Shown: positions 1-42,693 of the stretch, piece by piece
Layout of the letters: every line of letters starts with the position of its first letter
How positions within the stretch are numbered: the stretch's first letter is position 1
DNA from: a virus
IMG/VR virus record: IMGVR_UViG_3300025029_000002
Span: 1-42,693 of that record
Direction: 5' to 3' (one strand)
Length of the DNA stretch: 42,693 nt
Program-made: the position numbers and the translations under genes
The notes under the pieces: model-generated
Databases searched by the model: none
Told to the model about the DNA's origin: nothing
Seen by the model: the letters and a program-made list of their open reading frames with translations, nothing else

Positions 1-6
1 TGAAGC

Positions 7-99
<93 letters not shown>

Positions 100-122
100 T
101 CAGATCGTTAGAGAATTCAAAA

Positions 123-148
123 GGCCACCTTTCTAGGTGGCCTTTTTT
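123..148 (+). terminator. Intrinsic terminator after tRNA-Thr
   Basis: A perfect 8-bp stem, GGCCACCT with AGGTGGCC around a TTCT loop, is followed by six T. It lies inside the prophage, so the phage supplies the terminator of the tRNA. It can also end the converging integrase transcript, because four T follow on the minus strand. Confidence 0.9.
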
Positions 149-182
149 GTTTACGTAGAACTCTACATAGATCTTTTGGTTT

Positions 183-1331
183 TTACTCTTCCCCCGGGTG
201 ATAAACCAACGGCACGCTTAGGTCGTAGGTGTCCATCATCGATGCCGAGCGGTGGCCGCTGGCTTCCTGTTTTTCGTGGCGGGTGCCTTTAGTATCGGTG
301 ATGCCGCGACGTTTCAGATCGTGAAGGCCAAAGCGCTCTTCTTTAGTTATCACGCCCTCTTCAATGGCCATTTTCATTAGCCGCTGCCAGGCGGTGTCTA
401 GGCTCGATTTACGTAACTCGCTGCCGTCGGCCGCCACGATCAGTGGCCTGGCTTCGGGATGCATGGGTACTGGTTTGCCTTTTGCTTTCCAGATTCCCGC
501 GCGGCGCTCGGTTGCCGCTGTCCAGGCGGCGGTTAATCTTGGGTACCAGCGCACGACATTATCTCTTGAGCCCTTGCGGCGGTTTGTCATGACACCGTTG
601 GCTGTGCTGTTAGCATCGCTAAGTGTGATCACTTCAATACCCCGTAATCGGCAAATATAGGCCAGCTCCATGACGATCCATAGGTAGGGAGCACAAGCGC
701 CTTTCTCGCCGCGTATGCGTTGGCCCCGCTGGCGAGCAAACTCGGTTAATTGGGCAATGGTGGTTAGCTCGGGCAAGCGGCGCTGTTTTCGCTCTTTGGC
801 TGACTCAATGCCCTGCGCTGGGTTGGTTTCGCAATATCCTCGGTTGATACCCCAACGGAACAGGCGACGCAGGTAACGTAATAGATGGTTAGCTTTTGAT
901 GGCGTGCCCTCGGCGGCGATCTTGTCGACTAAACGCTGCACCAAGGCCGGTGAAAACTGCGCCGTTGGTAAATCCCCTAATGGCTTACCCAGCTTGGTGG
1001 GGATTTCCAGTAGGGCATTCCTGCAGTATTCATAATCTTGCTGGGTTTTGATGGACAGCTCTTTGAACTGTGCCGATTCGTGAAACTGTTGGGCCAGGTA
1101 GCGCAGTGTGCGGCGGTCAATCCCGCTGCGCTGTTCCATGATTCGATGCAGTTCTGACAGCGTCGCATCGGCCCCGGCGATCCGCTCGGTTTTGAGTTTG
1201 CCCGCTTCATCGCGATATTGAACATACCAACGGCCTCGACCGCGCTTATCAAAATAAACGCCATTGGGTAGCTTTGACTGATTAATATGTGACGGTATGT
1301 CGGGGCTGTGTTTTCGCGGGCGTGTTTTCAT
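183..1331 (-). CDS. int: Tyrosine recombinase, phage integrase
   Basis: A 382-residue site-specific integrase that would insert and excise the phage at tRNA-Thr. The catalytic residues of the tyrosine recombinase family are visible: Arg230 in LRGIE, His337 and Arg341 in HDLKR, His360 in SGHRS and the nucleophile Tyr369 in MDTYD. The N-terminal 60 residues look like an arm-binding region, followed by a SAM-like core-binding domain at about 75-165. The gene is the last of the leftward early operon and lies immediately inside attL, pointing at it. Its start overlaps the end of the DUF4224 gene by four bases (ATGA), so the two are probably translated together. Confidence 0.95.
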   Translation of the reverse strand: MKTRPRKHSPDIPSHINQSKLPNGVYFDKRGRGRWYVQYRDEAGKLKTERIAGADATLSELHRIMEQRSGIDRRTLRYLAQQFHESAQFKELSIKTQQDYEYCRNALLEIPTKLGKPLGDLPTAQFSPALVQRLVDKIAAEGTPSKANHLLRYLRRLFRWGINRGYCETNPAQGIESAKERKQRRLPELTTIAQLTEFARQRGQRIRGEKGACAPYLWIVMELAYICRLRGIEVITLSDANSTANGVMTNRRKGSRDNVVRWYPRLTAAWTAATERRAGIWKAKGKPVPMHPEARPLIVAADGSELRKSSLDTAWQRLMKMAIEEGVITKEERFGLHDLKRRGITDTKGTRHEKQEASGHRSASMMDTYDLSVPLVYHPGEE

Positions 1332-1537
1332 AGTATGTCGCTAGGGCTTAGTTCTTTTCCGGGAACGGTTTCAATACCGCCTGCCTTGTTGATTAGGTCG
1401 ATGGTTGTCCAGGGGCCGCGTCGACCGTTAAAAACGACCACCCCTTGTTCGCGCAGGCAGCGCGCCGCATCGGCGGGGCGCTGATAGCCGGTGATTGCTT
1501 TTAGCTCTTCGCAGTCTATTACCTTTTGTAGGCTCAT
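1328..1537 (-). CDS. DUF4224 domain protein, candidate excisionase
   Basis: A 69-residue protein matching the DUF4224 pattern: an N-terminal LTGYxRPxxxxRxLRxxG-like stretch (here ITGYQRPADAARCLREQG) followed by a short GRRGPW segment. Members of this family usually sit directly upstream of phage integrases. It overlaps both neighbours by four bases. The fold is probably a small winged helix; that it acts as a recombination directionality factor (the role of P2 Cox) is inferred only from position and size. Confidence 0.7.
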   Translation of the reverse strand: MSLQKVIDCEELKAITGYQRPADAARCLREQGVVVFNGRRGPWTTIDLINKAGGIETVPGKELSPSDIL

Positions 1538-1842
1538 TGCTTACTCCTTGCCCGCCAGCGGTTGAAGCGGTTGCGAATGATGCGAAACGTTTGGTGCGCG
1601 GCTGGATTGCTGTCCAGCTCGGCGCGGCTGTTGATTTGGCAGGCCGCGATTAACCAATCCCGGGCGTCCTGTTCATTGTGGGTACCGTCGGGCAAGGCGC
1701 TTTCATTAATGCCAAACTTGGCTCGGCGACGACGGTCCAGGTAGAGCTGGAAGGCGCTATCCTGGCAGAGCATGGCGGCTTGCCTTGCCACTGTGCTGCC
1801 CTTGGGGGGCGACGTTGTTTGGTCATTAAGGGCTTGGCTCAT
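1534..1842 (-). CDS. Hypothetical protein of the early operon
   Basis: A 102-residue protein with no family I can name. It is basic, with a run of arginines (DRRRRAKFG) near the middle, a central ARDWLIAACQINSRAEL segment and a C-terminal arginine-rich helix (RNRFNRWRARSK), which would fit nucleic-acid binding. I chose the ATG at 1842 because a GGGGTG ribosome site precedes it and because it overlaps the stop of the small membrane protein upstream (ATGA). An in-frame upstream extension to 1926 exists but runs through that other gene. Confidence 0.6.
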   Translation of the reverse strand: MSQALNDQTTSPPKGSTVARQAAMLCQDSAFQLYLDRRRRAKFGINESALPDGTHNEQDARDWLIAACQINSRAELDSNPAAHQTFRIIRNRFNRWRARSKQ

Positions 1843-1997
1843 ATCACACCCCAAAATTTGAGTAAGTGCTCCACTGCCAAATACCAGGCATAGGGAAATA
1901 GGGTTATCGAAAAGAACGTGGACCAAAAGCCCTTAGCCACTACCACTCCGAAGATCCAAAGGCCGATCATGAGTAACCCATTAAGATTGGCGAACAT
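1839..1997 (-). CDS. Small membrane protein, 52 residues
   Basis: A short reading frame starting MFANLNGLLM, with two hydrophobic stretches (about residues 8-20 and 28-45) separated by KGFWST. A strong AGGGGG ribosome site lies four bases before the ATG. The stop overlaps the next gene's start as ATGA and its 5' end overlaps the zinc-finger gene upstream, which is the coupling used throughout this operon. The role is unknown; a small inner-membrane protein is all the sequence shows. Confidence 0.6.
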   Translation of the reverse strand: MFANLNGLLMIGLWIFGVVVAKGFWSTFFSITLFPYAWYLAVEHLLKFWGVI

Positions 1998-2202
1998 GTT
2001 TCCCCCTCATTTCACGTATGCCCTGGCACTCGATGCAAGTGGTGGCCCAGGGCGCTGCTTTGCGGCGCTTAGCTGGGATCTCGTATCCGCAGTCGTCGCA
2101 CTCGGTATTGGTGGCATGGGTGGCCAGCACGGCGCGGTTGGCCAGCGTGGCTTCCAGGCTTAGTTCGATGGTGACCGCGGCGCGGTCGGCGTTATCGGCC
2201 AT
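1981..2202 (-). CDS. DksA/TraR-type C4 zinc finger protein
   Basis: A 73-residue protein with the four-cysteine finger of the DksA/TraR family: Cys35 and Cys38 (ECDDCG) and, 17 residues on, Cys56 and Cys59 (TCIECQ). Short TraR-like proteins of this kind are common next to the replication gene of P2-like phages and can bind the RNA polymerase secondary channel; the molecular role here is inferred. The start MADNADRAA is preferred because AAGGAA lies five bases upstream. It lies just downstream of gpA. Confidence 0.8.
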   Translation of the reverse strand: MADNADRAAVTIELSLEATLANRAVLATHATNTECDDCGYEIPAKRRKAAPWATTCIECQGIREMRGKHVRQS

Positions 2203-2216
2203 CTTGGTTCCTTCGG

Positions 2217-4550
2217 TTAGCAAAGTTCAGGCGGGAAGAACTCTTCTTCCTCGCTTTGGGTGCGTTGGGGTGGCGGAGCGAAGAGGTTTCGCGCGGCTTC
2301 TCTGGCTTCCTGGCCTTCGCGGTAGGCGTCTTCAGCTTCGGCCCGGTAAATTTCTGAGCGCTTCCACTCTTCGAGACGTTCGCGCTGGGCTTTTTTCTCT
2401 TCTGGTGATGGCTCGCGGGGCTGGATATCTGGCCCCTGCGTACAGTTAGTGACACGAGTCCAAGGGGACGCGGCTTCGCCGCCTCCCGAACCCCCCTGGT
2501 GGCTTGGCGACTTGCTGCGTACTTCCCACTTGTAGAAGCGGGTCAGGTATTCGTGTTCGTTGCCCCGGCCGTCGGAAACGACGATGCCGAAGGTGCCCAG
2601 CTTGCTTTCGCCATGGCGGCCTTTGGCCTCGATGCCTTCGCGCATCTCGCCGGTGGCGTGACTGAAGTCGGCGCGGTCGAGATCCACGCGCGGCATCGTC
2701 CACGGTTTAACGGGGCGCTGTTTGCGCGGCAGGTTGGGGCCGCCCATTAGGCGTAAGAACTGATCCCACTGGCCGGCATTGGCCGCCTTGCGGATCTGCT
2801 CCAAACGGCTAGCAATGCGTTTATCTGGGCGGGTGGCTTGCTCCCAGCTTTCCAGCTCATCGATGTGCTTTTCGTTCAGGCGGCGTACCTCCCGCCACAC
2901 AGTGACGCTGGGCAGGCCGACGAACTGAAACTGGCGAATGCCCCACACCGCTGCCCACGACTCAATGCGCGGCGCGATACTGTTCAGCTCATGGCCGTAG
3001 CGGTCTTTGTCATCGTTTTCCACACCATCACGAACGAACTGCTGGCCGTTGATGTTCTTGCTGATGTACTTGGCCACGTAGCCCGCCGCGGTACCGCGCC
3101 GGTAATCGATCTGTTCCACCTTGAAGCGGGCGGTGGTCTTCCGGCCCTGGCGGTCGAATAGCTCTTCGGGGGTGTCTGCTTCCGCGTGGCTGCGCAAGAT
3201 CTCGTTGACGCGCTTGGCATCCTCGCGCTTCATCCAAATCAATAGATGCCAGTGGGGCGTGCCGTCGTGGTGGGGCTCCACCACACGAATGCCGTAAATA
3301 CCCAGGTTCTCGCGGGCCAGGGCAGCGCGGGCGCGTGCCCATACCTGCTGCAGGTGGGCCTGGGCTTCGCGTGGGGTGCTGCCGTTGTACTTCGGGTTAC
3401 GGACACTGTTTTCAGAGACCACCGGGTGGAAACGGCTAGGCGCGGTGATGGTGTAGAACATGCCCACGTGGCCCAACCGGCGGGACTCCGCCTCGGTATC
3501 GCTAATGCGCAGCATCAATTCCGCCCGACGGTGGTCAGGGTTCGATAAGCCCAGCTCGGCGAGTTCTGCCAGGGTGTAAACTTGGCCTTCCTGGTTGATG
3601 GCTTCCAGCGCTTCCAGCAGGGCGCGGTTACGGTTCTTCTGCGAGCGGCGGCGTTCCAGCGTGACGTTACTGCAGTAGATGCCCGCGCGTTTATGTACAC
3701 GATGGGCTTCCCGCTGTACCTGTTCCAACCGGCGGCCGCCCAGGCGGCGCAACTGCCGACGCCACCAAATGGGATCGGTTAGCTTGGCCAACTGCACCGA
3801 GCTTTTTAGCTTGAGGCTGGGCGGGTTGATGTCGTGCAGGCGCGCACGGTGGCGGGCTGTGACGAGCGCCATTTCATTGACGACAGATAGGCTCATGACC
3901 GGCGCACGGTGCCAGTTGAACACTGCCATCAATGGAATGACGCCCAGCGGCGGGCTTAACGGATTGCGGGAATCCGCGATTTGCAGGGCGACTTCCCGCG
4001 CTTGGCCGGAAAGTGTGTGCGCCTTGGGTGTTTTCAGGTTTAGCGGGGGCGGCAATAACCCCAGGCGCAGGCGGCGGTTATGCTCGGCGATGCCGCCGAT
4101 CAGCTTGCTGCGCTCACGTTCCAGCGCCGTGGCTTGTGCCTGGGCGTGGTTGATTACCGCTTCATCGTCGTGGGTCACGTTCAGGCCGTGCACTACCAGC
4201 CGATCTTGCACACTGGAAAGCCACTCGCAGGCGGTTTTCAGGCCTTCGATGGTCGTGTTGGCACGCTTGACCAGGGCGTTAAAACCGCGCTCTAAATCAT
4301 CGGCGATGGCCGGAAAGCGACGGTAGGTGCTGGCCGGGTCGATGAGGTCTTTCGCGTTGCGGCGCAGCCAGCGGTTAGCAGCGGCGTGACCATGGCGCTT
4401 GGAGACATGCACATAACCTTCGGCCAGCTTCTCCGCCAGTGACGGTAAACGCTCAAAGTGAGCCTGCAGGAAGTGGTAGCAATCCTTCGTGCCAGAGCTG
4501 TGCTGAAAGGCAAGGGCTAACGCGCTCACGCTTTCACCGCTTGAAAGCAC
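2217..4550 (-). CDS. A: Replication initiator gpA, HUH endonuclease
   Basis: A 777-residue homologue of the P2 gene A protein, which nicks the phage origin and stays covalently joined to the 5' end for rolling-circle replication. The diagnostic HUH motif is PHWHLLIW (His433 and His435), and the paired tyrosines are Tyr491 and Tyr495 in GYVAKYISK. The N-terminal half (about 1-290) matches the replication-gene-A family, and the C-terminus is charged. The start is a GTG with a poor ribosome site and overlaps the preceding gene by 25 bases; an internal GTG at codon 8 is possible. In P2 the origin lies inside A, so the origin is probably here, but I could not locate the nick site. Confidence 0.92.
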   Translation of the reverse strand: MLSSGESVSALALAFQHSSGTKDCYHFLQAHFERLPSLAEKLAEGYVHVSKRHGHAAANRWLRRNAKDLIDPASTYRRFPAIADDLERGFNALVKRANTTIEGLKTACEWLSSVQDRLVVHGLNVTHDDEAVINHAQAQATALERERSKLIGGIAEHNRRLRLGLLPPPLNLKTPKAHTLSGQAREVALQIADSRNPLSPPLGVIPLMAVFNWHRAPVMSLSVVNEMALVTARHRARLHDINPPSLKLKSSVQLAKLTDPIWWRRQLRRLGGRRLEQVQREAHRVHKRAGIYCSNVTLERRRSQKNRNRALLEALEAINQEGQVYTLAELAELGLSNPDHRRAELMLRISDTEAESRRLGHVGMFYTITAPSRFHPVVSENSVRNPKYNGSTPREAQAHLQQVWARARAALARENLGIYGIRVVEPHHDGTPHWHLLIWMKREDAKRVNEILRSHAEADTPEELFDRQGRKTTARFKVEQIDYRRGTAAGYVAKYISKNINGQQFVRDGVENDDKDRYGHELNSIAPRIESWAAVWGIRQFQFVGLPSVTVWREVRRLNEKHIDELESWEQATRPDKRIASRLEQIRKAANAGQWDQFLRLMGGPNLPRKQRPVKPWTMPRVDLDRADFSHATGEMREGIEAKGRHGESKLGTFGIVVSDGRGNEHEYLTRFYKWEVRSKSPSHQGGSGGGEAASPWTRVTNCTQGPDIQPREPSPEEKKAQRERLEEWKRSEIYRAEAEDAYREGQEAREAARNLFAPPPQRTQSEEEEFFPPELC

Positions 4551-4807
4551 GTACGCTCGCCGCTCTTGGCACCCATATCCACACCAATAAAGCGCGGTGG
4601 CTGTTGCGGCAACTGAACAGCCGCAATAACGATTGTGTAGTCGTTTAATACGCCCTCTAGCTGGGTCACCTGGCAGCCGAAATGGTGCGCTTCGCGCTTT
4701 AGTTCTTCGGCGGCCATGGTGTGACCTGCCTGCTCTAACTGCTTGGCGAGGTAATCAAAGCGGGCTTTCACGATGTAGAGGCCGTGCATAGTGGCATCCA
4801 GGTTCAT
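4526..4807 (-). CDS. Hypothetical protein upstream of gpA
   Basis: A 93-residue protein of unknown family. The first half is helical and charged (MHGLYIVKARFDYLAKQLEQAG), and the second contains a VTQLEGVLNDYTIVIAAVQ stretch. Its ATG overlaps the stop of the previous gene as ATGA and its 3' end overlaps gpA, so it is firmly within the early operon. It may be a replication accessory protein by position only. Confidence 0.6.
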   Translation of the reverse strand: MNLDATMHGLYIVKARFDYLAKQLEQAGHTMAAEELKREAHHFGCQVTQLEGVLNDYTIVIAAVQLPQQPPRFIGVDMGAKSGERTCFQAVKA

Positions 4808-5211
4808 GCGACCCCCTTTTCGATCAGGCTGAGCCAGTGCAGGGCGGCTTTGGTGTTGCCTTCGGCCAGTGCCTGGCGGGCGTGACTGGCGAGTTCAGCG
4901 CTTGGGTGTTGGGTGCGGTTGTTCAGTTGGTCTTTCAGGCCGCTGGCATAGCGGCTCATGCGGTGAATAGATGCCCGCACGGCATCCCGCTCTGGCTTGG
5001 CGAGCTGACGGATTTGCACGGTGGCGTCTTCCTTCAGGCCTGCGCTTTTCAGCACAAAGCGGCGCTCGGCGTGGGGGAGATCGGCCCAGACCTGAACCAG
5101 ATCCTGGTCGGCGGCGCGGCTGTGTAGCTCGGCGCGTAATGCGCCAAAGCCAGCGCGGTCTGGCTGGGTCTGGGGTCGTGGTGGAAGGGGAAGATGGGCT
5201 ACCTTATTCAT
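4804..5211 (-). CDS. Hypothetical early-operon protein
   Basis: A 135-residue protein starting MNKVAHLPLPPRP. It is rich in Ala, Arg and Leu and looks entirely helical, with a KPERDAVRASIHRMSRYASGL segment and a C-terminal helical repeat (ALAEGNTKAALHWLSLIEKG). I do not recognise a family. The ATG at 5211 has GAGGA nine bases upstream and overlaps the end of the Ogr-like gene by eight bases. A longer start at 5262 would lie inside that gene and is less likely. Confidence 0.6.
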   Translation of the reverse strand: MNKVAHLPLPPRPQTQPDRAGFGALRAELHSRAADQDLVQVWADLPHAERRFVLKSAGLKEDATVQIRQLAKPERDAVRASIHRMSRYASGLKDQLNNRTQHPSAELASHARQALAEGNTKAALHWLSLIEKGVA

Positions 5212-5500
5212 CAGCGGATTCCTCGTAGTGTTCGTCGTTAGCGACCATGCGGTTAAGGTCACTTTTCATTAGTTGGAGTAAGCGAGGCGCGAAGGGCAGA
5301 TCCACATTCGGATTCGGCATATCGCTGGGGGTTAAGGTGTGCAGCACCTGGAAACCCGCCTTGCCTCGAAAGTTGCAATCCACATTGCGGCACTCCACCA
5401 CTCCTTCGCGGTACACCCGCGTTAGTGCCTCGCTTTTGCGGATACGCATGTTGTGGCCGCAATGGGGGCAGGGCATACGGTGCTTGGAAGCGGTCGACAT
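5204..5500 (-). CDS. ogr: Ogr/Delta-like zinc finger late-gene activator
   Basis: A 98-residue protein with the Ogr/Delta family finger: Cys11 and Cys14 (PCPHCG), then Cys37 and Cys42 (ECRNVDCNFRG), the spacing of P2 Ogr and P4 Delta (C-x2-C-x22-C-x4-C). Those proteins bind dyads upstream of late promoters and recruit RNA polymerase through its alpha subunit. It probably acts at the three GGTGTAAG...TTACACC sites before FI, V and O/P. In P2 ogr follows D at the end of a late operon; here it sits in the early operon, which would tie late gene expression to early transcription. The start follows AGGGAG. Confidence 0.82.
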   Translation of the reverse strand: MSTASKHRMPCPHCGHNMRIRKSEALTRVYREGVVECRNVDCNFRGKAGFQVLHTLTPSDMPNPNVDLPFAPRLLQLMKSDLNRMVANDEHYEESADE

Positions 5501-5703
5501 CAATGTTTTCTCCCTACCGGGTAAAGGGCGCGGCTGCGGCCGGTGAGTCCTTGGGTGCCTTTGCGTAAGCGCCTGCGGAGTAGCCACTCGGCGGCGTCAT
5601 CCAGGCTTTGCAAATCCTGCTGTTCGCATACCTGCTGCAGCACCGCCTCCAGCTGGTCATCCAGCGGAAGGCGACAATCGCTGCGGGCGGGTTGGTCAGC
5701 CAT
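5500..5703 (-). CDS. Small hypothetical protein
   Basis: A 67-residue basic protein with a single predicted helical unit (DDQLEAVLQQVCEQQDLQSL) followed by an arginine-rich helix (DDAAEWLLRRRLRKG). This resembles a ribbon-helix-helix or regulator fragment but is not diagnostic. AAGGAG lies nine bases before its ATG, and its stop overlaps the ogr-like start by one base (TGATG), indicating translational coupling with the activator. Confidence 0.6.
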   Translation of the reverse strand: MADQPARSDCRLPLDDQLEAVLQQVCEQQDLQSLDDAAEWLLRRRLRKGTQGLTGRSRALYPVGRKH

Positions 5704-5741
5704 ACTTCAGTGCTCCTTGAGGTCCTCAAAAGGGCCTGCGT

Positions 5742-5945
5742 TTACGACGCCTGCTGGGGCATAGTGCTAACGGAGAGATCAGCAACGCCTAGCGTCTCCA
5801 GTGCTTCTTTCAGCACCAGTTGACGCAGCAGCGACGCCCGTTCGATGCCGGTGTAATCCACCAGCGCATCGATCAGCTGGGCCTCGTACTGATCCAAATT
5901 GAGAGCGGCGTAACGAGAGCGCACACGTTTGGGGTCCTGGTACAT
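5742..5945 (-). CDS. Small ribbon-helix-helix-like protein
   Basis: A 67-residue protein starting MYQDPKRVRSRY. A short strand (SRYAALNLDQYEAQLIDAL) followed by a helix-turn-helix-like segment (TGIERASLLRQLVLKEALE) fits the Arc/MetJ ribbon-helix-helix pattern, so DNA binding is likely. The ATG at 5945 has AAGGA eight bases upstream; an in-frame ATG nine bases earlier is too close to that site. It is part of the early operon. Confidence 0.6.
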   Translation of the reverse strand: MYQDPKRVRSRYAALNLDQYEAQLIDALVDYTGIERASLLRQLVLKEALETLGVADLSVSTMPQQAS

Positions 5946-5970
5946 GGCAAACATCCTTATGCAGGCAAGG

Positions 5971-6177
5971 TCATTCGGCACTGAGGGTTTCTTGGTCGTA
6001 CTCGGCGATGCCGCGCAGCAGCAACATGCGGCCGGCGGCCGACATCGAGCGCATTTCCAGCTCCTGAATACGCTTCAACTCTTCCCGTTCGCTTTCCGTG
6101 AGGTGAATCATGACGGGGCAGTTACACCCTTTTGGGGCATAAATTGGCTTTGGGGTAATGGTGTTAGTGGTGGCCAT
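5971..6177 (-). CDS. Small Arc-like DNA-binding protein
   Basis: A 68-residue protein with a central CPVMIHLTESEREELKRIQ stretch and a following helix MSAAGRMLLLRGI, again the strand-helix-helix layout of Arc-type repressors. AGGAAG lies eight bases before the ATG. Two adjacent genes of this kind next to the lysogeny switch suggest transcription regulators of the early operon, possibly with a Cro or Cox-like job; this is inference. Confidence 0.6.
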   Translation of the reverse strand: MATTNTITPKPIYAPKGCNCPVMIHLTESEREELKRIQELEMRSMSAAGRMLLLRGIAEYDQETLSAE

Positions 6178-6222
6178 GGGTTAGGCTTCCTTAATAGAGT
6201 GAAAGACTTTGAACAAGGCGGC

Positions 6223-6549
6223 TTAGCGCTCGTAAAGGCGCACCAGCTTGCGCTGGAGGAAGTGTTCATCCATGTAGGTGCGCAGTTCGCAAAGCGCGTC
6301 TTCCACCTGATCGGTAGAGGCGTTCTGGGCCAGCATCGTGGCAGCGAGTTGGCCCACGGCCTGGGCGGTGGTGTTCTCTTCCAGCGCTTCTAGATCTGCC
6401 AGCGGGTTAGGCGTATTGGTACCGCGCTTCAGCGCGAATTCGATATCGCGGCGGGTGCGTTCAGAGCAGCGTTCAAGTTCCACCTCGACCCCACGGAACA
6501 GGGTGGTCTGAGTGTTCGGCATAAGAATGGTGGCAATGATGGTGACCAT
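6223..6549 (-). CDS. Hypothetical early protein
   Basis: A 108-residue acidic, helical protein of unknown family, with a segment ERCSERTRRDIEFALKRG and a C-terminal AQNASTDQVEDALCELRTYM. The start codon and ribosome site (AGGAA) lie in a 20-base sequence that recurs exactly at the start of the gene at 7128. A divergent gene starts 33 bases away on the other strand. Confidence 0.55.
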   Translation of the reverse strand: MVTIIATILMPNTQTTLFRGVEVELERCSERTRRDIEFALKRGTNTPNPLADLEALEENTTAQAVGQLAATMLAQNASTDQVEDALCELRTYMDEHFLQRKLVRLYER

Positions 6550-6561
6550 GGCAGTGGTTCC
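6542..6561. repeat. 20-bp direct repeat, copy 1
   Basis: These 20 bases, GTGACCATGGCAGTGGTTCC on the plus strand, are identical to 7121-7140. Each copy contains the minus-strand start codon, second codon and part of the ribosome-binding leader of the adjacent leftward gene. Confidence 0.85.
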
Positions 6562-6581
6562 TAGTTATTCAGAGGTGATGA

Positions 6582-6887
6582 ATGGAAAACGGCTATATCG
6601 CTGGCGTTGACGTACCTGAGTACGACGAGCGCGTCAGCAAGGCGATCGAGACTGTCAAACATGTTGACGACCCCGAGGCCTGGAACCCGTTTGCTGGTGA
6701 CGAATACCGCATGGGCATCGCCAACCATGACGGCGAGGCATATCGCGTCATCGGCGTTAGCATGAGCGAGGCAATGGATCTTGAAGGTGCGTTGTTGGAG
6801 ATCGGCTTGCGCGACACGGTTGGCACACGAGGGTCAATTCGCGGCATGCAATGGCTGATGTGCCCGGGTAGCGATACGTCACGGTGA
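6582..6887 (+). CDS. Hypothetical plus-strand protein near the switch
   Basis: A 101-residue acidic protein (MENGYIAGVDVPEYDERVSK...). The AGAGGTG ribosome site four bases before the ATG and the normal-looking composition of the first 85 residues support translation. The last ~15 residues (RGMQWLMCPGSDTSR) have a different character and overlap antisense the end of the leftward gene at 6757-7128, suggesting that the 3' end was changed by recombination. I do not recognise a family. Confidence 0.5.
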   Translation: MENGYIAGVDVPEYDERVSKAIETVKHVDDPEAWNPFAGDEYRMGIANHDGEAYRVIGVSMSEAMDLEGALLEIGLRDTVGTRGSIRGMQWLMCPGSDTSR

Positions 6888-7128
6888 TATCGGGCCAGCC
6901 GTAGCCAAAGACCTCCTCGCCCAGGCGAATGAGGTCGCCGGGCAGCTCGACTTTGCTGGCAGCTTTATAGAGGTAGCTGCGGGCTTTCCCCTCTTCGATG
7001 TTGGGGAATCGAGTTGGTAGCCCGCTGCTGGAAACGCTGATCACCTCGATCGTGGCATCGCTGAAGAGGCGTTTTGGAAGCGCAACGGTTGCGGAGTTGA
7101 GCTGGTGCATAGCGGCAGAAGTGACCAT
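6757..7128 (-). CDS. Hypothetical first gene of early operon, possibly 3'-altered
   Basis: A 123-residue frame starting MVTSAAMHQLNSATV. The first ~90 residues, to VTYRYPG, look like an ordinary protein; the remaining ~35 (Cys, Pro, Arg-rich, ending LPRSC) run antisense to the plus-strand gene and look like readthrough past a junction near 6865. The ATG is chosen because the shared 20-bp leader with AGGGAACC precedes it. It would be the first gene behind the TTGACA promoter facing CI, a position normally held by cro or cox, but it shows no clear helix-turn-helix. Confidence 0.45.
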   Translation of the reverse strand: MVTSAAMHQLNSATVALPKRLFSDATIEVISVSSSGLPTRFPNIEEGKARSYLYKAASKVELPGDLIRLGEEVFGYGWPDITVTYRYPGTSAIACRELTLVCQPCRASRSPTTHLQDPLPRSC

Positions 7129-7140
7129 GGCAGTGGTTCC
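7121..7140. repeat. 20-bp direct repeat, copy 2
   Basis: This is identical to 6542-6561 and also covers the start codon and leader of a leftward gene. The match supports the chosen start at 7128. Confidence 0.85.
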
Positions 7141-7179
7141 CTTTGCGTTGTGTTGTAGAGTGAAAGACATAAATAGAAT

Positions 7180-7203
7180 GGTACCGAACGGTTTCCATGT
7201 CAA
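7180..7203 (-). promoter_or_regulatory. Early promoter with operator-like dyad in its spacer
   Basis: On the minus strand a perfect -35 TTGACA (7203-7198) is followed by a spacer containing the dyad ACCGTTCGGT within GGAAACCGTTCGGTACC (7196-7180), then a poor -10 (CATTCT). A repressor bound to the dyad would block the leftward promoter. The same 17 bases recur with one change inside the repressor gene. The assignment to CI is inferred from position. Confidence 0.6.
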
Positions 7204-7219
7204 GAGTAGTGAGGTCTAA

Positions 7220-7885
7220 ATGGTTTCATTGGGTGAAAGGCTACGCGAAGAAAGGGAGAGACTGGGGCTGTCGCAGACCCAGTTTGGTGAGCTTGCCCAA
7301 GTAACTAAAAAGTCCCAGATGCTCTACGAAGGTGGGCAGCGCAGTCCGAAAGCAGATTACTTAACAGTCATCGCTGAGCAGGGGATTGATGTTCAGTACG
7401 TGTTGACTGGAAACCGTTCGGTTCCTGGGTCGCAGCTTTTGGGTATGCCATTAAATGAGCCAGGGCCAGATCTCTCGCCTGTGAAGATGTACGACATCGA
7501 AGCGGCAGCAGGCGCTGGCCGCAGCTTTGAAGGCGAGCCGGTAAAAACCACGCTCTACTTTTCCAGCGCAGAACTGGCCGAGCAGGGGCTAGACCCTGCC
7601 CAGGTAGTGGGCATTAAAGTGCGCGGCGATTCGATGGACGGCACCCTGGCTGATGGCGACTGGGTGCTGGTGGATCGCAGCAACCGCGACCCTAAGCAGG
7701 AAGGGGTGTTCTTGCTGTTGGTAAGCGGCGAGCGCCGGATTAAACGAGTACAGCGCCTGGCGGGAGGGGCGCTGTACTTGATTAGTGATAACGATCACTA
7801 CCAGCCGGAAATGATCAAACCGCAGGATATGCATGATGTGGAGATTCTGGGGCGGTGTGAGATTCGGATTGGAAGGATTGTTTAA
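7220..7885 (+). CDS. cI: CI-like repressor, HTH plus S24 peptidase
   Basis: A 221-residue lysogeny repressor. Residues 1-60 form an XRE helix-turn-helix (LSQTQFGELAQVTKKSQMLY). Residues about 90-221 are a LexA/CI S24 domain with Ser138 in RGDSMDG and Lys175 in RRIKRV as the catalytic pair; AAAGAG at 96-100 holds the probable Ala-Gly cleavage bond. RecA-stimulated self-cleavage after DNA damage is therefore expected, unlike the short, non-cleavable C repressor of P2 itself. A GAGGT site precedes the ATG. It is divergent from the early operon and controls it, probably through the dyad at 7180-7196. Confidence 0.92.
   Translation: MVSLGERLREERERLGLSQTQFGELAQVTKKSQMLYEGGQRSPKADYLTVIAEQGIDVQYVLTGNRSVPGSQLLGMPLNEPGPDLSPVKMYDIEAAAGAGRSFEGEPVKTTLYFSSAELAEQGLDPAQVVGIKVRGDSMDGTLADGDWVLVDRSNRDPKQEGVFLLLVSGERRIKRVQRLAGGALYLISDNDHYQPEMIKPQDMHDVEILGRCEIRIGRIV
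7409..7425. promoter_or_regulatory. Second operator-like dyad inside cI
   Basis: GGAAACCGTTCGGTTCC matches 16 of 17 bases of the intergenic dyad at 7180-7196 (reverse complement) and even keeps a preceding TTGACT. It lies in codons 63-69 of the repressor gene. It may be an auxiliary operator, or chance within the common TGNRS coding stretch. Confidence 0.35.
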
Positions 7886-7951
7886 ACATTGAGTAGTTAA
7901 TTTCTAATCCTTCTTCCTATCAATCGTAATTTTTATAACTTGGTGTATCGC

Positions 7952-9112
7952 ATGAGTTCACATTATCAAGCCGAATTTTTCGAAGAAGATTATTTGGATG
8001 ATATTAGCGAAATTAAGTCTCGAGATTTTGAAGACGTTGCTATATCAACCACTGATTGGACAGCTGAAACCATTGTTAATCAAGTTGTAAAAGGGAATAT
8101 ACTGTTAAGCCCCAGTTTTCAAAGGCGGGATGCATGGACTCGAGACAAAAAAAGCCTTTTCATTGAGTCAATGATTCTAAATGTTCCAGTACCTCAACTT
8201 GTGTTGGCTGAATCACCAAAAGATAAAGGAAAATATATAGTTTTAGATGGAAAGCAGCGGCTCTTGAGTATACTTCAGTTTTCAGCAGTTAACCAAAGAG
8301 CTGACTACCCAAAGCTAGTTTTGAAAGGGTTGCCTATACTAAAAAATCTTAATGGAAAGTCTTACGAAGATATAGTTTTAGATAATGGACAGTTCTCAGC
8401 TTTTGATAACTATACTATTAGAACATCTTTGATTAAAAATGTTAAAGCAGAAGATATTCTTTATCAGGTTTTTTATAGGCTGAATACTGGGAGTTTGCCT
8501 CTGAGTCCACAAGAGTTAAGGTTTGCATTGCAACCTGGAGATTTCTCAGCTTTCCTCGATAAAGAGTCATCTAGCCTTAAGGTTTTCAGATATGTATTTG
8601 ATGAAAATAAGCCAGATTTCAGAATGCGTGATGCCGAGCTTTTGTTAAGGCATATTTCCAATTGTTTTTTCTTGTCGGATTATTCAGGGAACTTGAAAAA
8701 GTTTTTAGATGAATCATATTCACAGATAGCTACAAGTTACAGTGGTTATGAAAGTGAGCTTATTGAAGCTTCTTATAACTTAGATAAAGCCCATGAACAT
8801 CTGCTTAGTATTTTTGGGGATGACTTATATAAAAAATATAAAAAAGGAAAATTTGAGTCTAGGTTTAATCGCTCAATATTTGAAGTTTTGGTCTACTTTT
8901 TTTCAAAAAAAGAGGTAAGGGATAAAGTTGTTTTGGGTGACGATTATTTTAAGCTAGAGTTAATTGAATTAATGTCGACTAATAATTCATTTTTAAATTC
9001 ACTTGAGTCTTCCACTAAGACTGTTGAAGCCGTACAGGAAAGATTTAATGGAGTGGCTGACATTTTGAATAATAGATTTCATTGTAATCTAGCTATGTTA
9101 AAGCTCCGTTAA
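7952..9112 (+). CDS. DUF262 protein of a two-gene DUF262-HEPN module
   Basis: A 386-residue protein of the DUF262 (GmrS N-terminal, ParB-like) family. The signature elements are LSPSFQRRDAW at 52-62 and the nucleotide-binding VLDGKQRLLSIL at 97-108; in GmrSD and SspE-type enzymes the equivalent DGQQR motif is needed for NTP hydrolysis. No DUF1524 HNH nuclease domain follows; instead a separate HEPN gene starts 19 bases downstream, so the pair probably works together. The DNA is much more AT-rich than the phage core, a sign of transfer. I prefer ATG 7952 over a TTG twelve bases earlier. A weak TATAAC -10 lies just before it. Confidence 0.82.
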   Translation: MSSHYQAEFFEEDYLDDISEIKSRDFEDVAISTTDWTAETIVNQVVKGNILLSPSFQRRDAWTRDKKSLFIESMILNVPVPQLVLAESPKDKGKYIVLDGKQRLLSILQFSAVNQRADYPKLVLKGLPILKNLNGKSYEDIVLDNGQFSAFDNYTIRTSLIKNVKAEDILYQVFYRLNTGSLPLSPQELRFALQPGDFSAFLDKESSSLKVFRYVFDENKPDFRMRDAELLLRHISNCFFLSDYSGNLKKFLDESYSQIATSYSGYESELIEASYNLDKAHEHLLSIFGDDLYKKYKKGKFESRFNRSIFEVLVYFFSKKEVRDKVVLGDDYFKLELIELMSTNNSFLNSLESSTKTVEAVQERFNGVADILNNRFHCNLAMLKLR

Positions 9113-9131
9113 TCTTTTCTTTGGTGATTTT

Positions 9132-9800
9132 ATGCAAAAAACTCCTGTTTTTTTGAACTTAGAGAATAGATTGTCACAGTTGGCGGATCATTTGATGCCT
9201 CCTGAGTTTGATGATTTTGCAAACTATGATGATAAATACTATGACATGGCCCGCGGTTATTGCTTGCTGGTACATGCTGAGTTAGAAAGTTATTTTGAAA
9301 AAATATGTTCTGCATACATTGATGTTAAAGTAAAAAAATATACTAGAACTGGCGAAGCCAATGATGTTATTTTAGCTATAGCTTTTTTGTTTATTCAAGA
9401 TTCAGATAGTAAGAGTGGTAGTATTTTTCAGTCTGCTATAAATAAAATGAAGAAGTGTAAGTCAGATAAAGTGAGTGAGAGAGTTAACTCATTTTCAGCT
9501 AGCTATAAATCTGTAGTGAAAGATAATAATGGGATCAAAGAAGCTGATCTAAAAAAGCTATTTATCCCGACTGGTTTGCTTGATAAAGTAGAGAATAAAT
9601 TTGATAACTTTGATAGTTTTGGTTGCGACAGGGGAAGTATTGCTCATGCAAGCACCATTCCAAGGATGCACAACCAAATAGATCCAAAAATTTACTATAA
9701 TAAAGTTTGCAATGATTTACTTCCTTCTATTGAGTATATTGACAATTTAGTAGTTCAGAGTGAGAGTTCTCTTGTTGAAATTGACTGGGACAGATATTGA
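9132..9800 (+). CDS. HEPN-family protein partner of DUF262
   Basis: A 222-residue protein resembling the MAE_28990/MAE_18760-type HEPN family, known to neighbour DUF262 genes. It is helical; helix one contains ARGYCLLVHAELESYFEKI (about 40-58), and the late motif R-x4-H is present as RGSIAH (Arg167 to His172), the catalytic motif of HEPN ribonucleases. It would be the effector nuclease, with DUF262 as sensor or antidote; this is inference. A GGTGA ribosome site lies five bases before the ATG. Composition is AT-rich like its partner, and the umuC gene converges from the other side. Confidence 0.72.
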   Translation: MQKTPVFLNLENRLSQLADHLMPPEFDDFANYDDKYYDMARGYCLLVHAELESYFEKICSAYIDVKVKKYTRTGEANDVILAIAFLFIQDSDSKSGSIFQSAINKMKKCKSDKVSERVNSFSASYKSVVKDNNGIKEADLKKLFIPTGLLDKVENKFDNFDSFGCDRGSIAHASTIPRMHNQIDPKIYYNKVCNDLLPSIEYIDNLVVQSESSLVEIDWDRY

Positions 9801-9855
9801 GTTAATTTTAGTTTAGCTTGTACAGTTTTATTGGTTAAGGTAGCCGTGGTGTATG

Positions 9856-11232
9856 TTAACTGCTAAAACTATTTTTATATTTTTTAGGGCGAAGTGTTTC
9901 ATGTTTTTTTACATCCGATGATGTTGTTAACCTAGCTTTCATTGCCGCCCCCTCATCTGTATACGCCACCATCAGCTCATCCCAATCCGTCGTATAGTGC
10001 GGGCTTCGGTTCGCGCAGCGTAGGTGCCAGGGCGCGTTCTTTTCCGGCAGCCCCAAGCGTAGCGTTCCCTTGCCCATCTTTTCGTTCAGCGCGTCCATGG
10101 TGGCCATTAGCTTTTGGCTCCGTTGGCGTTCCTCTTCCGTTTGCGGTGTGTCCATTAGGCTGAGCTGTTGGCGGTTCTCGTCGGTCAGGTCGATCAGCAT
10201 CACGCCTGCTTTCTTGTAGCCGTATTTGGGCCGGTAGATCTTGCGCAGTGCCTTCTGGGCGGCGTGGAGAATGTCGCGGGTGTCCTGGCTTGGGCGTTCC
10301 ATTTCCACCGTCAGGCTGGGGGAGTACTGGGGCAGGTCGGGCCGGAAGCGATCGGTTTTGAGAAACACCAGCACGGCGCGGGCGAGACTCTTTTGCTCGC
10401 GGAGCTTTTCGGCGCCCCGTTGGGCGTGTTGGCGAATAGCGCCCTGTAGGTCGTAGAGCTGTGACGTGGGACGACCGAACGATCGGCTGGTCATGATGCG
10501 CTGGCGGGGTTCGTTGAAGTCGTTCATCTCCAGGCAACTGATGCCGCGCAGCTCCAGTACTGTGCGTTCCATGTTCACCGAGAACTTACGCCGCAGGCGC
10601 TTGGCGTCAGCTTCGCGGAGATCCCAGGCGGTGTTGATACCAAGGATCTGCAGGCGCTCGTTTAGCCGGCGGCCGACGCCCCATACATCGCTGACCTTGA
10701 TTTGCTGAAGCAGGTGCCTGGCTTCGTCGCTTTCCGCGTGAAGGATGCACACACCGGGGTAGCCGGGGTGCTTCTTGGCAATGCGGTTGGCCAGCTTGGC
10801 GAGGGTGTGAGTAGCAGCAACGCCCACACACACGGGTATGCCGGTGCCGCGGCGGATGTTCCTGTGTAGCGACTTGGCATGCTCCAGCAGCGCTTCCGGC
10901 TCGAAGCCATCCATGCGCACGAACATCTCATCAATGGAATAGGGTTCTACACCGGCGGTTTCCTGTTCCAGGATGCCTTGCACCCGGTGTGACATATCGC
11001 CGTAAAGCTCGTAGTTGGAGGAGTGCAACACGATCTCGCCACGTTCGACTAGGTGACGCACCTGGTGGGCCGGGGTGCCCATCTCGATACCCAGTGCTTT
11101 CAGCTCTTCCGAACGGGCGATAATGCAGCCATCGTTGTTGGACATAATGCCCACCGGGCGGCCTTCCAGCTTGGCGTTGAACACCCGCTCGCAGCTGACG
11201 TAGAAGTTGTTGCAGTCCACTAGCCCAATCAT
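9856..11232 (-). CDS. umuC: UmuC-like Y-family DNA polymerase
   Basis: A 458-residue catalytic subunit of a Pol V-type translesion polymerase. DCNNFYVSCERVF at the N-terminus and SIDEMFVRMDG (about 98-108) give the metal-binding acidic residues of the Y family, followed by the ATHTLAKLANRIAKKHP finger region, little-finger domain and a C-terminal DUF4113-like region (SPHYTTDWDELM). The last ~35 residues form a lysine-rich tail beyond the usual end. A perfect LexA box lies 27 bases before the start, so SOS induction is expected. A UmuD-like gene is divergent rather than in the same operon. Confidence 0.93.
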   Translation of the reverse strand: MIGLVDCNNFYVSCERVFNAKLEGRPVGIMSNNDGCIIARSEELKALGIEMGTPAHQVRHLVERGEIVLHSSNYELYGDMSHRVQGILEQETAGVEPYSIDEMFVRMDGFEPEALLEHAKSLHRNIRRGTGIPVCVGVAATHTLAKLANRIAKKHPGYPGVCILHAESDEARHLLQQIKVSDVWGVGRRLNERLQILGINTAWDLREADAKRLRRKFSVNMERTVLELRGISCLEMNDFNEPRQRIMTSRSFGRPTSQLYDLQGAIRQHAQRGAEKLREQKSLARAVLVFLKTDRFRPDLPQYSPSLTVEMERPSQDTRDILHAAQKALRKIYRPKYGYKKAGVMLIDLTDENRQQLSLMDTPQTEEERQRSQKLMATMDALNEKMGKGTLRLGLPEKNAPWHLRCANRSPHYTTDWDELMVAYTDEGAAMKARLTTSSDVKKHETLRPKKYKNSFSS

Positions 11233-11256
11233 TTTGCCTCCATAACCCTTGTTAAG

Positions 11257-11276
11257 TGCTGTTTGTTTATACAGTA
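11257..11276. promoter_or_regulatory. LexA (SOS) box between umuC and the UmuD-like gene
   Basis: The core CTGTTTGTTTATACAG (11259-11274) fits the gammaproteobacterial LexA consensus CTG-N10-CAG exactly, with TA to its right as in strong boxes. It lies 27 bases before umuC and 75-91 bases before the divergent UmuD-like gene and may control both. Confidence 0.85.
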
Positions 11277-11348
11277 TTGACCACAGGGAGAGCGACAGGC
11301 AAACGCTAATGTAAGTCGCTTAATGTGGAGCAAGCACAGGGCAACAGC

Positions 11349-11699
11349 ATGCGAGTAAATTACTTGGGGCCAGCAGTGGTGGGCGTGGAGCACCCGGCAG
11401 TGGCCGAAATGGATAGCCGAAAATTTTCACCCAGCTGCTTTCTGGTGGAGATAAGCGAAGACGCACGCCCAGGCGGGCCGTGGATGGAGGGCGATGTGCT
11501 GGTGGTGGATGAAGCGCGATCGTTCGGCCACGCCGATCTGGTAGTGGCAGAGGTGGAAGGGGAGTACCGATTGTTTAAATCCCACCGCGTGGGTAGTCGT
11601 TGCCGGCTATTGCCAGCCGATGGCGGCCAGGGTTACTTCGTGAACACGCAGCAGTTCAAGGGTGTGGTATTACGGCAGGCGAGGTGCTGGGCGGTGTAA
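11349..11699 (+). CDS. UmuD-like protein lacking the catalytic serine
   Basis: A 116-residue protein that aligns with UmuD without gaps around GDVLVVDEARSFGHADLVVA (48-67), matching the GDLLIVD...HGDIVIAAV stretch of E. coli UmuD. Where UmuD has the nucleophile in GDSM this protein has EDAR (Ala39), and the lysine position is shifted (RLFKS instead of TVKKL). It should therefore not self-cleave, and it is about UmuD' in size, so it may act like a ready-made UmuD'. AGGG lies seven bases before ATG 11349; a GTG at 11325 is an alternative without a ribosome site. Divergent from umuC across a LexA box. Confidence 0.72.
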   Translation: MRVNYLGPAVVGVEHPAVAEMDSRKFSPSCFLVEISEDARPGGPWMEGDVLVVDEARSFGHADLVVAEVEGEYRLFKSHRVGSRCRLLPADGGQGYFVNTQQFKGVVLRQARCWAV

Positions 11700-11712
11700 G
11701 AGATCTCTTACA
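11695..11712. repeat. Perfect 18-bp palindrome
   Basis: TGTAAGAGATCTCTTACA is a perfect inverted repeat that begins at the stop of the UmuD-like gene. It has the TGT-N12-ACA form of P2 Ogr sites but differs in spacing from the three late dyads of this phage (TGT-N14-ACA). It could be a regulatory site or part of a transcript end. Confidence 0.6.
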
Positions 11713-11826
11713 AATTGTGTCGGTTTTGGCTTACATCAAATTAGACAAAAACTTGCCAAGCTGAAAAAGTCGCTTAATAGCACGCGTCGCGGGATCGCTT
11801 CGCCAGAAGGATGCGGCAACGGGATG

Positions 11827-11852
11827 AGCCCCGGCCATGGATGGCTGGGGAC
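11827..11852. terminator. Hairpin between UmuD-like gene and vsr
   Basis: AGCCCCGGCCAT pairs with ATGGCTGGGGACT with one bulge and a two-base loop. On the plus strand it is followed by TTTAAT. It lies between two converging genes and probably ends the UmuD-like transcript. The sequence between 11713 and 11826 holds nothing else I can support. Confidence 0.45.
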
Positions 11853-11853
11853 T

Positions 11854-12279
11854 TTAATCGTTGTTGCGTTTCCGAGGCGGCTCGTTGGGCCATTCGGCAA
11901 ATATATCATTGCCAGTTATTAACGGCGGGATCTCGCTAAGGTGTTCTCTTGCGTGCCTTACCCCGCATTCCCATATCACTAATACCCGCCAACCTTGCTC
12001 CATCAGATCTTTTTGCTGGCGTTGGTCCCGCATTACGTTTCCTTCTAGCTTGTTACGCCAGAACTCTTTTCGAGTGGCGGGGGACGATGCATAAAAGCAA
12101 CCTGCATGGCGGTGCCAGAAGCAGCCATGCACAAAGATAACCAGCCGATAGCGGGGTAAAACAAGGTCCGGTTTGCCGGGAAGATCTTTGCGATGGAGCC
12201 GAAAGCGGAAGCCTTGGCCGTGCAGGTAGCGCCGCACGGCCATTTCGGGTTTGGTGTTTTTGCCCTGAATGCGGCTCAT
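11854..12279 (-). CDS. vsr: Very short patch repair endonuclease Vsr
   Basis: A 141-residue Vsr endonuclease, which nicks beside T:G mismatches left by deamination of 5-methylcytosine. The core is clear: GKPDLVLPRYRLVIFVHGCFWH contains the catalytic Asp and the FWH residues, and HGCFWHRHAGC supplies two zinc-site cysteines; C-terminal VLVIWECGVR follows. It sits downstream of a C5-methyltransferase, its usual partner. The ATG at MSRIQGKNT is the only one available, yet the in-frame codons before it still read DVLTRSQRTYC, the normal Vsr N-terminus, so the original start codon has apparently been lost or a non-standard one is used. Confidence 0.9.
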   Translation of the reverse strand: MSRIQGKNTKPEMAVRRYLHGQGFRFRLHRKDLPGKPDLVLPRYRLVIFVHGCFWHRHAGCFYASSPATRKEFWRNKLEGNVMRDQRQQKDLMEQGWRVLVIWECGVRHAREHLSEIPPLITGNDIFAEWPNEPPRKRNND

Positions 12280-12333
12280 GCAGTAGGTGCGCTGGGACCG
12301 CGTAAGGACATCTTTTGAGCGGGGTGTTATAGG

Positions 12334-13473
12334 CTACTCCAGGTCTTCGATTTCCTGGTTTTCGATGACCAGCTCTTTTTCCCATTCAATGGTTTCAGGG
12401 CGAATAGAGACGCTATCGACACTTACACCGCTGAGGGCACTGGCTCTGAATGAGTCGTCTACACAGGTCAGTATAGAAGCTGCCATATTTGCCATTGGAG
12501 TGGAAATAGCCAGCTTCGCGTAGTCTTCTTTTACTTCATAAAGCCTGTAAATGCGGTAGGGATGCTCAGACTCTACCATTTCCCGAAGTTCAGCCAATGA
12601 GACGTGCAGCGGGTTAGTGAAGGGTCCACCTGTGGATTTGGCATCAATAAGTTGTTTAGCCCCGTTGATAACGACCTCGAAGTCATAGGGAGCAATGGCG
12701 TTTTCACTGGCCACCCATTGATAGCTTTCGATGCCAAGGCCTACCTGATCGGAAAGATATTGGTTGAGAACCTCTTCTCCCAGGTGACCTATACTTTCGA
12801 AAGCTTTTTTCGCGTTGCGAAATTCCTCATGAGAAAGCCCGCGTGAACGTTTACGGTTTAGGTTTCTAATACCCTCAATTCCACTTTGAACAGCATCTTC
12901 GAGGTCTTTGGAATCCAGTAGCTCTCTAAATGGATGGTCTACAGAAATTAGCGATTGAGCCTCTTCGTAAATGCTGTCGATGTCACTTTTTTCTAGGGCG
13001 ATCATACTGAATTTGGGGTAGCGCTTATCAATAATTTCGTGAAGCGCTTTATCCTCAGGGTCGTTAGCAGCGATCAGCGTCATGGTTACTTTTTGAGGCC
13101 AAGCTGCTCCGAAAAACTCCAGCACAGCGTAGTCATGTCGGACCAGTACACTGTATCTATCATCTCCTTCTGGCATAGGAATATGTTTGCCATTTAAGCG
13201 CCAGTTTTTCGAGCCGGGGCTCTTGTTTACTTTTTGTGAAAGTTGCTGCTGAGATGCATTGCCTGGCCCCAAAATTGTTAAACCAACAAAAAAGGGTTCC
13301 CAGTTGTTCTCCTCTGCTATTTCTTTCAGGTTTGGATAAAAATTTTTTATAAAAGGATTGACGTTAAGGTTAATACACTTTTGCTGGCTACCCCCCTTAA
13401 AGTGATTTAGGTGGTATTCAAAGATATTTAGGTCAGACTGTGCCAGTTTCTTCAATGCGATCTTGCGTGACAT
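12334..13473 (-). CDS. Putative restriction endonuclease, DUF3883-like PD-(D/E)XK
   Basis: A 379-residue protein whose C-terminal half resembles DUF3883-type nuclease domains: GEEVLNQYL (232-240), then APYDFEV (Asp264) and LIDAKST (Asp277 and Lys279), the D...DxK arrangement of the PD-(D/E)XK fold. The N-terminal ~200 residues are unfamiliar and may give sequence recognition. It overlaps the methyltransferase 3' end by 41 bases and is followed by vsr, so it is most simply the restriction partner of a type II system. Specificity cannot be read from the sequence. Confidence 0.72.
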   Translation of the reverse strand: MSRKIALKKLAQSDLNIFEYHLNHFKGGSQQKCINLNVNPFIKNFYPNLKEIAEENNWEPFFVGLTILGPGNASQQQLSQKVNKSPGSKNWRLNGKHIPMPEGDDRYSVLVRHDYAVLEFFGAAWPQKVTMTLIAANDPEDKALHEIIDKRYPKFSMIALEKSDIDSIYEEAQSLISVDHPFRELLDSKDLEDAVQSGIEGIRNLNRKRSRGLSHEEFRNAKKAFESIGHLGEEVLNQYLSDQVGLGIESYQWVASENAIAPYDFEVVINGAKQLIDAKSTGGPFTNPLHVSLAELREMVESEHPYRIYRLYEVKEDYAKLAISTPMANMAASILTCVDDSFRASALSGVSVDSVSIRPETIEWEKELVIENQEIEDLE

Positions 13474-14947
13474 GTACAGCGTTCCCTGTAAGTTGTTCTT
13501 TAATAATTTTGGCTAACGCCTTTGCCATTAATGGCGGTACGGCGTTACCAATCTGACGAAAGGCAGGGTTCATTGGCCCTGTGAATACAAACCCATCTGG
13601 AAAAGACTGCAGGCGAGCCGCTTCTCTTACGGAAATGGTGCGGGCCTGCTGGCTGTCGTAATGAATATGTGAATAACTGTCTTTACCGAGGTGCGCCATA
13701 AGCGTTCTGGCTGGCTTATTGGCTTCCATTTTGCGCCACTTATTAGGGAATTTGTTTGGGTCATAGGGCGGAATGAAGTTTTTCTTCTCAAGCTCAAACC
13801 GTTCCGTACCTTCCAGCGGGCGAAAGCCTTCCTTCTTTTGGATCTCTATAAGGCGCTCTTCAAACATCTCATTGGCCAGGGTATGAGCCTGTGGGTACTG
13901 GTCGCCTGGGTTCATGCGCGCGAAAATCTTATAGTCGCGGGGCAGGTAGCGAATGACATGATCATGGATGCCATCGCCAGCCTCGAAGCCTTCCCAATGG
14001 CGCATGAGGCTTTGAAACTCGTTTAAATCCTTATTCGCCGGGTAGAACTGCAGAGTGTCAAAGCGACGCGGCCCCTTCTTGAGTTTTTGCTCAGAATCAT
14101 CGGCAATTTTAGGCAGATCAGAAAGCGCTTGCTCCGCAGTCACGGCTGGCTTTAAGCCTGCCTGCTCAGGTTCCGGTGGGTCGATAAAGAAGCGGGTTTC
14201 TTCATCCAGCAGATCCCGCTTGATGGTCTTCATGGCCACCTGACGTGATCCATGATACCCGCGGGGTAGATCAATCCAGTGCGTTGGGCTGGGAAACCAG
14301 TCTGTGCATTCGAGCTCTTGGCGATAGGCCACCAGGAACATCCGCTCGCGCATTTCGGGCACGCCGTAAAATACCGCGTTGAGCATGGTATAGCGTGCTT
14401 CATAGCCTAAATCCCTCAGGGCTTCACACACCTCTTCTGCAATATTATGGCCACCGAAATTCAGCACGTCGGGTACGTTTTCCATCAGGATGGCAACGGG
14501 ATGAAGTGCGGTTACATATTGCAGATAACGTAGATATAAGTTGCCACGCGGATCGTTCAGGTACGCTTCGGGATGCTCTGCCACTTCGCGGAGTTTTGCT
14601 CTGCCTACGCGAGCAAATGCCTGACAGGGAGGGCCGCCCACTATTACATCGACCTGCTCTTCTGGAATGCCCTCTATTCCCAGTTCATTCAGTAAATCAA
14701 ATGGCTCAGTTGCAGTGATATCTCTGGCTTTGGCATGAACTTCCCGCATCTCTTCAGGTAGATGCCCATGAAAGTTCATCGCATGTGAGCGCGCTGCCGG
14801 AGGATCAAACTCTACCGCACCAATATTTTGAAACCCGGCCGCATGAAACCCTAGTGAAATACCGCCACATCCGGCGAACAGATCGAGCACCCTGGGGGGG
14901 CCGCCAGCTCGAATGCGTTCAATTTTTTGCTGGATCACACGGCTCAT
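13433..14947 (-). CDS. C5-cytosine DNA methyltransferase
   Basis: A 504-residue Dcm-type enzyme that methylates cytosine. Motif I is LDLFAGCGGISLGF (about 21-34), motif IV GGPPCQAFARVGR with catalytic Cys108, motif VI LMENVPDV, motif VIII-like PEMRERMFLVAY, and motifs IX-X RTISVREAARLQSFP and FRQIGNAVPP near the C-terminus. The target-recognition region between VIII and IX is long (about 150 residues). I chose ATG 14947 because AGGAAAG lies a few bases upstream; a longer in-frame start at 14977 has no ribosome site. First gene of the methyltransferase-nuclease-vsr operon. Confidence 0.93.
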   Translation of the reverse strand: MSRVIQQKIERIRAGGPPRVLDLFAGCGGISLGFHAAGFQNIGAVEFDPPAARSHAMNFHGHLPEEMREVHAKARDITATEPFDLLNELGIEGIPEEQVDVIVGGPPCQAFARVGRAKLREVAEHPEAYLNDPRGNLYLRYLQYVTALHPVAILMENVPDVLNFGGHNIAEEVCEALRDLGYEARYTMLNAVFYGVPEMRERMFLVAYRQELECTDWFPSPTHWIDLPRGYHGSRQVAMKTIKRDLLDEETRFFIDPPEPEQAGLKPAVTAEQALSDLPKIADDSEQKLKKGPRRFDTLQFYPANKDLNEFQSLMRHWEGFEAGDGIHDHVIRYLPRDYKIFARMNPGDQYPQAHTLANEMFEERLIEIQKKEGFRPLEGTERFELEKKNFIPPYDPNKFPNKWRKMEANKPARTLMAHLGKDSYSHIHYDSQQARTISVREAARLQSFPDGFVFTGPMNPAFRQIGNAVPPLMAKALAKIIKEQLTGNAVHVTQDRIEETGTV

Positions 14948-14987
14948 AGAGACTTTCCTAATTCGATTGCCCGGCATACACCAAAAC

Positions 14988-15008
14988 GGAAACAGTTTTT
15001 TCTGTTCC
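14988..15008. other. Inverted repeat between methyltransferase and gene D
   Basis: GGAAACAG and CTGTTCC flank six T. It lies 41 bases before the methyltransferase start and about 90 bases after the end of gene D. It could be the operator of the restriction-modification operon or a weak terminator of the late operon; the sequence does not decide. Confidence 0.4.
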
Positions 15009-15097
15009 TGTGAGGTGTGTATCGGAAGATGGGCAATCTTACCACTGGAGTAACGTACAGCCCATAACTGGCCAGGTTTTCCTTTCAGGTAGTTTTT

Positions 15098-16102
15098 TTA
15101 GGGGTTGTGAGAGCTGCTTGTTACCTCACACTTCACCCGCGTACCAAGCCCACTGTCATTCAGGCTATGTGTCACCTCCGCCACCAACCAAGCGGTTGCG
15201 TCGATCTGGGGCTTGTAACCGCTAAGCGTTAGCGGCGACTCCGGCAGGATATCTGCCCGCCCCAGTGCCAGCGTTAGCTCAAATTCTGCCAGGCCACGTT
15301 GGATGCGTTGCCATTCAGCGCGGGCGGCGGCTAGGGCGTCGTCTTCCGTGGCGTAGGTGGGGCGTAGCTGTTTGGCGTTGTCGCCGCTGCCTGCGAGTAC
15401 GGTTTTGCGCTCTGCGCCTCTTGTGTCATTCCAGTAGGCTTTGACGCCGCTGTAGGCGTCGCGATCGGTGACGCTGTAGCGGTGCTGGTCGCCGTCGCGG
15501 CGGGTGAGGGTAATGGCGGGCATGGCTTGGCCGCTGGCGGTTAACCCTTCGCCTGCCACGGTAAGCAACATGCGCCCGGCTTTAATGGCGGCAATGGCAT
15601 CGTAACGCTCGCCTAGGCGGGTGAGGAAATTAAGATCCGATTCTTCGGTTTGATCGATGTGGCCAATTCGGATGCCGTTGAGGGCTGCGGCCACCAATGG
15701 CTCTAACTCATTGCGGTCGGCGATGGAGGTAACGATCTCGCCTAGCGTTACGTCATGCCAGCTCTGGGTGCGCTTGCCGGGAAGCTGGCCGCGCATATCC
15801 GCCGAGCGGGCGCGTATGGTGAGCTGATCCGGAGTGCCGCTGTGCTGCACTTCATCTACGGTAAAGAGCCCCTTGTCGATCAGCCCTTCATCCTGCCAGC
15901 CAAAGGCCACCTGCAGCTCGGCGCCGCGTGGAGGAATGGCGAGCTGGCCATCGTGATCGGCAAGGGTGATATCCAGTTGGTCAGCTTCCAGCCCGCGCTG
16001 CTCGCGTAGGGTCAAACTAATCAGGCGGCCGTTAATGCGCGGGGTGATGTCGTTACCATCCAGCGTGATTCGATAGCTTGGCCGGGGGTATCGGGTATTC
16101 AT
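15098..16102 (-). CDS. D: Tail protein gpD (baseplate hub)
   Basis: A 334-residue homologue of P2 gpD, the trimeric hub related to the T4 gp27 and VgrG N-terminal part. Visible family features are the opening YRITLDGNDITPRINGRLISLTL and the central NRNELEPLVAAALNG-like and ESDLNFLTRLGERYDA segments. The ATG overlaps the gpU stop by four bases. It is the last gene of the FI-D late operon; ogr, which follows D in P2, is absent from this position. Confidence 0.92.
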   Translation of the reverse strand: MNTRYPRPSYRITLDGNDITPRINGRLISLTLREQRGLEADQLDITLADHDGQLAIPPRGAELQVAFGWQDEGLIDKGLFTVDEVQHSGTPDQLTIRARSADMRGQLPGKRTQSWHDVTLGEIVTSIADRNELEPLVAAALNGIRIGHIDQTEESDLNFLTRLGERYDAIAAIKAGRMLLTVAGEGLTASGQAMPAITLTRRDGDQHRYSVTDRDAYSGVKAYWNDTRGAERKTVLAGSGDNAKQLRPTYATEDDALAAARAEWQRIQRGLAEFELTLALGRADILPESPLTLSGYKPQIDATAWLVAEVTHSLNDSGLGTRVKCEVTSSSHNP

Positions 16103-16542
16103 ACGTAGCCCCCAGCCAGGCGCGCCACGGCGGGCAGAGCCAGGCGGCCGATCAGATCGGTGCGTTCGTCATCGACGTGCTCGAGCGTCAGTATGAACTC
16201 AATTTTTTCAGCGGCGCCGTCGCGGAAGAAATGAGTGCTGGTTTCTTCCACACGGGTGACTACCCACAAGCCGTATTGGCGGCCGGTGCCTTCGACCAGC
16301 GGCCAGGCGTTGCCCTGGTCGGCCATCTCGCGGATCTCATCAAGGCTAAAGCGGCCGCCGGTGAAGGTGGGCAGCAGGGTGCCAGAAAGATTAATGGTAT
16401 CAGTCCCTTGGCCGATGTACTGATACGCGGGGCGTTCCCCTACGCGAGATTGACTCGCGTGACGCCACTCCGTAATGCGCTTCAGTTCTTGGTAGGGGAC
16501 TGAGCGGGTTTCAAATACGAACATACCTAAGGCCATTAGCAT
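16099..16542 (-). CDS. U: Tail terminator-like protein gpU
   Basis: A 147-residue P2 gpU homologue, starting MLMALGMFVF as in P2 and containing GTLLPTFTGGRFSLDEIREMADQG and WPLVEGTGRQYGLWVV. It completes the tail tube end. In P2 U directly follows T; here a plus-strand accessory gene of about 480 bases separates them, and its ATG overlaps this start by two bases on the opposite strand. Confidence 0.92.
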   Translation of the reverse strand: MLMALGMFVFETRSVPYQELKRITEWRHASQSRVGERPAYQYIGQGTDTINLSGTLLPTFTGGRFSLDEIREMADQGNAWPLVEGTGRQYGLWVVTRVEETSTHFFRDGAAEKIEFILTLEHVDDERTDLIGRLALPAVARLAGGYV

Positions 16543-17143
16543 GATTAATTATCCTTCTGAAAGAACGCAGACATATTTGTTTCTTGGTTTTTTTCTATTT
16601 TTCTCGGTTGTAGTCTGTATTTTTTTTTGGTTCTCAAGTGTACGAATAGAACGTATGGTTGTATTAAATACTTTCAGCTTCATGAATAAAGTTGACTCTT
16701 CCGGTTTTCTGATATTTGCAGGCATTGCTTCCGGAATAATTTATACAAAAACGTCTTTGATTTTTTATAGAAATATTGCTTTCTTGAGTGGTTTTTTTTA
16801 TGCCATTTCGCAATCTGCAATTGCAGCAATAGAAGTTCCAGCCGAAACGTATTTTTATCCAAATTTTGGACAAATAATGTTGTTGATTGCAGTTCTTATA
16901 TTTGGATTTGCTTTTGTATTATTTTCTTTGCTAGCTATGGCGGCATATGAACATGAATTAAAAAATGGCCATTCAAATGATTCGGAAAAAAATGGCCTAG
17001 ATCCCAGTCGTTCGGCTACGAGTGTTAATCTAAATCTCTCAATGAAGAACGATGCCTTGCAGCCCTCTCACGATCCCTCCGGTCTAACTCTCGACTTACG
17101 ATATTCGCAATCTGATGCGCATCGCTCCCCGGAGCGGCGTTAA
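16541..17143 (+). CDS. Accessory membrane protein inserted between T and U
   Basis: A 200-residue protein with four predicted membrane segments at about 12-31, 55-75, 80-99 and 113-138, then a hydrophilic tail. The DNA from 16545 to about 17000 is far more AT-rich than the tail genes around it, and the gene runs opposite to the late operon. From about residue 160 the frame reads antisense through the last 119 bases of gene T, so the tail was probably acquired by loss of an original stop. No family recognised; a lysogenic-conversion or superinfection-exclusion role is plausible for a membrane moron but unproven. Only a weak TAAGG lies upstream. Confidence 0.6.
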   Translation: MINYPSERTQTYLFLGFFLFFSVVVCIFFWFSSVRIERMVVLNTFSFMNKVDSSGFLIFAGIASGIIYTKTSLIFYRNIAFLSGFFYAISQSAIAAIEVPAETYFYPNFGQIMLLIAVLIFGFAFVLFSLLAMAAYEHELKNGHSNDSEKNGLDPSRSATSVNLNLSMKNDALQPSHDPSGLTLDLRYSQSDAHRSPERR

Positions 17144-19595
17144 TCGTGATGTGGTAGTGATTGCTTGAATTATCGATATGCTGAACCGATGCCTGGCTGC
17201 TCAACGGCGGCCGGTTATCAAACTGGATGGGCGCTTGCTGCTCGATACTCGGAATCGCTGCAGCGGGCAGGGTAGCGGCGCCCAGTGCCAGCCCGGCCCC
17301 GGCACGGGTGACGCGGCGGGCGATCTCTTGAATGCGTTTGGCGGGTTCGTCCCGCTGGGCGTCCAGCCCTTTGTTTAGGCCATCCACCGTGTAGCCCCCC
17401 AACTGCGTAAACACCCGGGAGGGGCTGTTGATATCCAGCACGTTGGAGAACCAGCTTTTTACGCTAACGGCCATATCGGTGACGCGGCTGCGCAGTTCGC
17501 CCAGTTTGCCGGTTAGTCCGCCAATGATGCCCTCCACAATGGAACTGCCCAGCGAACTGAACTGCTCGGGGATCTCGACACCCAGCGCAGAAAGCGCGGT
17601 GGTGATGCCCCTGTACAACAGTCCGAGCGGTGACCAGTTCATGAGCAGCTGGGCCACACCGCTTATGCCGTTATTGAACGCGTCCTTCACCTGCTGCCAC
17701 AGCCCCTGGAAAAAGGCTTTGATCGGTTCCCAGTGGCGGTAGATCAGGTAGGCCGCGGCGGCGATCGCGGCGATGGCTACGCCAATGGGGTTGGCGAGCA
17801 GGAACATCGATACCGTGCGAAACACACCGCCCAGCCATAGGAACGCTTTGCCCGCCATTAGGATCTGCGGGCCGACCAACGCCATGCCGTAGCGCACCAT
17901 GGCGATGGGGCCAAGGATGGAGGCGAGCATCAGTGTTAGTGCGCCGCCCGCGGTGACCAGCACGGCCAGAATGGCCGCCACCTTGGTGATGGTACCGGCG
18001 AGTTTAGGGTTTTCATTGATCCAGCGGCCCACGCCTCGAGTAATGGCGGTCACGTTCTGGATGAGATCGCGCAGCGGGCCGTTGTTGGTCTCGGTGATGG
18101 AGATGCCTACTTCATCCCAGGCGCTGCTGAGCGATTTGAGGTCGCCGCCGATGTTATCCGCCATGGTTTTGGCCACACGGGCGTTTTCGCCAGCGGCGTT
18201 GGAAAGGATCTCGACAAACTGCTCGATGCCCGCGCTGCCTTGCTGGGCGATCAGTTCCGCCATGCCAGCGCCGGGTTCTTCGCCGAAGATGTCTTTTAAG
18301 TAGGCGGCGCGGTCGGCGTTGCCCATCTCCTCGGTGGCACGGGCCACATCAGTGAGAATGCGGGGAATATCGCGCAGGTTGCCTTGGGCATCCTTGGCAT
18401 TGACGCCTAGATCTGCCAGCGCCCCGGCGGCGGCTCCGGTGGGGGCGGCCAAGCGGGTGACCATGGCGCGTAAGGTGGTGCCTGCCTGGCTGCCTTGAAT
18501 ACCTACGTTGCCCAGCAGCCCGGCCATGGCGGCGGATTGCTCCAGCGACATATTCATCGCCCGCGCTTGCGGGGCGACGTACTTCATGGATTCGCCGAGC
18601 ATTTCCAGATCGACGTTGGCCCGCGTGGTGGTGGCGGTGAGTACATCGCCCACGCGGCCCATCTCGGCGGGGTCTAGACCGAAGCCGGAGAGAATGTTGG
18701 AGGAGATATCCGCCGTGCGGCCGAGATCGGTACGGTTGGCCAGTGCCAGGTTGAGCATATCCTGCATGGCGGCTTGAATGGCATCCGGATCAAAGCCTGC
18801 CATGGCCAGGTAGCCTTGGGCATCGGCGGATTGCCCGGCACTAAAGGCGGTGGTGGCTCCTAGCTCTCGCGCTTGCTGCTTAAGGGCCTTGAAGCGTTCG
18901 TCGTCGGCTTCCATGCGGGTGAGCGCCTGCACCCGAGACATCGACTCGCCGTATTCCACACCGGGGGCCAGCAGCCGTGCCCCGGCGTAAAGCGCGGCAC
19001 CACCACTGGCGGCCATGCCCGCACCGGTACCGGCCATGTTGTTGCGCATGCTCATGGCGCGGTCGTATCGGCCACGGGCTTGGGCAGCGTTGCGCTGCTG
19101 TTCGGCTAACCGCTTTAATCGGTGCCGCTGCTCATCCACGGCGGTGTTGGCCTGCTGTATCTCGCTGGCCAGCCGTCGTTGATCGCGGGAGAGGTGTTCG
19201 GTGCTGACGCCGTTATTTTTCAGCGAGGTACGCAACCGCTGCAGCTGCTGGCGTTCTTCATCGTAGCGTTGGGTCAACCGGCGGGCCTGGGCGATGGCCT
19301 TTTTGCGCTCGGCGGCCAGGGCGGCGGTGTCGCCCTGGTTGGTTTGCATCTGCTGGGAGAGGCGGCGGATGCGTTCTTGCTGCTCACGCAGGGCGGTGGT
19401 GGTGTCGGTGGATCGACGGGTTAGGGTGCGAAAGGAACTGACGTCTTTCTGGGTGGCCTGCAGTTGCTTTAAGCGCTCGCGGTTTTCGCGCATGGCTTGA
19501 GACGCGCCCTGGGAGGCGCGATCAATCGCCCGGAGCGGGCGGGTGGCCCGATCGACGGCGTTGAGAATGACCTCAAGCTTTAGATTACGCGCCAC
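17025..19595 (-). CDS. T: Tape measure protein gpT
   Basis: An 856-residue tail length ruler. Residues 20-185 are heptad-rich coiled coil (RQAMRENRERLKQLQ-like repeats), residues about 190-520 are the TP901/P2-type tape measure core (GATTAFSAGQSADAQGYLAMAGF), and residues 535-625 contain hydrophobic helices such as AAILAVLVTAGGALTLML. The C-terminal HYHITINAAPGSDAHQIANIV motif is typical of P2-like T proteins. The start is GTG, overlapping the end of the E+E' frame by 11 bases. Confidence 0.93.
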   Translation of the reverse strand: MARNLKLEVILNAVDRATRPLRAIDRASQGASQAMRENRERLKQLQATQKDVSSFRTLTRRSTDTTTALREQQERIRRLSQQMQTNQGDTAALAAERKKAIAQARRLTQRYDEERQQLQRLRTSLKNNGVSTEHLSRDQRRLASEIQQANTAVDEQRHRLKRLAEQQRNAAQARGRYDRAMSMRNNMAGTGAGMAASGGAALYAGARLLAPGVEYGESMSRVQALTRMEADDERFKALKQQARELGATTAFSAGQSADAQGYLAMAGFDPDAIQAAMQDMLNLALANRTDLGRTADISSNILSGFGLDPAEMGRVGDVLTATTTRANVDLEMLGESMKYVAPQARAMNMSLEQSAAMAGLLGNVGIQGSQAGTTLRAMVTRLAAPTGAAAGALADLGVNAKDAQGNLRDIPRILTDVARATEEMGNADRAAYLKDIFGEEPGAGMAELIAQQGSAGIEQFVEILSNAAGENARVAKTMADNIGGDLKSLSSAWDEVGISITETNNGPLRDLIQNVTAITRGVGRWINENPKLAGTITKVAAILAVLVTAGGALTLMLASILGPIAMVRYGMALVGPQILMAGKAFLWLGGVFRTVSMFLLANPIGVAIAAIAAAAYLIYRHWEPIKAFFQGLWQQVKDAFNNGISGVAQLLMNWSPLGLLYRGITTALSALGVEIPEQFSSLGSSIVEGIIGGLTGKLGELRSRVTDMAVSVKSWFSNVLDINSPSRVFTQLGGYTVDGLNKGLDAQRDEPAKRIQEIARRVTRAGAGLALGAATLPAAAIPSIEQQAPIQFDNRPPLSSQASVQHIDNSSNHYHITINAAPGSDAHQIANIVSRELDRRDRERAARHRSSLRDLD

Positions 19596-20054
19596 GCTGG
19601 CTCCTGCTTTCCGTGGGTGTGCTGCGCTTTCGCGCCCGTTCCCGCCACTCCATTAGCTCCCGCAGGCTGAAGTCGGCGCAGTCTTCCGGCGACCAGTGGA
19701 AGACGATGGCGAGATCCGCCATCGCATCTTCCACACAGCCAGGTAGGTTTATTCGCTCTCGCCCTTGGCCCGCTTCGTCAGCAAAAAACCGGCGATTTCA
19801 CCACCGCACTGGACCAGGTCGGCCGGGTCCATCTGACGGACTTCGGTCGCGGTGAGTGAAGGGTTGGAGAGGCGTGGGATCAGAGTGATCAGGGCGTCGG
19901 TCTGCATCTGCAGCACATCGGCCAGTGAGATGCCGCGCAGCTCCCCGGATTTAGGCTTGCGCAGGGTGATGGTGTCGATGGTTTGCTCACCGCGTTTGAT
20001 GGGTTCGTCCAGCTCGATCGGGTCGGTCACGATGGCGGTATTGGCTTTGGTCAT
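19585..20054 (-). CDS. E+E': Tail chaperone E+E' fusion made by -1 frameshift
   Basis: Gene E alone ends at 19749; a -1 slip at TTTTTTG (19788-19782) continues in the overlapping frame without stops to 19585. The extension reads ADEAGQGRERINLPGCVEDA and then MADLAIVFHWSPEDC, a clear GpE' domain. P2 and relatives use exactly this slippage to make E and E+E', the tail assembly chaperones analogous to lambda G and GT. The segment from the internal ATG at 19722 corresponds to what is often annotated as a separate small GpE family gene. Confidence 0.85.
19749..20054 (-). CDS. E: Tail assembly chaperone gpE
   Basis: A 101-residue unshifted product starting MTKANTAIVTDPIELDEPI, with the P2 gpE/phage tail assembly chaperone pattern TITLRKPKSGELRGISLADVLQM. 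It is located between the tail tube FII and tape measure T, as in all P2-like phages. It acts during tail assembly and is not part of the virion. Confidence 0.9.
   Translation of the reverse strand: MTKANTAIVTDPIELDEPIKRGEQTIDTITLRKPKSGELRGISLADVLQMQTDALITLIPRLSNPSLTATEVRQMDPADLVQCGGEIAGFLLTKRAKGESE
19782..19788 (-). promoter_or_regulatory. Slippery heptamer TTTTTTG for -1 frameshift
   Basis: In the frame of E this reads T TTT TTG, the same heptamer as P2 gene E. The -1 frame opens into the GpE' coding sequence. Confidence 0.85.
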
Positions 20055-20096
20055 GATGGTGTCCTGGTGTGTGTGGGTCAGAAAAAAGGGGGGCTG

Positions 20097-20609
20097 TTAA
20101 ATACCTAGGCGCTGGCGGCGGCCGGCGAGGCGATCGACGCCGTTGACCTTGAACACGCCGTTCACCAGGTCGATCTCGATTTTCTCGACGCCGTCGATGG
20201 TGAGCTTGTAGTAGCTGAGCGTACTGGTGACCTGGTGCTCGGTGTTTTCACCGGATTGGGCATCGCCCATATCGATTTCGGTGTGGCGGCCGCGCATGAC
20301 GACTTCGACGGCGGAGGCGTCTTCGATATCGTCGCGCTCGTAGCTGCCGGTCATGCGTAGCATGTCTGCATCGATGCGGGCGGTGCCGAAGTTATCGAAC
20401 AGGCTTTCAACCAGCCCGCCGACCGTCCACTGCACGGTGAGCAGGCCGTCCTGGCCTAAATCGATACCGACGGAGCCATCCATACCACCGCCGCGCCACT
20501 CTTCGATTTTGCGGGTGAGGGTGGGCAAGGTGATCGACTGGACGATGCCCTGCCAGCTTTCGCCGTTGCTGAACAGGTTGAGGTCTTTGAGCTTTTTGGG
20601 GAGTGCCAT
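20097..20609 (-). CDS. FII: Major tail tube protein gpFII
   Basis: A 170-residue P2 FII homologue forming the inner tube of the contractile tail. It starts MALPKKLKDLNLFSNGESW and contains the family patch ARIDADMLRMTGSYERDD and a C-terminal GVFKVNGVDRLAGRRQRLGI. It follows FI by 20 bases in the late operon. Confidence 0.94.
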   Translation of the reverse strand: MALPKKLKDLNLFSNGESWQGIVQSITLPTLTRKIEEWRGGGMDGSVGIDLGQDGLLTVQWTVGGLVESLFDNFGTARIDADMLRMTGSYERDDIEDASAVEVVMRGRHTEIDMGDAQSGENTEHQVTSTLSYYKLTIDGVEKIEIDLVNGVFKVNGVDRLAGRRQRLGI

Positions 20610-20629
20610 GGAGTCTCTCGCTAATCAGT

Positions 20630-21814
20630 TCAGGCGGTGGCCGCGACGCGCTCGGCGAAGTCAGCCAGGTAGGTGTCGGTAATGCGTTGCTGGAAACCGA
20701 GATCCTCCAGCGGCGGTACCGGCGTGTAGTCGTAGTCGATACGGAGCTTGCCGGCCTTAAGGGAGGTCTGGGTGTTGAGCTCTTCGTTCAGCCAGGCGCT
20801 GCCATCGACAATCAGCCCCAGGGTTTTCAGCTCGCGGAACTTGGCGTTAAGGCCTTCGATGATGTCCCGAGCCAGTGAGGCGTGCAGGGGCAGATCCACC
20901 GCCCAGAGGTGCGCTTCGGCCACGGTGTCGGCGAGGATCTGGGCGGTGCGGGTGTAGTTCTCGAACGGGAAAAGGCTTTCCGGCCCGGCGCATGTGCGCG
21001 AGCCCCAGAAGCGGTAACCGCTTTGGTTGACCAGAGTGGTGACATCGGCGGCGTTGAGCAGGCCCGCATCGGTATTCGGCGACTGCAGATCCCAGAACAC
21101 GTCTTTATTGATTCCGGTGACGCCGTTCACTACTACGTTACTCAGGGTTTTGTGCCAGCCCACGGTTTGGTCCAGCTTGGCGCGCAGGCCCAGGGCGATG
21201 GCCACGGGGCTGATATCGACCGTGTCAGCGTCGTCGGTATCAAACGCCTGCCACTGGGGCCAGATCGGCATTAGCTCACGTGCGCCGAATTCATCGCGGT
21301 AGGCAATCACCTCGGAAACCGTTTCACAGCCGTGGGCATAGAAGTAGCCAAAGGCGCGGAGCTTCTGGAGTACCGATACCATGGCGGTGACCACCGGCTG
21401 GGTATCCAGATTCGGCACACCGATAATGCGCGGCGTGACGCCTAGCTTCTGCTTGGCGGTCAGCAGCGCCTGCAGCCCGGTGCGCTGGCCTAGCTCGGTG
21501 GTGGTGCCAATCACGTTAGCGGTGGTTTCTTCCTCGGTTTCGCCTTCGGCCACGCGCACCACGACGATGATGGGCTTTGCCTGCTGGCTGATGGAGGTGA
21601 AGGTGTTTTTCAGCGTGCCTTGAGTGCCCGCTTTGCCAATGGCAGTGTCCACATTGGTGACTAGGGCGGGCTGGTTCAGGGGGAAGGTGGTGGCATCCGC
21701 GTCTGATGCGGTGCAGACCACGCCAATCACCGCCGTGGAGACGGTGCGGATAGTACGCGTGTCGTCGTTGACTTCCGCAACGCGCACGCCGTGGTGATGT
21801 TGATCGAGTGCCAT
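20630..21814 (-). CDS. FI: Tail sheath protein gpFI
   Basis: A 394-residue contractile sheath protein, close to P2 FI in length. Family features include HHHGVRVAEVNDDTRTI at the N-terminus, the PRIIGVPNLDTQPV region, and the C-terminal VDLPLHASLARDIIEGLNAK and YDYTPVPPLEDLGF segments. It is the first gene of the FI-D operon and lies 76 bases downstream of a late-promoter dyad. Confidence 0.95.
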   Translation of the reverse strand: MALDQHHHGVRVAEVNDDTRTIRTVSTAVIGVVCTASDADATTFPLNQPALVTNVDTAIGKAGTQGTLKNTFTSISQQAKPIIVVVRVAEGETEEETTANVIGTTTELGQRTGLQALLTAKQKLGVTPRIIGVPNLDTQPVVTAMVSVLQKLRAFGYFYAHGCETVSEVIAYRDEFGARELMPIWPQWQAFDTDDADTVDISPVAIALGLRAKLDQTVGWHKTLSNVVVNGVTGINKDVFWDLQSPNTDAGLLNAADVTTLVNQSGYRFWGSRTCAGPESLFPFENYTRTAQILADTVAEAHLWAVDLPLHASLARDIIEGLNAKFRELKTLGLIVDGSAWLNEELNTQTSLKAGKLRIDYDYTPVPPLEDLGFQQRITDTYLADFAERVAATA

Positions 21815-21889
21815 GGTGGCTCCTGCGCAGGTATCTATAGTTAACGCAGGTATCGTGCGGGGGCTTGGGGGAGGGTGGTAGCGGTGCTG

Positions 21890-21913
21890 GGTGTAAGTGG
21901 GGCGGTTTACACC
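21890..21913. promoter_or_regulatory. Late activator site, PF type
   Basis: A 24-bp imperfect dyad beginning GGTGTAAGTGG and ending GGTTTACACC. Near-identical sites lie before V and O/P. It is upstream of FI in the same place as the P2 PF promoter, so it is probably bound by the Ogr-like protein. Confidence 0.8.
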
Positions 21914-22022
21914 TTTTATGGAAGTTGCTTCGCTACTTGAGATAATATGTGTAATGACGAGGCAGGATAAGTCACCTGTAAGTCATTTACTTCCGTTTAA
22001 CAAAGTCGTTAAAGGAGCTGTC

Positions 22023-22295
22023 ATGTTGAATAGCACAAGTAAGTTCGAAGTAGTTGAAGTGATTTATAAAAGGCCTAAAAGTCCCATAGAGGGATTCGCG
22101 ATTGCCACTGGGTATTGGGAAGGCCAACGAGACAGACTGGCGACAGCTTGTCGTTGGTATAACGACGGTATCGGCTACCCTCAAACCTTTGGAAAACCTC
22201 AATGGATGCTATTACCGGTGGATGCGTTCAGTGTTGATGATCTGCTCAAGCTGCCTGAGCATCGTACTGCAGAGGTTAGATTCTCTCAGCCGTGA
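22023..22295 (+). CDS. Small hypothetical accessory protein
   Basis: A 90-residue protein starting MLNSTSKFEVVEVIYKRP, with aromatic-rich middle GYWEGQRDRLATACRWYNDG and an acidic C-terminus. AAAGGAG lies seven bases before ATG 22023, which I prefer to longer in-frame starts. A good intrinsic terminator follows. It lies on the strand opposite to the tail genes in the G-FI gap, where P2 carries the lysogenic-conversion gene Z/fun. No family recognised. Confidence 0.6.
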   Translation: MLNSTSKFEVVEVIYKRPKSPIEGFAIATGYWEGQRDRLATACRWYNDGIGYPQTFGKPQWMLLPVDAFSVDDLLKLPEHRTAEVRFSQP

Positions 22296-22321
22296 TCGTA
22301 GGATGAACTGGTTATAGATTG

Positions 22322-22350
22322 AAGAGCCCGCCATCATGACGGGCTCTTTT
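22322..22350 (+). terminator. Intrinsic terminator
   Basis: AAGAGCCCG pairs with CGGGCTCTT around a nine-base loop and runs into TTTTCG. It ends the small accessory gene at 22295. Confidence 0.8.
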
Positions 22351-22540
22351 CGTTGGGTTTGGCCTAGACTCGGGTGGTCGATAGCGGTTTAGCTGATCAA
22401 TCGTTTCCTTGGTTGCAACCTCTGCGGCTTCGATCGTCTCGGCCTGACGCACCGCCGCTTTACCCCCCCCAGGCGAAGCTGACGCATCTCGCGTAAGGCG
22501 GTTTTGCAAGTTTCGGCATCGACGGCAAACTTTGAGCTAG
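22340..22540 (-). pseudogene. Remnant of a leftward coding sequence, frameshifted at a G run
   Basis: On the minus strand, codons reading FAVDAETCKTALREMRQLRL end at an eight-G run (22466-22473 as C on the plus strand); after a shift the next frame reads AAVRQAETIEAAEVATKETI and continues to a stop at 22312. Neither part has a plausible start. This looks like the decayed 3' end of a gene, left beside the accessory genes. The family is not recognisable. Confidence 0.4.
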
Positions 22541-22569
22541 CCTAATAAAAAATACTTGGGAGGTTTGTG

Positions 22570-23163
22570 ATGAGTGAAACAGAGCTGCTGCTAAAAAGCT
22601 TCGGTGTAGCATATCGCGGCTATATGGCGTGGAAGTTTGAACGGCTACTCCAGAAAGCAGAAACGCATGGTATAACCGAAGAAGAGCTTTGCAGCAGCGA
22701 TCATCGCTTTGCACTGTTCATGCGAGTGGGAAGAGCCTTTGAAATTTGTTCAGAACGGGAAGTGGTCGACTATATTGCCGATGCTATGATTGGCAGTATT
22801 CAATGTGGTGATGCCGATGAACGGCCTGATTTTGCACAGATGGCGGTCTCTTCTTTGACAGGTGTAACTAAGATAGAACTTCGCATTATTGTCTTAATGC
22901 ATCAAAAAATCGTATACCAACTTGAAAAATACGAAATCAAAGATGGCGAAAAGTTATCTGAGTTTTATCAGTTTGCTAGTCAGCAGTTGAAGATTGAAAT
23001 TACATTGCTAAACGCTATTGTAAGTGGCTTGTCGCGTACAGGCTTGATAACCCCCCCTGCCAGTGGTTTTGGTGCGGTAATCGCTAATGATACATGCCGA
23101 CTGACACCTTTAGCACGAGAGCTTTTTAGATATATAGACCGCAGTAAAAGGCTGACAAGTTAA
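22570..23163 (+). CDS. Hypothetical accessory protein with winged-helix-like C-terminus
   Basis: A 197-residue protein, AT-richer than the tail genes, with a strong GGGAGG site six bases before ATG 22570. The first ~150 residues are helical. The last 50 (NAIVSGLSRTGLITPPASG then CRLTPLARELFRYID) look like the helix-wing-LTxxG end of winged-helix domains. No named family. Together with the gene at 22023 it occupies the G-FI interval, a known accessory site in P2 (Z/fun), so an exclusion or conversion function is possible. Confidence 0.6.
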   Translation: MSETELLLKSFGVAYRGYMAWKFERLLQKAETHGITEEELCSSDHRFALFMRVGRAFEICSEREVVDYIADAMIGSIQCGDADERPDFAQMAVSSLTGVTKIELRIIVLMHQKIVYQLEKYEIKDGEKLSEFYQFASQQLKIEITLLNAIVSGLSRTGLITPPASGFGAVIANDTCRLTPLARELFRYIDRSKRLTS

Positions 23164-23164
23164 C

Positions 23165-23182
23165 GCCCGCTAACTAGCGGGC
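23165..23182. terminator. Hairpin between converging genes
   Basis: GCCCGCTA and TAGCGGGC form a perfect 8-bp inverted repeat right after the stop of the accessory gene and before the end of gene G. There is no clear T run on either side, so termination is only likely. Confidence 0.45.
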
Positions 23183-23193
23183 TGCCTACTCGT

Positions 23194-23793
23194 TTAGGCC
23201 TCTTTGATGATCACTAATGCCTCTTCAAACTCCCCAACAAGATCAAAGGCGTGCAGCATTTCGGCACTTTCTATCGCCGCGATCTGCTCACTGACTTGCC
23301 GTTCCGCTTTAAAGCACGCCTGTACGTGCTGCGCCACTGCCTGGGCGATGGGGCGCAGCTCGGCCTCACTCACCGTGACCCAGCCACCGGCCGCTTTCCA
23401 ATCAATCGAGTCGACAAACGGCATGCTGAGCGATTGGTAAGCGCTGGTGAGCTGCGCCTGGCTTTCGCGATCTGTCAGGATGCGGGAGCCATTGGGCAGC
23501 GTGACGCCGCCGGTTTCTATCTGCCAGCGGTGGTCGGCTAGCTCTTGCAGGCGCACTTCGCGGCGCTGCTCGATGAGCTCGGCCCAGTCGGTTTCGTTGA
23601 TCTCGCGCAGCACGCCGGGCACGTCTGTTTTGCGGTCGTTGGCGACCAAGCCGAAGTAATGGGCGGGGTTACTGCCTTCCCACCATAAAATGGTGATGTT
23701 CTCGACCGGGTCGGCGGGGCCGTGGCGGGTCGGGAACTCTGTTGCAGGACGTCCGTCGCGGGCATCCACTTTTACAAATTCAATCGGTTTCAT
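23194..23793 (-). CDS. G: Tail fibre assembly protein, gpG position (DUF4376-like)
   Basis: A 199-residue protein directly downstream of the tail fibre H, where P2 has the fibre chaperone G. It shows the DUF4376-type layout: an EQRREVRLQELADHRWQIETGGVTL segment, LTDRESQAQLTSAYQSL, and the SIDWKAAGGWVTVSEAEL turn. It would assist folding of the fibre and is not expected in the virion. Confidence 0.8.
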   Translation of the reverse strand: MKPIEFVKVDARDGRPATEFPTRHGPADPVENITILWWEGSNPAHYFGLVANDRKTDVPGVLREINETDWAELIEQRREVRLQELADHRWQIETGGVTLPNGSRILTDRESQAQLTSAYQSLSMPFVDSIDWKAAGGWVTVSEAELRPIAQAVAQHVQACFKAERQVSEQIAAIESAEMLHAFDLVGEFEEALVIIKEA

Positions 23794-23808
23794 GGATCAC
23801 CTCTCTGG

Positions 23809-26013
23809 TTATAGATAGACGCGGCGCACGGCCCGCGGGAAAGTGTTGTAGTTGTAGCTTGGGTTAATTCGTAGGCCACCATCATTAGCTAAAAAGTATT
23901 CAAGACGATTAGAGTCGATTGTGTCTTTAGCCCAGTAATAAGCGTTTTGTAGCGCTTCTGAGCCATCCTCTTTAAATTCAGGCAGCTCAGTTTGTGATGG
24001 ATTGCCTTCTGTGAAATTTTCTGTAGGTGGGATGATTAGTTGGCTAGCACCATAAGCGGAGGTGTTGCTCATTGTGTTGTGCTTTAAGTTCCAGTAAATA
24101 GCAAACCACTCATCATAGGTTGGAAAATCCCAATCCGTGTAGCCGTTGAGAGCATCCGTGTTGATACCCTCCATTAACGATCTGGCCGTGGAGGTGTATT
24201 GGGTGTAATTCGCCTGCCCACCCGCTTTAGGGGCAAGAATAAGGGCATATTCAGCGTCTTCCTCGTCAAGCATTCGTGACACAAAATAACCGCCACCAAA
24301 GGGCAAGCCAGCATTTCCTGACTCAGGTACAAACTGCGCATCAGTGGTAAACGAAGCGCGACCCCAGGCGCTGATGGCGAGGTCGTGCCCTTGGAACTGC
24401 ACTTCGACGTTGTAGGTGGTGGCTTCCTGCAGCACACCGGCGGGAATGACCACGCTGGTTTTGTTTTGGGCATCGTTCAGCGATGACCAGACCAAGAGCC
24501 CTTCGGCGGTTTTGACCTGCCAGTTGGTGGCTAGGTGAGTATCGGCACCGCTGGGGGTAGTGGCGAAGGCGCTGGCTTCGATGACCGGTGATTCAGGAAT
24601 ATCACTTGCACCGTTCATCGGGGCGGTGATCTGTGGCGTAGTGATGTACTCATTGACGGTTTTAAACGTGATGGGTGTTGACCATTCGGAGGCCCCCAGC
24701 GTTGCGCCATGGTGGCGGGCGCGTAGGTAGAGGGTGGTATCGCGGGGGAGGTCGGTGACGTCCCAGCTTTCCAGGCTTTCCGTATCGACTAACGATTGCT
24801 TGACGATGTTGGTGAAGCCACTGTCGGTGGCGATCTGCCAATCGGTACTCGCGTGTGTGTCCATATTTCTCGGGTAGGTCTGAAAGGTGGACGTGGTGGC
24901 GGTGGGCTGGGTGCTGACTGCCGTGGCGCCGCCGGTGGGGTTGAGGACCGCCGGGCGGGCGATGGATTGCGCGCCCACGGCGATGGCGAACGTATTTTCG
25001 CCACCATTGCGGCCGACGGTGAGAAAGAGCGACGCATCGGCGGCCCCGGCGGGGATCTCTAACGTAATGGTGTTGCCGCTGCAGGTAGCGGTACCCACAT
25101 TGGTGGCCACGGTGTAATCGCTGAAGGCGTCAAAGTCGGTAATGGTGTAGCTGTTGCTACTGCCGGGGTACACCAAGCTAGGGCCATCAAGCGACACACG
25201 GGAGAGCGTGACGGTGCCAACTTCTTCATTGTTGACGAACTCGACCGTGGTGCCGCTTGTCACCGGAGTGCCGAGCTTCACCTGGGTGGTGTTGAGCGCT
25301 TGCCATTGGGTATTGGTCAGGCGCTTGCCGTTGACGTAGATGGCGAGGCCCCGGGTAATGGTTTGCTGCAGGTTGAAGACATCCTGCTCGCCCACGGCTT
25401 GACGGGTTTCAGTGATGGAGTGCACGCGAATATGCATACCGTCGGCAGGGTTGGCCCAATCGGCGTCGCCTTCGGCATTGGAGTTTTTGCGCAGCCAGTG
25501 ACCGGCATTGCCCCCTGTCGGGAGGATGTAGGGCCGGATCTCTTCGATGTCGGCCTTGGTGGCAATGGTGATGTAGTCGTCAATCACGGCGGTGACGTTC
25601 TGTGCGCTGCCAATCACCGTCACCAGATCGAAAATTTGTTCCACCAGGGTGGCGCCGCCTTCGGCGGGGAGAAAATCGCTTTGCTCGGCGCTGTTGCTGT
25701 AGGAGTAGAGCAGTTCCTGCTGAGTATCGGGGTCGCGGGCGTAGACGCCGATTTCGCGCACGAAGAAGCCGACTTCGACCCCTTGGTTGGTCATGATCGC
25801 GCGGAGCTTACTGGTGCCGTCGCCCAGCAGTTCGAAGGATTGAATCGATAGGCTTTGGCGTTCGTTGACCAGGGCGGAGAGCGACTCGGGGTTGTCGGGG
25901 TCGGCGCCGTCACCTAGCGCGACACGTAAGAATTGCAAAGGCTGGCCGATCTGCGCCTTGGCCTGCAGGTTGCGGCCGTCGGCAGTCAGGATCAGCCCGG
26001 GGAAGTTCGCCAT
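23809..26013 (-). CDS. H: Tail fibre protein gpH
   Basis: A 734-residue fibre. The N-terminal ~150 residues (MANFPGLILTADGRNLQAKA, then FFVREIGVYA) are the P2 gpH/DUF3751 baseplate-attachment domain. The middle has beta-rich, Ig-like or fibronectin-like repeats (for example SEWSTPITFKT and AISAWGRASFTT), and the last ~120 residues, with GGYFVSRML, YTDWDFPTYDEW and a final FPRAVRRV, look like a receptor-binding tip. ATG 26013 lies just after gpI; a longer frame upstream is antisense noise of gpI. It is homologous over a long stretch to the second fibre upstream. Confidence 0.88.
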   Translation of the reverse strand: MANFPGLILTADGRNLQAKAQIGQPLQFLRVALGDGADPDNPESLSALVNERQSLSIQSFELLGDGTSKLRAIMTNQGVEVGFFVREIGVYARDPDTQQELLYSYSNSAEQSDFLPAEGGATLVEQIFDLVTVIGSAQNVTAVIDDYITIATKADIEEIRPYILPTGGNAGHWLRKNSNAEGDADWANPADGMHIRVHSITETRQAVGEQDVFNLQQTITRGLAIYVNGKRLTNTQWQALNTTQVKLGTPVTSGTTVEFVNNEEVGTVTLSRVSLDGPSLVYPGSSNSYTITDFDAFSDYTVATNVGTATCSGNTITLEIPAGAADASLFLTVGRNGGENTFAIAVGAQSIARPAVLNPTGGATAVSTQPTATTSTFQTYPRNMDTHASTDWQIATDSGFTNIVKQSLVDTESLESWDVTDLPRDTTLYLRARHHGATLGASEWSTPITFKTVNEYITTPQITAPMNGASDIPESPVIEASAFATTPSGADTHLATNWQVKTAEGLLVWSSLNDAQNKTSVVIPAGVLQEATTYNVEVQFQGHDLAISAWGRASFTTDAQFVPESGNAGLPFGGGYFVSRMLDEEDAEYALILAPKAGGQANYTQYTSTARSLMEGINTDALNGYTDWDFPTYDEWFAIYWNLKHNTMSNTSAYGASQLIIPPTENFTEGNPSQTELPEFKEDGSEALQNAYYWAKDTIDSNRLEYFLANDGGLRINPSYNYNTFPRAVRRVYL

Positions 26014-26015
26014 GG

Positions 26016-26702
26016 TTAGGCCCTCGGTTGAATGGTGGTCGTGGTGGCAATGAGCGCCGCCGTGCCGATAGTGAGCGCGGTGGCCGCTGGGGTCAGCGCG
26101 ACCCGGGCGGGGTGCACTGTGGTGGTGTTGGCACTGTGCATGGCTAGGCCGAGCGTCACCGTTGTGGCCGATGGGCGTGGGTCGATCTGCGAGCGGATGA
26201 CCATGTGGGTGCCGGTGTGGGTATAGGTGCCCAGCGTGAATGCCAGGGTGGCTGAGCGTTTCACTTGCAGCGCGGCGAGCCATGCGCGGGCGGGCTTGGT
26301 GTCGTCGACCATGCGGATGAGGCGCTGGTAATCCGCATCGCTGGCCAGTTGCCCGGTGGTGGCAATCTTGAAGGTGTAGGGTTGGCCGCCGAACTGCCAC
26401 GCTTCGAGAATCTCCCCGCCGCCAAAGATCAGCTCGATAACTTCGCGCACGTCGGCGGGGGTGCCCTTGCGGCGATGGATGGCCACCGCCGTGGCAATGA
26501 TTTGGCGCTTCTGTTCCACGCTCCAGGCTTCTTCCCAGCGGTCGACGCTGAATGCCCAGGCCAGCCAGGGCAGCAGGTGCTCTGGGCAGGTGGCCGGGTT
26601 CCAGATATCGCGTAGCGGGGCGGACAGGTCGCCAATGCTAGCGGTGACTTGCTCTAGCTTGCGCTCAACAGCGGTGGTGTTGGGGGGCAATAGGCTGTTC
26701 AT
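26016..26702 (-). CDS. I: Baseplate protein gpI
   Basis: A 228-residue P2 gpI homologue. The N-terminal ~140 residues carry the family signature: LRDIWNPATCPEHLLPWLAWAF, SVDRWEEAW and RRKGTPADVREVIELIFG. The last ~80 residues, Thr- and Ala-rich repeats of a beta type, extend beyond the core domain. Its ATG overlaps the stop of the truncated fibre gene as ATGA. In P2, I directly follows J; here two genes intervene. Confidence 0.92.
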   Translation of the reverse strand: MNSLLPPNTTAVERKLEQVTASIGDLSAPLRDIWNPATCPEHLLPWLAWAFSVDRWEEAWSVEQKRQIIATAVAIHRRKGTPADVREVIELIFGGGEILEAWQFGGQPYTFKIATTGQLASDADYQRLIRMVDDTKPARAWLAALQVKRSATLAFTLGTYTHTGTHMVIRSQIDPRPSATTVTLGLAMHSANTTTVHPARVALTPAATALTIGTAALIATTTTIQPRA

Positions 26703-28996
26703 GGGTAGGCCTCGAACGCGGTGGTGGCGACCGTGAGGGAGGTGGCCACACGGGCATCGCCACTGGCGGGCACGGTAATGCGCGGGGTGACGACACCGGT
26801 TTCGATGGGGATGCTGATGGCCCGGTTGCCGACGGTGAGCGTGACGGTTTGCTCGCTGGCCGGGGCGACGAACAGGATGCGGTCGCCTGACCGACTGATG
26901 CTGCCTGCCGTGGCGGTGACGCTGTAGGGGGAGTCGCTGTCGTAGTTGGTGATGATGATCTCGACGCTTTGGCCGACGTAGATTTTGTTACCCGGCCAGC
27001 TAAGCGTGGGGATGGAGACGGATTCGATTTTGGTGGCGAACTGGTTAGGGTCGAAGTCTTTGTCCGTCCAGATTTTATGCCAGGTATCCCAGTTCCCGGC
27101 TTTTTTGACCCGTGCGCTTAGGTTGCCGCCGCTATCAAAGTCGGCAGCCAACTGGAACTGGTAGCTGTCACCGTTGCGGTGCGACGCTTGAATCACATAT
27201 TGCCAGGTGTGGGTTTTGAAGGGCGTGGCGTGATCCAGATTAGAGCCGTCATAAAACCCTGCCGTAGAAGGGGCGTTCCAATCGGTACCCGGGTGGCGGC
27301 CACGGCCGTTGTCGTCGGTGACTTTGGCCCATTGGAATTGGCTAGCGTGGCGGCCGTCTAGCTTGTCGGCATCGGCGGCTTTTCCGCTTGAAGGCAGGTA
27401 GTCATGGGTATGTCCGACGCTGGCGAATTCGGCGGCATGTTTTCCGTCTAGCGTGTCGGCGTTATCGGCTTCTTTTACCTTGGATGAAAACGTGTAGGTA
27501 CCTGGGTTGCTATGGCTTCTAAAGCCCCATAGATACCCATTCGAATCAATGGCAATGGCATTGGATCGAGAAGCGCTGATTTGCCAGACAAGCGCCGCCG
27601 TATAGGTGGGGTTGAGCGTCGCTCCCCGCGTACCGCCCAAGTCAGCTATGTAGATTCCATCTTGCTGATCACCTGGGCCATCGCCATCAACATCAAAGTT
27701 GGCGACTACTTTCACTGGCGAAGTGAAGGTTTTACCCGTTTGCGATGATGGCAAACGTGCATCCGAGAGGGTGCCGGTCGTTAGGTTTCCGGCATTGCGG
27801 TAGTACTCACTTTCTTGACCATCCAGCTTGTCAGCATCAAGCCCTGAGCCTGCACCATCGACGGTGCGCAGCTTGGCAAGTAAATCAGCCGCGGTATAAG
27901 CGGCGGCGTTGAGTTTTCCGCCTAGCAGGGTATCGAGCTGCTGCTGGGTGTAGTAGCGGCCGTCGTGGTCGTGTTCGGCAGCGGGGTAAGTAGTGGGCTT
28001 GCCGGTGACTTCCCCAAAGCTGGGCCAGCGGGTAGCGGTAGCGGGTTTGCCGCTCACTTCTGCCCAGGTGTGACCATGCACTGCCAGGGCGAACGCGGCG
28101 GCGTGTAGGCCGTCCAGCTTATCGGCGTTCAGCCCTGACCCTTCACCGTGCACCGTGAGCAACTTGGCGAGCACATCGGCGGCGGTGTAGGCGTTGGCGT
28201 TGAGTTTGGTGCCGATCTGATTGCTGACCGTGGTGGCGAAGTCGGGGTCGTTACCGAGCGCGGCTGCCAGTTCGTTGAGCGTATCAAGGGTTTCCGGCGA
28301 TGAGCTGACCAGGGCGGCCACGGCGGCATTGGTGAACGCTCGGTAATCAGCTTCGATAGTGGCGAGCTGTTTGCCGTCTAGCGTGTCGGCGTCCAGCCCT
28401 GAGCCATGCCCGGCCACGGTGAGCAGTTTGGCGAGCACATCGGCAGCGGTATAAGCGCTGGCGTTGAGCTTGGGCGCGGTGGCGGTATCGGTGTGTTCTT
28501 TGGCGTTTTGCTCGGCTTGATCGGCGGCGGCTTGGTACTCGCCTTCTAGCGTGGCCAGCTGTTTGCCATCCAGCTTGTCGGCATCCGCCGCTTTGGCGGT
28601 GGCGTTGAGTTTGCCGCTTAGCAGGGTGTCGAGCTGCTGCTGGGTGTAGTAGCGGCCGTCGTGGTCGTGGGCTTCGGCGGGGTAGGCGTCGGGCTTGCCG
28701 GTCACTTCGCCAAAGCTTGGCCAGCGGGTGGCGGTGTCGGACTTGTGGAGCAGATCCTCCCAGGCGACATAGGCCCAATCGGTGGCGTAGTCGTCACCGT
28801 TCACTTTCATCATCACGGCACGGGCGTTACCCCCTTTGGGGACGCCGTGGCCGGGCAGGCCACGCATGCCGACGGCAACGGTGGCCACCGGGGTGCCGGG
28901 TATGTCGATACTCGCGGTGCTGATGGTGATATTGCCGATGTGCTGGGCAACGGCAATGGTGCGCACGGGGGCGGTGACATTGACGTTGATGCTCAT
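26699..28996 (-). CDS. Second tail fibre, C-terminally truncated
   Basis: A 765-residue fibre-like protein between J and I. It contains repeated modules: HDHDGRYYTQQQLDTLL twice, TATRWPSFGEVTGKP twice, and several AADADKLDGK units, typical of phage fibre shafts. The last ~110 residues match the inner part of gpH (IYVGQSVEIIITNYDSDSPY against the corresponding H segment), but the protein stops after FEAYP, where H continues past FQTYP for hundreds of residues. The stop is the A-TGA of the gpI start, so the tip was lost when I was joined here. It may serve as a fibre adaptor or be a relic. Confidence 0.8.
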   Translation of the reverse strand: MSINVNVTAPVRTIAVAQHIGNITISTASIDIPGTPVATVAVGMRGLPGHGVPKGGNARAVMMKVNGDDYATDWAYVAWEDLLHKSDTATRWPSFGEVTGKPDAYPAEAHDHDGRYYTQQQLDTLLSGKLNATAKAADADKLDGKQLATLEGEYQAAADQAEQNAKEHTDTATAPKLNASAYTAADVLAKLLTVAGHGSGLDADTLDGKQLATIEADYRAFTNAAVAALVSSSPETLDTLNELAAALGNDPDFATTVSNQIGTKLNANAYTAADVLAKLLTVHGEGSGLNADKLDGLHAAAFALAVHGHTWAEVSGKPATATRWPSFGEVTGKPTTYPAAEHDHDGRYYTQQQLDTLLGGKLNAAAYTAADLLAKLRTVDGAGSGLDADKLDGQESEYYRNAGNLTTGTLSDARLPSSQTGKTFTSPVKVVANFDVDGDGPGDQQDGIYIADLGGTRGATLNPTYTAALVWQISASRSNAIAIDSNGYLWGFRSHSNPGTYTFSSKVKEADNADTLDGKHAAEFASVGHTHDYLPSSGKAADADKLDGRHASQFQWAKVTDDNGRGRHPGTDWNAPSTAGFYDGSNLDHATPFKTHTWQYVIQASHRNGDSYQFQLAADFDSGGNLSARVKKAGNWDTWHKIWTDKDFDPNQFATKIESVSIPTLSWPGNKIYVGQSVEIIITNYDSDSPYSVTATAGSISRSGDRILFVAPASEQTVTLTVGNRAISIPIETGVVTPRITVPASGDARVATSLTVATTAFEAYP
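27933..27973. repeat. 41-bp direct repeat in fibre gene, copy 1
   Basis: This is identical to 28629-28669 and encodes the HDHDGRYYTQQQLD module on the minus strand. The flanks are also similar, indicating internal duplication of a shaft unit. Confidence 0.85.
28629..28669. repeat. 41-bp direct repeat in fibre gene, copy 2
   Basis: Second copy of the shaft-module repeat at 27933-27973, about 700 bases away in the same gene. Confidence 0.85.
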
Positions 28997-29349
28997 CGCG
29001 TGACCCCTGGGCGCACGGTGACGGTGCCTTCTAGCAGGCGGTGGGTGTCGGGGCCGGTCAATAGCAGGTCGTAAACCCCTTCGCTCCAGCTCAAATGGCT
29101 GGTGTCTTCGGCCGTGAGGGTGATTTGAATCACGCCGCTGGTGGGTTGGTCGACAAGAATGCGGCCGTTTTCCGGGTTGCAGGCCAAGAGGATCTCGCGG
29201 TTTGCTGAGCTTTCACGCACCTGCAAGCGCGGGGTGTAGGGGGTGAGATCCATGGGCGTGACGCTATCCCCTTCGCCTTCGGTAATGGTGAGATCCAACG
29301 TGAAGGTGGTGTATTGCTCAATTGTCAGGTCGAAGTTTCCGGCACTCAT
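28993..29349 (-). CDS. Small baseplate or fibre-associated protein
   Basis: A 118-residue beta-rich protein (NFDLTIEQYTTFTLDLTITEG, LTPYTPRLQVRE, VIQITLTAEDTSHLSW, GVYDLLLTG). The pattern resembles small baseplate-attached domains that precede fibres in other phages. It is coupled by ATGA overlaps to J and to the second fibre, so the fibre and this protein probably came as a unit. Confidence 0.65.
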   Translation of the reverse strand: MSAGNFDLTIEQYTTFTLDLTITEGEGDSVTPMDLTPYTPRLQVRESSANREILLACNPENGRILVDQPTSGVIQITLTAEDTSHLSWSEGVYDLLLTGPDTHRLLEGTVTVRPGVTR

Positions 29350-30212
29350 GAGTCACCTCGCGTCACGGTTACGCTGATGCCCGTGCAAAACGGGGCGTGT
29401 TGCTTGTCGCAAACAATGCCCGCCGTGGGGCGCAGTAGCTCTACGGCTTGCACGCCGGGGCGGTGCAGCGCGGCATAAAGGGCGGAGAGGGGAACATCGC
29501 GGCCGAGGGCGTGCCGTTCGGCGACAAGGCGTTCGGTTTCATCGACGGCGGCATCCTGCACCACGCCTGCGTCGGGGCCTTCGTCAATGGTGAGCCGGGC
29601 TTCGACGGTGTAGGCGTTGATGATTGCGCTCTGCACATTGACGCGGTCGGTGAGCGGGCGTACATCGTCTGCACCTACGGTGTTAAGCACGCTGGTTAGC
29701 AGGGTGGGGCCAGCGGTGCCGTTACCGGTACGGGCCAGCACGGTGATCATGACGTCGCCCGGTGCGGGGCTGGTGATGCTGGCGTCTTTGACGTTGGGGT
29801 CGGCTCCCAACGCGTGGAAGCGGTAGCCTTCGGCCGGACCTGCAGTGCTGTAGCCTTCGGGGGAGAGCTGGATGCGGCGGCGGTAGTTGGGGTCGGCTTC
29901 ATCATCCAGGCGCGACACGCTGTAGTTGGCCCCGATCTGGTCGAGGTCGGCATCGCGGGCATAGGCGAGCATGACGGCGCGGGCGGCTTCGTTGATACGT
30001 TGGCGGAGTAGTAACTCGCGGTAGGCGTTTTCTTCCAGGAGCTTGACCAGCGGTTCGGATTCGAGCGCGAGTAGCTCGGTAATGGCTTCCCGCTCTTCTT
30101 CGGGAGTTAGCTCAATCAGCCGCGCTTTGCGGTCGGCCAGCAGGGTTTCATAGTCTAGCGGCTCGATGATGTTGGGCGCGGGGAGCTGGGAAAGGTCGAT
30201 GGGGGTGGTCAT
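29346..30212 (-). CDS. J: Baseplate wedge protein gpJ
   Basis: A 288-residue baseplate J-like protein. Typical features are IDLSQLPAPNIIEPLDYETLL at the N-terminus, ARDADLDQIGANYSVSR, the RIQLSPEGYSTAGPAEGYRFHAL patch and RPLTDRVNV. It overlaps W and the next gene by four bases each. Confidence 0.94.
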   Translation of the reverse strand: MTTPIDLSQLPAPNIIEPLDYETLLADRKARLIELTPEEEREAITELLALESEPLVKLLEENAYRELLLRQRINEAARAVMLAYARDADLDQIGANYSVSRLDDEADPNYRRRIQLSPEGYSTAGPAEGYRFHALGADPNVKDASITSPAPGDVMITVLARTGNGTAGPTLLTSVLNTVGADDVRPLTDRVNVQSAIINAYTVEARLTIDEGPDAGVVQDAAVDETERLVAERHALGRDVPLSALYAALHRPGVQAVELLRPTAGIVCDKQHAPFCTGISVTVTRGDS

Positions 30213-30559
30213 GCATTCCCCCTTAGCGGTATGGCCATAGTTACGCTTTCACCGTTTTCGACCCGGCGTGCGGTAATGATCAGATCAAAGCGGCCGGGGC
30301 GCTGAGTGGAGACTTGCCGGGTAATTTGCTGCACCCGAATGCGCGGCTCCCACTTCATTAAGGCCACCACGGTGGCGGCGTAGGCGCGCAGCGCGGTGGG
30401 GCCGTTCAAAGGCTGGTCGATGAGTTCCGGAAGCAGTGAGCCGTACTCCCGGCGCATAACCCGCGAGCCTATTGGTGTGGTGAGAATGTCGATCACCGAT
30501 TGCTGAATATGGGCCAGCGGCTCCATGCTGCGGCCATTGTGCGCGTTCATGCCTGGCAT
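30209..30559 (-). CDS. W: Baseplate protein gpW (gp25-like)
   Basis: A 116-residue T4 gp25/P2 W family protein. It shows the core signature IQQSVIDILTTPIGSRVMRR followed by EYGS, ELIDQPLN, and the KWEPRIRV region. The start overlaps the V stop as TAATG. Confidence 0.93.
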   Translation of the reverse strand: MPGMNAHNGRSMEPLAHIQQSVIDILTTPIGSRVMRREYGSLLPELIDQPLNGPTALRAYAATVVALMKWEPRIRVQQITRQVSTQRPGRFDLIITARRVENGESVTMAIPLRGNA

Positions 30560-31110
30560 TAGATTGGCCCCTGGGTGTTGGCGGGGCCGGGCTGGATGCC
30601 GCTATGGGCGTGATCATGGCCCACGTTCTTGCCGTTGTGACTGAGCCCACCACCTTTCTGTGTGTAACCCCCTTCGCGGTTGAGCTCGCCGGTGTGCTTG
30701 ATGTTGCCTTGCCAGGTAGTGCCCCCGGGGGCGGTGATCTCAATCGCTCCGGGCAGGTGGATGCGCAGCACGCTGTTGGCGTGGTCATACTCGAAGAGGC
30801 CTTGATCTGGGAACAGCCTGCGCCATAGGTCAGCGCTGTTTGCCGGGGCAGAGTGGGCGTTTGAAAACAAGCCAGTCAGTACGACCCCTGCAGCAGGATC
30901 GCCCCCGGGTGAAAAGAGAATCACCTGCTCACCCTGAGTGGGTGGATTCCAGTCGCGTGTGGAACCGGCGCGGCCTTCAATCCACGGCAACCAATCGGTA
31001 AGCAGCTCGCCGGTTTTGACTCGCACGCGGGCAGCGTGATGATCCACCTCAGCGATGGTGCCGAGGCGGATCAGGTTGTGCAGCAGGCGGAGAAGTTCGG
31101 GAATGTTCAT
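30559..31110 (-). CDS. V: Baseplate spike gpV
   Basis: A 183-residue central spike protein. The N-terminal OB-fold region (NLIRLGTIAEVDHHAARVRV, then WNPPTQGEQVILFSPGGD) is followed by a beta-helix stretch (GAIEITAPGGTTWQGNIKHTGE), and the C-terminal HDHAH supplies the histidines that hold iron at the tip of P2 V. First gene of the V operon; a late dyad lies 46 bases upstream. Confidence 0.93.
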   Translation of the reverse strand: MNIPELLRLLHNLIRLGTIAEVDHHAARVRVKTGELLTDWLPWIEGRAGSTRDWNPPTQGEQVILFSPGGDPAAGVVLTGLFSNAHSAPANSADLWRRLFPDQGLFEYDHANSVLRIHLPGAIEITAPGGTTWQGNIKHTGELNREGGYTQKGGGLSHNGKNVGHDHAHSGIQPGPANTQGPI

Positions 31111-31155
31111 AGCCGCTATCCTGCGGCGGCGTTTGGCGAAGGCGAAGTGGCGGCG

Positions 31156-31179
31156 GGTGTAAGTGGGGTTATTTACACC
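31156..31179. promoter_or_regulatory. Late activator site, PV type
   Basis: A 24-bp dyad beginning GGTGTAAGTGG and ending TTATTTACACC, upstream of V like the P2 PV promoter. It is the same motif as at FI and O/P. The short distance to the V start implies a short leader. Confidence 0.8.
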
Positions 31180-31410
31180 AAAGAATTAAATTATTGTTGA
31201 AGAGGTTTTCAACAGAAATGGGGCGGCATATATGCGTTTACGCAATTAAAAGCGTTCAGACAGGCCCAGCACAATTCGCGCTTTCCAACGAAAAATAAGC
31301 CAATTCAACATGGCGTAATACTGCACTGGGATTCAGGTGCCACCGAGTAAATGATATGACTGCTCGATCAATTTTACCGGCAGCACTCCACTCGATGGCG
31401 GTAGCAATGG

Positions 31411-32394
31411 TTAGATTAACCAATCGTTATCTGAGGGATTATAGCTGAGCTCGCTAAGCCACTCTGCGCCTTCACGGTTTTCTGGCGATTGAGCGAAATC
31501 AATAAGTACATTTGCACGGGTCTTCTCGCCCTGCGAAATGACGTCTACCCAGTAGTCATAGCCGGACTGGTCGGGCTGGCGATCCAGAACATTCAAATAA
31601 AGACGATCGATGAACTCTTCATCGCTGCCTAAGCCGAATCGTTCGATAAATTCGTCTGAGTTTATAAACGAGTCGGCAACATGTTTCATACTCTGGCCTC
31701 CGGCTACATTACTGAGCCAATAGTTGAGTCCCTCGGCATCTGGACGTCGATCAAGAGCGGCGGCGTAAAGTAGAGCGACGTTTTCTGCTTTCTCAAAAGT
31801 AATATCAGGAATTGGAACGTCTTGATTGCTTTCACCGGTGCTAAGGTCGATCAGTTCAATGTTATAACCAATAGTGACTTCATTGAGCATTCTGCCTGAC
31901 GCATCGAAGCCAGGATTAGTGGTAGGCATGCTGACTTCGAAAAAATGAGGGGCGGATGCTTCAACGGTAAAAACATCCGAGTACAAGGCACCCTCCTCAT
32001 ACGCGCTTTGGTTATCGTTAAACAAGTCGTAACCAACCGTGCGAATAATCTCTTCCTGATTCAGATCGGCAAGCACTTTTGGCTGCGTAAGGTTGTACAC
32101 ACTTGTATTGAAATTCCCATCGTAAGGCAGATCAGGGGTGATCTTGATCTGATACTCGTTGCCCTGAATAACATTGTGAGCGGCAAAGGTGTCTTCATCA
32201 GTGGATAGACGGACTCCATTCCCTCCTCTGTTATGGACGTATGCACGAACGGTGTTTCCAGGCTCTAAGAATTGTATCTGGCTTTCTGGATCATTCAGGA
32301 ACTCCAGAGCCCCAGGCACAGTAGAAAACATTGAAAGCCCATAAGCGGAGGTATCGTTCTTTAGTTCGGGCGTTTCCTGGATGATCGTTGGCAT
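31411..32394 (-). CDS. DUF4214 domain protein inserted between S and V
   Basis: A 327-residue acidic protein. Residues about 15-185 are beta-rich and resemble extracellular C-terminal pre-peptidase-like domains. Residues about 200-310 are a DUF4214 unit with two similar halves (ALDRRPDAEGLNYWL and VLDRQPDQSGYDYWV), normally found in secreted or surface-layer proteins and their adhesins. There is no signal peptide. The gene occupies the site of the small orf30 of P2 and is flanked by AT-rich spacers of 230 and 180 bases. Whether it is a virion decoration or a lysogenic-conversion product cannot be told. Confidence 0.8.
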   Translation of the reverse strand: MPTIIQETPELKNDTSAYGLSMFSTVPGALEFLNDPESQIQFLEPGNTVRAYVHNRGGNGVRLSTDEDTFAAHNVIQGNEYQIKITPDLPYDGNFNTSVYNLTQPKVLADLNQEEIIRTVGYDLFNDNQSAYEEGALYSDVFTVEASAPHFFEVSMPTTNPGFDASGRMLNEVTIGYNIELIDLSTGESNQDVPIPDITFEKAENVALLYAAALDRRPDAEGLNYWLSNVAGGQSMKHVADSFINSDEFIERFGLGSDEEFIDRLYLNVLDRQPDQSGYDYWVDVISQGEKTRANVLIDFAQSPENREGAEWLSELSYNPSDNDWLI

Positions 32395-32578
32395 TTTAGC
32401 CTCTCATATTGTGATGGAGTTAAATCAAATTCACTAAGTCATTTTAAGATAGCTTTTTTTAATAAGCATGTAAACAAGGCTATAGAGTCTTTGGGAATTC
32501 CGTAGATGGCCCAAAAAACTCTAGCCAAGACGTGTCCTATCAAACGACGTTATCGATATAAAAAACTTTTATAAGCAA

Positions 32579-33034
32579 CTATTTACACAAGTGCTCTATT
32601 AGCCGGTCATTAATAAATTCGTGGTCTGAGGTGGTAAAACCGAGCAGCTCCCGCTGGGCGTATTGGACTTCGGGGCCGTCGCGGCTGACGCGGTCGCGCA
32701 GGCCGTACTGGTGGGTTTTGGCCAAGCGGGCCACGCTGCCGAAGAAGCCGACCACGGCGGTGTCGCCGCTGGCGGTGGCTTTGAGCCATTTGGCGGTGGA
32801 GAGCTTGTCGAACATGGCGCGACGACGAATGCTGCCTTGCTGGGCGCGCAGGCGTTGTTCCTTGCGCGGGGCGTAGGGCTTACCATCCGGGTTGGTTTGG
32901 GCGCGGATTCGCTCCCGTTGACGGCGGCGAAGATCTCGTGCCACGTTGCGGGCCAACGCTCGGCGCTGTTTCACATCCAGCTGGGCCAGTAGCGGGCCGA
33001 CCCACTCTTCCAGCGCTTGCATATTATCCGCCAT
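32579..33034 (-). CDS. S: Tail completion protein gpS
   Basis: A 151-residue P2 gpS/phage virion morphogenesis family protein: MQALEEWVGPLLAQL, an RRALARNVARDLRRRQRERI basic helix, and NPDGKPYAPRK. It is needed to complete tails for head joining. ATG 33034 has GGGA eight bases upstream; another ATG two codons earlier is possible. It follows R with a gap of only a few bases. Confidence 0.9.
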   Translation of the reverse strand: MADNMQALEEWVGPLLAQLDVKQRRALARNVARDLRRRQRERIRAQTNPDGKPYAPRKEQRLRAQQGSIRRRAMFDKLSTAKWLKATASGDTAVVGFFGSVARLAKTHQYGLRDRVSRDGPEVQYAQRELLGFTTSDHEFINDRLIEHLCK

Positions 33035-33518
33035 GGTCATTTTCCCACTCGGCGGCCAGTGTGTAATCGGCGTCTACCTCGCTATCACGAATCAGCAACT
33101 GCCAGCGCGGTGCCGGGTAGCCGCTGGTTTCGAAACGTGGCAGGGCGTGATCGACACGTATTTCTCCCGCCTCACAATCCACTTTTGCCAGCACCCGTTC
33201 GGTGAGTTTGACCCGCAGGGCCACATCCACCGATTTGTGACTGAGGATCTCGGCTTCAAAGCTGATTGCCTCCGTTGGGTCGGCATCCGGCTGGTATTCG
33301 GCCAGCCATTTCAGCAGCGGCACCATGAGGGTGTCGAGATCCGCGCTGAAGTCGGTGAGCACCAGTTGAGCGGTGAACTGGTATTCGTGGGTGAGGTTGG
33401 GGCCCCGACGAAATTCGATGCTGCCTTCTTCCACAAAGGTGAGCAGCCGTTCGGGGTCGTTGGCGAGCGCCGGTACCGCGTTAATCAGGAGGGCGCGTAG
33501 CAGGTGGAGCTTTTTCAT
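33024..33518 (-). CDS. R: Tail completion protein gpR
   Basis: A 164-residue P2 gpR homologue starting MKKLHLLRALLINAVP, with the family stretch YQFTAQLVLTDFSADLDTLM and a C-terminal segment PAPRWQLLIRDSEVD. Its start lies inside the end of the LysC-like gene (38-base overlap), which is a common packing in this lysis-tail region. Confidence 0.9.
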   Translation of the reverse strand: MKKLHLLRALLINAVPALANDPERLLTFVEEGSIEFRRGPNLTHEYQFTAQLVLTDFSADLDTLMVPLLKWLAEYQPDADPTEAISFEAEILSHKSVDVALRVKLTERVLAKVDCEAGEIRVDHALPRFETSGYPAPRWQLLIRDSEVDADYTLAAEWENDHGG

Positions 33519-33765
33519 CAGCGTTCTCGTGACAGGCGATGACGGCATCGACCTCGGCGGCGCACTGTGCCCAGGCGGCTTCGGTGCGTTCTAACTGCAG
33601 GTCGAGCTCGCCATTGGTTTGCGGGTTACTGGCGGGGAGCGTGCAGGGGCTCGGCGTCGCGCACTGATTGGTGATAAGCATCGGCGCCGGTGACGGCGGG
33701 GCGGCGGCGCATCCGGCTAACAGCATCAGGCAAGTGAGCGGTAGCCCAAGCGCGAAGTGTTTCAT
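33481..33765 (-). CDS. lysC: Outer-membrane spanin lipoprotein LysC
   Basis: A 94-residue lipoprotein: MKHFALGLPLTCLMLLAGC contains a signal peptide and a lipobox LAGC with the lipidated Cys19, followed by a Pro-rich linker. It starts inside lysB in a different frame, the nested arrangement of P2 lysB/lysC and lambda Rz/Rz1. It would pair with the inner-membrane spanin to disrupt the outer membrane. Confidence 0.85.
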   Translation of the reverse strand: MKHFALGLPLTCLMLLAGCAAAPPSPAPMLITNQCATPSPCTLPASNPQTNGELDLQLERTEAAWAQCAAEVDAVIACHENADEKAPPATRPPD

Positions 33766-34048
33766 TTTCACGATGTAGCTCCTCAATGGTGGTGAAGCGG
33801 TTGGAGGCAGTGCGGGCCAGCGCCGCCTGCTGTTGGGCCAGGGCCCGGCGCTGGTTAGCCAGGCGGCGTGCGTTATCCCATAATGCATTGATGACCACTT
33901 TGTTTTGCGCTTCCCGCTGGAGGGATTCAGCCAGCTGTTGTTCGGCAATATCGGCGCGGGCCTCGGCGGCGTTGGTGCGTTGCCAAAGTGCCCAGGTAAC
34001 GGCAATGACCAGTGCTAGAATCACCACGGCGGCGAGTAGGCGGTTCAT
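33626..34048 (-). CDS. lysB: Inner-membrane spanin LysB
   Basis: A 140-residue protein with one N-terminal membrane helix (LLAAVVILALVIAVTWALW) and a long periplasmic coiled coil (ADIAEQQLAESLQREAQN and following). ATG 34048 is preceded by TGGAGGGG and overlaps the endolysin stop as ATGA. It contains the start of the outer spanin gene in another frame. Confidence 0.85.
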   Translation of the reverse strand: MNRLLAAVVILALVIAVTWALWQRTNAAEARADIAEQQLAESLQREAQNKVVINALWDNARRLANQRRALAQQQAALARTASNRFTTIEELHRENETLRAWATAHLPDAVSRMRRRPAVTGADAYHQSVRDAEPLHAPRQ

Positions 34049-34518
34049 GGTGCTAACCCCTCCAGACACAATTCGCGCTCGGTAGCGCGGCGTTTGACTA
34101 GGCCGTTGAGGCGTTTGCCTCCGGCATAGACCCAGCGGGAGAGCTCATGGCAGGCGCCGCGAAGGTCGCCAGTATTGAGCTTGCGTAACAGGGTGGAGCG
34201 GGCAAACGCGCCTGCCCCTACGTTGTACACAAACGATGCCAGCGCAGCGCGGGTGGGGGGTGGTAGATCTACATGGGCGCGGCGGTCGACCGCTGCAAAG
34301 GCAGTGCCGAGATCCGCCTGCAGCAGATCCGTACATTCTGCCTGGCTAAGGGTTTGCCCCATGCGCGCCGTGGCGGTGTGGCCATAGCAAATGGTGGCGA
34401 TGCCCACGGGGTCGCGGTAGGCGGTGGGTTCATACCCTTCGTAATAGGAGACCACGGCGGTGGCAATGCTGAGCGCACCGGCAGTGGCCCCGATGGCGAT
34501 GCGGCGTTTAAGACCCAT
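34045..34518 (-). CDS. K: Phage lysozyme (GH24) with N-terminal SAR-like segment
   Basis: A 157-residue muramidase. The catalytic triad of the T4/R21 lysozyme family is Glu27, Asp36 and Thr42 (YYEGYEPTAYRDPVGIATICYG). The first 24 residues are a weakly hydrophobic Ala/Gly-rich helix behind MGLKRR, like signal-arrest-release endolysins that reach the periplasm through Sec and are activated by membrane depolarisation. It overlaps the holin gene by 11 bases. Confidence 0.9.
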   Translation of the reverse strand: MGLKRRIAIGATAGALSIATAVVSYYEGYEPTAYRDPVGIATICYGHTATARMGQTLSQAECTDLLQADLGTAFAAVDRRAHVDLPPPTRAALASFVYNVGAGAFARSTLLRKLNTGDLRGACHELSRWVYAGGKRLNGLVKRRATERELCLEGLAP

Positions 34519-34711
34519 GACGGCGCCCCCAATAGTTACGGATGCGTTTTAGGTAGCGCGGTACCAAAAGGCCGATCTGCAGCGCGAGGTATAAAAGGGT
34601 CAGCACGGTGACCCAGTCGGCGGGCGTCATGCCGCCGACGTGCAGAAGCGAGACAACGGCTGGCGGGGCGACCTTGGCGCTTTCGGTGGTGATTTCGAAG
34701 GAGTGGCTCAT
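34508..34711 (-). CDS. Holin-like small membrane protein, gpY position
   Basis: A 67-residue protein with one hydrophobic segment (ADWVTVLTLLYLALQIGLLVP) followed by a basic tail (RYLKRIRNYWGRR). Position between X and the endolysin is that of holin Y in P2. With a SAR endolysin it would more likely be a pinholin that depolarises the membrane; this is inferred. ATG 34711 has TTTGAGG five bases upstream and is preferred to a start at 34744 inside gene X. Confidence 0.75.
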   Translation of the reverse strand: MSHSFEITTESAKVAPPAVVSLLHVGGMTPADWVTVLTLLYLALQIGLLVPRYLKRIRNYWGRRHGS

Positions 34712-34734
34712 GCGGGCCTCAAAGGATAAAAGGG

Positions 34735-34947
34735 TCAATCCCACAGTTGCACGGTGGGGGCGCGGCTGGGCGGTTGGGTTACCGTGGGCAGCGTGACCGA
34801 CGTGCCATGGGGCAGCAGTGGGCCTAATTCGGCCAGCCCCGGGTTGGCGGCCAGTACCTGTTCGGTAATGCCTTGCGTGCGCCCAAAGGCGCGGTAGCAG
34901 ATGGCATCCAGGGTGTCGTTTTGCTGGGCGCGGAGAGTGTTGGTCAT
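34735..34947 (-). CDS. X: Tail protein gpX (LysM-like)
   Basis: A 70-residue P2 gpX homologue. QNDTLDAICYRAFG and VLAANPGLAELGPLLPHGT match the small LysM-type fold of this family. The ATG overlaps the L stop as ATGA. Confidence 0.92.
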   Translation of the reverse strand: MTNTLRAQQNDTLDAICYRAFGRTQGITEQVLAANPGLAELGPLLPHGTSVTLPTVTQPPSRAPTVQLWD

Positions 34948-35417
34948 ATCAGTTCCACCGTGCTGTGCGGACGGCCTTCGATCTCGCTGATCGCCCAGGC
35001 GGCATCGCGACGGTAGCCGTCGGCAGGATCTTGCAGACGTTCGCCGCGCTCCCGGCCGCTGTTGGTGGCGTCATAATCCGCGTAGCGTTCAAGCAGGCTG
35101 GCGTGGGCGGTGGAGTACACAGCGCGCAGGTAGAGCACGTTAAACACTTCCGGCGCTTGCCAGACACGAATGGGCAGCGAGTCCATCGTTTGATAACCCG
35201 CTTCCACTTTGGCGGCTTGCCAGTGGCGTAAAACGCGGTTGACCGTGGCCATTGCTGCCTGCAGCGCGCTTTTGATGCGGGCGTTGGTGATGGTGCTATC
35301 CAGCCGGTGGGTTTCCCGGAAGTCGCTGGGCTTGATGGCCGGCCAGAAGCCATTGTTTTCGATGGCGGTGGCTTTGGTTTCGCTGCTGGGGGTGCCTGCC
35401 GAGATAAAGCTGCTCAT
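34944..35417 (-). CDS. L: Head completion protein gpL
   Basis: A 157-residue P2 gpL homologue, recognised by FWPAIKPSDFRETHRLDSTIT and RDAAWAISEIEGRPHSTVELI. It closes the filled head for tail attachment. About 100 bases without a gene separate it from M. Confidence 0.93.
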   Translation of the reverse strand: MSSFISAGTPSSETKATAIENNGFWPAIKPSDFRETHRLDSTITNARIKSALQAAMATVNRVLRHWQAAKVEAGYQTMDSLPIRVWQAPEVFNVLYLRAVYSTAHASLLERYADYDATNSGRERGERLQDPADGYRRDAAWAISEIEGRPHSTVELI

Positions 35418-35518
35418 CGGGTTACCTCAATTCATTAAAAGGGGGTGGGCGGCGTTCGAGCATGAGCGTTGTCGCTTGGCTCTCACGTCGCGCCCCCTGA
35501 CGTCGGCGGTCGACTCGG

Positions 35519-36202
35519 TTAGCTGTCAGCTTTTGGCTGTGCAGCGTTTTGTTTCATCTCACGTTCCAGGCGTTCGAGATCTTTCTTCACACCAATGCGG
35601 TCGTTGAGTGATAGAGCGCGTTCCAGATTGACCTGGGCATCTTCCAACTGACCGGTGGCCCGGCAGGCATAGCCCAGCGCCTTGTGCAGCTTGGCGCGGA
35701 TCTGATCGTGCATATCGGCGTCGCGGGTGAGCAGCTCCACATCGATCAGATGAACCAGTAGGGCGGTGGTGTCGGCACCCTCTTCATCCAGTTGCTTCAG
35801 CGCTTGGTCGGCGACCTCTTCAGCAATAATGGCGGCGGTGCCGCGCTCGAATTGATCCGGCGGAGTGAGGCTGTGCTTGATGGCGTACTTGGCGATCGCA
35901 ATGGCCCCGGCGAGGTCGCCAGCATCGATGCGCCAGAGCATGATGCGCATCAGTACATCGTCCTGGGCGCCTTGCCCGGCTTCCAATACACCGGTGATGT
36001 ACTCGGCGTACTTGGGCAGGATCTCGCGCTTGATCTCGGCTTTGCGCTCCATGGATTGGGTGGATTTAAGCAGGCGGTAGTCTTCAAACAGCGCGGCTTG
36101 CATAAGCTCAAAGGCTTCGCCTTGCATGGGCTGGTCGCCCGCATCAGCGGCCGCCTGAGCGGCGCTGACGTGTTCAAAGTGGCGGCGGATAGAACTGACC
36201 AT
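35519..36202 (-). CDS. M: Terminase small subunit gpM
   Basis: A 227-residue P2 gpM homologue that would bind cos and direct packaging with P. Family stretches include FELMQAALFEDYRLLKSTQSM, KAEIKREILPKYAEYITGVL and the DVLMRIMLWRIDAGDLAGAI region. It is encoded directly after the capsid gene, as in P2. Confidence 0.93.
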   Translation of the reverse strand: MVSSIRRHFEHVSAAQAAADAGDQPMQGEAFELMQAALFEDYRLLKSTQSMERKAEIKREILPKYAEYITGVLEAGQGAQDDVLMRIMLWRIDAGDLAGAIAIAKYAIKHSLTPPDQFERGTAAIIAEEVADQALKQLDEEGADTTALLVHLIDVELLTRDADMHDQIRAKLHKALGYACRATGQLEDAQVNLERALSLNDRIGVKKDLERLEREMKQNAAQPKADS

Positions 36203-36205
36203 GAC

Positions 36206-37222
36206 TTACTCCCCCGCCGGTGCTTCGGTTGGTGCGTTTTCGCGGGTGATGTCCTCAATCAGGCAGCCAAACCCATAGTCTTCAATCACGTAGGCATCGT
36301 TTGAGGATTCGTAATTCTCGACCCGCTTGCGTTCTGGCTTGTCCTTGAGGTAGCGACGGCGAGAACCTTCCTGCCAATAAAGCGACAAGTTTTCGAATGA
36401 GGTGATAAAGATTCCATTTTCCAGCATGAAGGGGGCTTGGTAGCTGTTTAAGCCCCCAATGCGCTTTGCCGCCATGATCATGTCCAGCGCACGGCTTTCA
36501 GTCGGCTGCTCATACTGGTTGACCTTCGGTAGGTACTCTTCGGTCATGAGGGTTCGACCAACGATCGCTACCAAGTCCGTTGAGTCGCGATGCCAGGGGT
36601 CGATCATGGAGTTCACGGCTTCCATTACCAAAGCGTCTAGGTTCTGGAATTCTTGGCCTTTACCTATCTTGTGCCCTTTGGTAACGCGTGCTGGAGAGTG
36701 ATTGCGATACTTCTGCAGCCAGCCAATGTTGACGTCTTGTAGCAGTGGGTTAGCTGCTCGATCAGTCTGTTTTGCTGCACTAGTGCCGTTAAAGCCCATC
36801 ATCAGACGGTCGAGTGCTTGTTGCTTAATGATGGCGTTGCGAATACGTGACTGAAAATCGGGGAACTTTGCCCAAGCATCCAGCTTGGCCCAGGTTAGGT
36901 AAGTGTCGTATTCGGTGGATTCGCAGCGGTACTCATGGTTGTCCATGATCGTTGGGTCAATGGGGTTACGGTCACGCTGAGTGACGTCCGTTCGAGCGGC
37001 AATGGGCCCGTTGATTCCTAACCCGAGTTTTTGCCCTACTAGGTCTCGCACTCCAATCGTATTGATGCGACTAAGGAAGTCGCTGGAGTCCTGGATCTTG
37101 GTTTCCAGTGTTTGCTGCACGCTCGGCTCGATATCGAACGAAGAGAAAGCATTCTCTGCCCCATTAAGGCGTGCAAGACGCTGGCCGTATTTATTGAAGA
37201 GCTTTCGAGTTTCTGTACGCAT
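36206..37222 (-). CDS. N: Major capsid protein gpN
   Basis: A 338-residue HK97-fold P2 gpN homologue. Typical segments are MRTETRKLFNKYGQRLARLN, FLSRINTIGVRDLVGQKLGL and the C-terminal NDAYVIEDYGFGCLIEDI. The protein is presumably trimmed at the N-terminus by the O protease. Its codon use is somewhat less GC-rich than that of O and M. Confidence 0.95.
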   Translation of the reverse strand: MRTETRKLFNKYGQRLARLNGAENAFSSFDIEPSVQQTLETKIQDSSDFLSRINTIGVRDLVGQKLGLGINGPIAARTDVTQRDRNPIDPTIMDNHEYRCESTEYDTYLTWAKLDAWAKFPDFQSRIRNAIIKQQALDRLMMGFNGTSAAKQTDRAANPLLQDVNIGWLQKYRNHSPARVTKGHKIGKGQEFQNLDALVMEAVNSMIDPWHRDSTDLVAIVGRTLMTEEYLPKVNQYEQPTESRALDMIMAAKRIGGLNSYQAPFMLENGIFITSFENLSLYWQEGSRRRYLKDKPERKRVENYESSNDAYVIEDYGFGCLIEDITRENAPTEAPAGE

Positions 37223-37237
37223 GGTTTAAGGCGTCTC

Positions 37238-38056
37238 TTAGCAGTCGGTTTCGATGGTGCCGTCGTTACCAGTGGCGGGCGTGCGCGGCGCGCGGTTAGG
37301 TGTGTTGTCGATCTGGGTGTAGAGCGCGTCGAACTCTTGTTTCAGCGTTTCGTGAGCGCTTTTGAGCTCATTGAAAGCGGCCTGGGTGGGGCGCTTTTTA
37401 AGCGCTTCGCTGAGTGCCTGGTGTTTTTCCACGAACAGGCCAAGGGTCTCTTCCAGATCGGCGCGGAAGGTAGCGAAGCCTGCTTCTGTTTTGGCGTCCT
37501 GATTTTTGAACAGCGCCTTGACGCGATCGGCCAGTGACGGGCCTTTTTCTTCCTGTTCATCTTCCTCGCTGAATGAGAGCTCGGTTTCGATAGCTTCAGA
37601 GAAGAGATTTTCCGGGCGCTGCTTGCGGGCGGCCAGAGGGGAGTTTTTACCCTCAGAAGCGCTGAACTTGAGCATCGAGGTGCCGAGAGAGGCGGGGGAG
37701 TCGGTCACGGCCAGGCCGACCAGATACGCTTCACCAGAATCGGCAAAGTCGAGGTCGATCTCCATGGAGGTGTAGATTTTCTGGCGTTTCTCGACCATGG
37801 CCTTGAGGTCATCGGTCGGGTCGATCTCGGCGTATAGGCCTAGCTTGCCGTCGTCGCCTTCTTCGGTTTTGAGTGCGGTGACATCGCCATAGGCTTTGAA
37901 GGGGCCTTCCGGCAGCAGGCCTTTGATGTGTTCCATATTGACCCGGCAGCCGTAGTTGTCGGGGTCGAAGTTGGCGGCCATTTGAGTGAGCCATTCGGCG
38001 CTGATGGTGCGGCCATCGGTGGTTGCGCCTTCTTTTGCAATGCGGTGCCAGGGCAT
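37238..38056 (-). CDS. O: Capsid scaffold and protease gpO
   Basis: A 272-residue P2 gpO homologue. The N-terminal ~130 residues are the serine protease (FDPDNYGCRVNMEHI with the likely active-site His43, and VTDSPASLGTSML with the serine patch), and the C-terminal half is acidic and helical (LKKRPTQAAFNELKSAHETL), the scaffold part. First gene of the O-S late operon, 80 bases from the shared dyad with P. Confidence 0.93.
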   Translation of the reverse strand: MPWHRIAKEGATTDGRTISAEWLTQMAANFDPDNYGCRVNMEHIKGLLPEGPFKAYGDVTALKTEEGDDGKLGLYAEIDPTDDLKAMVEKRQKIYTSMEIDLDFADSGEAYLVGLAVTDSPASLGTSMLKFSASEGKNSPLAARKQRPENLFSEAIETELSFSEEDEQEEKGPSLADRVKALFKNQDAKTEAGFATFRADLEETLGLFVEKHQALSEALKKRPTQAAFNELKSAHETLKQEFDALYTQIDNTPNRAPRTPATGNDGTIETDC

Positions 38057-38135
38057 GGTCGGGCCTCGGTGTGTGGGTTGGGCGTTTGGCTGCGGTCAGG
38101 TTCCCCGCACACGCGGCTTGGCTCAATGAGGGCTG

Positions 38136-38159
38136 GGTGTAAGTGGCGTTACTTACACC
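38136..38159. promoter_or_regulatory. Late activator site shared by divergent O and P
   Basis: The most symmetrical of the three sites, with arms GGTGTAAGT and ACTTACACC around GGCGTT. It lies between the divergent O and P starts, matching the P2 PO/PP promoter pair, and may serve both directions. Confidence 0.83.
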
Positions 38160-38203
38160 GGGCGGGGCAATCGTGGGCGTGCCTGCGCGGGTACGCTGGC
38201 GGC

Positions 38204-39982
38204 ATGACTCCTCAAGCGCACATCGACGACGATCACTACCGCCTATCTGCCCGCCACCTTTTTTGGATGGGGTGGCGGATTGCGCGCATTGCCGAGTTCC
38301 TGGATGTACCCAGGGCGACCATTGATTCGTGGAAGAAGCGCGACGCCTGGGACGACGCCACGCCGACTCAGCGGGTAGAGGGGGCGCTGGAAGCGCGCCT
38401 GGTGCAGCTGATTTGGAAGGAGCAGAAAGAGGGCAAGGACTTCAAGGAGATCGACCTGCTGGGCCGCCAGATTGAGCGGCTAGCCCGGGTGCATAAGTAC
38501 CAGGGCAGCGGGAAGGAAGCCGACCTGAACCCCAACATCGAACGCCGCAATGAGGGACCGAAGAAGAAACCCGCCCGCAATGATGTGGGTGATGAAGGGG
38601 TGATTCAGATTGTCGATGCGTTCGAGGCCTCGCTATTCGATTACCAGCGGGGCTGGTATCGGGCGGGGCAGCATGAGCGGATTCGTAACCTGCTCAAGTC
38701 GAGGCAGATCGGCGCGACCTGGTACTTCGCCCGTGAGGCGATTGCCGATGCCATAGAGACCGGTAAGAACAAGATTTTTATGAGCGCAAGTAAGGCCCAG
38801 GCGCATATTTTCCGGCATTACATCGTGCAGTTTGTGAAGGAGGTGACCGGCGTTGAGTTGAAGGGTGATCCAATCATTCTGGCCAACGGTGCGGAGCTGC
38901 ATTTTTTGGGTACCAACGCCAAAACGGCCCAGGGTTACCACGGCGATACCTACCTGGATGAATACTTCTGGATTCACGGCTTCGAGACGTTCCGAAAGGT
39001 GACGTCGGGCATGGCGATGCATAAGAAGTGGAAACAGACCTACTTCAGCACGCCATCGTCCGTGGCCCATGAGGCGTACCCGTTCTGGACCGGTGATCGG
39101 TTCAACAAACGCCAGAAGAAAGCCGACCGGGTAAAGATCGATATCAGCCACGCGGCTTTGAAGAACGGGGCACGCGGGCCGGATGGCCAATGGCGGCAGA
39201 TCGTGACCATTGAAGATGCGATTGCCGGGGGCTGTGACCTGTTCGACATCGATCAGCTGCGCCTGGAGTACAGCGACGATGAGTTTGCGAACCTGCTGAT
39301 GTGCGAGTTCGTGGACGATACGCAAAGCGCCTTCCCGCTAGCGATGATGCAGCGCTGCATGGTGGACAGCTGGGATGCCTGGCGGGATTTGAAACCCTTC
39401 GCGCCGCGGCCCTATGGCGAGCACCCGGTATGGATTGGTTACGATCCGGCCGGTGATGGTGAAGATGGCGATGGGGCGGGTCTGGTCGTGGTCGCACCGC
39501 CGAAAATCTCCGACAGCAAGCATCGCATTCTTGAACGCCACCGACTCAAGGGCCGCGACTATGAGGCCCAATCAGAGTTTATCCGCAGCGTGACGCGCCG
39601 CTATAACGTGACCTTTATCGGCATTGATACCTCGGGCCTGGGTGAAGCCGTGGCCCAGTTGGTGGCGAAGTTCTTCCCCACCGTCACCCGTTACCGCTAT
39701 ACCCCGGAAATGAAGTCGCGCCTGGTGATGCAGGCGCAGCAGATCATCAATAAGGGGCGTCTTGAATTTGATGCTGGGTGGGTGGATCTCGCCCAGTCGT
39801 TTATGGCGATCCGCCGGGAGCTGACCGCCTCTGGTCGCCAGATGACTTACACCGCTGGGCGCAATAACCAGACCGGCCACGCTGACCTGGCGTGGGCGAC
39901 CATGCACGCCTTACACAATGAGCCACTCGATGGCCCGGTCGATCACGGCACGGGCCGTTCCCTAATGGAGTTATACGGATGA
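38204..39982 (+). CDS. P: Terminase large subunit gpP
   Basis: A 592-residue ATPase-nuclease, practically the length of P2 gpP (590). The N-terminal ~45 residues are a helix-turn-helix (FLDVPRATIDSWKKRD). LLKSRQIGATWYFAR (about 163-177) is the Walker A region, TYLDEYFWIHG (249-259) Walker B, and VWIGYDPAGDGEDGDGAGLV opens the RNase H-like nuclease domain. ATG 38204 is chosen to match the family length; the frame is open much farther upstream but that part is antisense to O. It overlaps Q as ATGA. Confidence 0.95.
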   Translation: MTPQAHIDDDHYRLSARHLFWMGWRIARIAEFLDVPRATIDSWKKRDAWDDATPTQRVEGALEARLVQLIWKEQKEGKDFKEIDLLGRQIERLARVHKYQGSGKEADLNPNIERRNEGPKKKPARNDVGDEGVIQIVDAFEASLFDYQRGWYRAGQHERIRNLLKSRQIGATWYFAREAIADAIETGKNKIFMSASKAQAHIFRHYIVQFVKEVTGVELKGDPIILANGAELHFLGTNAKTAQGYHGDTYLDEYFWIHGFETFRKVTSGMAMHKKWKQTYFSTPSSVAHEAYPFWTGDRFNKRQKKADRVKIDISHAALKNGARGPDGQWRQIVTIEDAIAGGCDLFDIDQLRLEYSDDEFANLLMCEFVDDTQSAFPLAMMQRCMVDSWDAWRDLKPFAPRPYGEHPVWIGYDPAGDGEDGDGAGLVVVAPPKISDSKHRILERHRLKGRDYEAQSEFIRSVTRRYNVTFIGIDTSGLGEAVAQLVAKFFPTVTRYRYTPEMKSRLVMQAQQIINKGRLEFDAGWVDLAQSFMAIRRELTASGRQMTYTAGRNNQTGHADLAWATMHALHNEPLDGPVDHGTGRSLMELYG

Positions 39983-41025
39983 GCGAAGCGGCAGCAGCGC
40001 AGAAGCCGCGGGTACGCGTGCCTGCTTATGTGAAAGACACCGAGACCACGGCCGCGCCTGCCAAAGCGGAGGCGTTTAGCTTCGGCGAGCCGACACCGGT
40101 GATCGATGGTTATGATTTTTTCTACACCGGCTGCTGGATGTTGGGCAATGAGTGGTACGAACCGCCGGTGGATTTTCCCGCGCTCTCCCAGACCTACCGC
40201 GCCACGGCGCACCATGGCTCGGCCATCCAGGTGAAGCGAAACATCCTAGTGCGTTCCTTTATTCCCCATCCGCTGTTAAGCCGCCAGGCGTTCAGTGCGC
40301 TGGCCACCGATTACCTGGTGTTTGGTAATTGCTACCTGGAAAAGATTTATGGCCGCTTGAACAGGCTGCTGGCACTGAAATCAGCACGGGCGAAGTATGT
40401 TCGCCGCGGGGCGGATCTAAGCCGCTACTTCTGGGTGCCCAACTGGTCGGATCGCAGCGAGTTCGATGAGGGCAGCATCATTCACCTGCTGGAACCGGAC
40501 ATTAACCAGGAGGTATACGGCGTGCCGGATTACCTGGGTGCGCTGCAGTCAATCTACCTCAACGAAAACGCCACGCTGTTCCGGCGCAAGTATTACCTCA
40601 ATGGCTCCCACGCGGGCTTTGTGATGTACGTCTCCGACGCTGCCCACAACCAGGAAGATATCGACGCCATGCGATCGGCGCTGAAGGAGTCGAAGGGCGT
40701 GGGCAACTTCCGCAACCTATTTATGTACAGCCCCAACGGCAAGAAAGACGGCATCCAGATCATCCCGATCAGCGAGGTGGCTGCTAAGGATGACTTCGCG
40801 GCTATCAAAAATATCACTCGCGATGATCAATTGGCTGGCCATCGCATTCCGCCGCAGCTGATGGGCATTATTCCTAACAACACCGGTGGGTTTGGTGACG
40901 TAGAGAAAGCCGCCAAGGTGTTTGTGACCAATGAGCTCGAACCGGTGCAGGCGGTGTTTAGTGAGATTAACGATGTGCTGGGGGAGGAGGTGATTCGGTT
41001 TAAGGAGTATTCGCTAGCCTCATAA
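39979..41025 (+). CDS. Q: Portal protein gpQ
   Basis: A 348-residue P2 gpQ homologue. It contains YFWVPNWSDRSEFDEGSIIHL, QEVYGVPDYLGALQSIYLNE and the DDQLAGHRIPPQLMGIIPNN signature of P2-type portals. With P it forms the packaging operon divergent from the head genes. Confidence 0.95.
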   Translation: MSEAAAAQKPRVRVPAYVKDTETTAAPAKAEAFSFGEPTPVIDGYDFFYTGCWMLGNEWYEPPVDFPALSQTYRATAHHGSAIQVKRNILVRSFIPHPLLSRQAFSALATDYLVFGNCYLEKIYGRLNRLLALKSARAKYVRRGADLSRYFWVPNWSDRSEFDEGSIIHLLEPDINQEVYGVPDYLGALQSIYLNENATLFRRKYYLNGSHAGFVMYVSDAAHNQEDIDAMRSALKESKGVGNFRNLFMYSPNGKKDGIQIIPISEVAAKDDFAAIKNITRDDQLAGHRIPPQLMGIIPNNTGGFGDVEKAAKVFVTNELEPVQAVFSEINDVLGEEVIRFKEYSLAS

Positions 41026-41027
41026 AT

Positions 41028-41053
41028 AAAAAGCGCCTGGCATGATCAGGCGC
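41028..41053 (-). terminator. Hairpin after the portal gene
   Basis: GCGCCTG (41033-41039) pairs with CAGGCGC (41047-41053). On the minus strand the stem is followed by TTTTTATTTA, so it is a good terminator for leftward transcripts; on the plus strand it lies just after Q but lacks a T run. Confidence 0.65.
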
Positions 41054-41129
41054 ACATCGCTCGTTTCATCCCTGAAAACAGTGGGAGCGTCCCGGCCCCG
41101 CAAGCGATACCAACTACTGTATATCAATA

Positions 41130-41145
41130 CTGTATATTTGAACAG
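41130..41145. promoter_or_regulatory. LexA (SOS) box before the adenine methyltransferase
   Basis: CTGTATATTTGAACAG matches CTG-N10-CAG exactly and has the AT-rich centre typical of strong boxes. A degenerate partner (CTGTATATCAATACTG, 41117-41132) overlaps its left side. The start of the methyltransferase is only about ten bases downstream, so LexA would cover the promoter. Confidence 0.82.
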
Positions 41146-41154
41146 ATATCATGG

Positions 41155-41916
41155 ATGATGAATCGACCGATATTGCCCTGGATGGGCGGCAAGCGACGCT
41201 TGGCCAAACAGATCCTACCGCTCTTCAAACCGCACACTGCCTACGTGGAACCTTTCTGCGGGGGTGCTGCGCTCTTCTTTATGAAAGCACCCAGCAAAGT
41301 GGAAGTCATCAACGACGCGCATGGGGAGCTGGTAAACCTCTACCGCGTGGTGAAGCACCACCCTGATGAGCTGGTGAAACAGTTCCGTTGGGGGCTGATC
41401 AGCCGTGAAGAGTATCTCACTCAAAGAGAAATCAACCCTCTTCACCTGACGGATATACAGCGAGCGGCGCGGTTCTTCTACCTGCAAAAGCTAGCCTTCG
41501 GCGGCAAGGTGAGTGGCCAGACGTTTGGCACCTCTGCCGTTTCCCCACCACGTATGAACTTACTGCGCATTGAAGAAGATCTCAGTGCAGCGCACCTGCG
41601 CTTGGCTCGTACAGTGGTCGAGCACCTCGACTGGGCAGAGTGCATTAAACGCTACGATCGGGAAAGGACGCTGTTCTACCTCGACCCACCTTACTGGGGA
41701 ACAGCCGGCTATGGCTGCGACTTCCCGCTAGATGAGTACTACCGCATGGGCGAGCTAGCCAGAACAGGGCAGGGGCAGTTCGTGATCAGCGTCAACGACA
41801 CACCTGAGATGCGCGATGCCTTCCATGGACTGAACATTCAAACTACTGAAATTCGGTACACGGTAGGTCAGCGGGCCACCGAGCCGCGCGGCGAGCTGAT
41901 CATCAGTAATCGCTGA
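41155..41916 (+). CDS. dam: DNA adenine methyltransferase (D12 class, Dam-like)
   Basis: A 253-residue N6-adenine methyltransferase. Motif I-type VEPFCGGAALF (31-41) binds AdoMet, LFYLDPPYWG (173-182) is the catalytic DPPY motif, and WMGGKRRLAKQI at the N-terminus is typical of the D12 class. It is slightly shorter than E. coli Dam (278), so GATC specificity is only likely. There is no clear ribosome site, and the LexA box ends ten bases upstream, so the transcript may have almost no leader. Its place between Q and cos is that of the cytotoxin gene ctx in phage phiCTX. Confidence 0.9.
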   Translation: MMNRPILPWMGGKRRLAKQILPLFKPHTAYVEPFCGGAALFFMKAPSKVEVINDAHGELVNLYRVVKHHPDELVKQFRWGLISREEYLTQREINPLHLTDIQRAARFFYLQKLAFGGKVSGQTFGTSAVSPPRMNLLRIEEDLSAAHLRLARTVVEHLDWAECIKRYDRERTLFYLDPPYWGTAGYGCDFPLDEYYRMGELARTGQGQFVISVNDTPEMRDAFHGLNIQTTEIRYTVGQRATEPRGELIISNR

Positions 41917-41943
41917 AACAGAAGTCAGGCCTATAACAATAAC

Positions 41944-41963
41944 GCCGCCTCAATGAGGGCGGC
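41944..41963. terminator. Hairpin between converging dam and DUF2188 genes
   Basis: GCCGCC and GGCGGC flank an eight-base loop. T-rich sequence follows on the minus strand (GTTATTGTTAT). It probably ends one or both converging transcripts. Confidence 0.5.
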
Positions 41964-41969
41964 TATCGC

Positions 41970-42194
41970 TTATCCAGTAGCCTGAGGAGAGAGACAGCTA
42001 TCTCTATAGGTACGCTCTTCTTGGATACTGCCATCCTCTTGATATATTTCAACGACTCCATCTTTACCAACCATATATTCTTGCATGAACAAAATGGTTT
42101 TCTCTTTAGTATCAGCGCGCCCAATGGCCAACCGGGCTCCGGCTCTTTGGAACTTCCATTCATCTTCCTCTTTTGAGATGTGATAGTTTTCCAC
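41970..42194 (-). CDS. DUF2188-like small protein
   Basis: A 74-residue protein with the DUF2188 layout: an opening YHIS segment, a W-x-FQRAGARLAIGRADTKEK stretch, and a final VVEIYQEDGSIQEERTY hairpin. Start is GTG, preceded by AGGGGG at a short distance. These small proteins are common in mobile elements and have no established role. It faces dam and lies beside the putative cos. Confidence 0.65.
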   Translation of the reverse strand: MENYHISKEEDEWKFQRAGARLAIGRADTKEKTILFMQEYMVGKDGVVEIYQEDGSIQEERTYRDSCLSPQATG

Positions 42195-42255
42195 CTAGCC
42201 CCCTGCAGTTGAAGTTTGCTTTGGCTATATTAAACCAAAAAAACTAACCCTGCCC

Positions 42256-42300
42256 ACCCACGGCGCGCCGTCGACTCCCCGCCCCGCCTGCGCGCTAAAC
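42256..42300 (-). other. Candidate cos site region
   Basis: This GC-rich patch in an otherwise AT-rich, gene-free stretch (42195-42595) contains on the minus strand GCGCAGGCGGGGCGGGGAG, sharing AGGCGGGG with the P2 cohesive end GGCGAGGCGGGG, in the orientation expected relative to Q. A perfect 12-bp palindrome ACGGCGCGCCGT (42260-42271) lies next to it. The remaining ~300 bases before attR show no gene that I can support. Confidence 0.5.
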
Positions 42301-42595
42301 CTGTGTGATTTTATGCACCATTGCGGCAGGCACTCAGGCTCCGCCATTGCTGGGCGGAAGGGCGGTTATAAAGGAAATTATTTTCATGCGTTTTCATGCG
42401 AACTTAAGCAGTGGTGCTGGAGGAAGTAGGAGAAGAACAGAATTTGATTATTGTCCTGTTTTAACTGCAGCACCTAGAAGCCATTTAGCTACGTAGTTCA
42501 ATTCGGTAAGCGATTGAATTACAATGTCTTGGTGATCGGCTTTCACATAGTTTTTTTACGCTCAACATACTGATTTTTCTATTTAATTGTAATAT

Positions 42596-42657
42596 CTTGT
42601 AATCAGTAGGTCCCGGGTTCGACTCCTGGTGTCGGCACCACTGAAAAGTGGTTAAAA
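42596..42657 (+). repeat. attR core with tRNA-Thr 3' fragment
   Basis: This 62-base sequence is identical to 38-99 and starts in the anticodon loop, so it holds only the 3' part of the tRNA gene with its CCA and is not a functional tRNA. The host sequence resumes after it. It marks the right end of the prophage. Confidence 0.95.
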
Positions 42658-42693
42658 GTTAAGCGTCAGAGAATTAGATTAAGCCGTCCGAAA

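Follow-up and report, generated by a model that had tools for sequence, protein, structure and literature searches.

The window, meaning the whole stretch of 42,693 nucleotides that was analysed, is an IMG/VR virus contig resembling the P2-like phages and prophages of Halomonas/Vreelandella, and its nearest database relatives are Halomonas/Vreelandella genomes and Halomonas phage vB_HboP_4908. On its plus strand, at 11349-11699, lies a gene for a 116-amino-acid product that homology, a structural model and alignment of the dyad positions mark as a catalytically dead, UmuD'-sized S24 fold. We refer to this product, versions of which occur in many Halomonas-type phages, as the YLGP protein, a working name taken from its N-terminus, MRVNYLGP. 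The first-pass annotation had drawn the gene as 11257-11699, a span that has to be shortened. The reading frame is open from a GTG at 11325, which is ruled out as the start because in two relatives (L014 and L028) stop codons interrupt the frame before the ATG at 11349; the latter is therefore the true start. A PADLOC search gave no match for the protein, and a sigma-70 scan found no consensus promoter directed at the gene.

Upstream lies the gene for a CI-type repressor (7220-7885, plus strand) with a helix-turn-helix and an S24 domain, whose AAAG cleavage site, GDSM serine and IKRV lysine are intact. An intact umuC-like Y-family polymerase gene (9856-11232, minus strand; 458 amino acids), recognised by its conserved motifs, is divergent from the YLGP gene, and a LexA (SOS) box, CTGTTTGTTTATACAG, sits between the two at 11259-11274. 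Cargo fills the space between cI and umuC (7940-9800, plus strand). It consists of a GmrSD_N/NsnA-like gene (7940-9112) followed by a HEPN (RiboL-PSP) gene (9132-9800), which together may form a two-gene defence cargo; in contig L163, too, cI is followed by a pair of this kind. Further, restriction-modification-like cargo, comprising a Vsr endonuclease, a NO VEIN-C/TmtA-like protein and a C5-cytosine methylase, occupies 11854-14977 on the minus strand between YLGP and the late-control gene gpD (15098-16102, minus strand), a landmark of P2-like phages and the far end of the cI-to-gpD interval. Bacillus phage vB_BpuM-ZY1 (L050, OR820920.1) is 84-91% identical to Halomonas P2-like phages over the proteins compared; the host recorded for it, Bacillus pumilus, is questionable.

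Homology, fold and the lost catalytic dyad

The homology of YLGP to UmuD is well above chance. The protein matched UmuD' in the PDB with a phmmer E value of 7e-6, and its family profile matched UmuD' at 3e-10 and LexA at 2e-7. All 43 family members matched the PHROG 'UmuD-like protein'. Pfam PF00717 scored the window protein at 20.7 bits, below the gathering score of 23.3, and was matched at E <= 0.01 by 40 of the 43 members. Since a single-sequence model reached a pLDDT of only 41, an alignment-based model built with 42 relatives was used instead; with a pLDDT of 84.5, it places YLGP in the S24, or LexA-UmuD, fold as predicted, and its top PDB structure matches were UmuD', LexA and lambda CI. 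Structure prediction, proposed earlier as a check on the UmuD-like fold, thus came out in its favour. The C-terminal S24 domains of phage CI and LexA proteins, including the 186 repressor, share this fold (Z about 8-10), although in sequence YLGP is less similar to them than to UmuD. On the other hand, it scored only 20.4 bits against the UmuD model PRK10276.1, whose cut-off is 110, and in a small tree its long branch lay next to, and not within, the UmuD/HumD clade.

The gap-free alignment to UmuD around GDVLVVD, noticed in the first-pass annotation, holds, as does the replacement of GDSM by EDAR and the altered lysine region. In the window protein, the position of UmuD Ser60 is Ala39, within EDAR, and that of Lys97 is Phe76. 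These positions are Ala/Val and Phe/Tyr, respectively, in 42 of 42 aligned members, so the loss of activity is an old trait of the family. In the Halomonas set, the sole case with Ser at the Ser60 position, L004, nevertheless has Phe at the Lys97 position. Lys77, adjoining Phe76, is Lys in just 20 of 42 members, and a search for an alternative Ser/Lys dyad found no Ser, Thr or Lys conserved at 90% across the 42 aligned members. YLGP starts near the point where UmuD' starts, and has neither an N-terminal arm nor a Cys/Ala-Gly cleavage site. Lacking the nucleophile, the general-base lysine and a cleavable arm, it is predicted to be incapable of processing, in agreement with the earlier proposal of a short, UmuD'-like protein that does not cleave itself. 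YLGP and Escherichia coli UmuD/UmuD' of Pol V therefore share the S24 fold, an alignable core, an SOS box and a neighbouring umuC, and differ in Ser60, Lys97, the arm, the cleavage site and the placement relative to umuC.

Independence from umuC and two expression arrangements

The polymerase gene of the window retains D6, D101/E102, a QLSLM clamp motif and DUF4113, and over 15 copies of the window lineage its dN/dS was 0.085, so that by these marks it still looks functional. It lies directly behind the LexA box in this lineage, and no canonical umuD was found in cis to it. The relation of this arrangement to umuDC was revealed by seven contigs (L059, L060, L061, L063, L064, L079 and L115) with a UmuC that shares 64-67% identity with that of the window. 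There, YLGP and a complete canonical umuD-umuC operon are transcribed away from each other, and the umuD is of the cleavable type (GDSM, VKRY and, as an AG-F type cleavage site, AGISGF). In these relatives it is thus canonical umuD that precedes umuC in the operon, with YLGP standing alongside, which argues against YLGP being a umuD split from its umuC. YLGP is an older, separate gene, and the window lineage has lost canonical umuD. The divergent pair around one shared LexA box that the first-pass annotation described is there; the broken umuD-umuC order that it read into the pair is not, as relatives keep both genes, YLGP persists without umuC, and it follows the S24-type CI.

Among near relatives, umuC is intact, partly deleted or missing, and other cargo replaces it. 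Short, lone fragments of the C-terminal DUF4113 region of UmuC beside YLGP (L020, 4704-4919; L035 and L048, near 4690-4900) are what is left after umuC deletion. Purifying selection on YLGP is equally strong in loci with umuC (dN/dS 0.078) and without it (0.089), and the closest umuC-less pairs mostly gave values of 0.01-0.17. Six copies are broken (L009, L017, L018, L019, L034 and L047). YLGP is a real, conserved gene under selection. Conversely, umuC homologues also occur in three phages that have no YLGP (L281, L287 and L294). Canonical UmuD was present in all 13 host genomes tested, which disposes of the idea that hosts lack UmuD and that YLGP is obliged to serve UmuC; UmuD' could be supplied by the host, and UmuC need not depend on YLGP.

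The LexA box CTGTTTGTTTATACAG is 27 bp from the ATG of umuC on one side and 74 bp from that of YLGP on the other, and is one of two matches in the 42.7 kb, against 0.4 expected by chance; the other, CTGTATATTTGAACAG, is at 41130-41145. The box is found at the same place and spacing in most relatives, several of which have no umuC. Across 82 YLGP loci, a LexA-box-like site was present within 200 bp upstream in 63, compared with 11 of 1640 in shuffled sequence. In L147, L148, L171 and L173 it is 58-59 bp before the YLGP ATG, and inspection of L147, L171 and L173 found no divergent gene beside it; there, the box therefore serves the YLGP gene itself. Six of the 19 loci without a box resemble remnants or copies disturbed by cargo, and in the remainder about 14 nt or less separate YLGP from the gene before it. 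Inspection of 12 box-less contigs placed it 3-14 nt after the preceding gene, as the final gene of a same-strand run led by cI, with a longer cargo stretch before it in L163. No LexA boxes were found elsewhere in the cI region of the box-less contigs. Judged from these arrangements, YLGP apparently has two modes of expression, from its own LexA box or at the end of a cI operon.

Co-occurrence with the S24-type CI repressor

In the wider family, the gene order is cI (plus strand), variable cargo, YLGP (plus strand), variable cargo and gpD (minus strand). Every intact member with enough flank has YLGP in the interval from cI to gpD, where it stays while the cargo on its sides turns over freely. 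In a sample anchored on gpD, it was present in all 29 contigs with a full S24 CI (two copies being broken), and in none of the 16 whose CI homologue matched the DNA-binding part alone. A search anchored on CI found it in 32 of 32 contigs with enough flank, and in 294 cellular genomes 7 of 7 YLGP copies were near an S24-type CI. The gpD tree showed five concordant joint changes of CI type and YLGP, four of them inside the clade. L230 and L243 have a CI DNA-binding domain and gpD close to those of YLGP-bearing relatives, and have lost both the S24 domain and YLGP. Of two more distant S24-CI prophages, G190 has a strongly diverged version of YLGP in the same place, and none was found in G160, a P2-like prophage with a diverged S24 CI. 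In L230, L248 and L264, whose CI lacks S24, a shared gene with a motif like GGDNHGxITFGxHITIN directly follows cI; this gene could be an alternative immunity-linked partner in such phages.

In a mirror-tree comparison, YLGP distances correlated at 0.74 with those of gpD versus 0.59 with those of the CI S24 domain, and the partial correlation was 0.31. Within the Halomonas set, CI varies and YLGP does not. Joint exchange of CI and YLGP by recombination is a real alternative to a functional tie, because the 3' end of cI and YLGP share one recombining interval.

Candidate roles of the YLGP protein

The best reading assigns YLGP to the immunity/SOS-response module of P2-like phages rather than to a split umuDC operon. 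Because it travels with the damage-sensitive repressor and not with the neighbouring polymerase, its probable role is either to adjust the damage switch of the prophage or to serve as a ready-made UmuD'. We favour, with a probability of roughly two in five, a non-cleavable S24 partner or decoy that tunes RecA-dependent cleavage of CI, since this covers the dead site, both modes of expression, the tie to a cleavable CI and the persistence of YLGP where umuC is missing. YLGP would bind where cleavable S24 proteins act, either by dimerising with the CI S24 domain of the phage, and perhaps with UmuD too, or by occupying RecA filaments, and would set the ease of CI cleavage and prophage induction. 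Some phages would make it together with CI; in others, including that of the window, LexA would release its expression once damage begins. The fold, the lost dyad, the conservation, the position, the two expression arrangements and the co-occurrence with S24-type CI are observed; what YLGP binds, and in which direction it acts, we infer. Rather more tentatively, a dead S24 family co-inherited with a RecA-cleavable CI may buffer that cleavage, through mixed dimers or competition for the RecA filament, as a setter of the induction threshold. UmuD active-site mutants are reported to form mixed dimers (PMC5342242) and the GIL01 protein gp7 hinders LexA self-cleavage (PMC4551915), which by analogy makes the candidate mechanisms plausible for YLGP. 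Tum, GftA, AntC, GIL01 gp7 and DdrR are small phage or host proteins that act on an SOS or prophage-switch repressor, several of them under LexA control (PMC3121763, PMC4551915, PMC7273328). They differ from YLGP in not being described in these papers as catalytically dead S24 domains. YLGP, which would act on the S24-type CI that accompanies it, differs from the S24 repressors themselves in having neither a DNA-binding domain nor cleavage. The literature collection that was searched yielded no useful paper on the RecA-contact residues of UmuD or CI, and none on a UmuD-like gene in Halomonas phages.

A possible competitor, which we rank somewhat behind the partner or decoy, is a pre-activated UmuD' similar to HumD, a dimer of which would form active Pol V with phage or host UmuC without RecA-dependent cleavage and so aid replication of damaged phage DNA. 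In precedent it is the stronger of the two. P1 HumD, which carries the annotation that it complements UmuD', and its relatives N15 gp26 and HK140 gp28 are phage-encoded, of UmuD' length, and devoid of a cleavable arm and of an operon umuC, as YLGP is; P1 humD also shares its LexA box with a divergent gene. Moreover, N15 gp26 (L351, 1498-1884) and HK140 gp28 (L352, 1198-1587) have Thr at the Ser60 position, the lysine being kept. UmuD' as the closest PDB match, the start near that of UmuD', the upstream LexA box and the selected, intact umuC of the window lineage without umuD in cis all suit this role. However, HumD keeps the Ser, and all three proteins keep the lysine and the UmuD' N-terminus (GFPSPAADYVE... 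in HumD), whereas YLGP has neither dyad residue and begins with its own N-terminus; it scored 13.6 bits against the HumD model NF051876 (cut-off 120) and falls outside the HumD clade. Many relatives have a cleavable umuD beside YLGP, YLGP is kept where umuC is gone, umuC homologues occur in YLGP-less phages, and hosts supply UmuD.

An antirepressor made in the SOS response seems unlikely. It would pair with CI in mixed dimers that have only a single DNA-binding domain, and would so relieve repression and hasten induction as Tum, GftA and AntC do. The LexA box, the proximity to cI, the tie to S24-type CI and the missing DNA-binding domain would fit, and phages 186, N15 and Gifsy provide examples of antirepressors under LexA control (PMC3121763). 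Nevertheless, the apparent co-transcription with cI in 12 contigs would be self-defeating. The known LexA-controlled antirepressors act, to our knowledge, for repressors that are not cleaved, whereas the phage CI here keeps AAAG, GDSM and IKRV. Somewhat less likely still is one of the two roles suggested by the first-pass annotation, a dominant inhibitor of host Pol V, which would bind the UmuD or UmuC of the host and thereby block either mutagenesis or the UmuD checkpoint. Hosts do have canonical UmuD, and besides the mixed dimers of UmuD variants, over-expression of S60A arm-truncated UmuD is reported to sensitise cells to UV (PMC5342242); yet such an inhibitor does not explain why YLGP accompanies an S24-type CI, and phages with their own umuDC would inhibit themselves. 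The other suggested role, a polymerase that bypasses the UmuD checkpoint, may hold, and likewise leaves the tie to CI unexplained. That YLGP is a decaying, functionless umuD remnant is hardly credible. The absent catalytic residues and the few broken copies would be expected of it, but the long-term purifying selection with and without umuC (dN/dS 0.08-0.09) contradicts decay, and Ala/Val and Phe/Tyr are fixed at the former dyad.

UmuD'-sized S24 proteins are already known from phages, and YLGP is a further variant. If it acts on CI or RecA, these phages tune the exit from lysogeny by means of a protease fold that has lost its activity, and YLGP makes the idea of a non-cleavable S24 partner open to experiment. 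Should it be a ready-made UmuD' instead, pre-activated Pol V subunits of the HumD type would be known from two independent phage lineages. In both cases, phage proteins annotated as 'repressor LexA' or 'SOS response' deserve better names.
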